Source of the DNA: Candidatus Tenebribacter davisii
GTDB lineage: Bacteria; Cloacimonadota; Cloacimonadia; Cloacimonadales; TCS61
DNA length: 38,562 bases
Assembly (NCBI GenBank): GCA_030765535.1
Contig: JAVCCH010000098.1
Location: forward strand, 1 to 38,562
Direction of reading: 5' to 3'
Part shown: positions 1 to 38,562 of the stretch, in pieces
Position numbering within the stretch: the stretch's first letter is position 1
Layout of the letters: the number at the start of each line of letters is the position of its first letter
The notes under the pieces: model-generated
Seen by the model: only the letters and a program-made list of their open reading frames with translations
Database searches by the model: none
Told to the model about the DNA's origin: nothing
Position numbers and translations under genes: made by a program

Positions 1-904
1 AAGCTAATATTAATCCTGCTTTGCCGGAATCAAAAAAATTCTTTTCAAAATGCTCAAGCATGTAGGCAATTTCAATTCCCCCATTATTCAATAGTACAGA
101 TGCAAGGTAACCAGCTATTGGTCTACGGGCTGATTCCCCATCACCTTTAAATTCTTTAAGAAGTTTTTTTACTTTAACCCATCTTGTCTTTGTAGGCATA
201 TTCATATTTGAAAGAACCCTACAGATTTCTATAACTTCAGATTCCCCTGTACCTGCTGACTTGAGTGTGTTCATGGCTCTATCAACACTATCCATGTCAA
301 TTACCATATCTAACAGCTTTAATGCTATCCCTGCGGAGCCATCAGATAGCTCAATAATTTTTTCTCGAACCTCTGTAGTAATTGCATCATCTCTTTTTTC
401 TGCCTTTAATACCATTGTCATTAATTTATGCAAATCAGCATCTTTCAATGATTCTAATTCATATGTGTGGCATCTTCTTTTTATTGTTTGTTTTAATGCT
501 TCTGGGTTTGTTGTGCAGAGAATCCAATGCATGTGTAAAGGAGGTTCTTCAAGGGCTTTTAATAATGCCTCTTGAGAATCTTTCCGTACTTGGTGAAATT
601 CATCAAGTAAAGTTACTTTCTTTTTCCCATAAGGAGTAAATTTCATATCCGAAATAAGTTTACGCATTCCATCTAATTTTCTATCATCGGCGGAATTCAA
701 CTCCTTGTAATCAATTTTTTTGCATCCTAATTGTCTTGCAACTATTCTGCCCAGAGTTGTTTTACCGCACCCTCCTGGTCCAGTGAATAAAAAAGCACTT
801 GGGGGATTTTCTCTTTTAAGTAATGTTTTTAAGCTTGTTATAACATCTTTATTTCCAACGAATGTTTTAAGTGATTTTGGGCGATACGATTGCTGCAAAC
901 TCAT
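1..904 (-). CDS. Clamp-loader AAA+ ATPase, DnaX/RFC-small-subunit type (C-terminus outside window)
   Basis: Read from the ATG at 904-902; the frame stays open to base 1, giving about 301 visible residues. Visible motifs are Walker A GPGGCGKTT (residues 42-50), Walker B LLDEFHQ (99-105) and an SRC-like KRRC (142-145), in the order expected of a clamp-loader ATPase. By family knowledge it would open and load the sliding clamp encoded at 6453-7448 for the polymerase at 1840-6444. Its ATG overlaps the stop of the upstream HNH gene (ATGA), and GGGGAAATATT precedes the start. The Walker B is DEFH rather than DEAD/DEVH. It could be the sole loader subunit, as in T4-like systems; no partner is seen here. 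Confidence 0.9.
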   Translation of the reverse strand, partial: MSLQQSYRPKSLKTFVGNKDVITSLKTLLKRENPPSAFLFTGPGGCGKTTLGRIVARQLGCKKIDYKELNSADDRKLDGMRKLISDMKFTPYGKKKVTLLDEFHQVRKDSQEALLKALEEPPLHMHWILCTTNPEALKQTIKRRCHTYELESLKDADLHKLMTMVLKAEKRDDAITTEVREKIIELSDGSAGIALKLLDMVIDMDSVDRAMNTLKSAGTGESEVIEICRVLSNMNMPTKTRWVKVKKLLKEFKGDGESARRPIAGYLASVLLNNGGIEIAYMLEHFEKNFFDSGKAGLILA

Positions 905-1425
905 AATATTTCCCCATGATGCTTTGAATATCCGTATTTTTTTAAAGAGTTTGCTCTTAATTTTGCAGCTTTTAAAATATCTTTTGAATATCCGATAATT
1001 AACATTTTCCCGTCTACTTGATGAATGTAGGCTCTCCATTTACGCATATTTTTACACCAGCCAACGCCAGTGAAACCTGAAGTATTAGATGATATTAAAC
1101 GTCTATTTTTTGAATTTTCAGCATGGGTTTTCAATTCAAGATTATTTAGTCTATTGTTTTTTGTATTCCCATCAAGATGATCTACTTGCTTATCAATATG
1201 TAATCTACCAATAAACATCTTATAAACTATTCTATGGACATAACAATCTTGTTTATAAATACGTACTGTGCAATATTTTGATTTATTATTAATACCAATT
1301 GGAACCCCTAATTTTATAGCTGGGTTTATTTTCTTTTTCCAATATAAATATCCTGTATCGGGAGCATAAGAAAATAAATCAAATAATTTCTTTTTGTTTG
1401 TGTATTGTTTCGCTTGAAGACTCAA
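901..1425 (-). CDS. Free-standing HNH homing-type endonuclease with C-terminal AP2 domain
   Basis: 174 residues. Residues about 62-112 hold an HNH core of the phage HNH_3 kind (YVHRIVYKMF, then VDHLDGNTKNNRLNNLEL). Residues about 113-165 form an AP2-like DNA-binding domain (SGFTGVGWCKNMRKWRAYI, then the IGYSKDILKAAKLRA helix). Such proteins are usually homing endonucleases that cut intron- or gene-lacking alleles of nearby sites. It sits between the ribbon-helix-helix regulator and the clamp loader, with ATGA overlaps on both sides, so it is translationally coupled to both. It looks inserted into a replication operon. The target site cannot be read from this sequence. Confidence 0.85.
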   Translation of the reverse strand: MSLQAKQYTNKKKLFDLFSYAPDTGYLYWKKKINPAIKLGVPIGINNKSKYCTVRIYKQDCYVHRIVYKMFIGRLHIDKQVDHLDGNTKNNRLNNLELKTHAENSKNRRLISSNTSGFTGVGWCKNMRKWRAYIHQVDGKMLIIGYSKDILKAAKLRANSLKKYGYSKHHGEIL

Positions 1426-1685
1426 GAAACACCTCCATCATTCTTTTTATATTCGGGACAAGTCTCAGCTTCTTTTTGTGGTGCTGTACATGTAATTGAA
1501 AATTCATCACAAAACCCTCTGTCTTGATTTTCACAATCATTTGATGGAGCATCTTTTTTTGATTGCCAGTCAAGAAGGATATTACCAATGAATCTTGAGC
1601 GAGAAACCCCAATCTCATCAGCTTCCTTTTGTAGTAAATTTACTAACTGCTCTGGAATGGTTATTGAAATTGTTTTGCTTACCAT
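1422..1685 (-). CDS. Ribbon-helix-helix (CopG/Arc-like) regulator
   Basis: 87 residues. The N-terminal 45 residues (start MVSKTISITIPEQLVNLLQ, then EADEIGVSRSRFIGNILLDW) show the beta-strand/helix/helix pattern of ribbon-helix-helix dimers. The Cys-rich tail (CENQ, GFCDEF, ITCTAP, ETCPEY) has four Cys and could bind metal or be disordered. It is the first gene after a strong promoter that overlaps three GAAATATAA repeats, which suggests autorepression. AGGTGA precedes the ATG. Its stop overlaps the HNH start, so it probably controls expression of the nuclease and perhaps the clamp loader. Confidence 0.75.
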   Translation of the reverse strand: MVSKTISITIPEQLVNLLQKEADEIGVSRSRFIGNILLDWQSKKDAPSNDCENQDRGFCDEFSITCTAPQKEAETCPEYKKNDGGVS

Positions 1686-1708
1686 CGAATCACCTATTTT
1701 TAAATTTG

Positions 1709-1740
1709 TTATATTTCTTATTTATATTTCATTATATTTC
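1709..1740 (-). promoter_or_regulatory. Three direct operator-like repeats (GAAATATAA)
   Basis: GAAATATAA occurs at 1740-1732, 1730-1722 and 1717-1709, at spacings of 10 and 13 bases. The first copy overlaps the -10 box. Roughly helical spacing of short direct repeats is typical of ribbon-helix-helix operators, so the product of 1422-1685 is the likely ligand (inference). Confidence 0.6.
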
Positions 1741-1759
1741 TTATCTCTCACAATGTCAA
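1731..1759 (-). promoter_or_regulatory. Consensus sigma70-type promoter for RHH-HNH-clamp-loader operon
   Basis: On the minus strand TTGACA (1759-1754) and TATAAT (1736-1731) are separated by exactly 17 bases, an exact match to the bacterial housekeeping consensus. The first gene start is 46 bases downstream of the -10 box. Confidence 0.85.
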
Positions 1760-1760
1760 T

Positions 1761-1793
1761 AAAAAGTTATTAATTTCTTCAGAAGAACTTAAT
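1761..1793 (-). terminator. Possible terminator after the polymerase gene
   Basis: On the minus strand a TTAA-TTCTTC / GAAGAA-TTAA inverted repeat at 1793-1770 is followed by a five-T run at 1765-1761. It lies between the polymerase stop and the next promoter. The stem is AT-rich and has one mismatch, so it may be weak. Confidence 0.35.
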
Positions 1794-1839
1794 TGTCAGA
1801 ATTAATATTAGTTTTTATGTCCCATTCTTTAATTACCTC

Positions 1840-4800
1840 CTATAGTTGTTTAATTTGATCCATTGACATTTCTGCCATCTCGGCAAAATTACCTCCATCT
1901 TCTTTTAATTCTGATAACTCAGTTTCAATTTCCATTGGAACAACTAACCATTCAAATCTATTCTGCAAGTCAGAAACTATATTGGAAACACCTTCAACAT
2001 AAAATTCAGTTTCATCTTTGTGAATGTCGGAAAGTACACTATCATGTACCTGGCCAATTAACTTTGTTCTCAGCTTGTTCTTACGAATGAATTTTGCAAT
2101 CTCATTCAAAGTGAATAATAATAAATGGAATGATGAGCCTTGAATTGGGTAGTTGGTGCATTGCTTTCTATCCATGTACCCCTGAAACCTGAAACCGAAA
2201 TAAGTTTCAATGAATCCATATCGCTGATAAAACTCAATAGTATCCTTTTTCCATTGAGTATAATCAGGAAATCTTTCATTCCACATTTTATCTTCTATGT
2301 TTTTACAATGCTCAAGAAAAGACCCCTCTGAAGGCTCATATTTTTCCATTACTCCGAGTTCATAAATTCCTTTACTTTCAAGATGATCTTTTACAGAAAC
2401 CCCATTAGGGAATTCAAGTCCTCCTTCAACAACAATTTCCCATAATTTAGGAGCGCATGAACCAAACCAATCCCCATAGAACTGTGCAAATGTCCAATTA
2501 TTCTTGGTAAAGAATCTTAATTCTTTTATTTTCTTTTTCTGGGCTTTAGAATATTTAGAATTATTTTTATCCATCATATCAAAAGAAGCCATAAATATTT
2601 CTATTGCCAGGTCCCGATGCATATCTCCAAGAGTAATATCATGAATAAATGTTTTATCCATATGATATGAATTTTTTATAATTACCCCTGCTGACACAGC
2701 AAAATTATGCGCTCCTTTCACATTGATATTATAAACATCCTCATGCCCATGAAACTCTATTGAAACAATTTTATGATTATATTCTCTTTTATATTCAGCA
2801 AGTGTCATGTCATGCGCACTTTTTAAATGTGTGTTTGTCACATTTTTAAACATTTTTCCACAAACTTTGCATTCTTGATCTACTTTTTTATTTTTCCAAT
2901 ATTCTTTTTTACTGTCTGAAAGTTTTTTCACTTGGCTTTTGGGCAAAGTTCTACCTGACATACGTATAGATAGTGCTCTTTTTTGTTCATCAGTTTGTTT
3001 ATTTCCCCGTTGTGGGCATGAAACTCCTTTTATTGCTTTACTTATTTTTTCTTTATGTTCCTTAGATAATGGCCTTCTACGCTTGCCTTTATGATGCAAT
3101 GATACATGATCACTAATTGACATTATTTCGAGATTTCTTAAATCATTGTTTAATCTATTTTCATCTTTATGATGCATTACATTTCCTGAATCTTTCCCAA
3201 CTTCTTTTTTAAATACATCAATACCAATTAGAGTATGTTCCCCTATTGATTTTCTATTGTTTAAATTAATATGCCAATAGCCATTCTTTTCTTTTTTATA
3301 GAAGGGCATTAAACTCATGCCAATTTTTAAATTTTGCAATTCAACGTATTTACCTTCTGCCTTACTTCCATGTCGAATCATAAAATTATGTTCTTTCGTT
3401 GCTTTAATACATTTTCCATTATCAAGGGTTACTTTCCATACTTCTTGCTTTTCCCCAGTAATACCACCCTCTGTAACTTGTGCAATTTTTATTCTTTTTT
3501 CTATTAAATCATACCCATAAACAAAAACATTTTCAGTTTTTATTCTTTTAATTATCTGCTTAATTGATTTAGATCCCTCAATAGTTTCAATTTTTGTATC
3601 CCCTGTTACACACGCACTCGTTACAATTTCTGCCCCAGAGAAATCTTGTTCTGCAAGTCTACAATTTTTAGAAGGAACAATACCCTTTCTAATTAATGCT
3701 TTAATAATTGCATCTCTGTTGGGAATATTTTGAAAATTAGGGGCGCTCGAACTGGAACGATAGGAAATCGGAATATGAAGGTCAAAAAAGGGATGGATGA
3801 TTCCGTTTACTTCTTCCCTGATAAACTGCGCAAGATAAGTTCCTTTGCATTTTTCTAATTTCTTTATTTCTATCAGTTTATCAACAAAAGGAAGATTTAA
3901 AGTTTCCAGCGTGGGCTTGTCTGTTTTGTAATTCCCGTTAGCAGTTAATACAGGTGATTTCCCCAACACTTCATAAAAGAGTTTTCCTAAATCAGCATTT
4001 GAAGCAATGTTTATTTCCCTGTTGTATGTTTCCTTGAATTTTCTGGCCTCTCTACCTTCAATCAGTGATTTATTCAGTCCTTTCATTTTTATATTCAGAT
4101 CTTTTTCAGATTGTTCATAATATTCCATATCAATAGGAATTCCATTGTTTTGGATTGTCCCCATAGTATGAAGGCCACGCATGAATAACTTATATGCTTT
4201 AAATCTGTTTTTTAATCTTGGTAGAACCATTGATTGATCTTTGTATCTCATCATTGTGAAAATACAATCTAACCCATTGTATATCAATAACTCCCTGAAT
4301 GGGGCTTTTTCGATTGTATTAAATTCCTCATTCTTTGACTTCAAAAAGGGAGCTATCACATTATCATACGGACGAACACCGTAATTTACGAAGGCTTGAA
4401 ATTTTAGTCCTGTAGAAGCTCGGCGATTATCTAAAATATGTTCAGCCATCATTGTGTCCCAGTGCCACCTTGTTGCCCTTGTTCCGACATGAACTTTTGA
4501 CCAAGAATCTTCAAACTTCCAATTCTGAACTACTTTTTTAATATCATTGTCACGGAGAATTCTTTTCCATAATAATTTAATAGTTTCAAATTCTACATTA
4601 GTCCAGAATGATTTATAATTGAACGGAAATGCATATGCTTTTTCGGTAGATACAGCAATTCCAATAGTTGAAAGTTTATGTCCTTCCCTATATGGCTTCA
4701 GCCCTGTTGTTTCATAATCAAATGCTATTGTAGGCTTTTTATTCAAGATTCGTTTTAAGAGCGATTTAACAGCTTTGAAATCAGTAAGTATAGTGACGTA

Positions 4801-6444
4801 CTGCTCATAGTCATTAAAAGCTTCATACGTTCGTTTCAGACAGTGAGAAACACGTTTCATATCTTTGACAAACGTACATTTTAGATTTTTGTCTTTTTCT
4901 TTATCAACTATGAGTTTTGGATGATACAATGGGACAATGAAACAACCAAACTTTTGATCCGGGATTTCGTATGCTCTCCATCTTGCTACTTCTCTATTTG
5001 AAAAATCTTCCCCGAATAGAGAAGTATTTGCAAGACTACCGAGAGTTATGATTAATTTTGGCTTTAATGTTCTGATTGCTTTTTCTACGTGGGGGTAACA
5101 GCACTTTATTTCTTTATGTGTTGGAATTCTGCCATTAGGTGGTCTGCAATTATGGGATACTATACCACCTGCAATAAACGAGTGGTCTTCCTCAACTTCC
5201 AAACAATATAGATATTCCTGTCTTTTTTGTGTATATATTTCTATATGTTCAATTTTTGTTGTTGTGAATACATATTCCCCTGAGTGATTTTTTAAAATTC
5301 GTTTCAATTCTTCTATTGGATTTTCTGAGGATATAAAAACTATGTCATGCCCATTTTTAATTGCTATTTTAGTTCGTTCATCATATCTTATTTTTTTTGC
5401 TTTTTTACCGTGGTAAAAACTTTTGGGGTTTTCTATTTCTACAAGAAGATTGTGATCTTTGATAAAATAATCAAAATTTAGCACACCTATTGAATACTGA
5501 TGTATAAAATTAATTTCCTCTTTAATTAACCAATTACCAAGAACAAATTCTCCAGATCCAACTATTATTCCTGTATATAAAGAATTTATTCTTTCTCGTG
5601 ACTGTGCATTTTTTTCATAGCAAGAAGTTTTTGATTCTTTTGTTCTTTTATCCTCTGAACAAAATACCCCTTCTTGCACTAATTGTTTCATTTTTTTATT
5701 GGCTTCTTTCGTTATTGTTTTCTTGTCTCTTACTCCATTTTTATATTGTGCCTTCATGAACATTGATGTTGCTTTATTATAACATTTTTGACAGCATGTT
5801 GACATTGTGCCATCATAAACTCTGGGATTTTTATTGTATATTTTTCCACATATTATACAAGTTTCCCCAAGCACAGATATATTATCATTCGTTTTTAAAT
5901 TTATTGCGGAAATCCATTTTTTACCGTTATAAAATTTATGGTCTTGTGTAACAGTGTACGATTTAAATTTTGTTTTTATACGTACAAGTTTCTCTTTATT
6001 CATTCTAATATTTTTGGGAAGATCATGTATTCTTGACAATACTCTTCTGAATCTGCCCTTATGAGTTAAAACTAAATCACCTACACTAACATCTGATATA
6101 TATTTATACCCTTTAGAAGTGTAAACTGATATTTTAGGGTTTATAAAACAACTTACTGCATTCATTTTCCAACAATCTTTATTCAGTGATATTTTGTGTA
6201 CTTTAAGTTCATCACCGAGAAGTTTACCAGGATCACCCATTAATGATGCTCCATAAAGATCTTCTTCCTCACTTGGATAGTCAGATATTATAAGAATGCC
6301 CTTTCTACCTTCCCCCGTAAACTTGATTTTTGGATTCATGCAAGTAGATTGTAACTTACATTTACCACATTCAGGCTCAAGTTGGTACACATCTATGACT
6401 TTAGATGCTGACTTTATAATTTCCCCTTGAGTAAAGAACCCCAT
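1840..6444 (-). CDS. Uracil-DNA glycosylase-DNA polymerase I fusion, with two inteins
   Basis: 1534 residues unspliced, 886 after removal of two inteins (residues 99-432 and 945-1258). N-terminal extein: a family-4/5-like uracil-DNA glycosylase domain with CGKC (26-29), CRPPNGR (433-439), a C449-Y-P motif and LYHPK; the usual GEAPG motif is altered to SDYPSEEE, so activity is uncertain. Next comes a 3'-5' exonuclease with DYE (576-578), QNWKFED and NGLDC. Then a family A polymerase with motif A DFSGAE (934-939), a motif-B-like region RFFTKNNWTFAQFYG, and motif C QVHDS (D1468). Motif C has Ser where cellular Pol I has Glu. AAGGAG lies just before the ATG, and the sliding clamp gene is 8 bases upstream. 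It is the likely replicative polymerase. Confidence 0.92.
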   Translation of the reverse strand: MGFFTQGEIIKSASKVIDVYQLEPECGKCKLQSTCMNPKIKFTGEGRKGILIISDYPSEEEDLYGASLMGDPGKLLGDELKVHKISLNKDCWKMNAVSCFINPKISVYTSKGYKYISDVSVGDLVLTHKGRFRRVLSRIHDLPKNIRMNKEKLVRIKTKFKSYTVTQDHKFYNGKKWISAINLKTNDNISVLGETCIICGKIYNKNPRVYDGTMSTCCQKCYNKATSMFMKAQYKNGVRDKKTITKEANKKMKQLVQEGVFCSEDKRTKESKTSCYEKNAQSRERINSLYTGIIVGSGEFVLGNWLIKEEINFIHQYSIGVLNFDYFIKDHNLLVEIENPKSFYHGKKAKKIRYDERTKIAIKNGHDIVFISSENPIEELKRILKNHSGEYVFTTTKIEHIEIYTQKRQEYLYCLEVEEDHSFIAGGIVSHNCRPPNGRIPTHKEIKCCYPHVEKAIRTLKPKLIITLGSLANTSLFGEDFSNREVARWRAYEIPDQKFGCFIVPLYHPKLIVDKEKDKNLKCTFVKDMKRVSHCLKRTYEAFNDYEQYVTILTDFKAVKSLLKRILNKKPTIAFDYETTGLKPYREGHKLSTIGIAVSTEKAYAFPFNYKSFWTNVEFETIKLLWKRILRDNDIKKVVQNWKFEDSWSKVHVGTRATRWHWDTMMAEHILDNRRASTGLKFQAFVNYGVRPYDNVIAPFLKSKNEEFNTIEKAPFRELLIYNGLDCIFTMMRYKDQSMVLPRLKNRFKAYKLFMRGLHTMGTIQNNGIPIDMEYYEQSEKDLNIKMKGLNKSLIEGREARKFKETYNREINIASNADLGKLFYEVLGKSPVLTANGNYKTDKPTLETLNLPFVDKLIEIKKLEKCKGTYLAQFIREEVNGIIHPFFDLHIPISYRSSSSAPNFQNIPNRDAIIKALIRKGIVPSKNCRLAEQDFSGAEIVTSACVTGDTKIETIEGSKSIKQIIKRIKTENVFVYGYDLIEKRIKIAQVTEGGITGEKQEVWKVTLDNGKCIKATKEHNFMIRHGSKAEGKYVELQNLKIGMSLMPFYKKEKNGYWHINLNNRKSIGEHTLIGIDVFKKEVGKDSGNVMHHKDENRLNNDLRNLEIMSISDHVSLHHKGKRRRPLSKEHKEKISKAIKGVSCPQRGNKQTDEQKRALSIRMSGRTLPKSQVKKLSDSKKEYWKNKKVDQECKVCGKMFKNVTNTHLKSAHDMTLAEYKREYNHKIVSIEFHGHEDVYNINVKGAHNFAVSAGVIIKNSYHMDKTFIHDITLGDMHRDLAIEIFMASFDMMDKNNSKYSKAQKKKIKELRFFTKNNWTFAQFYGDWFGSCAPKLWEIVVEGGLEFPNGVSVKDHLESKGIYELGVMEKYEPSEGSFLEHCKNIEDKMWNERFPDYTQWKKDTIEFYQRYGFIETYFGFRFQGYMDRKQCTNYPIQGSSFHLLLFTLNEIAKFIRKNKLRTKLIGQVHDSVLSDIHKDETEFYVEGVSNIVSDLQNRFEWLVVPMEIETELSELKEDGGNFAEMAEMSMDQIKQL
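2671..3612 (-). mobile_element. Intein 2 in polymerase motif A (HNH nuclease)
   Basis: 314 residues, Cys945 to Asn1258, with junction FSGAEIVTSA|SYHMDK. Block A is CVTGDTKIETIEG, block B is ATKEHNFM, block F/G is VYNINVKGAHNF...GVIIKN, and Ser is the +1 residue. The insert contains an HNH motif (VMHHKDENRLNNDLRNLE), a NUMOD3-like LSKEHKEKISKAIKG, and a C-x2-C...H zinc finger (CKVCGK...HLKSAH). It interrupts the polymerase catalytic motif between Asp934 and the following GDMH, so splicing must occur for the polymerase to work. Confidence 0.92.
5149..6150 (-). mobile_element. Intein 1 in the glycosylase domain of the polymerase (PD-(D/E)xK-like nuclease)
   Basis: 334 residues, Cys99 to Asn432, giving extein junction NAVS|CRPPNGR. 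Block A starts with Cys-Phe; VSVGDLVLTHKGRFRRV follows; block B is VTQDHKFY; the end is SFIAGGIVSHN before Cys+1. The centre has a CIICG...CCQKC zinc-finger-like segment and a stretch with FDYFI, LLVEIENPK and YDERTKIAIKNGHDIVFI. This resembles a PD-(D/E)xK/Vsr-like homing nuclease rather than LAGLIDADG. The splice boundaries are clear; the nuclease class is inferred. Confidence 0.88.
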
Positions 6445-6452
6445 AAAACTCC

Positions 6453-7448
6453 TTATCCATATAATGTTGTGAGTAGTGAAAAGTTTTCTGTTTTTAACTT
6501 TGCTTTATCTTTTCCAAGAATAATTGTAGAGCTGTGTCTCATCATCTCTTTAAGAAATTCAGGATTTATTGTGAATTCAATGTCTTTTCCATCATATTTT
6601 ATTTTTGATCTGTGTGTAACAGTGCCACCGTCTGATTTTATAGATAATAACGTACTGTTATTTGATATTTTAAATTTAATGGCAGGATCGGAATCATCTA
6701 CTAAAACTGATGTTAAATCAATTCCTTCAAGAACTCCTTTGGAAAGCTCTACTTTTTCACCTTCAAATTCAAAGAACTGCAAGAAATCTGGATACTCCCC
6801 AGATACTTTTCTAATTGAAAATATACATCCTTCCTCATTTTTAAAATGTAACCAAGAATTTGAAATTGCGTATTCAGTTGGGTTTGTATTTATCAAACTC
6901 TGTACTTCTGAGGCTTTAATAAACATTTCATCCATGTCTGATTTGAGAATTGAGTGAGAAATTCTGGCATTGTCGGAGGATATGCAATTTTTACCGTTTA
7001 CATAAATACAAGTTAAAGTACCGTCTGAATCTTGTTTTGATGCTGTGTACACACAAACTTTAACACTTTCACTGAAATTTTCTGAAAGTGGTTTCCATTT
7101 TGCTTTTTCTATTAACGTTGATATCTCGTCAATTCTGATTTTGATCTCGGAATCATTTATTGTGGATAGTTTTGCTTTCATAGTTTTGCAAGAAATATTT
7201 AACTTTCCATCTTTCTCCACAAGATCAATATCTTTAGTCGTTATTTTTGAAACCAGATTGTATAAATCTTGGGCTTTTACAAATAATGCAAAATCTGTTT
7301 GTAATTGGTGCTGAATTGATATTTTATCATTATAGGTAATGATGTTTGTTCCAGAAAAATAAAAATATGTCATACTTTCAATTATATTTTTTGCGGCAAT
7401 TCCTGGTTTTACTTTGTTCAATACGCTCAGTAGTTCTTTTGTTTTCAT
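6453..7448 (-). CDS. DNA polymerase sliding clamp, DnaN-like
   Basis: 331 residues, close to the usual ~370 of bacterial beta clamps. It has the even beta-strand/helix texture of the three-domain clamp, beginning MKTKELLSVLNKVKPGIAAK; SIRKVSGEYPDFLQFF matches the clamp region that contains YP. Family role: a dimeric ring tethering the polymerase. The gene is 8 bases upstream of the polymerase ATG and 2 bases after the radical SAM stop, with GGGGTG as SD site. Sequence similarity is distant, so the call rests on texture, length and neighbours. Confidence 0.75.
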   Translation of the reverse strand: MKTKELLSVLNKVKPGIAAKNIIESMTYFYFSGTNIITYNDKISIQHQLQTDFALFVKAQDLYNLVSKITTKDIDLVEKDGKLNISCKTMKAKLSTINDSEIKIRIDEISTLIEKAKWKPLSENFSESVKVCVYTASKQDSDGTLTCIYVNGKNCISSDNARISHSILKSDMDEMFIKASEVQSLINTNPTEYAISNSWLHFKNEEGCIFSIRKVSGEYPDFLQFFEFEGEKVELSKGVLEGIDLTSVLVDDSDPAIKFKISNNSTLLSIKSDGGTVTHRSKIKYDGKDIEFTINPEFLKEMMRHSSTIILGKDKAKLKTENFSLLTTLYG

Positions 7449-7450
7449 CT

Positions 7451-8572
7451 TTACACCCCATTATTTTTATATGTGTCTATATCTTTTTTTTCCAATTTAT
7501 GATTTTTAATTCCATCATCTGACTGGATATAATCCTCAAAAGAAATCTTTGAATTTATACCCCGCATTAACCAATAATGTCTAAATGCACGACCTAATTG
7601 CAATGTCCAATGTTTCCCAACAAAAAGATCCTTGGTACTCAGACTATTTAATGGTCTATAATATTGGGGATATGGGCGAATTTTTAAGTCGCTGCATGTT
7701 CTTGCTCTGTAATACGAATCTTGTGGCTTATCATTAAAATTAAATAAAACATAAGCCATCATATTACTTGGAGGTACTCCAGCATCTATAAGCATTTTAG
7801 CAGCATCTTGAAAAATACCATCTTCCTCAATTCTATCAAACGCTATTCTCATGCCATTTCGTATAAATTTAAGTTCAGCTAATCTTTTTGCTTTTTCTTT
7901 GGTAATATACTTTACATCAAATCCATTTTCAAAAAGCACTTTTTTATTATGCTCAAGAGTAAAATCAATAACTTCATATAAATGTTTAATTGGTGCTGCT
8001 GATAAATTGTTATCAAATATCATTAGATTTGGTTTTGATAGATCAACTACTTTTTTCCAATGTTTATTAATCCATAAACCTTTTTCTATTCTTGGTACCG
8101 GGCAATATTTGCAAAAATTGACGCATCCCCTGGTGGTAAACACGTAAGAAAATGTATCCCATGGATCTTCAATGTTCCACATAATTTCAGGATCAGGAGT
8201 ACATAAGTCCAAACGTTTTGAATACCCCGAAAATAAGTATGTATTTTCAAAATCTTTAAAAGCTTTTGGCATTAATGAAGAAAAGACCCCTCCAAATAGA
8301 ATGGGTGTATTTTGATTGAAAAACCCACGTTGTTTTGGAATTTTTAATACAGGGTCAGAATAATAGGTAAATAAAGTTGTTACACATATTAAATCATATT
8401 TTTTTGGTAATATATGATCTGAAAAATCAACTTCTTTCCCGGCATCCTTCAAATATGTTTTTATTTTAGCAAGTCCAAGTGGAGGATATTTTTTTCTATA
8501 ATTAGGTTCTATGAGTAATACATTTTTTGCAGCATCAAACATTTCAAAAACTTTTTCTTCAGTAATAATCAT
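7451..8572 (-). CDS. Radical SAM enzyme with cobalamin-binding-like N-terminal domain
   Basis: 373 residues from the ATG at 8572, which overlaps the methyltransferase stop (ATGA) and has AGAGGA upstream; a longer in-frame extension exists but lacks a good SD site. The N-terminal NVLLIEPNYRKKYPPLGLAK...YLKDAGKEVDF pattern is that of B12-binding-type radical SAM proteins. The cluster motif is C150-x3-C154-x2-C157 (RGCVNFCKYC). The substrate is unknown. Its position between a cytosine methyltransferase and the sliding clamp suggests base or nucleotide modification linked to replication (inference only). Confidence 0.8.
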   Translation of the reverse strand: MIITEEKVFEMFDAAKNVLLIEPNYRKKYPPLGLAKIKTYLKDAGKEVDFSDHILPKKYDLICVTTLFTYYSDPVLKIPKQRGFFNQNTPILFGGVFSSLMPKAFKDFENTYLFSGYSKRLDLCTPDPEIMWNIEDPWDTFSYVFTTRGCVNFCKYCPVPRIEKGLWINKHWKKVVDLSKPNLMIFDNNLSAAPIKHLYEVIDFTLEHNKKVLFENGFDVKYITKEKAKRLAELKFIRNGMRIAFDRIEEDGIFQDAAKMLIDAGVPPSNMMAYVLFNFNDKPQDSYYRARTCSDLKIRPYPQYYRPLNSLSTKDLFVGKHWTLQLGRAFRHYWLMRGINSKISFEDYIQSDDGIKNHKLEKKDIDTYKNNGV

Positions 8573-9454
8573 AATATATCCTCTAATAGCCATAATTTTA
8601 ATAAAGAATAAACACAAAGAGGAACTTGTCCATTACCTATAGCATGAATTCTTTCTTTTTGATATTTAACTGATTTAATCGGCTTAGGTTTTTTTAAATT
8701 ATTAATAGTCCATTTTGGAAGTACAATTTTCTTTAATGGTTTTAAGGATGTCCAGTTTATAGGCCACCCCATTAAAAATTCAAATATAATTGGATTTGTG
8801 CTTAATTGATTTCGTAATAAAGTTTTTGCTGATTCAATATCGTAGATATCTGTAAATTTTTTGATATTTGTTTCATCTTTAGACCCACCCCTAAAACCAT
8901 TAGTAGAATTAATTGTCGGGGTTACTGTTTCTCTCTCCAAAAATCCATAGTCTATTCCTTTTATGGAGTGCTCCCACATCTTTTGCTGATAAAGTACTCC
9001 ATCTAATATTATACCCGAGTTTGGACAAATCTCCGAATATGGAATAGATGTAGGGAAAAGAGAGCAAGTTCGGTACGTTTTCAAAAATGAAAAATCTTGG
9101 TTGAATGATGCGAATGGTCTCTTTCGTTGCTGGCCACATATCTCTTTCATCGTCTTCAGCTTTACGTAGTCCCGCAGAACTATATGGTTGACAAGGTGGT
9201 CCTCCTGTGATGATATCAACCATTCCCTTATATGCTTTGGCGTAACCTTGTTTGTTAAATTCTTGGATATCCCCAAAGATTGGGCATTTATCAAGCAATC
9301 CGTCCTCTTGTCTTTGTTGCAAGATCTTTTGACAGTATGCATCCCATTCCACCATTCCAATTGTTTTGATATCAAGAAAAAGGGAGGTGCCAATTAAGCC
9401 ACCTCCCACTCCAGAAAATAAACTTAATTCTCTAAGCTTCAACTTCTTTGTCAT
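8569..9454 (-). CDS. C5-cytosine DNA methyltransferase, broken by a +1 frame change
   Basis: Two overlapping frames together make one methyltransferase. Frame 1 (9454-8909, 181 residues) has motif I LSLFSGVGGG, motif IV GGPPCQPYS with catalytic Cys88, motif VI ENV and motif VIII RNRLWIFG. Frame 2 (ending at 8569) has the target-recognition/motif IX region, NPIIFEFLMGWPINWT and motif X IGNGQVP. Removing one C from the CCCC run at 8918-8921 joins them into a 294-residue protein of normal order. It may be an assembly error, a real mutation, or a natural two-polypeptide enzyme as in M.AquI. The start overlaps the upstream Lys-rich gene by 23 bases and has a weak SD site. Confidence 0.85.
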
Positions 9455-10031
9455 ATTGACTCATAACACAAACTACAGTTGAAATTGTACTTTTGATATT
9501 TCTGCCAGGGAAGCTACTTTGAATTTCAGCTTCAATTTCTTTTCCAGTTTTAAGACCTTTGATCCACGCCTTTACACCAAGATTGACGATACTGGGACCG
9601 GAATCAGCTTTCTTTTTGGCCTTTGTCGCATCTGATTCAGCTTTCTTTTTGGCCTTTGTCGCATCTGATTCAGCTTTCTTTTTGACCTTTGCCGCATCTT
9701 TGGTCGCTTTGTCAGCCGCAGTTTTTGCATCTTTGTCGGCTTTCTTTTTGGATTTGTCAGCCGCTTTGTCAGCGACAGGTTTCTTTTCTGCTTCTCCGCC
9801 TTCATCTTCACCTTCCACAATATAGTTATTGTAAAAGTCAATAACCGCATCGGGCAGATCTTGCGCTTTATCATTTTCAATGAAGTCCAAAACCTTGTTG
9901 GTGAATTCAGTCACAACAACTTCTTTCTTAATACCTACAATTTTGATGGAATCTTCTTCTGCAACTTTCAGCACTTCATTAAGGGCCTTGATTGCTTCTT
10001 TAAATTCTTTTCCAGGGATTACTTTTGCCAT
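9432..10031 (-). CDS. Lys/Ala-rich tripartite protein, possible DNA-binding protein
   Basis: 199 residues in three parts: an N-terminal helical region (MAKVIPGKEFKEAIKALNEV), a highly charged Lys/Ala/Asp linker (about 78-140) and a compact C-terminus (VKAWIKGLKTGKEIEAEI, then IKSTISTVVCVM). The linker includes an 11-residue repeat of the AESDATKAKKK type, from a 33-bp tandem DNA repeat at about 9607-9680. The basic linker resembles histone-H1-like tails, so nucleic-acid binding is plausible but unproven. A related layout (basic linker plus a small C-terminal helical domain) is seen at 34292-34813. It has a strong SD site (AAGGAG) and is first after the promoter at 10102-10130. Confidence 0.6.
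   Translation of the reverse strand: MAKVIPGKEFKEAIKALNEVLKVAEEDSIKIVGIKKEVVVTEFTNKVLDFIENDKAQDLPDAVIDFYNNYIVEGEDEGGEAEKKPVADKAADKSKKKADKDAKTAADKATKDAAKVKKKAESDATKAKKKAESDATKAKKKADSGPSIVNLGVKAWIKGLKTGKEIEAEIQSSFPGRNIKSTISTVVCVMSQYDKEVEA
9607..9680 (-). repeat. 33-bp in-frame tandem repeat in the Lys/Ala linker
   Basis: Two near-identical 33-bp units, then a degenerate third, encode the Lys/Ala/Asp linker. The length is a multiple of three, so copy-number change would keep the frame. Confidence 0.75.
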
Positions 10032-10101
10032 GTTTACTTCTCCTTCTTACACGTTACGTTAATAAAAATTATTTTACTTACTCAAAAAACTCAATAATAA
10101 T

Positions 10102-10130
10102 ATTCTAATGATTTACTAATGATAAGTCAA
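10102..10130 (-). promoter_or_regulatory. Sigma70-type promoter of the methyltransferase-clamp-polymerase operon
   Basis: TTGACT (10130-10125) and TAGAAT (10107-10102) on the minus strand are 17 bases apart, about 70 bases upstream of the start at 10031. Confidence 0.75.
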
Positions 10131-10171
10131 TAGAAAATATTTATTTTTAATTATTTTCTAACTGCTTATTT

Positions 10172-10348
10172 TCATTGTGGATTTAGCCCCATGAGTTGGT
10201 CATACAAGTTTTCTAATGAATTCATTTTATATTTTGCATAAGCTCTTTCATTCTTAAAACAAGTTTCCAGAACACTGGCTAACTTCTTTGCCTCAATAGC
10301 ACTCATTCTGATAATGACCTGCTCATCATCTTTAATTTCATCTGCCAT
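10172..10348 (-). CDS. Small acidic hypothetical protein (58 aa)
   Basis: 58 residues, MADEIKDDEQ...QLMGLNPQ. It is predicted mainly helical and not recognised. GGAGAGAAGA precedes the ATG, and the 28-bp repeat at 10363-10390 lies just upstream. It sits between the methyltransferase-like gene and the promoter at 10102-10130. Confidence 0.65.
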   Translation of the reverse strand: MADEIKDDEQVIIRMSAIEAKKLASVLETCFKNERAYAKYKMNSLENLYDQLMGLNPQ

Positions 10349-10362
10349 TCTTCTCTCCTTCT

Positions 10363-10390
10363 TTTAATTAAACTACCTTATATTATGTAC
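10363..10390 (-). repeat. 28-bp leader repeat, copy 1
   Basis: Identical to 11061-11088. It ends about 14 bases before the start codon at 10348 and contains an AT-rich CATAATATAAG stretch that could serve as a -10 element. Confidence 0.7.
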
Positions 10391-10394
10391 AATG

Positions 10395-11048
10395 TTATTG
10401 GTTTACCTGAAAAAACGCTTTTGCAAAACCCTGTGAACATAAAGACCTAAAAGAAGCATCTGAATCTACACTCCCAATAAATTGCTCAAATTCCAGAATA
10501 TTAAAAACCGCAGATTTATGTAGAAACGCCAAGCTTGGTTTTGGTCTTCCAGGTCTAACATACAACAAATCATTCTTTGGGCAATTATCCCACGCTTTAT
10601 AAATTCTGTTTGGGATATTAAAGTCACCCCATAGGCTTGTTTTTTTCGTCCATGGAGAACCGAACCACCAAGGCTGGTATGAATACCTTGGGTTGCCGAG
10701 TTTTTCTTTTAATCGCCCATTGCCTGGATTCTCTATACACCAGAATTTTGGGGAACATTTGTCAATTATCCTCTTGCAATGGTCAACAAGAAACATTCCT
10801 TTATCAAGATCACCAGTTTTATGGAAACCATTTGCAGTGCTAAATTCAGTGCATACAGGGTTGGCTATAATACCATATACATTTTCAGGTGGGTTATAAT
10901 TTTCCACACCAATAGCTTCACCAATACATCTTACATCATACCCAGCCTGTTTATAAACATAAGAATCTGAACCAAGATCAGCACATAGATGTAAAATTAT
11001 TTTTCGTTTTATCTTTCGTTTCCATTTTAGTTTCCGTTTCAGTTTCAT
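10395..11048 (-). CDS. Divergent small DNA cytosine methyltransferase-like protein
   Basis: 217 residues. After a Lys/Arg-rich N-terminus (residues 1-16) come ILHLCADLGSDS (motif I-like), IIANPVCTEFSTA (motif IV-like, Cys66), CIENPGNGRL (motif VI-like, ENP 106-108) and WWFGSPWTKKTSLWG, all typical of the short phage cytosine-methylase family. It is much shorter than the enzyme at 8569-9454, and its motif I is unusual (CADLGSDS instead of FSGxGG). It could methylate or otherwise modify C5. The 28-bp leader repeat copy 2 lies directly upstream. Confidence 0.65.
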   Translation of the reverse strand: MKLKRKLKWKRKIKRKIILHLCADLGSDSYVYKQAGYDVRCIGEAIGVENYNPPENVYGIIANPVCTEFSTANGFHKTGDLDKGMFLVDHCKRIIDKCSPKFWCIENPGNGRLKEKLGNPRYSYQPWWFGSPWTKKTSLWGDFNIPNRIYKAWDNCPKNDLLYVRPGRPKPSLAFLHKSAVFNILEFEQFIGSVDSDASFRSLCSQGFAKAFFQVNQ

Positions 11049-11060
11049 TTTCCAGCCTTA

Positions 11061-11088
11061 TTTAATTAAACTACCTTATATTATGTAC
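11061..11088 (-). repeat. 28-bp leader repeat, copy 2
   Basis: Exact copy of 10363-10390, ending 12 bases before the start codon at 11048. Both copies stand at the same place relative to a gene start, pointing to a shared expression signal rather than random duplication. Confidence 0.7.
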
Positions 11089-11121
11089 CAAGGAGCCGCT
11101 TGTTTGAGAATTCTACCTCCA

Positions 11122-13821
11122 TTAGAAACCTTTATAATACGAGTCTAAATATACTTGGCCCGCTTTAATATCCTGTAAACATATGCATTGAACACCTGGA
11201 ATAAATGGTTGTGATCGTGCTTCTGTTATTCCGTACTTTAATATACCAGCCGCTTTCTCAGCAGGGGTTTGATTTAGCCCACACATCATATTGACATGCT
11301 GGTTCTTTCCATAAAATCCTGCCTGATGCGTGGAATCAAGTGCTGTTGCCTTATGGCCTTCTTTATTTGCCTGAGTAGCTGTAATAACCAAAGCATTGAA
11401 CTCGCCAGCCATTCGTGCCATCAGTTTCCAAGCTTCATCAACTGCTCTATAGTCATCAAATTTTGAACCTACATCCAAAATATCAACATAATCAATAATG
11501 AATATATCAGGAATGAATCCATCTTTAGCTTCAAATATTTCAATGTCTCGCATCATTTTATCGTAGGTAAGTGTATATTTTGGATGAACGGACAACCTTG
11601 CATACTTATTGAATGTATTTGCCATTCCTTCATTTCTTAATTTTCCTTCAAGTAAATCTCTGACTGTGAAAATATCATCAGCTTCTCTGAATATGCTGGA
11701 ACTATAAATAGTCACATCAAATTCATGAAGATGAATTCCTTGACCTTTGCACTTAGTGCAAGGAATGTGAGTTGGATCATCTATTATTTCATCACCGTCA
11801 AGAATGATAACCCCTGAAGCTCTATCAGAACAATCTCCTGATTGATTCTTTTTGCAATCAAACACAGGGAATGGATAATCTCCAGCTTCTTCTATCATAG
11901 GTTGGAATGCCTTCATTATTCTTGGGGTGATTTCTGTTTGTGTCATCTCAACTGACCAGAAAATAGTTTTTCTCTTTTGAAGGACAGCATGTTTGTAATG
12001 ATCAACCAAGGTAAAGCTATTGTGTACAATAAACCCATCAGAAATAAAATTATGATTATCTTCTACTGATATATCATACATTTTTACTTTATCTTTTCTT
12101 TTAATTGATATTATAGAATCCCATAAAAGATCGTTGTTTAATGCTTTGTGATCAAATCCCATAACTTTTGAAAAAGTAAACCTTGATAAATGTTTATTAT
12201 CCTTGTAGGCTTTCCTAAAAGTTTCATTGGCAGCAATAGGTAATCCTCTTGCAATTAAATCATCACCAGCTTCTTTCACAAATTCTTTTGGTATACAATC
12301 AATATAATCTCTTTTCGGAATTAAATCTTTCACAAATTCCTTTGCTTTGGCAGCTTTGTGAAAAGAGAACCCTATCTTATTTACAAAATCAAGAACTCCT
12401 TGGTTACTCGAAATAATAATTTCATAATAAGTAGTCCCATTAACTATTTTTTCACGTAATTTACCAAAAATATTAAATCTATTCAGACAACAAAGGATTT
12501 GTTGAGCAAGCATATGACTTTTTGTAGAATAATCAACATGAACACAATTTCTGTCCATCCATATTGATCCATCACAGATGAATAGAGTATTTAGGAATAT
12601 TGTCATAGATTCATTATTAGATTGCATTACAATATCGGGGATAAATTTATCCCCTGATAATTTATCTTTTAAACCAACTGATTTTATAAATTTAGTGACT
12701 TTTCCAACATGTAATCGTATTTCTTTCCCTTCTCTCTCCATTCTGTAGGCATCAGATTTTGGAAGATTGTTAATAAAATCATCCATAATTTCTGTAGAGT
12801 ATTTTGTAAATGATATTGTTTTATTTGCTAAATGCCCATCAGCAATTAAATAAGCAAGAATTTTTAGCTTCTTTGGGTTTATAAATTTATCTGAAAAATT
12901 AGGAATAAATTTACTCATAGCAACACGATCATCAACTTTTAATTCTTTTAATCTTTTCCATCCAGTAGGTGTGTAGAATTTATGATCTTTTGAAGTAATT
13001 ATTTTTCTGCCTGATTTTGTTGTAATTTCATATTCATCTTTTTCTCCTGAGTACATCCAATCAGTAATCTTTCCCTTAACAATATTATGCTTTTTATCCA
13101 TGCAAAGGATACCAGATATTCCAAGACGAACTACATCTTTGATTTTCATGATACGTCCGTCTGCAAGATATACAAGAGAATTTTCTTCCACGCATTTCCC
13201 TCTTTTTGCTGGAGCATAATAACCGACAACATCACCACGTTTATAATTCCCAAGATATCTTCCAAGATCACCAGGAAGTTGGAAGAAGTTTTTATCCTCT
13301 TCTTCTCGTTTCCTATATATTTCCATGATTTGGTTGACATCACCAAGATTTATCAGATTTCCAGAATCAAGATCCAGAGTTACTTTCTTGAATCTATTGA
13401 TTTCATCTTCAGCTTCATCGTACTCTCCCTTTTCCTTCAGAACGGAAACATTATTTACCACAATTTCTAATTCTCTTTTGCGGAAATAGTCAACAGCGCA
13501 ATCTTTTAAGTACTGAACATTGATTGACTCTTCATCATATTGCTCAGATAACTGTTTTAAAAGCTCTGAGATCAATTCTGAGTCCGATTCTTTCAGTTTG
13601 AGTACCTCAGTATCAAATATGTCGCTAATGTGCTTGTAAGGGGCTTTAGAATGCTCCGCATAAAATTCAACACACCACGTAGCAATTGTTTTCAGATAAG
13701 AGTTTACAAAATAGTCAAGTTGAAATACTGGAATAATATCTTTAATAAATTGAGTTGATGTTATTAATCCAGTGACCACTCTTTTCTCTTCTACCACAGA
13801 CACACTTCTTTCAATGATCAT
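11122..13821 (-). CDS. dnaB: DnaB-like replicative DNA helicase with a P-loop intein
   Basis: 899 residues, 507 after removal of the intein at 210-601. The spliced P-loop reads APAKRGK|S, followed by a TIFWSVEMT segment, Walker B-like DIFIIDYVDIL and ITATQANKEG, the usual DnaB RecA-fold sequence. A Cys-rich insertion (CKKNQSGDCSD and CTKCKGQG) looks like a zinc-binding element between the core strands. The start (ATG at 13821) overlaps the stop of the upstream winged-helix protein by ATGA, and AAGGT precedes it. Expected role: ring helicase at the fork, working with the primase at 17754-18695. Confidence 0.9.
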   Translation of the reverse strand: MIIERSVSVVEEKRVVTGLITSTQFIKDIIPVFQLDYFVNSYLKTIATWCVEFYAEHSKAPYKHISDIFDTEVLKLKESDSELISELLKQLSEQYDEESINVQYLKDCAVDYFRKRELEIVVNNVSVLKEKGEYDEAEDEINRFKKVTLDLDSGNLINLGDVNQIMEIYRKREEEDKNFFQLPGDLGRYLGNYKRGDVVGYYAPAKRGKCVEENSLVYLADGRIMKIKDVVRLGISGILCMDKKHNIVKGKITDWMYSGEKDEYEITTKSGRKIITSKDHKFYTPTGWKRLKELKVDDRVAMSKFIPNFSDKFINPKKLKILAYLIADGHLANKTISFTKYSTEIMDDFINNLPKSDAYRMEREGKEIRLHVGKVTKFIKSVGLKDKLSGDKFIPDIVMQSNNESMTIFLNTLFICDGSIWMDRNCVHVDYSTKSHMLAQQILCCLNRFNIFGKLREKIVNGTTYYEIIISSNQGVLDFVNKIGFSFHKAAKAKEFVKDLIPKRDYIDCIPKEFVKEAGDDLIARGLPIAANETFRKAYKDNKHLSRFTFSKVMGFDHKALNNDLLWDSIISIKRKDKVKMYDISVEDNHNFISDGFIVHNSFTLVDHYKHAVLQKRKTIFWSVEMTQTEITPRIMKAFQPMIEEAGDYPFPVFDCKKNQSGDCSDRASGVIILDGDEIIDDPTHIPCTKCKGQGIHLHEFDVTIYSSSIFREADDIFTVRDLLEGKLRNEGMANTFNKYARLSVHPKYTLTYDKMMRDIEIFEAKDGFIPDIFIIDYVDILDVGSKFDDYRAVDEAWKLMARMAGEFNALVITATQANKEGHKATALDSTHQAGFYGKNQHVNMMCGLNQTPAEKAAGILKYGITEARSQPFIPGVQCICLQDIKAGQVYLDSYYKGF
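12019..13194 (-). mobile_element. Intein 3 in the DnaB P-loop (LAGLIDADG nuclease)
   Basis: 392 residues, Cys210 to Asn601, junction AKRGK|SFTLV. Block A is CVEENSLVYLADGRIMKIKD, block B is TSKDHKFYTPTG, and the end is MYDISVEDNHNF...GFIVHN. Two LAGLIDADG helices are visible: LKILAYLIADG (residues 319-329) and FLNTLFICDGS (409-419). The insertion lies in the ATP-binding loop between Lys and Ser, a classic intein site in ATPases. Confidence 0.92.
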
Positions 13822-15278
13822 ACAATTACCTTCTTGGAAAGAGTCATATTAATTCCATTCGTCTTTTTTCTCATTATGTTATATTTTAGAACATGTTCCA
13901 ATAACTCATCAGCGAATTTTGGTTTTGTTATCCATCTCCAATTAAAATCAATTTTATTTTGTTTTTCATTTTTAATAAATTCAGAGGCTACGGATATAAT
14001 CCCATAAGCATATCCATTCATTGTAGATTTCCCATTAAAGAATACGTGTTTGTTTTCAATTGGTAAGATTCGTTCTGCAATTTTATTTATATCGTTTGCA
14101 TGAAGCTTATCAATGTCAGTGCATTTTCTTTGGCCAAGAGATTTGAACAATATTTTGCCTTGCTCATTTAATTCACCAGTAATTCCTCTTTTCATAGCAG
14201 AATGCCAATTAATCAAAGGGGACCAAGAATCACTTCCATTAAATCCTTGTGTGAAAATGAAATTACCTATATTTTTTATTGATTTAATTTTTGAATGTTC
14301 AAGCTGAAATTTAAATGCATCAAGGAGATCATCAATAGTCCATTTATAATTGTCATATTCATTAATTATATTGTTTGCAAATTTATATGGGATTTCACAG
14401 ACTGGGGAAAATAAAGCATGAAGTTTATCAAGAGAGTTAAATCCTGTCTGCTGAACAAACAATCCTGTTTTTGGATCTTTCTTATGATTTGTTGCTCCAG
14501 CATTTACCAATTCAGAATAATTTCTTAGATCAATGGTTGAATGTTTATATTTAGCAATGAGTTTCTTTTTTGGTTTAGCAGATGATTTATTTACTTGTCG
14601 GTCAGAAGTATCTTTTTGTTTATCAATGGGTTTTACAATAGGTCTTATGATCTTCTTAGGAACTCTATTGTTCAATGGATCATTACCATTTTTATTTGTT
14701 TCGCCAGAAACAACATCTTTTAATTTATTAAAAGACTTCCCCTTGACCCTCTTGCACATGACTTTCTTTTGTTTGTTATTTTTAACAACACCCCTACTGT
14801 TATTTTTAACAACACCCCTACTGTTATTTTTAACAACAGGGTCAGAAGTATTTTTTTCTTTTTTTATAGTATTTTTTTTCAGTTTATTTTTTTCCATTTC
14901 ATCAATAATTTCTTGATCAATTGTCCCTGTTTCATATATCATTGAATATAAAAAAATATATTCACTTGGCTGATTATTTGGATCTACAACTTTATCATTT
15001 GGGATATATGGTTTTGTTATTATTAATTTTAATTGTTTTAGTTCGCTGATTATTCTATCTAATTTACTTACTTTCCAGGAACAGGCTTTTGCTAAAGTTT
15101 TTCTTCCAGGATAAGCCTTACCATTTTTTCCAGCATACCTGAATAATCTTCCCATTAAAATTTTTGCTTGGTCTGACATTTGATCACATTCTACAATAGG
15201 TTCTGGAATGAATATTCCATTATATCTAAAATAAGGATTAAATGGTTCTTCAACAGTTAAAATTGTTTTATGTGGCAT
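13818..15278 (-). CDS. Winged-helix replication initiator/helicase-loader-like protein
   Basis: 486 residues from the ATG at 15278, chosen because GGGAGGTG lies 4 bases upstream; a longer frame to 15323 overlaps the previous gene by 44 bases. The N-terminal part (DQAKILMGRLFRYAGKNGK, then YPGRKTLAKACSWKVSKLDR) is a winged-helix domain like those of phage and plasmid Rep proteins. A low-complexity Lys/Asn linker follows, with the repeat SRGVVKNN. The C-terminal half (KWTIDDLLDAFKFQLEH...) is unknown. Immediately upstream of, and coupled to, DnaB, it could recognise the origin or load the helicase. Confidence 0.65.
   Translation of the reverse strand: MPHKTILTVEEPFNPYFRYNGIFIPEPIVECDQMSDQAKILMGRLFRYAGKNGKAYPGRKTLAKACSWKVSKLDRIISELKQLKLIITKPYIPNDKVVDPNNQPSEYIFLYSMIYETGTIDQEIIDEMEKNKLKKNTIKKEKNTSDPVVKNNSRGVVKNNSRGVVKNNKQKKVMCKRVKGKSFNKLKDVVSGETNKNGNDPLNNRVPKKIIRPIVKPIDKQKDTSDRQVNKSSAKPKKKLIAKYKHSTIDLRNYSELVNAGATNHKKDPKTGLFVQQTGFNSLDKLHALFSPVCEIPYKFANNIINEYDNYKWTIDDLLDAFKFQLEHSKIKSIKNIGNFIFTQGFNGSDSWSPLINWHSAMKRGITGELNEQGKILFKSLGQRKCTDIDKLHANDINKIAERILPIENKHVFFNGKSTMNGYAYGIISVASEFIKNEKQNKIDFNWRWITKPKFADELLEHVLKYNIMRKKTNGINMTLSKKVIV
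14776..14837 (-). repeat. 24-bp tandem repeat inside the replication gene
   Basis: About 2.6 copies of a 24-bp unit containing TGTTATTTTTAACAACA (plus strand) encode the repeated SRGVVKNN. Each unit is itself partly palindromic (GTTGTTAAAAATAAC). Iterons inside an initiator gene are known from lambda O; a role as origin here is only inferred. Confidence 0.7.
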
Positions 15279-15279
15279 T

Positions 15280-15849
15280 TCACACCTCCCAATATTCTTC
15301 AGTAATTTCTGGATATCCGGCACTGTTCATTTGTATATCAATATAATCAGGGCGATGTAAATGTTTACATATTTCATGAATTACTTCAGTTGTAATATCC
15401 TTATTGCTTGGAATTAGTGGACTTAGATCAAAGTATTCCTCTTTGATATTGCTCGGCATTCTTCTTAGTAGCCATTCAAAGGCTTTTTCTCTCGGGTATT
15501 CTATTTTGTCGAAACATAGAAATTTTGAAGACCACACCCATCCTTTTTCAGATTTGAAATTATAAGATGCTTTTAGAATTTTTTCACCATTCTTTTTATG
15601 AATAGAATAGGTTACTTGTTTTACAGAGTATCTGCCCCCGATTGTTTTATCCTCACTTTCTTCTTCCTGAACAGTAAAAAGCTCTCCATTAATTAATTTA
15701 TACGTATTAATTTCATGAATATCTAAATCTATAATTGTGGAATTGTTTTTGCAGGATTTTAAATAATTTGTTACTTGTGATTCGGTATTCGATTGAAGAA
15801 CATAAGGAATAGTTCCATTATCGTTTGAAATTATTAAGAACTCTTTCAT
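15280..15849 (-). CDS. Hypothetical protein (189 aa)
   Basis: 189 residues, mixed alpha/beta, with no motif I recognise (start MKEFLIISNDNGTIPYVLQS). It is the first gene after the structured leader at 15871-15976, with AAGGAG 5 bases before the ATG, and stands at the head of the initiator-helicase operon. Confidence 0.6.
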   Translation of the reverse strand: MKEFLIISNDNGTIPYVLQSNTESQVTNYLKSCKNNSTIIDLDIHEINTYKLINGELFTVQEEESEDKTIGGRYSVKQVTYSIHKKNGEKILKASYNFKSEKGWVWSSKFLCFDKIEYPREKAFEWLLRRMPSNIKEEYFDLSPLIPSNKDITTEVIHEICKHLHRPDYIDIQMNSAGYPEITEEYWEV

Positions 15850-15870
15850 AAAAACTCCTTAAATACAAAA

Positions 15871-15976
15871 ACCTCTTTAGAGGCACTTGGTAGAATGATT
15901 AGAGTTCATTGCTGGTAACAACTTACTCAGGGCACCAAGGCCCTCTAAAGAGGTCTTTAGAGTTGTAACCATTCCG
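15871..15976 (-). ncRNA. Structured RNA leader with alternative stems
   Basis: On the minus strand GGTTACAAC (15971-15963) and GTTGTTACC (15920-15912) can close a three-way junction. It would hold a TCTAAAG/CTTTAGA hairpin and a GGGC/GCCC hairpin. Further down, CCTCTAAAGAGG is followed by five T, like a terminator. A 21-base arm at 15954-15934 matches the inverse of 15891-15871 with only two mismatches, so the terminator arm can also pair with the upstream domain. This layout is what a riboswitch or attenuator would show. No known class is recognised. Confidence 0.5.
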
Positions 15977-16064
15977 TTGTTATTCAAATCGAGATTTGCC
16001 CAAATCTCTAAAGTCAATTAACTCGCATTTACCAGATGCTCAAACGCTAATCACTTTTACTTTC
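15977..16064 (-). promoter_or_regulatory. 5' untranslated region with an 8-bp hairpin
   Basis: The stretch between the promoter at 16072-16100 and the structured leader has no gene. It contains GAGATTT-GGGC-AAATCTC (about 16008-15991), a stable hairpin just upstream of the three-way junction. Confidence 0.4.
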
Positions 16065-16071
16065 AAACTGC

Positions 16072-16100
16072 ATTTTAACATAATCAGTATGCTTAATCAA
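16072..16100 (-). promoter_or_regulatory. Sigma70-type promoter of the initiator-helicase operon
   Basis: TTGATT (16100-16095) and TAAAAT (16077-16072) on the minus strand, 17 bases apart. Transcription from here would give a leader of about 215 bases before the gene at 15849. Confidence 0.7.
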
Positions 16101-16119
16101 GCATTATATACATTTAATG

Positions 16120-16701
16120 TCAAGAACTTTTAATCATATCATCAATTTTATTGATTTTCTTGACCAAAACCTTGTTTTCTTCTTTAACTTTAGTATATTT
16201 AACCATCAGAGCATTGTATTTCTTCTCTAATGTCTTGTGCTTCTTTTCCCATAATAGTTGTTTTTCTGGTTTAATATCTTTTACCTTACGCCCCCTCAAT
16301 CCAGCAGATGCGAGAAGTGCATAAAAACTGGAGACTGGACGTTTCCCCGCTACTTTAAGAATAAATGTTCTGTGTTCTGGACTGAGTGATTTGTAGCAAA
16401 CCATATTGACATGTCCGTGTTGTATGTATAGACTTCTGCCATTTGGGTATTTAAGAAATATATCCATATTAGTAAACCATGTTGTTGATCTATTGAAGAT
16501 ATCGTACATCAATGCGCTAAATACTTTATCTTTGTATCCAATTAATTCTTCAGAACCCACATAAAAGGAATCTTTTGTCCATAATTCTTGTAAGGATATT
16601 GCTTGTAAATGCAAGAACAACAGAACTTCACACTCGTTTGATTTGTTAGCCAGTCCTTTTGAGTAATTCATACTGCTTACTAATGTTGTTGGGTTTTTCA
16701 T
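16120..16701 (-). CDS. Hypothetical protein with C-terminal coiled coil (193 aa)
   Basis: 193 residues, not recognised. The N-terminal part looks globular; the last 50 residues (KKHKTLEKKYNALMVKYTKV and onward) are strongly heptad-like and Lys/Glu-rich. AAGGAG lies 8 bases before the ATG. It is the last gene of the primase group, just before the promoter at 16072-16100. Confidence 0.6.
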   Translation of the reverse strand: MKNPTTLVSSMNYSKGLANKSNECEVLLFLHLQAISLQELWTKDSFYVGSEELIGYKDKVFSALMYDIFNRSTTWFTNMDIFLKYPNGRSLYIQHGHVNMVCYKSLSPEHRTFILKVAGKRPVSSFYALLASAGLRGRKVKDIKPEKQLLWEKKHKTLEKKYNALMVKYTKVKEENKVLVKKINKIDDMIKSS

Positions 16702-16716
16702 GATAATTTCTCCTTG

Positions 16717-17721
16717 TTAAAAGTTTATGTTTTGTGTTGCCTCTATGATCTTTGATGATTCATTTTTGCTAATTCCATAATCTTTTTTGAATTTCATTGT
16801 TACTTTTTTGGCGTTTTTTTCTTGTTCTATTCGTATTATTTCCTCCCTTCTCTGCTTTAGTTTTGGTATAAGAAGTTCTTTTCGTTTCATTACGGCTTCG
16901 TTTTTAAGCCATAATTCACCCCATTCATTAGTCCCTCTACCACATCTAAAATCATATCCTGTTGGATACCATGAAATAGCTAATCCTATATTTTGTTCCA
17001 GTATATTTATTGAATCTTGATCTTCAACATATTTAGTGAATTCTATTTCTATAAAAACTCTTGATAAACAAGAATCATATATATTGATTATTGCACATGT
17101 CTCATCAAATGCTTTAAATAAATTCCAACATTCTAATACAATTTTTTGTGTTTTTATTTGTTCCCGTATGACAAGATAAATTAATTTTTCACATTTTTGA
17201 ATGTTTTCTATGGATATCCAATGTTCTCTGTCATATTTTTTATTCCTGACATCTTCAACATATCCCAATAGTATTGTGAATTCGTTGGTACGGAATCCCA
17301 TTTTATTAAACATTCTTGAAACATTGTTTGAAATATTTTCACACCTATCTACTGCTCTTTTTGCTTTTCTTGCTTCTTTTGACAATATTCTTATTATGTT
17401 TGAATTGCGTTTAATTTTTCTTTTGGTGCTTTCCCCTGTTCTTATTTTCTCAATAGTACTTTCAAGATACTTAATAATTTTTTCTTGGCTTTTATACCAA
17501 CTAATATCTTCTTTATTTTCAATTCTTTCTAAAATTATATCAGATAATTTTTTTGATGTTTCGTGGAGTCCATCTTTGGTAGGAATTGTAAAACCCATCA
17601 CAATTTCATGATCTTCTATTTTGCAATCTATCCCCACGTCTTTGAGTTTATCTTTTATACTATCTTCCAGAAATTGCTCTGTTAAGTCAGAAATGCTTGC
17701 ATAGTATTTTGAAAGATCCAT
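16717..17721 (-). CDS. Hypothetical helical protein (334 aa)
   Basis: 334 residues, mostly helical and charged, with no recognised catalytic motif. It contains Lys/Arg-rich stretches (KRKIKRNSNIIRILSKEARK) and a C-terminal QKRREEI-type helix. GGGGAAAT is the SD-like sequence. It lies between the primase and the coiled-coil protein, so a replication accessory role is possible but not shown. Confidence 0.6.
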   Translation of the reverse strand: MDLSKYYASISDLTEQFLEDSIKDKLKDVGIDCKIEDHEIVMGFTIPTKDGLHETSKKLSDIILERIENKEDISWYKSQEKIIKYLESTIEKIRTGESTKRKIKRNSNIIRILSKEARKAKRAVDRCENISNNVSRMFNKMGFRTNEFTILLGYVEDVRNKKYDREHWISIENIQKCEKLIYLVIREQIKTQKIVLECWNLFKAFDETCAIINIYDSCLSRVFIEIEFTKYVEDQDSINILEQNIGLAISWYPTGYDFRCGRGTNEWGELWLKNEAVMKRKELLIPKLKQRREEIIRIEQEKNAKKVTMKFKKDYGISKNESSKIIEATQNINF

Positions 17722-17753
17722 TGTTTAATTTCCCCATATATTGTTAAGCTTAT

Positions 17754-18695
17754 TTATTTCCCTATCAACCTTCTGATATATTTAATATCTCCTTTTGATA
17801 AATTATCAGGATCTTTACCATCCGGCAGATCAACTATTTTACAATCACAAAAAGGTGCCAGATCGTTAGCCAGATTCTCACTTGAAGTACGCCCAGCGGA
17901 ATCTCCATCGAAAGCAATTACAACTGTTTGAAATTTGGATAGTAATCTTTTCTGTTCTGATGTTATTTTTACTCCAAATCCACATACAGCCCCATCCCCA
18001 ATACGCATCATATCAAAGAGTCCTTCAACTAAAATACAACTATTTCCATCAGTGAACTCTAATCCGAGAAGATAATCTTTAATTGGAATAACTGATTTTT
18101 CTTCTGACAAATGTTTATATCTCAAGTTTGAATCATCTGAAATCGAAACACTGGTAAATGTAATTAATTTATATCTTTTGATAACCGGGACTATTATTCT
18201 ATTTCTCCATTCCCCTCCAGTAGGACCAACAAAATGAAGATTGAATTTTTCTGTCAATTCCTTGTGATCATATCCCCTGCCTTCCAGGTATGATTCGTGG
18301 TACACTGAAATCTCTTTCTTGGCATTTTCTGGAAGCTCAACTGTAATGGCTCGTTCACGTTCTTCTGCTTCAAATGACCGCAACTCTCTTGGGACAGAAT
18401 CCCCGAGAATTGTGATTGCTTTTTGGAAAGAACCTAACTCTTCAATAAAATAAGTGAGTATATTTCCAATCTTTCCACATTTTAGGCAGCTTATCACAGG
18501 GGATTTCAAACAGATGCCTAAATGATATCCATGATCATTACCACAGAATGGGCAACAAACACCTATCCAACCAGTTCCAACATTTTTTCCTGATTCTCGG
18601 TAATCAATGCCAATTTCATCAAGAACGGAGCGAATATCAATATACTCTAATTGGATTTTTCCTTTTGGCTTTCCTTTCTTCTGGACATGTCTCAT
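17754..18695 (-). CDS. dnaG: DnaG-type DNA primase
   Basis: 313 residues, shorter than cellular DnaG (~600). The N-terminal zinc ribbon has C48-x2-C51 and C70-x2-C73 with intervening His (CPFCGNDHGYHLG). The TOPRIM fold has E224 in CILVEGLFD and D263/D265 in AFDGDSAGRT, followed by LPDGKDPDNL. The large C-terminal helicase-binding domain of DnaG is missing, as in many phage primases. It makes RNA primers for the polymerase and works with the DnaB-like helicase. Confidence 0.92.
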   Translation of the reverse strand: MRHVQKKGKPKGKIQLEYIDIRSVLDEIGIDYRESGKNVGTGWIGVCCPFCGNDHGYHLGICLKSPVISCLKCGKIGNILTYFIEELGSFQKAITILGDSVPRELRSFEAEERERAITVELPENAKKEISVYHESYLEGRGYDHKELTEKFNLHFVGPTGGEWRNRIIVPVIKRYKLITFTSVSISDDSNLRYKHLSEEKSVIPIKDYLLGLEFTDGNSCILVEGLFDMMRIGDGAVCGFGVKITSEQKRLLSKFQTVVIAFDGDSAGRTSSENLANDLAPFCDCKIVDLPDGKDPDNLSKGDIKYIRRLIGK

Positions 18696-18705
18696 TTATA
18701 ATCCT

Positions 18706-19599
18706 TTATTTATATTTTACGTGTATAAATTTCAATACTTCTTTTATTCCCAAATTCTCCATGCAATATTCATATTGTTTTGGATGTGTCTTCTTCATTT
18801 TTTGAAATCTATTTATATAAAATATTCCAGCAAGTTCTCTGTGAACCCCGAACATGCAGAACATACAGCCTGTACCTCTGCGGGATTCCTCTCCTTTATA
18901 TATCTCGGAATAATCAATATTATATTTTGCAATATAATTAAGAATATCCTTATTAGTCCAAAATCCTAAAGGAGTGCTGATAGGTCTATTTGATGAGAAA
19001 GCATTACATCCATTTTGCAAGTATGTATATTGTCTTTGATTACTTTCTTCAGCCATTGTCCCTAAAATGCCTTTATTCTCTGTTTCTTTTTCATATTTTT
19101 TAATTGGATCTTTTTTCAATTTATTACAACATTTATGAGATATTTTAAAAGGGGCATCTATTAAGAATTTCCATTTTTCTGCTAATTTACCATTTCCATT
19201 CTCATCCCCATGCAGCCTTTTGTTTAATAATTTTTCTGATTTAGTAGTTCTAATTTCATCCAATATTTGTGCAGTTGATTTGGAAATAACAGGATATCCA
19301 TATTTTTCAATCACTTTATGAAAAGGCATTTTAGGTCTGATTGATGTTACATTATCAAAGCTTTGTGCAAAATTCTTAATCTCAGGATATTCAAGACCAG
19401 TATTAATAAACACAGAAGAAATATCAGGATAAATAGATTTAGCAATATGTAAAAGAACAGTACTGTCTCTTCCCCCAGAAAAACTTATATAAACTTTTCC
19501 TTCCCAATATTCATACCACTCTATTATTCTTTCCCTGGTAATTTTAATTTTTTCAGATAAAGAAAGACTTTGTAGAATTTTCAAATCCTGTATGTTCAT
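18706..19599 (-). CDS. PP-loop ATPase of the PAPS-reductase (CysH-like) superfamily
   Basis: 297 residues. PP-loop SFSGGRDST (residues 39-47), then FINTGLEYPE, a HKCCNKLKKDP motif, ILGTMAEESNQR, and a C-terminal GTGCMFCMFG. These match the phage 'phosphoadenosine phosphosulfate reductase' family, which keeps the ATP-pyrophosphatase fold but lacks the CysH ECGIH catalytic tail. The true substrate is unknown. The Cys pairs suggest an iron-sulfur or zinc site and possible sulfur transfer to a nucleotide or RNA. The start overlaps the nucleotidyltransferase stop (ATGA), so the two are coupled. Confidence 0.82.
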   Translation of the reverse strand: MNIQDLKILQSLSLSEKIKITRERIIEWYEYWEGKVYISFSGGRDSTVLLHIAKSIYPDISSVFINTGLEYPEIKNFAQSFDNVTSIRPKMPFHKVIEKYGYPVISKSTAQILDEIRTTKSEKLLNKRLHGDENGNGKLAEKWKFLIDAPFKISHKCCNKLKKDPIKKYEKETENKGILGTMAEESNQRQYTYLQNGCNAFSSNRPISTPLGFWTNKDILNYIAKYNIDYSEIYKGEESRRGTGCMFCMFGVHRELAGIFYINRFQKMKKTHPKQYEYCMENLGIKEVLKFIHVKYK

Positions 19600-20073
19600 A
19601 CTGACTCCATTTTTCTGATTCCAATTCGTTCATATTTTTTGTTTAATATACCTCTCTGAACTTCCTTAATACATTGAAATAATTTCACCCTATTTTTCTT
19701 ATCCTTTATCATATATTTAGGAAATGTTCTAAGAATTCTTGTTGCTCTTTTCCATATTTTTAATTCTGTTTCCTGCCAAACCATCAGTATATTATATACC
19801 TTTGCTTTAGTACTTATTCGATAAGAACGGAAATATCTTGCTTTCCCATATGTATCTCTATCAGTTTTAAGACAACTTGGGATATTTAGTTCAATATGAG
19901 GATTATTGAATTTTATCTCGATATTTCTTCTTTCTAATTGTTTTTTTGAAATCACTAAATAAAATAACATAATCCCAATCAGAATCTTCTGTTTCGGTTC
20001 CGAATTTTCTTGACCCTGTAAGAAAACCAATATTTTCAACTATTTCTATTATTTTCTTTCTGGTTTTATTCAT
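19596..20073 (-). CDS. Nucleotidyltransferase (Pol-beta fold), broken by a +1 frame change
   Basis: From the ATG at 20073 (AAGGTG upstream): MNKTRKKIIEIVENIGFLTG, then GSRKFG (20-25) and SDWD (Asp32, Asp34), the metal-binding pattern of minimal nucleotidyltransferases. The frame closes at 20 further residues, but the next frame continues with RRNIEIKFNN and DRDTYGKARYFRSYRI. Removing one base from the A7 run (19941-19947) gives one 158-residue protein. Likely an assembly error, otherwise a real mutation. Coupled by ATGA to the PP-loop gene. Confidence 0.7.
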
Positions 20074-20084
20074 TTTTTTCACCT

Positions 20085-20171
20085 TTATAATAAGAAAATA
20101 CAGATCATATTTCCAGCACATCCCACAACTAAACCAATTATTAATCCTTCAAAAAATAATAAGGCGTGCAT
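20085..20171 (-). CDS. Very small membrane peptide (28 aa)
   Basis: 28 residues; MHALLFFEG then a hydrophobic stretch LIIGLVVGCAG and ICIFLL. GGAG lies 5 bases before the ATG, and the stop is 11 bases before the nucleotidyltransferase start. Codon pattern and spacing fit the operon. Probably a single-helix membrane peptide; role unknown. Confidence 0.5.
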   Translation of the reverse strand: MHALLFFEGLIIGLVVGCAGNMICIFLL

Positions 20172-20173
20172 AA

Positions 20174-20830
20174 TTACTCCTTTAAGTAGTTTTGTTGTCC
20201 ACAAGATGCGCCTAAATCAATCCCATCAGTAGTATACATTTCTATATTCATTTTCATAGGTTTAACTGTACAACCATTCCAATTATTGAAGGTTGTAAGT
20301 TTAACATTATCAGCCCCAATAAAACCTGCCAAACCTATAGCTCCAGAAATATCAGCACCTTCTATGAGTATTACATTAACTTCTTTTGGACCAGAATACC
20401 TTCTGAGTGATGCTAAGATGTAGCCAGCAGAAAATGAAGCTTGTACTTTTATATTTAAATTTGGATAATCATTGAGTAATTTCACCCCTGGTCTGGTAGG
20501 TCTGGCTGTAGATAATGCATAATTACCATCTAACTCCACAAAGCAATCAATTACACATTGAAGATTTTCAAAAGGTTCCCCCTGCCCCATGCATGAATAT
20601 AATACGGTTTTATTTCTTGGTATATTAAACATCTCAATTCCTAACAACATCTCTCTTGTTGTTAATGATCTGATAAAAGGTTGTGTACTTGAAATGCAGA
20701 ACGAGCATCTAACACCACACCCAATTTGACTTGGAAAGCATATGATTTCTTTTTCAGGTCTTGCCACATGGACAAACGATACTTTATGATTGTCGTGTGT
20801 GGTAATCCATTTTTTAATTGTTTTATTCAA
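20174..20830 (-). CDS. Compact RlmN/Cfr-like radical SAM methylsynthase
   Basis: 218 residues from a TTG start, with AAGGAGG 10 bases upstream. The radical SAM motif is C38-x3-C42-x2-C45 in CFPSQIGCGVRCSFC. Cys31 stands seven residues before the first cluster Cys, as Cys118 does in E. coli RlmN, and the C-terminal DLGASCGQQ (Cys210) matches the RlmN DAACGQL motif with the methyl-carrying Cys355. SCMGQGEPFENL matches the RlmN MGMGEPLLN motif. It lacks the RlmN N-terminal accessory domain (RlmN is ~384 residues). It should methylate C2 or C8 of an adenine in RNA; the substrate is unknown. Confidence 0.82.
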   Translation of the reverse strand: MNKTIKKWITTHDNHKVSFVHVARPEKEIICFPSQIGCGVRCSFCISSTQPFIRSLTTREMLLGIEMFNIPRNKTVLYSCMGQGEPFENLQCVIDCFVELDGNYALSTARPTRPGVKLLNDYPNLNIKVQASFSAGYILASLRRYSGPKEVNVILIEGADISGAIGLAGFIGADNVKLTTFNNWNGCTVKPMKMNIEMYTTDGIDLGASCGQQNYLKE

Positions 20831-20835
20831 TGTAT

Positions 20836-21052
20836 TTATTCCTCCTTAATTGAATCCATCATAATTCGTTTACACATTTCCAGTAACCACATAACTGTTC
20901 CATCAGCATATGTTGAGGCTGCATACACTTCTCCTTCTTTTATCAAACCCAATCAAAACAACACCTTCTAATTGACCCTTTGCTGCCCCTAATACTTTAC
21001 CCACAGGGGTGTCCAGTTTTGTTATACATCCTATTGGTATAATTTTAGCCAT
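20836..21052 (-). CDS. Small hypothetical protein (71 aa), broken by a +1 frame change
   Basis: ATG at 21052, sharing one base with the upstream stop (TAATG). Frame 1 gives MAKIIPIGCITKLDTPVGKV...GVVLIGFD; the adjacent frame continues KEGEVYAASTYADGTVMWLL to a stop at 20836. Removing one base from the AAAA run (20938-20941) makes a 71-residue protein. Not recognised. Confidence 0.6.
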
Positions 21053-21390
21053 TATTCTCCTCCTGTAGGGGATGGATGATCTCTAAGATCCTCACCATTT
21101 TCTATTGCCTCTGTTATTTTTCTCCAATCACCTCTTTTCCATGATTGGAATTCAGGCGCACGTTTGCACGCAACACAGTTCGGTCTATTATGTAGAATTG
21201 TAATTACACCATCTTTGTACAATTTTGCTACAGGGAGTTCTTTATTGCCTGAACATTCCATTGGGAAAGGAAGTCTTCCATCATAATATTCACACCACCT
21301 TCCCATTTTCTTAGCTTTTATGATTTTTTTAGGGATTCGTTTGACTTCCTCTTTTTGGATTTTTCTGAATCTCTTTTTTAGGACTTTCAT
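21052..21390 (-). CDS. Small basic Cys-containing protein (112 aa)
   Basis: 112 residues: a Lys/Arg-rich N-terminus (MKVLKKRFRKIQKEEVKRIP) and Cys residues C33, C46 and the pair in NCVACKRAP, so a zinc site is possible. Not recognised. It lies between the AP2/zinc-ribbon pair and the frame-broken small gene. Confidence 0.6.
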   Translation of the reverse strand: MKVLKKRFRKIQKEEVKRIPKKIIKAKKMGRWCEYYDGRLPFPMECSGNKELPVAKLYKDGVITILHNRPNCVACKRAPEFQSWKRGDWRKITEAIENGEDLRDHPSPTGGE

Positions 21391-21393
21391 AAC

Positions 21394-21822
21394 CTATTTT
21401 ATCCCTTGAATATGTTTTTTTATGTATTTATAGGCAGGGCTATTTTTTTTGCCCACGCATTGTTCTGCCATTAATCTTGCACATACAGCATTGTCATATT
21501 GAACATAGAATCCTAAGTGATGGCATTTGTTTTTGACACTGATTTGAGATGACCATTTCTTTGCTTTTCTACTCCAATATACTCCTGTTATATCAGACTT
21601 GCCATGATGTCGTTGGATAGTTAAACTTCTTCTCAAACATCCACATGATCGTGTGTTGCCACTTCTTAAACTGTCCTGTCTGACTTCAATGGTATTTCCA
21701 CAGGAGCATCTACAAATCCATTTTTTTACCATAGTGCATGATTTTACATGTATATGTACTTCACCTTCTATGAGTACAGTCAGTTTCCCATATTTTTGAC
21801 CAACCAGGCTTTCTAAAGTCAT
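21394..21822 (-). CDS. Zinc-ribbon plus AP2-domain protein
   Basis: 142 residues. The N-terminal zinc ribbon (KLTVL...WICRCSCGN...LRSGNTRSCGCL) is followed by an AP2 domain (SDITGVYWSRKAKKWSSQI ... YDNAVCARLMAEQ). The same pairing is found in phage homing endonucleases, but no HNH core is present here, so it may be a nuclease remnant or a stand-alone DNA-binding protein. Its start overlaps the stop of the upstream paralogue (ATGA). The same AP2 segment recurs at 29657-30201. Confidence 0.75.
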   Translation of the reverse strand: MTLESLVGQKYGKLTVLIEGEVHIHVKSCTMVKKWICRCSCGNTIEVRQDSLRSGNTRSCGCLRRSLTIQRHHGKSDITGVYWSRKAKKWSSQISVKNKCHHLGFYVQYDNAVCARLMAEQCVGKKNSPAYKYIKKHIQGIK

Positions 21823-22067
21823 TTGTATTTTCTCCCAATATCTTTATTATATTTTTCACCCCCTTGTTTGTGTAAACAACCACAGGATTTAGTTTTGCCA
21901 CTCCGTAAATTTCTTTGTCGAATTAACACATAATTTCCGCAAGTACATAAGCATTCCCATCTGCGCTCTTTTGTATCACTATCCACGCAAATGTACGAAT
22001 CAACCTCTTCAATTACGGTTAATCTTCCGAATTTTTGTCTATTTAGTTGAATTTTAGTGAATGCCAT
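21819..22067 (-). CDS. Zinc-ribbon protein, paralogue of the neighbouring AP2 protein
   Basis: 82 residues with GRLTVIEEV, RRWECLCTCGN and LRSGKTKSCGCLHK, the same zinc-ribbon as residues 10-65 of the protein at 21394-21822, but ending before any AP2 domain. Probably a tandem duplicate that lost or never had the C-terminal part. AAGGAG is 4 bases before the ATG; the gene overlaps its upstream neighbour by 14 bases. Confidence 0.7.
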   Translation of the reverse strand: MAFTKIQLNRQKFGRLTVIEEVDSYICVDSDTKERRWECLCTCGNYVLIRQRNLRSGKTKSCGCLHKQGGEKYNKDIGRKYK

Positions 22068-22608
22068 TTTTCTCCTTGTTTACATGAACACAAAAGGACA
22101 AGTTAAGATTAGCGTATTTAGCCATCACTTTATTGACAAGCACTCTCGCCTGTTCTTCGTCAAGGTTGAAGTTTTCCATGATAGCCATACTGGAACAGTT
22201 CTCTAAAGCAAGTATTAGATGATGACATCTATTTACTAATAGATCCAATCCCTTTTTCAATTTTTTAGGGGAATAGTACATTTCACCTTTCTCATTTGGA
22301 TCAATAGTCCCCAGAAGAGAATTAAACGCTTCATCTTCTTCCTTTTCTTCTGCTTGTATTTTCAGAGAAGGAGATCCAAGAACAGGCCATTCAGGATCAT
22401 AGAAATATTGCCTGGTCTTATTGGTTCCAATCTTTTGAATGTTTATTAGTTTTTTCTTCCTCATTACTGATATGGCCTGGGAGATTCGTTTATGATCTAT
22501 TCCCAAATCATTAGCTATTGCATGAGGAGATACAGGGCCGTACTTTTTCACCTGTTCAAAAATCTTTTCTTGTGAAGCATTTGGATTCTTAGGATAGTTC
22601 TCATTCAT
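22054..22608 (-). CDS. Winged helix-turn-helix protein
   Basis: 184 residues. The N-terminal third (QEKIFEQVKKYGPVSPHAIA, then DLGIDHKRISQAISVMRKKK) is a winged helix of the MarR/Lrp-like kind with a wing at GTNKTRQYFY. The C-terminal part is unknown. It could be a transcription regulator for the small-gene block. Start shares a base with the upstream stop (TAATG). Confidence 0.7.
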   Translation of the reverse strand: MNENYPKNPNASQEKIFEQVKKYGPVSPHAIANDLGIDHKRISQAISVMRKKKLINIQKIGTNKTRQYFYDPEWPVLGSPSLKIQAEEKEEDEAFNSLLGTIDPNEKGEMYYSPKKLKKGLDLLVNRCHHLILALENCSSMAIMENFNLDEEQARVLVNKVMAKYANLNLSFCVHVNKEKNGIH

Positions 22609-23090
22609 TATCGTTTTCCTTTTAGAATATCAATTACATTTTCATCAAGCTCCATATTGTTCACGGCTTCAATGGCTCTTTCTATTTTTGCGTTAGCTTC
22701 AATGAGTTCAACCATCATACAATATACAAGATTATCCCCTGTTAAATCTCTCCAGTCTTCACTATAACGTAAAGCTTTAAACCCGTCTTGTTTGTTTTGG
22801 TATATTGTATATTTTCCATTATCTATATCAAGAAAGTATTCACAATTTTCTTCAAAATGTCCAGGCAATCCCCACTCAGCCCTGATTTTTTGAGTTTCCT
22901 TGATGTGCATAGTCTCTTTCAGTTTTTCATACCCATTTTTTCTACCGAGTTCTGCTTTACCGAATTCAGCTATGCAATGAATTCTATGGTCGTGATGATC
23001 ATTGCAGTAAGGGCATAAAGGATGTTTATGTTTTGAATTTTCTATCCTTCTTTTTATTGCTTGACAAACCTTACAATCACAAATCGTCAT
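22608..23090 (-). CDS. Hypothetical protein with Cys/His-rich N-terminus (160 aa)
   Basis: 160 residues. The first 40 contain C4, C6, C9, CPYC and several His (HDHRIHC), so one or two zinc sites are likely. The remainder is mixed with no recognised motif. SD GGAGGAG; TAATG overlap with the gene before. Confidence 0.6.
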   Translation of the reverse strand: MTICDCKVCQAIKRRIENSKHKHPLCPYCNDHHDHRIHCIAEFGKAELGRKNGYEKLKETMHIKETQKIRAEWGLPGHFEENCEYFLDIDNGKYTIYQNKQDGFKALRYSEDWRDLTGDNLVYCMMVELIEANAKIERAIEAVNNMELDENVIDILKGKR

Positions 23091-23293
23091 TAGAAAATCT
23101 CCTCCGATAATAGTTCATTTCCTCTTTCACAGGAGCAGTAATTAACTTCATTTCCACTTCCTTTACAAGATGAACATGTTGATCCATCCCAATATCCTTC
23201 ACCACTTCCATTACAAATGCCACATATATCATGAATCAAACCATCTGTGCATTCTTCACAACATATTACTTTTTTACTAATTTTTTCAGCCAT
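23090..23293 (-). CDS. DnaJ-type zinc-ribbon protein (67 aa)
   Basis: 67 residues with CGICNGSGEG and CSSCKGSGNE, two CxxCxGxG zinc motifs like those of the DnaJ central domain, plus other Cys pairs. Small DnaJ-ribbon proteins are common in phages, usually without known function. It overlaps the upstream gene by 28 bases. A similar ribbon is at 31337-31543. Confidence 0.7.
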   Translation of the reverse strand: MAEKISKKVICCEECTDGLIHDICGICNGSGEGYWDGSTCSSCKGSGNEVNYCSCERGNELLSEEIF

Positions 23294-23532
23294 AGTTTAA
23301 ACCTCTTCCATTTAGATTTAGGTTTTAACATTTCACAAATAGGGCAAATACCTTCGGGGTTACATTCTACATTAAATGTATTTTTTGGATATTTTCCTCT
23401 CCAATGATAATGTCCTATGGACACTCCTTTTTTAGGAATTTCCATATTTATTGGAAAAATTTCAATAGTGCCTTTACCTATGAAATAATCTTTAAAAAAT
23501 TTCATGTCTGTATCTTTACCAGGAGTTGTCAT
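23266..23532 (-). CDS. Small hypothetical protein (88 aa)
   Basis: 88 residues with a CNPEGICPIC segment and a very basic C-terminus (KSKWKRFKLWLKKLVKK), possibly amphipathic. Not recognised. SD AGGAGG is 6 bases before the ATG. Confidence 0.6.
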   Translation of the reverse strand: MTTPGKDTDMKFFKDYFIGKGTIEIFPINMEIPKKGVSIGHYHWRGKYPKNTFNVECNPEGICPICEMLKPKSKWKRFKLWLKKLVKK

Positions 23533-23542
23533 TTAAACCCTC

Positions 23543-23803
23543 CTATTTCTTGGCTATGAAGTAATGAACAGTCTTGTCAACAAAAAAGATTGTGATGCCA
23601 GATCCTAAAGATTTACGAGTAAAATTTATATCCTGTTTCAACAAGAACCATGTGAATCGTTTTATATATTCTCCTTTTTCTATTACGACCTGAAAGATAT
23701 TATTTTTGGTTTCTTTTTTGATTATTTGTTCAACTTCGTAAGTTTGTGGAAGACTTTCAATAAAATATCTTTCTTTAATTATGGGCATTAATTCTTTTTT
23801 CAT
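23543..23803 (-). CDS. Small hypothetical protein (86 aa)
   Basis: 86 residues, beta-rich pattern (NNIFQVVIEKGEYIKRFTWF, then SGITIFFVDKTVHYF). No motif recognised. SD AAAGGA before the ATG. Confidence 0.6.
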   Translation of the reverse strand: MKKELMPIIKERYFIESLPQTYEVEQIIKKETKNNIFQVVIEKGEYIKRFTWFLLKQDINFTRKSLGSGITIFFVDKTVHYFIAKK

Positions 23804-23840
23804 AGTTATTTCCTTTTTGTATTACCGGCAATAATATGTA

Positions 23841-25244
23841 TCATAAGTTTGGCCATTGTTTGGAATAAATTCTATCTCTTCGAAATCCAGAGTTTCGTAG
23901 TACGTTAACATTTACATCCCTGAAATCGAAAATACGGGGCACTTTACTTTTGTCATTTTTATCTGGCCTGAGAATTCTACCTGCGACTTGGAGAACCCTG
24001 CCCGAGAAAGCAACAGGTGTTGTTAAAAATAAAGCTGATAGATTGGGCGAATCGAAGCCTTCAGAAATTAGGCTGATTGATGCTATTAAAACCTTGCATT
24101 TACCAGATTTCACATCTGACACAATATTCATTCTATCTTTCTTTCCTGTTGATCCAGATAAGACGTGATTTTTGATATTTTTAGAACGCAGTATTTCAGC
24201 GATACGTTTGCAATGAGCTACACGATCTGACACGACTATGATGTTTTGTTTAAACTGCTTTAAATCGTGCTTAATCTTCGTTGCAATCAAGTTATTTCTT
24301 ACAGCATCTTCACATAGCTTCTTGATAATACTTGAATAAGCCATGTTTGCTTCATCAGCAAAACATTTACCAACTTTGAAATCAGTCTCCACTCTTATAA
24401 TTTTTGGTTTTAATACTGCACCTGTATTATGCAACATCTCTTTATCAACAGTGTGTAGTTTATGCCCTATGTGAGCAAATATAGCATTACCAAGACCATC
24501 ATTTCTAAAAGTTGTAGCCGAAAGACCAAGATAATGTCTTGCTGGAAATTCTTGAAGAGTTTCACTAAAAGAAGCAGATGGGGAACGATGACATTCATCC
24601 AGCACGATCATCCCGAATCTTTTGGTTAATAAACCAAGTCTATTTTTGACTGTATTTATGATACCCACTGAAATATCTTTGATATCACATTTACCGGCAC
24701 CAATTAGACCACAATCATAATGTAGGAATGTTTTGATTGCTTCTTGCCATTGATACAGTAATTCTTTTGAATGAACAATAATTAAGGTGGGTTGATTTCT
24801 TCTGGCTATGATTCCTAACGCACAAATTGTTTTACCACTGCCTGTGGCAGCTTCAAGAACCCCACATGGATACCGTGTAACCATATCATTTACGGCTAAA
24901 GTTTGGTAATGTCTTAATTCCCCATGAAATTCTAAATCCATTTTAGGAAGTAGTAAAGTTTTATCAATGATTTTTGTTTTATAATTGTTTTCATGTAACC
25001 ACTTCTTGAGATACCAGACGTATCCACGTGGAACCCAAGTTGTTTTTTTATCAGCAGATACCTCAAAGAAGTACAAATATCTCATGACATCAACTCCGAC
25101 ATATCCACCATGCTTTTCAGCATTTTTGTAGATAGGGTTATCAAATCTAAGATCTTGGAATATTTTATCTTTGGCTTCTCTTGGGAGGTTTTTGCAAAAA
25201 ACACCCCTCCCAATTTCCAATGTTATCTTACCAATCCGGTCCAT
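23841..25244 (-). CDS. Superfamily 2 DNA helicase (UvsW/RAD25-like)
   Basis: 467 residues from the ATG at 25244. The longer reading from 25259 would place the SD GAGGAG inside the gene, so the shorter start is preferred. Motifs: RHYQ (Q-motif region), ATGSGKT (133-139), LDECHR (motif II), LGLSATTFR (III), VVSDRV (IV), and SEGFDSPNLSALFLTTP plus QVAGRILRP (V-VI). It resembles the ATP-dependent recombination/repair helicases of phages such as T4 UvsW. It overlaps the small upstream gene and follows it in the same operon. Confidence 0.85.
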   Translation of the reverse strand: MDRIGKITLEIGRGVFCKNLPREAKDKIFQDLRFDNPIYKNAEKHGGYVGVDVMRYLYFFEVSADKKTTWVPRGYVWYLKKWLHENNYKTKIIDKTLLLPKMDLEFHGELRHYQTLAVNDMVTRYPCGVLEAATGSGKTICALGIIARRNQPTLIIVHSKELLYQWQEAIKTFLHYDCGLIGAGKCDIKDISVGIINTVKNRLGLLTKRFGMIVLDECHRSPSASFSETLQEFPARHYLGLSATTFRNDGLGNAIFAHIGHKLHTVDKEMLHNTGAVLKPKIIRVETDFKVGKCFADEANMAYSSIIKKLCEDAVRNNLIATKIKHDLKQFKQNIIVVSDRVAHCKRIAEILRSKNIKNHVLSGSTGKKDRMNIVSDVKSGKCKVLIASISLISEGFDSPNLSALFLTTPVAFSGRVLQVAGRILRPDKNDKSKVPRIFDFRDVNVNVLRNSGFRRDRIYSKQWPNL

Positions 25245-25449
25245 CCTGATACTCCTCATTCAAAAAGGGATCATTGCTACCTGCTTCATCGAAACTTTTG
25301 GGCGCACCATCATCCCGGTGTCTATCGTGAATCAAACTATCAGCAACGAGTAAACTGCTTGTGGTGTAATCACCCTGTTTCATTCTTCCCTGTGGTTTTT
25401 TCTCAGGGAAGAATAAATTCAGCAACAATAGTAGGATAATATCAATCAT
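25228..25449 (-). CDS. Small protein with N-terminal membrane segment (73 aa)
   Basis: 73 residues: MIDIILLLLLNLFF is a hydrophobic anchor or signal segment, followed by a charged soluble region. No lipobox is evident. Not recognised. It overlaps the helicase start by 17 bases. Confidence 0.5.
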   Translation of the reverse strand: MIDIILLLLLNLFFPEKKPQGRMKQGDYTTSSLLVADSLIHDRHRDDGAPKSFDEAGSNDPFLNEEYQDGPDW

Positions 25450-25452
25450 ATA

Positions 25453-25839
25453 TTATTTCCAGCTAAATTTAATGATAGGATCAAGTGCAATTCTCCATTT
25501 AGCAATAATGGACTCAGGCACAATCTTTTTCAGTGCTGTGATTTGCACTTTTATTGTTTCTGGAAATCTTGCTGACATATCATTTTTTTTCAGATAAGCT
25601 ATGACCTTTTTCGGCTCAATCTCTGAAAACTTTTCTGATTCAGAAATAACTAATTGATCACCAGCTTCATTTTTGTATGTGCCTTTTTTGGTGAGTTCAA
25701 TTTCAGCTTTGATTTCATCCAGCCTTTTTGTAGTATCCTTTTTGATCTTGTTTAATTTGCAACCTTCAGCTATTAACGAGGCTTTCTTGCCTTTCATGAG
25801 TCTTTCTACTGGTTTTTCTTTTTTAATAATTTTTTTCAT
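25453..25839 (-). CDS. Hypothetical helical protein (128 aa)
   Basis: 128 residues, Lys-rich N-terminus and helical KIKKDTTKRLDEIKAEIELT, suggesting coiled coil. No recognised domain. AAAGGA precedes the ATG. Confidence 0.6.
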   Translation of the reverse strand: MKKIIKKEKPVERLMKGKKASLIAEGCKLNKIKKDTTKRLDEIKAEIELTKKGTYKNEAGDQLVISESEKFSEIEPKKVIAYLKKNDMSARFPETIKVQITALKKIVPESIIAKWRIALDPIIKFSWK

Positions 25840-25860
25840 AATAGTTCCTTTGTTGATAAT

Positions 25861-26079
25861 TTATTTTCGTGTTCGTTTCTTCCTGTTCACTTTTGTTTTC
25901 TTTGGTCCCGATTCAGGATTGGATTCAGCGATGCTTGCTTCACCATAATTCTTTTCAATATCCTCTACCAGTACCTTTTGCACATATGATGAAAGTGTTC
26001 GTCCATCTCTAAGCGCAAGCTCCATTATTTTTTCTTTTAATTCTTCCGGGTAGGAAAATGACAATCTTGTAGCCGCCAT
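25861..26079 (-). CDS. Second ribbon-helix-helix (CopG/Arc-like) regulator
   Basis: 72 residues from the ATG at 26079 (AAGGAG 5 bases upstream); an in-frame start at 26115 lacks an SD site. MAATRLSFSYPEELKEKIME then LALRDGRTLSSYVQKVLVED is a typical ribbon-helix-helix domain; the C-terminus is strongly basic (KKTKVNRKKRTRK). It follows a promoter packed with 20-bp repeats, so autoregulation is likely. Confidence 0.8.
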   Translation of the reverse strand: MAATRLSFSYPEELKEKIMELALRDGRTLSSYVQKVLVEDIEKNYGEASIAESNPESGPKKTKVNRKKRTRK

Positions 26080-26100
26080 AGTATCTCCTTGCTTAAAATT

Positions 26101-26174
26101 AATATAACATAACAAAAATTAATATAACATAACAAAAATTAATCCACAACATTTTTTAATTTTTGTTATGTTAT
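26101..26174 (-). promoter_or_regulatory. Operator/promoter with 20-bp repeats and a 19-bp inverted repeat
   Basis: Two exact 20-bp copies (plus strand AATATAACATAACAAAAATT) at 26101-26120 and 26121-26140. An inverted copy at 26156-26174 pairs perfectly with 26124-26142 over 19 bases around a 13-base loop. On the minus strand TTGTGG (26149-26144) and TATATT (26126-26121) are 17 apart, so the -10 lies inside a repeat. Probably the binding site of the regulator at 25861-26079. Confidence 0.65.
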
Positions 26175-26188
26175 CGGCAGTAAGTTAT

Positions 26189-26941
26189 TTATCTTCTGTT
26201 TTCCCCATCTGGTATTATAGAAGCTACACCGGCTTTTGTCCCGTTGACAGCTTTTGTGACGATTGATTCCACCAGATTTTGGATGAAATCCAATTTACCT
26301 GCAATTGCAATGGCGGCGGCAAAGGAAGCGGCATCAGCGGCGTTTTTGATTTTGTCTGATTCCAAGAAAGTATCAGATGCAAGTTTCAAAGAATTGGCAA
26401 TGACAAAATCAGAATACCCATCAATCAGCATCAAGGCTTTGATGTTCTCAGGGATTGTATCTGATTCCTGGATAACAGCTTTGATACCTGTGATTATTGA
26501 TCCACCGTACTGTACTTTGGTTGCAGTGTCTTTGGTAGTTTTTACGATTTCTTTTGCTGATTCTACTATTTTGGTAGTTTTGTCTTTTTTCATGCTTGTT
26601 GCCCCACTGTTTGATTGTTTATTATTTTTTTGGCCCAGCATAATACCACGTATATCAAGATGACGAACTGCTTTTTTTTCCATATCCAAGGAGTATCCTT
26701 GGACTGTAACTTCAGCATCTCGACCATTCGCTAAAACGGCCAATTTATCACCTTTTTCAAGTTTAAAGTTTTTGGTGAAGTAGTGGTATTTTTTGATAGC
26801 TCCTTTGAACTTGACCACAACAACAGCACCTTCGTCATTGTCAAAAAATTCATTAAAATCAGAACAATCTTCAGAACAATCTTCGTCCAGACAATCACGC
26901 AAATCTTTGTAGTTTTCAAAAATTTGATACTTGTTATTCAT
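26189..26941 (-). CDS. Hypothetical acidic protein (250 aa)
   Basis: 250 residues with an acidic Cys-containing start (DCLDEDCSEDCSDFNEFFDN), a beta-like middle and an Ala-rich helical C-terminus (AADAASFAAAIAIAGKLDFI). Not recognised; the C-terminus could be membrane-associated. AGAAGGAG precedes the ATG, and promoter P2 (27009-27037) is upstream. Confidence 0.6.
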   Translation of the reverse strand: MNNKYQIFENYKDLRDCLDEDCSEDCSDFNEFFDNDEGAVVVVKFKGAIKKYHYFTKNFKLEKGDKLAVLANGRDAEVTVQGYSLDMEKKAVRHLDIRGIMLGQKNNKQSNSGATSMKKDKTTKIVESAKEIVKTTKDTATKVQYGGSIITGIKAVIQESDTIPENIKALMLIDGYSDFVIANSLKLASDTFLESDKIKNAADAASFAAAIAIAGKLDFIQNLVESIVTKAVNGTKAGVASIIPDGENRR

Positions 26942-27008
26942 TTTTTCTCCTTCTAATTATGGCTTTATTAGCCTGTGAATCACAATTTCATTTAAATTAA
27001 CTTTACAT

Positions 27009-27037
27009 AATATAAATTAATATAGATTAAATAGCAA
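27009..27037 (-). promoter_or_regulatory. Sigma70-type promoter P2
   Basis: TTGCTA (27037-27032) and TATATT (27014-27009) on the minus strand, 17 apart. It shares the flanking AAAAAGTGTTG and AT-rich spacer with 27935-27963 and 26121-26149. Confidence 0.65.
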
Positions 27038-27063
27038 CACTTTCAAACACTTTTTAATTTATA

Positions 27064-27220
27064 TTTTATCAAGTAGACCAGCTATCCGTAGGAGGCAGAT
27101 AATTTTGTTTCTATTGCTGATCTACTTGATAAAACATAAGAAATAAGCGTCTTATGTTTGCTTTTAAGACAGTTTAGAAGTATTTTAGTATCAGTGTATC
27201 ATTTACTTCTAAACTGTCTT
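27064..27220. repeat. Block of three consecutive hairpins
   Basis: Three perfect or near-perfect inverted repeats lie end to end: 27064-27082 with 27116-27134 (18 of 19 pairs), 27132-27140 with 27151-27159 (9 pairs, 10-base loop) and 27166-27182 with 27204-27220 (17 of 17). The first loop holds CCGTAGGAGG, the same core as SD sites further right. The block fills most of the gap between the gene ending at 27225 and promoter P2. Confidence 0.75.
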
Positions 27221-27224
27221 TAAA

Positions 27225-27473
27225 TCACCTTTTATCAGTCAATCGTTTAAGGCTTTCTCTGTGGTACGGTAGTCGATAAGTTCTTTTGAAAAATCCCTTT
27301 GGAGGATAGAATGGGGTAGCTGTTAAATCAACAGCTATGTTAGAGTTTGGCGCTTCAGTTAATCCTGAGTAGTTCTTTTCGTCAGGTAAAGTGAAATCAT
27401 TTATACTCAAAATCATAGCAACAATTAGGATAACAAGAAATTTAAGGATGAAAGTCATTATTTTCTTGATCAT
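27225..27473 (-). CDS. Small membrane-anchored protein (82 aa)
   Basis: From the ATG at 27473 (AAAGGTG upstream; a GTG at 27482 is the alternative). N-terminal MIKKIMTFILKFLVILIVAM is a signal or anchor helix; the rest is soluble with Pro- and Tyr-rich stretches. No cleavage motif is clear. It overlaps the preceding gene. Confidence 0.5.
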   Translation of the reverse strand: MIKKIMTFILKFLVILIVAMILSINDFTLPDEKNYSGLTEAPNSNIAVDLTATPFYPPKGFFKRTYRLPYHRESLKRLTDKR

Positions 27474-27750
27474 CTTCAGCACCTTTTATTATTATGGTTC
27501 GTTCCCCGTCAATGATTTTTACATCAGGCAATTGCCCCATTATCAATTCAAAAGAAATTCTTAATTCATTGTATTTTTCTTGAAGAATCGTTTTCTCTTT
27601 CAGGCAGGTTTTTAACGCTATTAAATGATACCCCCCTTCATCCATTCTCTTTCTGCATCTTTTTAGGGTTTCCAGAGCTTCTTGATGTTTGTAATGGAGC
27701 TTCTTGTATCTCTCGAACCATTTATTAGACTTTTCTTTAAAAGGCCACAT
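27442..27750 (-). CDS. Hypothetical coiled-coil protein (102 aa)
   Basis: 102 residues: Trp/Lys-rich start, then helical YKKLHYKHQEALETLKRCRK, and a LIMGQLPDVKIIDGERTIII end. Not recognised; its layout beside small membrane proteins resembles lysis accessory genes, but this is only an analogy. Confidence 0.55.
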   Translation of the reverse strand: MWPFKEKSNKWFERYKKLHYKHQEALETLKRCRKRMDEGGYHLIALKTCLKEKTILQEKYNELRISFELIMGQLPDVKIIDGERTIIIKGAEDDQENNDFHP

Positions 27751-27751
27751 A

Positions 27752-27892
27752 CTAATTCCCCCATATTTTTGTTGCCGCGGTACAAATCATACCAGTCATA
27801 ATTATATCAGGAAGCCAGGTAATAAATAAAAAAGCCAGCAATATTTCCTCATTAAATTTGTGACTTGCCCAAATCACTCCCAGCGATATCAT
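27752..27892 (-). CDS. Small membrane protein (46 aa)
   Basis: 46 residues from an ATG with AAGGA upstream: MISLGVIWASHKFNEEILLA, then FLFITWLPDIIMTGMIC. One transmembrane helix is likely. The stop lies directly before the 27750 start. Confidence 0.5.
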   Translation of the reverse strand: MISLGVIWASHKFNEEILLAFLFITWLPDIIMTGMICTAATKIWGN

Positions 27893-27934
27893 TTTATTCC
27901 TTATGTATTAATTATTTACTACATTATTTACTAC

Positions 27935-27963
27935 ATTATAAATTAATAAAAATTAATAGTCAA
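27935..27963 (-). promoter_or_regulatory. Sigma70-type promoter P3
   Basis: TTGACT (27963-27958) and TATAAT (27940-27935) on the minus strand, 17 apart, about 43 bases before the start at 27892. Confidence 0.8.
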
Positions 27964-27992
27964 CACTTTTTAATCGTGCTAAAATAGTCTGT

Positions 27993-28213
<221 letters not shown>

Positions 28214-28228
28214 TTATTTTCTCCTTTA

Positions 28229-28597
28229 CTAATATCCAAAAACAAGATTAACCAGTTCTGTTGATTCTTTCCAATCTTCTTCATCCCCATCTGAAAATAG
28301 TTCAATTGTATTCGGGGAATGGTGCTTGTATATCAAAAGACAAGCACAAACCAATAAATCATATGGTTTCTGGGCAGTTTTGCAAAACTGGAATCCGAAT
28401 CCATCAGATCCTTTTCTTTCCAAAAGAAATGTTTCATGTCCATCATCACCAAGCCCATTGAAACATATATCATCTAAAAAAGGGTGCGCTTCAATTAGGA
28501 TGCTGGTATTACGTAATACCTTTTTACAATCTTCTACAATTTTTTCCCAAATTTCTTCAGGTACTTCTGTGTGTGGAAAGTAATGTGTATATCCCAT
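28229..28597 (-). CDS. Phage protein of the GYTHY family (122 aa)
   Basis: 122 residues beginning MGYTHYFPHTEVPEEIWEKI, a start shared by a common phage/bacterial hypothetical family (often GYTHYW). Function unknown. AAGGAG 8 bases before the ATG. Confidence 0.65.
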   Translation of the reverse strand: MGYTHYFPHTEVPEEIWEKIVEDCKKVLRNTSILIEAHPFLDDICFNGLGDDGHETFLLERKGSDGFGFQFCKTAQKPYDLLVCACLLIYKHHSPNTIELFSDGDEEDWKESTELVNLVFGY

Positions 28598-28620
28598 AAT
28601 ATTATCTCCTTATTTGCTGT

Positions 28621-28947
28621 TTACCGGCTCATTATATAAGCAATTAATGATGTTCCAGTTTCAATTATTTTTGCCACACCTGTCCAATTTCCTTGATCCG
28701 CTTTCCATGTCAAATCAAGATAATCCCCTTTCATTTGGAGATTTGACAGAGCATGGGATATTCCATTACCGCCCAGCAGAAACACCCGGAATTCACCATC
28801 TTCCTTTTGTTTGAATACAAGCCTGTTTTTGTTATCGCACATACAGGACACCAGATCAAACACAACCTCCTTTGCATCTTGTTTGATTGGGCTGAGATCC
28901 GGTTTTATGCCTTTATTTCTATCTTTCCTAAGATCTTCCCATTTCAT
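28621..28947 (-). CDS. Hypothetical protein (108 aa)
   Basis: 108 residues, beta-rich second half (FRVFLLGGNGISHALSNLQM). Not recognised. Its start shares one base with the upstream stop (TAATG). Confidence 0.6.
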   Translation of the reverse strand: MKWEDLRKDRNKGIKPDLSPIKQDAKEVVFDLVSCMCDNKNRLVFKQKEDGEFRVFLLGGNGISHALSNLQMKGDYLDLTWKADQGNWTGVAKIIETGTSLIAYIMSR

Positions 28948-29228
28948 TATTCTTCCCCCAGTCTCATGTAGATATGTTCCCTTACAATTTCAGGGAGATC
29001 ATCAATGCCTATTTTAGTTCCCAAGTGGTGATTACTACCATTCGGATTAAACGAACATGTTCTAAATTGGCTGAACCCTTGTGGACTATTAGGATCATCA
29101 CTTAATCCCAAAGCATCGTGAAACCTTCTCCCAGATACAGCAGATACGGAAACATCATCAAAAACAACTGTGTATCTATCAAAAGATTCTCCATCATTAT
29201 CAAATACACCTAATATTTTTATAGCCAT
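28947..29228 (-). CDS. Phage conserved hypothetical (93 aa)
   Basis: 93 residues from the ATG at 29228 with GGAGGTC upstream; the longer frame to 29264 has no SD site. MAIKILGVFDN...YTVVFDD, GFSQFRTCS and HLGTKIGIDDLPEIV resemble a widespread phage family of unknown function ('...hLGKrI...LP'). It overlaps the upstream stop. Confidence 0.65.
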   Translation of the reverse strand: MAIKILGVFDNDGESFDRYTVVFDDVSVSAVSGRRFHDALGLSDDPNSPQGFSQFRTCSFNPNGSNHHLGTKIGIDDLPEIVREHIYMRLGEE

Positions 29229-29653
29229 TTGTTGACCTCCTTCCAGGCAGATACCATCACACATCCCCCGTCTAATGGGTACGTGGTAAATGTTGAATAT
29301 CTAACATTACTGTAATCAAGACCAGATATTTGCACCAAGTTATTCAGCCAGGTTTGTGGAAGGGCTGTATCAAAAGGACAGACAATCCCTATATCTTCTG
29401 CCAGTTTATCTTTCTGAAGATCCATTTCCAGAAGTTCTTCCCATGTATATTCTTTATAATTCATTATGTATTCATTATGTATTCTCCTGTGGGCACGGCA
29501 AGATGCTTTACCCAATTCTATTATTTTATCCAAATTATCAGGATACCAAGAATTTTCAATGGATTCCACGGACATATCATTTATCTTTCCTACATACATA
29601 TCACATTTGCACATAAGAAAGTGAATCAGGATTGCTTTTTCGTGGTCTGTCAT
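29219..29653 (-). CDS. Hypothetical protein (144 aa)
   Basis: 144 residues: helical first half and a conserved-looking end (LDYSNVRYSTFTTYPLDGG). Not recognised. SD TATAGGAGG 12 bases before the ATG. Confidence 0.6.
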   Translation of the reverse strand: MTDHEKAILIHFLMCKCDMYVGKINDMSVESIENSWYPDNLDKIIELGKASCRAHRRIHNEYIMNYKEYTWEELLEMDLQKDKLAEDIGIVCPFDTALPQTWLNNLVQISGLDYSNVRYSTFTTYPLDGGCVMVSAWKEVNKWL

Positions 29654-29656
29654 TAT

Positions 29657-30201
29657 TTACCGTCCTCCTATATTTTCTTTTACCCATTTATGTGCTGGAC
29701 TATTGAGATCACTTTTATCCCAATCAACACACTGCTCTCCAGCTAATCTGGCACAAACAGCATTTCCAAATTCCCTATATTGCCCGAGACTTTTAACTTT
29801 CATATCTACTTTTATCTGTGATATCCATTTATTGCTATTTTATTCCAATAAACTCCTTTAACTCCAGAAATATTATTTTTTGGGTTTCCCCTATTTCTTC
29901 CGTTATACTTAGTATTGGTTTCTCTAAGATTATCAATCCAATTATGGTATCTGACTTGATCTTTATGGTCAATATCCCCTTCAGGCCATTTACCATGAAC
30001 ATAAAGCCAAGCAAGTCTATGTGCTTGATAGGATTTCCCATTTATTTTTATTCTGACATAAGAAAATTGAGTATATTTAAGAATACCACCAATTTTAGAT
30101 CTACTTTTCGGGCGTACTACTTTCCATCTAAATAGTCCTGTAAATGAATTATAAGATAATTGACGATGTAATTCTGCATAGGTAAGTTTGGATTCTTTCA
30201 T
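29657..30201 (-). CDS. HNH-AP2 homing-type endonuclease, broken by a frame change
   Basis: ATG at 30201. The first 120 residues hold an HNH core (GKSYQAHRLAWLYVHGKWPE, then GDIDHKDQVRYHNWIDNLR) and the start of an AP2 domain (SGVKGVYW). The frame closes at 29812, but adding one base at the TTT of 29828-29830 continues KWISQIKVDMKVKSLGQY...NAVCARLAGEQCV to 29657, giving 181 residues. The AP2 tail matches that of 21394-21822 (NAVCARL). A free-standing homing nuclease; its apparent truncation is probably an assembly error. Confidence 0.8.
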
Positions 30202-30322
30202 GATAACCCCCGTTTAAGGTTACGTTATAAGATATGTGGAAGACAAGTAACGTGCTTGCTTTTCGGGTTGCATTCCCTATCCACATAAATAGTATACTAA
30301 ATTATAACGGGGATTACAATAA

Positions 30323-30571
30323 CTATTCTGACTCACATTTACCACATAAATAATCAGGTCCGTAAGCATCGCCAACATAGTTCCCATGAGGGCAGATATC
30401 GCCTGGAGTATTTCTCCATCCCTGTGGGTACTGCTCTTTGAATTCATTTTCACATTCTTGGCACATGAGTCTTTCCCCATTAACTCCAGTAGTTCCACAT
30501 TTGGATTTAATCTCTTTTGTCTGCCATCCAGCGTGAACCCATTGACTTACAAAATTTTTACATCTTGGCAT
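30323..30571 (-). CDS. Small Cys-rich protein (82 aa)
   Basis: 82 residues with MCQECENEF, DICPHGN and YLCGKCESE, a probable zinc-binding fold. GGGAGAGAG precedes the ATG. A frame shadow on the same strand (30277-30498) was not used. Confidence 0.6.
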   Translation of the reverse strand: MPRCKNFVSQWVHAGWQTKEIKSKCGTTGVNGERLMCQECENEFKEQYPQGWRNTPGDICPHGNYVGDAYGPDYLCGKCESE

Positions 30572-30582
30572 TTTCTCTCTCC

Positions 30583-30825
30583 CTAATCAAACATGGTTAA
30601 TTCAGGATCAGAATCTTCACCCCATCTGGCATTTAAATTCTGCTCTATCCAAACGTCAGCGGATTCCTTCATGGACTTCATCATTTTTGGAAGTGATCCG
30701 CCATTATCGGCATAAAGATCTTCCCAATCAGACGAATCACTACACTCAACAATGGAATCATACCCCTTGTTATAATTCTTTTCTGCAAAATCTTTGCATT
30801 GCTGGATAATTTCTTCTTTAGTCAT
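30583..30825 (-). CDS. Small acidic hypothetical protein (80 aa)
   Basis: 80 residues from the ATG at 30825 (GAGGAG upstream); acidic (MTKEEIIQQCKDFAEKNYNK ... ELTMFD). Not recognised. Confidence 0.6.
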   Translation of the reverse strand: MTKEEIIQQCKDFAEKNYNKGYDSIVECSDSSDWEDLYADNGGSLPKMMKSMKESADVWIEQNLNARWGEDSDPELTMFD

Positions 30826-30826
30826 T

Positions 30827-31039
30827 TCATTCTCCTCTTTTACCATAAATCATTTCAGCCCCAAATTTTCTGGCTTCCATTACATCATTATATTCCACTA
30901 TTAATTCATCCCTGTATACTTCAAGATCAGCATAGGACATGGCATCAAGACTTTCAAAGGGTGTATAATTACCATTGATCTTCTCGATTAGCATTTGAAT
31001 GGTAACGATGATGGACATTTTAACTACTGGATTTGTCAT
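30827..31039 (-). CDS. Small hypothetical protein (70 aa)
   Basis: 70 residues, helical (MLIEKINGNY ... DLEVYRDELIVEYNDVMEAR). AAAAGGAG 10 bases upstream of the ATG. Not recognised. Confidence 0.6.
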   Translation of the reverse strand: MTNPVVKMSIIVTIQMLIEKINGNYTPFESLDAMSYADLEVYRDELIVEYNDVMEARKFGAEMIYGKRGE

Positions 31040-31111
31040 TTTTATTTTCTCCTTTTAATAGATTAATACCTTAATAGACAGCATCTCCCAATTATGCCGT
31101 CAGTTAAAGAA

Positions 31112-31327
31112 TTATTTCTTAGGTGCTTCTTCTGCCAATTGCAATCCGATTTGAATTCCCTTCAATACCATATATGCTTCACGGGTAGTGATGCCACAAT
31201 TATAACACTCATCTTGTTTGGCATTATCAATGGCATAGGCATCGTTTCTATGACAGACATGGACAATTTTGTTTGGTGTGTTCAGAGTCTTGGTTAAACG
31301 CTCAACCATTTTTTGATTAATTCTCAT
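31112..31327 (-). CDS. Small Cys/His protein (71 aa)
   Basis: 71 residues with HVCHRND and DECYNCGITT, a possible single zinc site. SD AGGAGGTC is 4 bases before the ATG. Not recognised. Confidence 0.6.
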   Translation of the reverse strand: MRINQKMVERLTKTLNTPNKIVHVCHRNDAYAIDNAKQDECYNCGITTREAYMVLKGIQIGLQLAEEAPKK

Positions 31328-31336
31328 TTTGACCTC

Positions 31337-31543
31337 CTAATACAGTTGGCTTGCATTAAGTTGGCAATACAAAGGACGAGTCCAACCACTTCCTTTAACA
31401 GATATCCACAATTTCCCATATCCGTTACATAATAGACAAGGTGCATCATCACCATGTATTGCGCCCATCCCTTTGCAGTTTGGGCATTTTCCCTGCTTTG
31501 CTTTTTCTGCCTTTTCCTTGGATTTATTATACACCATTACCAT
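31337..31543 (-). CDS. DnaJ-type zinc-ribbon protein (68 aa)
   Basis: 68 residues from the ATG at 31543 (AGGAGG upstream; the longer frame to 31615 is not supported). CPNCKGMGAIHGDDAPCLLC followed by NGYG carries the two CxxCxGxG zinc motifs of DnaJ. Related in kind to 23090-23293. Confidence 0.65.
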   Translation of the reverse strand: MVMVYNKSKEKAEKAKQGKCPNCKGMGAIHGDDAPCLLCNGYGKLWISVKGSGWTRPLYCQLNASQLY

Positions 31544-31556
31544 ATTATTTGACCTC

Positions 31557-31823
31557 CTATGTATTCCAAACATTAATAGTATGCCCAACTTCTCTGTTTT
31601 CGTATTCCCATCCAATTATGTTGGTTCCTGCACCGGATTGTATTTTTTTCTTTAGGGTAAATTTAACCTTGCGATTTGTCCATTGAGATACAATACCAAG
31701 TTTATCGAATACTTTTCCTGGTGGAATACCCAAGGTGCTGGCATCCTGGGAAAACGATTTCTTTTTCTTATCAAACAGAAATTGGTCGGTATTGAATACG
31801 TTTTTGCCATTATAGAATTTCAT
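31557..31823 (-). CDS. Small hypothetical protein (88 aa)
   Basis: 88 residues from the ATG at 31823, overlapping the upstream membrane peptide's stop (ATGA). MKFYNGKNVFNTDQFLFDKK, basic middle. Not recognised. Confidence 0.55.
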   Translation of the reverse strand: MKFYNGKNVFNTDQFLFDKKKKSFSQDASTLGIPPGKVFDKLGIVSQWTNRKVKFTLKKKIQSGAGTNIIGWEYENREVGHTINVWNT

Positions 31824-31951
31824 GATCTCACAGCCCCGTTTATCCATAATCCGATACCAATAAATATTCCAGCATACATGATACAGTTTCCAAAATGAAC
31901 AAGAGAATCACCAAGCACGATTATAGATTGCCCTAATATATCAATATTCAT
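31820..31951 (-). CDS. Small membrane protein (43 aa)
   Basis: 43 residues: MNIDILGQSIIVLGDSLVHF then CIMYAGIFIGIGLWINGAV, one likely transmembrane helix. SD AAGGAG is 7 bases before the ATG and the stop overlaps the next start. Confidence 0.6.
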   Translation of the reverse strand: MNIDILGQSIIVLGDSLVHFGNCIMYAGIFIGIGLWINGAVRS

Positions 31952-31952
31952 T

Positions 31953-32069
31953 TTAATTCTCCTTCAATTGTCGGATCTCTTCCTGAATTGCCATTATAAC
32001 CCATTCTCGTTCTTCAGTTTCAAGAACAGTTTCCAACGCCTTCAAGTGATCTCGTTTTCTTCTGCTCAT
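31953..32069 (-). CDS. Small helical protein (38 aa)
   Basis: 38 residues from the ATG at 32069: MSRRKRDHLKALETVLETEE, then REWVIMAIQEEIRQLKEN. AAAGGAG lies upstream and ATGA overlaps the upstream stop, so this short start is preferred over 32183. A short coiled coil is likely. Confidence 0.55.
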   Translation of the reverse strand: MSRRKRDHLKALETVLETEEREWVIMAIQEEIRQLKEN

Positions 32070-32473
32070 GTTTTCATCTCCTTTCCATGGGCAGGTTTGC
32101 CCCAAGGTCTCAGAGTACCTTTCCAGAAATGGTTTGAATTGAACAGATTGCCTTCCCGTATATATTTGGGCATTTGCTCCCATTTACTTACATAAACCAC
32201 CCTTCCAGCCCTGTTGGTGTAGAAGTGTTTCCACTCCACCAATTCGGTTTGGATCTGATTAAACAAAGTATCAGAAATTCCAGAGATTTCCCCCTTGTAA
32301 TAAGATGACAATCTTTTATAGGAATTGGTTTCATAAACCTTGGTAGATTTATTGGCTACAAATTCATTGCAGGACATTTCAAATAGTCTGGCATGTCGAT
32401 AGGAATCCAGCAACATAGCTTTGGATATCTGGAAGTGATTGTATTGGGTTGTTGCCCATTTTGATGATGGCAT
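32066..32473 (-). CDS. Hypothetical protein (135 aa)
   Basis: 135 residues from the second of two adjacent ATGs, which is better spaced from the SD GTAGGAGG. Aromatic- and Lys-rich (HFWKGTLRPWGKPAHGKEMK). Not recognised. First gene after the promoter at 32511-32539. Confidence 0.6.
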   Translation of the reverse strand: MPSSKWATTQYNHFQISKAMLLDSYRHARLFEMSCNEFVANKSTKVYETNSYKRLSSYYKGEISGISDTLFNQIQTELVEWKHFYTNRAGRVVYVSKWEQMPKYIREGNLFNSNHFWKGTLRPWGKPAHGKEMKT

Positions 32474-32477
32474 CATA

Positions 32478-32489
32478 ACCTCCTACGGT
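32478..32489 (-). promoter_or_regulatory. Extended SD motif ACCGTAGGAGGT, copy 1
   Basis: Twelve-base motif directly before the start at 32473. The same motif precedes the genes at 34218 and 35602, and its ACCGTAGGA core recurs in the palindromes of 33.2-38.2 kb. Confidence 0.6.
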
Positions 32490-32510
32490 TTTATAAAAAT
32501 TATCTGTAAA

Positions 32511-32539
32511 ATTGTATTACAAAAGTATCAATATGTCAA
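32511..32539 (-). promoter_or_regulatory. Sigma70-type promoter of the small-gene operon
   Basis: TTGACA (32539-32534) and TACAAT (32516-32511) on the minus strand, 17 bases apart, about 38 bases before the first gene. Confidence 0.8.
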
Positions 32540-32632
32540 AAATACACGCTTTAATTCTTTGTTTAAGACTGTTTTGACAATTAAACACAGTATCGTATCA
32601 AAACAAGCTTAAATGAGCTTAAATGAGTTATT

Positions 32633-32926
32633 TTAAAATTTACCAGAACAGATCTCATCTAATGCCCGCAAGACCAGCAATTTGAAATCTTTTGCCTTGA
32701 TTTCATAATATTCTGCTCCTGCTTCTCCACCATCACTAAGCAGGCAATTCCAAACAAAACCTTCCCAATCAGGTTGGGGCTGGATAAGAATCAATGCCTT
32801 TGTTTCATCCAAGATTTTTTTCCAATCCACTTTCTTTTCCTGTACTTCAATTAATATGACCCTATTGTATGGGTCATTATGGAGCGAACATGCTCCTTTT
32901 TCTAAGGTATTCCAATAGTCTTCCAT
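32633..32926 (-). CDS. Hypothetical protein (97 aa)
   Basis: 97 residues, mixed fold (VILIEVQEKKVDWKKILDET ... LLVLRALDEICSG). AAAGGAGG 7 bases before the ATG. Not recognised. Confidence 0.6.
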   Translation of the reverse strand: MEDYWNTLEKGACSLHNDPYNRVILIEVQEKKVDWKKILDETKALILIQPQPDWEGFVWNCLLSDGGEAGAEYYEIKAKDFKLLVLRALDEICSGKF

Positions 32927-33018
32927 GATAAACCTCCTTTTGTGGTTAATTGCAATTAAGACCTAATTAAGACCTTATGTGGGAACACTTCCCATAATGT
33001 TCCCTGATAATGAATTAA

Positions 33019-33239
33019 TTATAGTTTATTTAATATTTTTATCGGGATATCAATTTTATTAACTTTTACAGGTTCAGGGTACCATTCTTTTGTGGATTTC
33101 TGAACCGCTTTCCCTGCTGTACTTCCATCATATCCGGTATGAATAGATGCGTAAAAACTTCCATTTTCAATTGTTTTGTGATCCTACCGTATGCCACAAA
33201 ATCTCTACCCTCTTGTTTAATGTAATCACCGATTTCCAT
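33019..33239 (-). CDS. Small hypothetical protein (73 aa), broken by a frame change
   Basis: ATG at 33239: MEIGDYIKQEGRDFVAYGRI; adding one base at the TTTT of 33174-33177 continues TIENGSFYASIHTGYDGSTA and PEPVKVNKIDIPIKIL to 33019. The uncorrected frame gives a shorter, composition-odd tail. Function unknown. Confidence 0.6.
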
Positions 33240-33273
33240 TTTGAATCTCCGTTTTTCTGTGTTTGTAAAAGGA

Positions 33274-33294
33274 GTTTCCTACGGTGTAGGAAAC
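33274..33294. repeat. Palindrome GTTTCCTAC-n3-GTAGGAAAC, copy 1
   Basis: Perfect 9-bp arms with centre GGT (plus strand), in the gap between the genes at 33307 and 33239. Confidence 0.85.
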
Positions 33295-33306
33295 CCCATC
33301 CCTTTC

Positions 33307-34218
33307 CTATGCTGCAATCAGGAGCTTGTCAAATATATTCGACACTTTGATACCGTTTTCAATTTTGACAGACTCCGTGGAATCCGAATCTGTGATCCGT
33401 TGGGTGAATGAGTTGTAGAAGTCCCACCCGGTCAAAGCGTTGGCATCAATCAGGGCTTTTACTGATTTGTTTTCACCCCTTAATGGAGTATTCAGGAGTT
33501 CATCCTGTACCCGTGGCCCAATTTCAAGTTGTTGGAAGATCGTGTCAATATCAGGAGCCTTCAGGCTTTTCTGGGCATATTGTGACCACAGCCCTACTGA
33601 TTCAATATCATTTTCAATGGATTCAATATATTTCTGGACTTCCGCATCCAGATCCAGAGATCCTTTATGCAATTTCCGGGTATTGAGAGCTGTAAATCTG
33701 TTATCTGGACGCATCATACCGTTGGAGCATACAAGTCTCCACAAGGCTGAATTGATCAGCAATCTTACCGTGGCATCGGCAGAATTTTTTATGAAAGTTC
33801 TTGGGTATACATCATCCCCAGGTTTGATTGTAATGGGTTTATTGCTCTTGAAATATGCAACACAATTTCCACCATCATGGGAAGTGTGGATGTCAATGTT
33901 CCCCAGTTCATACAATTCAGGAAGGCTATCAAACAGCTTCCAGACGGCTTCGTTGTGCTGGACAACCTGATATTGTTTGGATACAGTCTTCAGTCCTTCA
34001 ACCCTTCCATCCGGGTGTAATGCAATATTGAACATTCCACTTGCCTGAAAAAGCCCATCTTCATCCTGTCCGAATTTTTCCAAAATTGAAGTATCCACAT
34101 CACCAAAGTCAAACAAAGGGCGGCCCTGAATTATTGTAGGCACCTTGTCAAGCCCAGTAACCTTTACATTCAATTTGTCTGCTTTTTCCATTATCTGTTC
34201 GTTAATAATGTTTTCCAT
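33307..34218 (-). CDS. DUF932-like phage/plasmid protein
   Basis: 303 residues. GLKTVSKQYQVVQHNEAVWK, VYPRTFIKNSADATVRLLIN and CSNGMMRPDNRF are characteristic of the DUF932 phage/plasmid family, often annotated only as a plasmid-like protein and sometimes associated with host-takeover or defence-island contexts. Molecular activity is unknown. SD ACCGTAGGAGGT before the ATG. Confidence 0.8.
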   Translation of the reverse strand: MENIINEQIMEKADKLNVKVTGLDKVPTIIQGRPLFDFGDVDTSILEKFGQDEDGLFQASGMFNIALHPDGRVEGLKTVSKQYQVVQHNEAVWKLFDSLPELYELGNIDIHTSHDGGNCVAYFKSNKPITIKPGDDVYPRTFIKNSADATVRLLINSALWRLVCSNGMMRPDNRFTALNTRKLHKGSLDLDAEVQKYIESIENDIESVGLWSQYAQKSLKAPDIDTIFQQLEIGPRVQDELLNTPLRGENKSVKALIDANALTGWDFYNSFTQRITDSDSTESVKIENGIKVSNIFDKLLIAA

Positions 34219-34223
34219 GTCGT

Positions 34224-34235
34224 ACCTCCTACGGT
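34224..34235 (-). promoter_or_regulatory. Extended SD motif ACCGTAGGAGGT, copy 2
   Basis: Five bases before the start at 34218. The 5' arm of the palindrome just upstream carries TCCTACGGT, which can pair with ACCGTAGGA of this SD (9 pairs). Confidence 0.65.
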
Positions 34236-34254
34236 ATTAAATGATTGTATGATT

Positions 34255-34279
34255 AGGTTTCCTACACCGTAGGAAACCT
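34255..34279. repeat. Palindrome copy 2 (11-bp arms)
   Basis: Longest copy, arms AGGTTTCCTAC / GTAGGAAACCT around ACC, between the stop at 34292 and the SD at 34224-34235. Confidence 0.85.
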
Positions 34280-34291
34280 GTTTAGTAATTG

Positions 34292-34813
34292 TTATTCGGC
34301 TTCATTCAAAATTGCCCAGACTTTTTTGCAATACCAGATTGAACCTGCATCCCCGGACGGGATATCTCCCTTGGAACCACTATTTAACCAATCACAATAC
34401 CTTGCAATTGTACCCTCTTTTTTCCGGGAATTTCCATCAAGCGCATTTATAACACATCCGATTGAAGACACGAAAGATTTTGCTGATCCTTTGAATCCAT
34501 TTTGGAGTAGTTCATCAACAATTTCTTTTCTGTCAGTCCCAGCCGTAATTTGTGCTATAACAAGGCTGAATGGTCTTTCAATTTTTGTTCCTGAAGCCTT
34601 TTTAGTTTTGGCTTTCGGCACAGGGGCAGTTTTTACCATGCAGATTGCCCCAACATTCGGTTGGGATTTTTTGCAAGCAACACATTTTTCTGCTTCTGCA
34701 ACATGGCTTCCAACACATTTTTTCACAGTGGTAGCTGTTACCAATTTTCCATCAATTTCTGCCTGAATGGACACCTTTGCCCGAGCGTTTGTTTTCTTGA
34801 TCACTTTTGCCAT
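34292..34813 (-). CDS. Hypothetical basic protein with Cys motif (173 aa)
   Basis: 173 residues from the ATG at 34813 (GGGAGA upstream; the longer frame runs through a palindrome). N-terminal beta-rich segment, VKKCVGSHVAEAEKCVACKK (possible zinc site), a Lys/Ala/Pro linker, then a helical C-terminus (RKEIVDELLQNGFKGSAKSF). The tripartite layout echoes 9432-10031. Not recognised. Confidence 0.6.
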   Translation of the reverse strand: MAKVIKKTNARAKVSIQAEIDGKLVTATTVKKCVGSHVAEAEKCVACKKSQPNVGAICMVKTAPVPKAKTKKASGTKIERPFSLVIAQITAGTDRKEIVDELLQNGFKGSAKSFVSSIGCVINALDGNSRKKEGTIARYCDWLNSGSKGDIPSGDAGSIWYCKKVWAILNEAE

Positions 34814-34840
34814 TTTTAAATCTCCCTGTTTGTGGGTTAA

Positions 34841-34863
34841 GGTTGCACACGCCGTGTGCAACC
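34841..34863. repeat. Related palindrome GGTTGCACAC-n3-GTGTGCAACC
   Basis: Perfect 10-bp arms around GCC. Same architecture and GGTT/AACC ends as the GTTTCCTAC family, but a different core. Confidence 0.8.
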
Positions 34864-34878
34864 ATATTATTCAATTCA

Positions 34879-34899
34879 GTTTCCTACGGTGTAGTAAAC
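34879..34899. repeat. Palindrome copy 3 (one arm change)
   Basis: GTTTCCTAC-GGT-GTAGTAAAC on the plus strand, in the gap before the gene at 34813. Confidence 0.8.
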
Positions 34900-34906
34900 C
34901 CCTTTT

Positions 34907-35602
34907 CTATGCGGCATCCCCTATTGCAAAATTCAAAGGTGCCGATTTTCCAGCCGCTTTCCCAGCATCCCATGTCTTTTTATCTGATGGCATGTCTGTT
35001 TTTGATCTTCTCCCAGCCCTTAAATTGGGATACATCTCTTCCATTGCCTCCTGAATCTCTTTTTCTTTCACGACAACCAAGGCAGTACACCCTTCTTGTG
35101 CATGGATAGTTTCATCCATTTGAGATTTCAATTCCCATGCCCTTTCCCAGATAATGGAAGCCGCCACATTTCCGAATTGATTCCGTTTTCCACTATAGGT
35201 TTTCTGGGGGAAGAATTTCCATGCCTCTTTTTCGATATGTGCCGTGACAACATCAATGAAGTACAAGGTTGTCTCCACATCACTGAAAGTCCCAATAACC
35301 TCCCATTCTGTGTAGTCATAGAATTTTCTGAATATCACTTTAGTATCAAAGGTGGCACAAAATGTGCTGACCACGCTGGATACCCATTGTGGACGTTTTG
35401 TCCCATCCTTGTAAAATTTGAAAGTATCTGCAATGAAGTTATCCGTTTCCAGATCCACTTCAGTTTCTTGGATACGGTATTTTGCCATAAGCATTGCCGC
35501 ATGGCGTTTGAAGGTATCCCCTTCTGGAGTCCCTTCTTGATCTTTCGCTTGACAAAGAATTTTACTGATTTTGTCGATGATTTTCTGCTTGTCCTCATTC
35601 AT
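34907..35602 (-). CDS. DUF2786-like phage protein
   Basis: 231 residues. Start MNEDKQKIIDKISKILCQAK, then GTPEGDTFKRHAAMLMAKYRI, is typical of DUF2786-type proteins (often called DUF7168 in the C-terminal part). Function unknown; the long C-terminal half is helical and basic. SD motif ACCGTAGGAGGT upstream. Confidence 0.7.
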   Translation of the reverse strand: MNEDKQKIIDKISKILCQAKDQEGTPEGDTFKRHAAMLMAKYRIQETEVDLETDNFIADTFKFYKDGTKRPQWVSSVVSTFCATFDTKVIFRKFYDYTEWEVIGTFSDVETTLYFIDVVTAHIEKEAWKFFPQKTYSGKRNQFGNVAASIIWERAWELKSQMDETIHAQEGCTALVVVKEKEIQEAMEEMYPNLRAGRRSKTDMPSDKKTWDAGKAAGKSAPLNFAIGDAA

Positions 35603-35607
35603 TTAAA

Positions 35608-35619
35608 ACCTCCTACGGT
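35608..35619 (-). promoter_or_regulatory. Extended SD motif ACCGTAGGAGGT, copy 3
   Basis: Five bases before the start at 35602, same 12-mer as at 32478 and 34224. Confidence 0.6.
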
Positions 35620-35637
35620 TTGTTTTGAAATTAACTT

Positions 35638-35672
35638 CATGTTAGGTTTCATGTTAGGTTCATGTTAGGTTT
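35638..35672. repeat. Short tandem repeat (ATGTTAGGTT units)
   Basis: About three near-identical 10-12 bp units upstream of palindrome copy 4, in the leader of the gene at 35602. Confidence 0.6.
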
Positions 35673-35690
35673 ACTACGGTGTAGGAAACC
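35668..35690. repeat. Palindrome copy 4
   Basis: GTTTACTAC-GGT-GTAGGAAAC with flanking G/C pair; one arm carries A for C, as in copies 5 and 7. Confidence 0.8.
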
Positions 35691-35693
35691 CTT

Positions 35694-35867
35694 TTAAATC
35701 CCATTTTGCTTGCACCAGATTTTTTCAATATTCATAGTTCCATAGGTATTGAATTCATACATCAATCCCCTTCCATTTACATACCAATTCCATTCTTTTT
35801 CAGGATAGGAGTGATTTCCTAACTCGAAATTGTCTTCAGACAGCCATGATATCCACATATAGAACAT
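35694..35867 (-). CDS. Small aromatic-rich protein (57 aa)
   Basis: 57 residues: MFYMWISWLSEDNFELGNHS, then NWYVNGRGLMYEFNTYGTMN. SD GGGGG in an AAATAAAAGGGGGTTAAA leader used by other genes nearby. Not recognised. Confidence 0.6.
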   Translation of the reverse strand: MFYMWISWLSEDNFELGNHSYPEKEWNWYVNGRGLMYEFNTYGTMNIEKIWCKQNGI

Positions 35868-35868
35868 T

Positions 35869-36006
35869 TTAACCCCCTTTTATTTGAATTTCACCCTTCA
35901 TCATTTTTCCGGGCTTAGGACCGGCTTTGGCTGATTTAATGAGGGGGAATTCCACCCCCTTTTTTTCTAAAGTCAATTATAGCCCATTTTTCTTAACAGG
36001 GCGCAT
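35869..36006 (-). CDS. Probable small protein with two frame breaks; start uncertain
   Basis: From the ATG at 36006 (AAAGGAGG upstream) the frame hits TAA after nine codons, yet after a compensating pair of one-base corrections in A5 and G5 homopolymers it reads MRPVKKKWAIIDFRKKGVEF, then PLIKSAKAGPKPGKMMKGEI to 35869, same frame at both ends. The frame is also open upstream to about 36060 (GTEIFTLKLEDIKGGSK) behind GGGGG, but without a canonical start. Medium to low confidence. Confidence 0.4.
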
Positions 36007-36076
36007 TTTTGATCCTCCTTTTATGTCTTCCAATTTTAGCGTGAATATCTCAGTTCCTAATATCACCCCCTTTTAT

Positions 36077-36373
36077 TTAGAAATAATATACCCGGCTCCG
36101 GTCCGTATCTACAAACCTATCCGCATATTTTTCCAAAACATGACCCTTTTTATCCGTGTTCATCCCAACAGAAATTCCATCCCTGCTTTTTGCCATTTGA
36201 AGGTGATCCAAATATCCAAGTCCATTATAGTTTCCAGTTTCCATCAATACATATTCCAAAAGCATACTTTGGGCAGTTCTTTGATCAATCAATTTATCCT
36301 GCGAATTTAGATTATAATCATTGACCTTTTTCCGCAGATCTTCAACCTTAAATGTTTTTCGACTTTTAGCCAT
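36077..36373 (-). CDS. Hypothetical protein (98 aa)
   Basis: 98 residues, basic N-terminus (MAKSRKTFKVEDLRKKVNDY) and an aromatic end. Not recognised. GGGAG before the ATG. Confidence 0.6.
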   Translation of the reverse strand: MAKSRKTFKVEDLRKKVNDYNLNSQDKLIDQRTAQSMLLEYVLMETGNYNGLGYLDHLQMAKSRDGISVGMNTDKKGHVLEKYADRFVDTDRSRVYYF

Positions 36374-36395
36374 TTTTCGACTCCCTTTTATTTCG

Positions 36396-36416
36396 GTTTA
36401 CTACGGTGTAGGAAAC
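36396..36416. repeat. Palindrome copy 5
   Basis: GTTTACTAC-GGT-GTAGGAAAC, identical core to copy 4, upstream of the gene at 36373. Confidence 0.8.
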
Positions 36417-36421
36417 CCATT

Positions 36422-36556
36422 TTATATTGTAGTTATAAATGCTTTTTTGATCTTAATCCGGTGAAATATTAGACGCCAGGAATACTTCACCGAACTCCAT
36501 GGATCTAAATCCTGAGATTCCTGAGTTTCAATAACCCTGTAATGATACCATTTCAT
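36422..36556 (-). CDS. Small hypothetical protein (44 aa)
   Basis: 44 residues: MKWYHYRVIETQESQDLDPW then SSVKYSWRLIFHRIKIKKAF. SD in the GGGGGTTAAA leader. Not recognised. Confidence 0.55.
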   Translation of the reverse strand: MKWYHYRVIETQESQDLDPWSSVKYSWRLIFHRIKIKKAFITTI

Positions 36557-36572
36557 TTTAACCCCCTTTTAT

Positions 36573-36737
36573 TTAGTAACAAATCCACATTTTAATTTGA
36601 ATCGCAAGATATTTCGCACAAAAATTATAGAACCCCAGATCCTGATACAACAGGTTCATTCTTGATTCTTCCACATAGATTGCACCCATTGTTGCAAGCA
36701 TGATCACAAAACAACACAATACAAAATATTTACACAT
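36573..36737 (-). CDS. Small membrane protein (54 aa)
   Basis: 54 residues from the ATG at 36737 (GGGAG upstream; the frame up to 36785 is the palindrome and SD region). MCKYFVLCCFVIMLATMGAI is a signal or anchor helix. Confidence 0.55.
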   Translation of the reverse strand: MCKYFVLCCFVIMLATMGAIYVEESRMNLLYQDLGFYNFCAKYLAIQIKMWICY

Positions 36738-36760
36738 TTTTTTCTCCCTTTCCCGTTTCA

Positions 36761-36781
36761 GTTTCCTACACCGCAGGAAAC
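36761..36781. repeat. Palindrome copy 6 (one base change)
   Basis: GTTTCCTAC-ACC-GCAGGAAAC, upstream of the gene at 36737. Confidence 0.75.
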
Positions 36782-36811
36782 CCATTTTTAACCCAATTTT
36801 AAAAACTTATG

Positions 36812-36862
36812 TCAAAGGGGATTTTTTCCTATTAATCCCCCTTCCCATAAATCTTTAATCAT
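36812..36862 (-). CDS. Possible 16-residue peptide, coupled by ATGA
   Basis: MIKDLWEGGLIGKNPL, its ATG overlapping the stop of the 37-residue gene. AGAAGG 5 bases upstream. Very short, low confidence. Confidence 0.3.
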   Translation of the reverse strand: MIKDLWEGGLIGKNPL

Positions 36863-36972
36863 TTTGCCTTCTGGGGATATTTATCCATCAAAGCAATCCC
36901 TAATTCCATTTCTTCCTCCACGGATAACTCAATTTCTTTGAACTCTTCCTCCAATATCTCAATTACAGTCAT
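36859..36972 (-). CDS. Small acidic protein (37 aa)
   Basis: 37 residues, highly Glu-rich (MTVIEILEEEFKEIELSVEE). GGGGG SD in the shared leader. Acidic enough to be a decoy or regulatory peptide, but nothing specific is shown. Confidence 0.5.
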   Translation of the reverse strand: MTVIEILEEEFKEIELSVEEEMELGIALMDKYPQKAK

Positions 36973-37016
36973 TTCAACCCCCTTTTATTTCAATATGATC
37001 CATCTTTCAAATCCAT

Positions 37017-37037
37017 GTTTACTACACCGTAGGAAAC
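37017..37037. repeat. Palindrome copy 7
   Basis: GTTTACTAC-ACC-GTAGGAAAC, between the stop at 37045 and the gene at 36972. Confidence 0.8.
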
Positions 37038-37044
37038 CCATTTT

Positions 37045-37275
37045 CTATTTTACGTTTTTGTAGGACCTTTCCGAGAAAAGCCCACTTTTCACCTCTTCAA
37101 TATCAACGGATACCAATTCTAAATCTACTGGTTCTCCATACAATTTCATAGTATATTTTTTGAACCCCTTGTTTGCCTTTTCTGAAGCTGAATCTTCTCC
37201 CTTTGCAGGATAGATAAAAGTACTGATAATACCACGCCCTGAAGGATCAACCCATTTTATTGATATACTGTAATT
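37045..37275 (-). CDS. Hypothetical protein lacking a canonical start codon (about 76 aa)
   Basis: The open frame reads NYSISIKWVDPSGRGIISTF, then AKGEDSASEKANKGFKK and VDIEEVKSGLFSERSYK to a TAG at 37045. A leader nearly identical to that of 36737 (GGGAAAGGGAGAAAAA) stands directly upstream, but where ATG should be the sequence is ATT/TTA. Probably a lost base or a rare start codon. Confidence 0.45.
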   Translation of the reverse strand, partial: NYSISIKWVDPSGRGIISTFIYPAKGEDSASEKANKGFKKYTMKLYGEPVDLELVSVDIEEVKSGLFSERSYKNVK

Positions 37276-37295
37276 TTTCTCCCTTTCCCTTTTCA

Positions 37296-37314
37296 GTCCT
37301 ACCCCGTAGGAAAC
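37296..37314. repeat. Palindrome copy 8 (degenerate)
   Basis: GTCCTAC-CCC-GTAGGAAAC with two bases missing from one arm, upstream of the start-less gene. Confidence 0.6.
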
Positions 37315-37437
37315 CCAAATTAATTCTTAATTTAAATTAATTTTTTTTAATCTACCTATCCGATTGAATTTTTCCTGTTTTCTCGGATATTTCTAGTATA
37401 TAAAAGTTTTTCTATCGATCCGAAAAACCTTTATATA

Positions 37438-37477
37438 ATAAGGCAATATCAAAAACGTATCCTTGCTATTGCCTTAT
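37438..37477 (-). terminator. Possible terminator downstream of 37507-38112
   Basis: Eleven-base inverted repeat ATAAGGCAATA (37438-37448) / TATTGCCTTAT (37467-37477) just after the stop of the 201-residue gene. The T run follows only after 15-20 bases, so strength is uncertain. The rest of 37315-37506 holds no gene. Confidence 0.35.
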
Positions 37478-37506
37478 ATCCTTAAACTCCCGTATCAAGC
37501 TAATTT

Positions 37507-38112
37507 TTAGCCTTCTGTAGTTACTTCCGGCAACATATAACCCTTAATTCTTTTCGCAATCTCTAGCGGATCGCAATGTTTTCCTGCTCGCTCCAATGCT
37601 ACGACCAAAGCCTTTAAGATTTTTTCAGGGTCTGCTATAACTTCTTCATCTTCTTTACCTATCGCCAAAATTGCCTTTAAAATTCTTTGCGGATTAATTG
37701 ACAAACACCCGGTCCCTGAAAATTTTTCAACTACAACTGAACTATCAATATCAATCTCGAATAATTTCATACTCGCCGACACATCATTTTTTGACAAATT
37801 TAAATCTTTTAAGGCTTCAGTTCTTAACAAAGCACCTTGTTTTTGTGAATAATTCTTTTTAAAGTAAATCCCGATTTCTCCTACACTATGAAAAGCTTTA
37901 CACGTTGCAAGACTTGCTATTTTTCTGCCTTCCTTAATGAAAGTAAAACTATCAGTAAATTCTACTTTTGATTCAATAAAATTTTTAACCGTCAATTCTA
38001 TATCAAGATCCTTGACATCTTTCTTTGCAGTAGTTGTTACAACGTCGGCAATAGTCGAATCAGTCGAATCAGTTGAATCGGTTTTGTTTTCATTCTTGTT
38101 TGTAGTTGTCAT
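37507..38112 (-). CDS. Hypothetical protein with Thr/Ser/Asp repeat (201 aa)
   Basis: 201 residues: a DSTDSTDST repeat near the N-terminus (from a 9-bp DNA repeat), then a helical and mixed domain (LKDLNLSKNDVSASMKLFEI, INPQRILKAILAIGKED). Not recognised. AGGGGA 8 bases before the ATG. Confidence 0.6.
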   Translation of the reverse strand: MTTTNKNENKTDSTDSTDSTIADVVTTTAKKDVKDLDIELTVKNFIESKVEFTDSFTFIKEGRKIASLATCKAFHSVGEIGIYFKKNYSQKQGALLRTEALKDLNLSKNDVSASMKLFEIDIDSSVVVEKFSGTGCLSINPQRILKAILAIGKEDEEVIADPEKILKALVVALERAGKHCDPLEIAKRIKGYMLPEVTTEG

Positions 38113-38140
38113 GTTTAGATCCCCTTAAATTAATGAATTA

Positions 38141-38190
38141 AAAAAGATTAAATAAGATTAAATAAGATTAAATAAGATTAAAAAAGATTA
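38141..38190. repeat. Five 10-bp tandem repeats (AATAAGATTA-type)
   Basis: Three exact AATAAGATTA units flanked by two AAAAAGATTA units, all at 10-bp spacing, so A/T tracts are in helical phase and the DNA may be curved. Lies in the leader of the gene at 38112. Confidence 0.8.
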
Positions 38191-38203
38191 AAAATTAAAT
38201 TGT

Positions 38204-38224
38204 GCTTCCTACGTTATAGGAAAC
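38204..38224. repeat. Palindrome copy 9 (diverged)
   Basis: GCTTCCTAC-GTT-ATAGGAAAC, rightmost copy. Confidence 0.65.
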
Positions 38225-38227
38225 TCG

Positions 38228-38288
38228 TTTGTTTTCGCTTTATGAAAAAACTATTTTGTTTTCGCTTTATGAAAAAACTATTTTGTTT
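38228..38288. repeat. 27-bp tandem repeat
   Basis: Two exact 27-bp units (38228-38254, 38255-38281), each containing TTTTCGCTTTATGAAAAAAC, and a short third start. No gene covers them. Confidence 0.85.
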
Positions 38289-38303
38289 ATGATTTTACCG
38301 TTT

Positions 38304-38447
38304 TTTCAAGGTTTCCCGTCAATCTTTTTTAATACTATTTTGATTGACGGGAAACCTTGAAACAAGACCGGACAAAATAAAATCCGGTCTTGATCAAATT
38401 AAAAAAATTAAACAATAAGACCCGGCTTTATTATTACTGGGTCTTAT
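38304..38447. repeat. Second block of three consecutive hairpins
   Basis: 38304-38324 with 38342-38362 (21 of 21 pairs), 38363-38372 with 38383-38392 (10 of 10, 10-base loop) and 38415-38425 with 38437-38447 (11 pairs including one G-T). Loops are A/T-only or nearly so. Same build as 27064-27220 with unrelated sequence. Confidence 0.75.
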
Positions 38448-38562
38448 ATGCTATGCTATCCCGTACCAACTACGTAAAAGGTTTTTTAATAGTTTTTATT
38501 GCCTTTACTTGTTTAAATTGTTTTTGGTGTCATCCTATAATTGGTGGTTTGTGGTTTGTGTT
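38448..38562. other. Non-coding end of window
   Basis: T/G-rich stretch with no supported gene, promoter or repeat that I can identify on either strand. Confidence 0.5.

Follow-up and report, generated by a model that had tools for sequence, protein, structure and literature searches.

Judged from its sequence and its modelled fold, the protein of 218 residues described here is a divergent homologue of the radical SAM enzymes RlmN and Cfr, with a match far above chance. What sets this short protein apart is a shortened barrel and not the loss of the N-terminal docking domain, a point overlooked in the initial annotation of this DNA. We propose, and give the proposal about an even chance, that the short protein is a phage offshoot of the class A radical SAM methylases that methylates a small or unpaired adenine-type target and not A2503.

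Family identity and phage setting

Against the NCBIfam RlmN model TIGR00048 the short protein scored 57.1 bits (E=1.4e-15, residues 4-98 only), which is below the curated cut-off of 290 bits. The Cfr models TIGR04432 and NF000424 gave 37 and 36 bits, not reaching their curated cut-offs of 530-550 bits, and the CfrAB model matched at E=2e-9, again weaker than the RlmN model. A sequence search of the PDB returned RlmN and Cfr, the weak C-terminal matches landing on the Cys that carries the methyl group in Sphaerobacter RlmN and in Cfr. The AlphaFold model (pLDDT 82.5, pTM 0.82) contains the RlmN-like partial TIM barrel and the preceding beta extension, with the last barrel helix missing. When this model was compared with the PDB by Foldseek, the first ten matches were all RlmN chains (E 3e-10 to 7e-9), with TM-scores on the query of 0.63-0.76 for RlmN structures and E. 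coli RlmN as the best match (5hr7, E=3.1e-10). In BFVD, two phage proteins led, 284 and 302 residues long, one of them from 201phi2-1. No other radical SAM family outscored RlmN/Cfr by sequence or by fold. With TIGR00048 and Foldseek E-values this low, the kinship to RlmN/Cfr suggested in the initial annotation is well supported.

The window, that is the whole stretch of 38,562 nucleotides analysed, is the initial 38.6 kb of a contig of 102,562 bases that is present in IMG/VR and was binned within a 3.0-Mb genome. Beyond the window the contig carries genes for a large terminase, a portal, a major head protein and a J-like tail protein, and the gene for the short protein therefore sits in a tailed phage. 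Its coordinates and its length had been given correctly; the strand, which had been left unstated, is minus. PADLOC and PHROGs searches with the short protein gave no result. The gene is delimited as follows.

20174..20830, minus strand: CDS of the 218-residue short RlmN/Cfr-like radical SAM protein (from the reading frame, TIGR00048 and Foldseek)
20830 and 20174-20176, minus strand: TTG start and stop codon of this CDS
20841..20847, minus strand: Shine-Dalgarno AAGGAGG, read from the sequence, with the TTG start ten bases downstream

Adjoining this gene is a PAPS-reductase-like gene (18706-19599 of the window, minus strand) that matches phrog_424 at E=1.9e-49 and has weak matches to BrxP and SspD. 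Another radical SAM gene, encoding 388 residues with a B12-binding-like N-terminal region (phrog_9298) lies at 7451-8617, also on the minus strand. Three minus-strand genes of the window appear to be split by single frameshifts, namely a C5 cytosine methylase-like gene (8569-9454), a nucleotidyltransferase-like gene (19596-20121) and a gene for a small protein (20831-21051); these frameshifts may be sequencing errors. A modification cassette comprising the PAPS-reductase-like and nucleotidyltransferase-like neighbours was considered and set aside, as no such genes were recognised beside the nearest relative (L138). Three further genes of this phage carry apparent inteins.

1840-6444 and 11122-13821 of the window and 98424-100841 of the contig: apparent intein-bearing genes for DNA polymerase, DnaB-like helicase and UvsX-like recombinase

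Active site and barrel of the short protein

With RlmN (TIGR00048; E. coli PDB 3RFA and 5HR7; Sphaerobacter 6FZ6) the short protein shares the radical SAM barrel fold, the beta strands preceding the barrel, CX3CX2C, MGxGEP, the resolving Cys seven residues ahead of the first cluster Cys and the C-terminal methyl-carrier Cys in CGQ. RlmN is longer, at about 346 residues, and only RlmN has the docking domain and the SPRR loop. The short protein differs further in having Ser for Glu105 and SFS for SLH, and in being without the invariant Arg and the last barrel helix. In Cfr (TIGR04432, NF000424; PDB 9P0P), C105 and C338 are the counterparts of Cys31 and Cys210 in the alignment, but the match is weaker than that to RlmN, and the short protein is without Cfr's 23S rRNA-binding N-terminal domain and Arg184/185 loop. 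The positions concerned are these.

20777..20779, minus strand: Ser18 codon at the otherwise invariant Glu position (RlmN E105), Glu in 39/39 and 72/72 relatives
20738..20740, minus strand: Cys31, in alignment with the resolving cysteine (RlmN C118, Cfr C105); invariant column, ungapped alignment to Cfr C105
20696..20719, minus strand: CX3CX2C cluster motif with Cys38, Cys42 and Cys45 (RlmN C125, C129 and C132)
20573..20590, minus strand: MGxGEP, residues 81-86, the SAM-binding GEP motif; M81 aligns with RlmN M176
20426..20443, minus strand: end of strand 4, QASFSA, residues 130-135; Ser132 is unchanged but the invariant His is substituted
20285..20287, minus strand: Asn182, which appears to correspond to the conserved Asn that follows strand 6 (LTxxN)
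20201..20203, minus strand: Cys210 in ASCGQQ, in alignment with the methyl carrier (RlmN C355, Cfr C338); invariant column

The cysteines named in the initial annotation (Cys31, the CX3CX2C cluster and Cys210) are all present and aligned with their RlmN counterparts. For Cys31 and Cys210 the alignment agrees with a place beside the SAM/cluster site, but the C-terminal loop of the model has a modest pLDDT of about 63-75. When aligned with 39 viral relatives, the short protein retains 16 of 21 invariant columns, including all five mechanism cysteines, M81, G84, N89, S132 and CGQ, and also K7, Q35 and G37. The sequence contexts of both RlmN-specific cysteines, C-X6-C and G-x-D-x-x-A-x-C-G-Q, are kept as well. 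Since the identity to the nearest relative is about 28-35%, the retention of the five cysteines together with M81, G84, K7, Q35, G37 and N89 points to selection acting on the active site.

The columns lost are E18, G48, the His and the Arg after strand 4, and N160. In a second alignment, of viral and cellular proteins, both the Glu at position 18 and the Arg after strand 4 were found in 72/72 relatives. By its spacing of 13 residues before C118, this Glu corresponds to RlmN E105, for which strict conservation and a position suited to deprotonating the methyl-carrying Cys have been described (PMC9692996). The Ser18 codon is TCG, more than one base from any Glu codon. Following QASFSA, the ...R...P stretch and the helices of the relatives are missing, and in the model comparison the last barrel helix, which follows the LTxxN Asn in relatives, is missing after Asn182. 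The view that all parts special to dual-specificity methylsynthases had been kept thus does not hold, since Ser18 replaces an otherwise invariant Glu and the SxH...R segment is absent.

The distance from Cys31 to Cys210 is 179 residues, compared with 224-254 between the two catalytic cysteines in the complete viral relatives (71 among the matches listed), apart from one apparent intein carrier at 578. In the model of the nearest relative, L143, three helices (158-164, 170-173 and 175-184) separate strand 4 from strand 5, and another (239-251) precedes the final strand; that of the short protein has a single short helix (135-142) in the corresponding stretch and no final helix, while the barrel strands are still modelled. 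In all, about 50 barrel residues have been lost, spread over several gaps. A search pattern built around the short spacing had the short protein itself as its sole true match in IMG/VR, and among its 14 matches in GTDB (84,980 species genomes) there was no second short-barrel case, although the pattern requires several exact codons and more divergent short forms could escape it. Few of the GTDB matches were real RlmN genes; most of these had normal spacing and were matched out of frame, and two had internal deletions. L146 and L153 are cellular RlmN genes from metagenome bins with in-frame internal deletions, possibly degraded copies or assembly faults.

Docking-less relatives in phages

Scanning IMG/VR for CxxxQxGCxxxCxFC gave at least 119 stretches, and among the matches listed were 71 distinct complete viral RlmN-like proteins. 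The short protein has 30 residues before its first Cys (Cys31), compared with about 103 in cellular RlmN. The initial annotation was right that an N-terminal docking domain (HhH2-like) is absent, but this is not distinctive, as most viral relatives among the matches listed are likewise docking-less (55/71, with 70 residues or fewer before the first Cys). The SPRR loop before strand 3 is also missing in 54 of these 55, the one exception being a cellular-type protein assigned a late start. Among phage isolates, Salmonella phage Arash, Stenotrophomonas phage ANB28, Tunturiibacter phage Tunturi_5 and 201phi2-1, for example, match docking-less genes along most of the gene.

These docking-less phage proteins (phrog_24834 and phrog_27142, 'Fe-S-cluster redox'), for example those of Pseudomonas phage 201phi2-1 and Tunturi_5, Arash gp133, L143 and L090, have the same cysteines as the short protein and are its nearest relatives in sequence and tree, L143 being nearest and L090 farther off. 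Unlike the short protein, those of them that were aligned have Glu105, SxH...R and a complete barrel. In the maximum-likelihood tree the short protein was placed with L090 and L137, the latter being the same gene as L143, and fell within neither cellular RlmN nor the large viral cluster. Its placement is unsure, however, as no other branch of the tree is as long (5.1 changes per column). A search of the open-access literature found no paper on docking-less phage RlmN-like proteins. MT836046, a tblastn match in the phage database, was rejected as a normal RlmN of 346 residues beside cellular-type genes. The phage RlmN-like gene of L086 (1459-3384) carries an apparent intein directly behind the last Cys of CX3CX2C.

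Target recognition by RlmN and Cfr depends largely on their grip on folded RNA. In the Cfr-rRNA complex the N-terminal domain touches H91, while Ser182, Arg184 and Arg185 touch H90 (PMC13001441); by our alignment these three residues fall within the SPRR loop. Furthermore, an N-terminally truncated Cfr has been reported to be unable to methylate A2503 (PMC8752094). The loss of both the docking domain and the SPRR loop suggests that the docking-less phage enzymes do not read the same RNA. That substrate recognition differs, which the initial annotation had stated as a necessity, can fairly be inferred from the absent RNA-docking parts, in place of its "must".

Reaction, target and alternatives

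As a methylase, the short protein would bind one [4Fe-4S] cluster and SAM, and the methyl group of SAM would be transferred to Cys210. There the 5'-deoxyadenosyl radical would activate it for addition to an sp2 carbon, with C2 and C8 of adenine as the likeliest positions, and Cys31 would resolve the crosslink. A stand-in for Glu105 would be needed, either another residue or a slower ionisation of the thiol. Since grips for an RNA helix are lacking, the target would probably be an adenine, in RNA, DNA or a nucleotide, that is small, single-stranded or supplied by the phage, and not A2503 in 23S rRNA or A37 in tRNA. The gene neighbours of the short protein gave no hint of a substrate. Counting against the methylase proposal are Ser18 in place of Glu105, the change or loss of Asn160 and of the His and Arg that follow strand 4, and the fact that the short form is here a single sequence with no close homologue from which to gauge purifying selection.

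The retention of cysteines and motifs speaks for continued methyl-carrier radical chemistry, and the loss of the Glu, His and Arg for a chemistry that is changed or failing. The main alternative, conceivable if on balance doubtful, is that the gene is a decaying or catalytically changed relic of a docking-less RlmN-like gene, its product no longer methylating and perhaps only binding SAM or useless. The Glu105 equivalent, SxH...R, N160 and the last helix are lost where all relatives retain them, its branch is by far the longest, and neighbouring genes are frameshifted. Against decay, the frame is open behind a good ribosome-binding site, the barrel strands are still present in the model, and random decay would not favour the retention of every mechanism cysteine, MGxGEP and CGQ. 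Non-methyl radical chemistry, with the two cysteines as hydrogen donor or carrier in a reaction on a nucleotide, DNA or peptide, appears quite unlikely. The base thought to form the methyl-carrying thiolate (PMC9692996) is indeed lost from a retained radical SAM core, but both RlmN-specific cysteines are kept in their contexts and no radical SAM family scores better. That the short form is a longer gene distorted by faulty assembly or sequencing is scarcely credible. Three nearby genes look frameshifted and there is a single assembly, but about 50 residues missing in several gaps could not arise from single-base errors, and tblastn of a relative gave one continuous in-frame match across the locus with no convincing piece in another frame.

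The initial annotation had also named A2503 as a possible target. The homology and the conserved cysteines would permit methylation of A2503 or of A37 in tRNA, as by ordinary RlmN, and other phage RlmN-like genes sometimes lie within tRNA arrays. Nevertheless we consider this very unlikely, since the docking domain and Arg loop contacting the rRNA (PMC13001441) are absent, truncated Cfr is inactive (PMC8752094) and the bin holds a complete RlmN, which, if the bin is the host, makes a duplicate housekeeping role needless. A search for tRNA genes across the 102.6-kb contig found none, which also counts against this reading. The suggested Cfr-type protection of ribosomes from antibiotics by C8 methylation is without support and can be given next to no weight. 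The CfrAB model does match, but the RlmN model scores higher, both far under their cut-offs, the RNA-binding parts that Cfr uses are missing (PMC13001441), and truncated Cfr is inactive (PMC8752094).

Returning to the methylase proposal, we tentatively suggest, as an unlikely extension, that compact docking-free phage methylases act on a new adenine-bearing target, be it RNA or DNA of the phage or a nucleotide, for instance one of the NAD type, with the short protein as their smallest member and without the canonical glutamate base. The idea of NAD comes only from other phages, where genes for NAMPT, NMN-adenylyltransferase and NADAR lie close to related genes; none of these NAD-salvage genes was found in the 102.6-kb contig of the short protein. 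Together with the short protein, which is missing a supposedly essential base, the docking-less phage proteins constitute natural deletion variants, useful for asking what a minimal methyl-carrier-Cys radical enzyme is and what its substrate may be.

Within 7 kb of docking-less phage RlmN-like genes, nicotinamide phosphoribosyltransferase genes were often seen (11 loci), as were NMN-adenylyltransferase/Nudix (nine) and NADAR genes (four), all as raw counts; these loci include L022, L047, L066, L068, L082, L085, L091, L112, L130 and others. The tRNA arrays around phage RlmN-like genes comprise 17 tRNAs in L087 and four in L163, while that of L074 has ten along with a tmRNA, and such a position would suit a tRNA target in those three phages.
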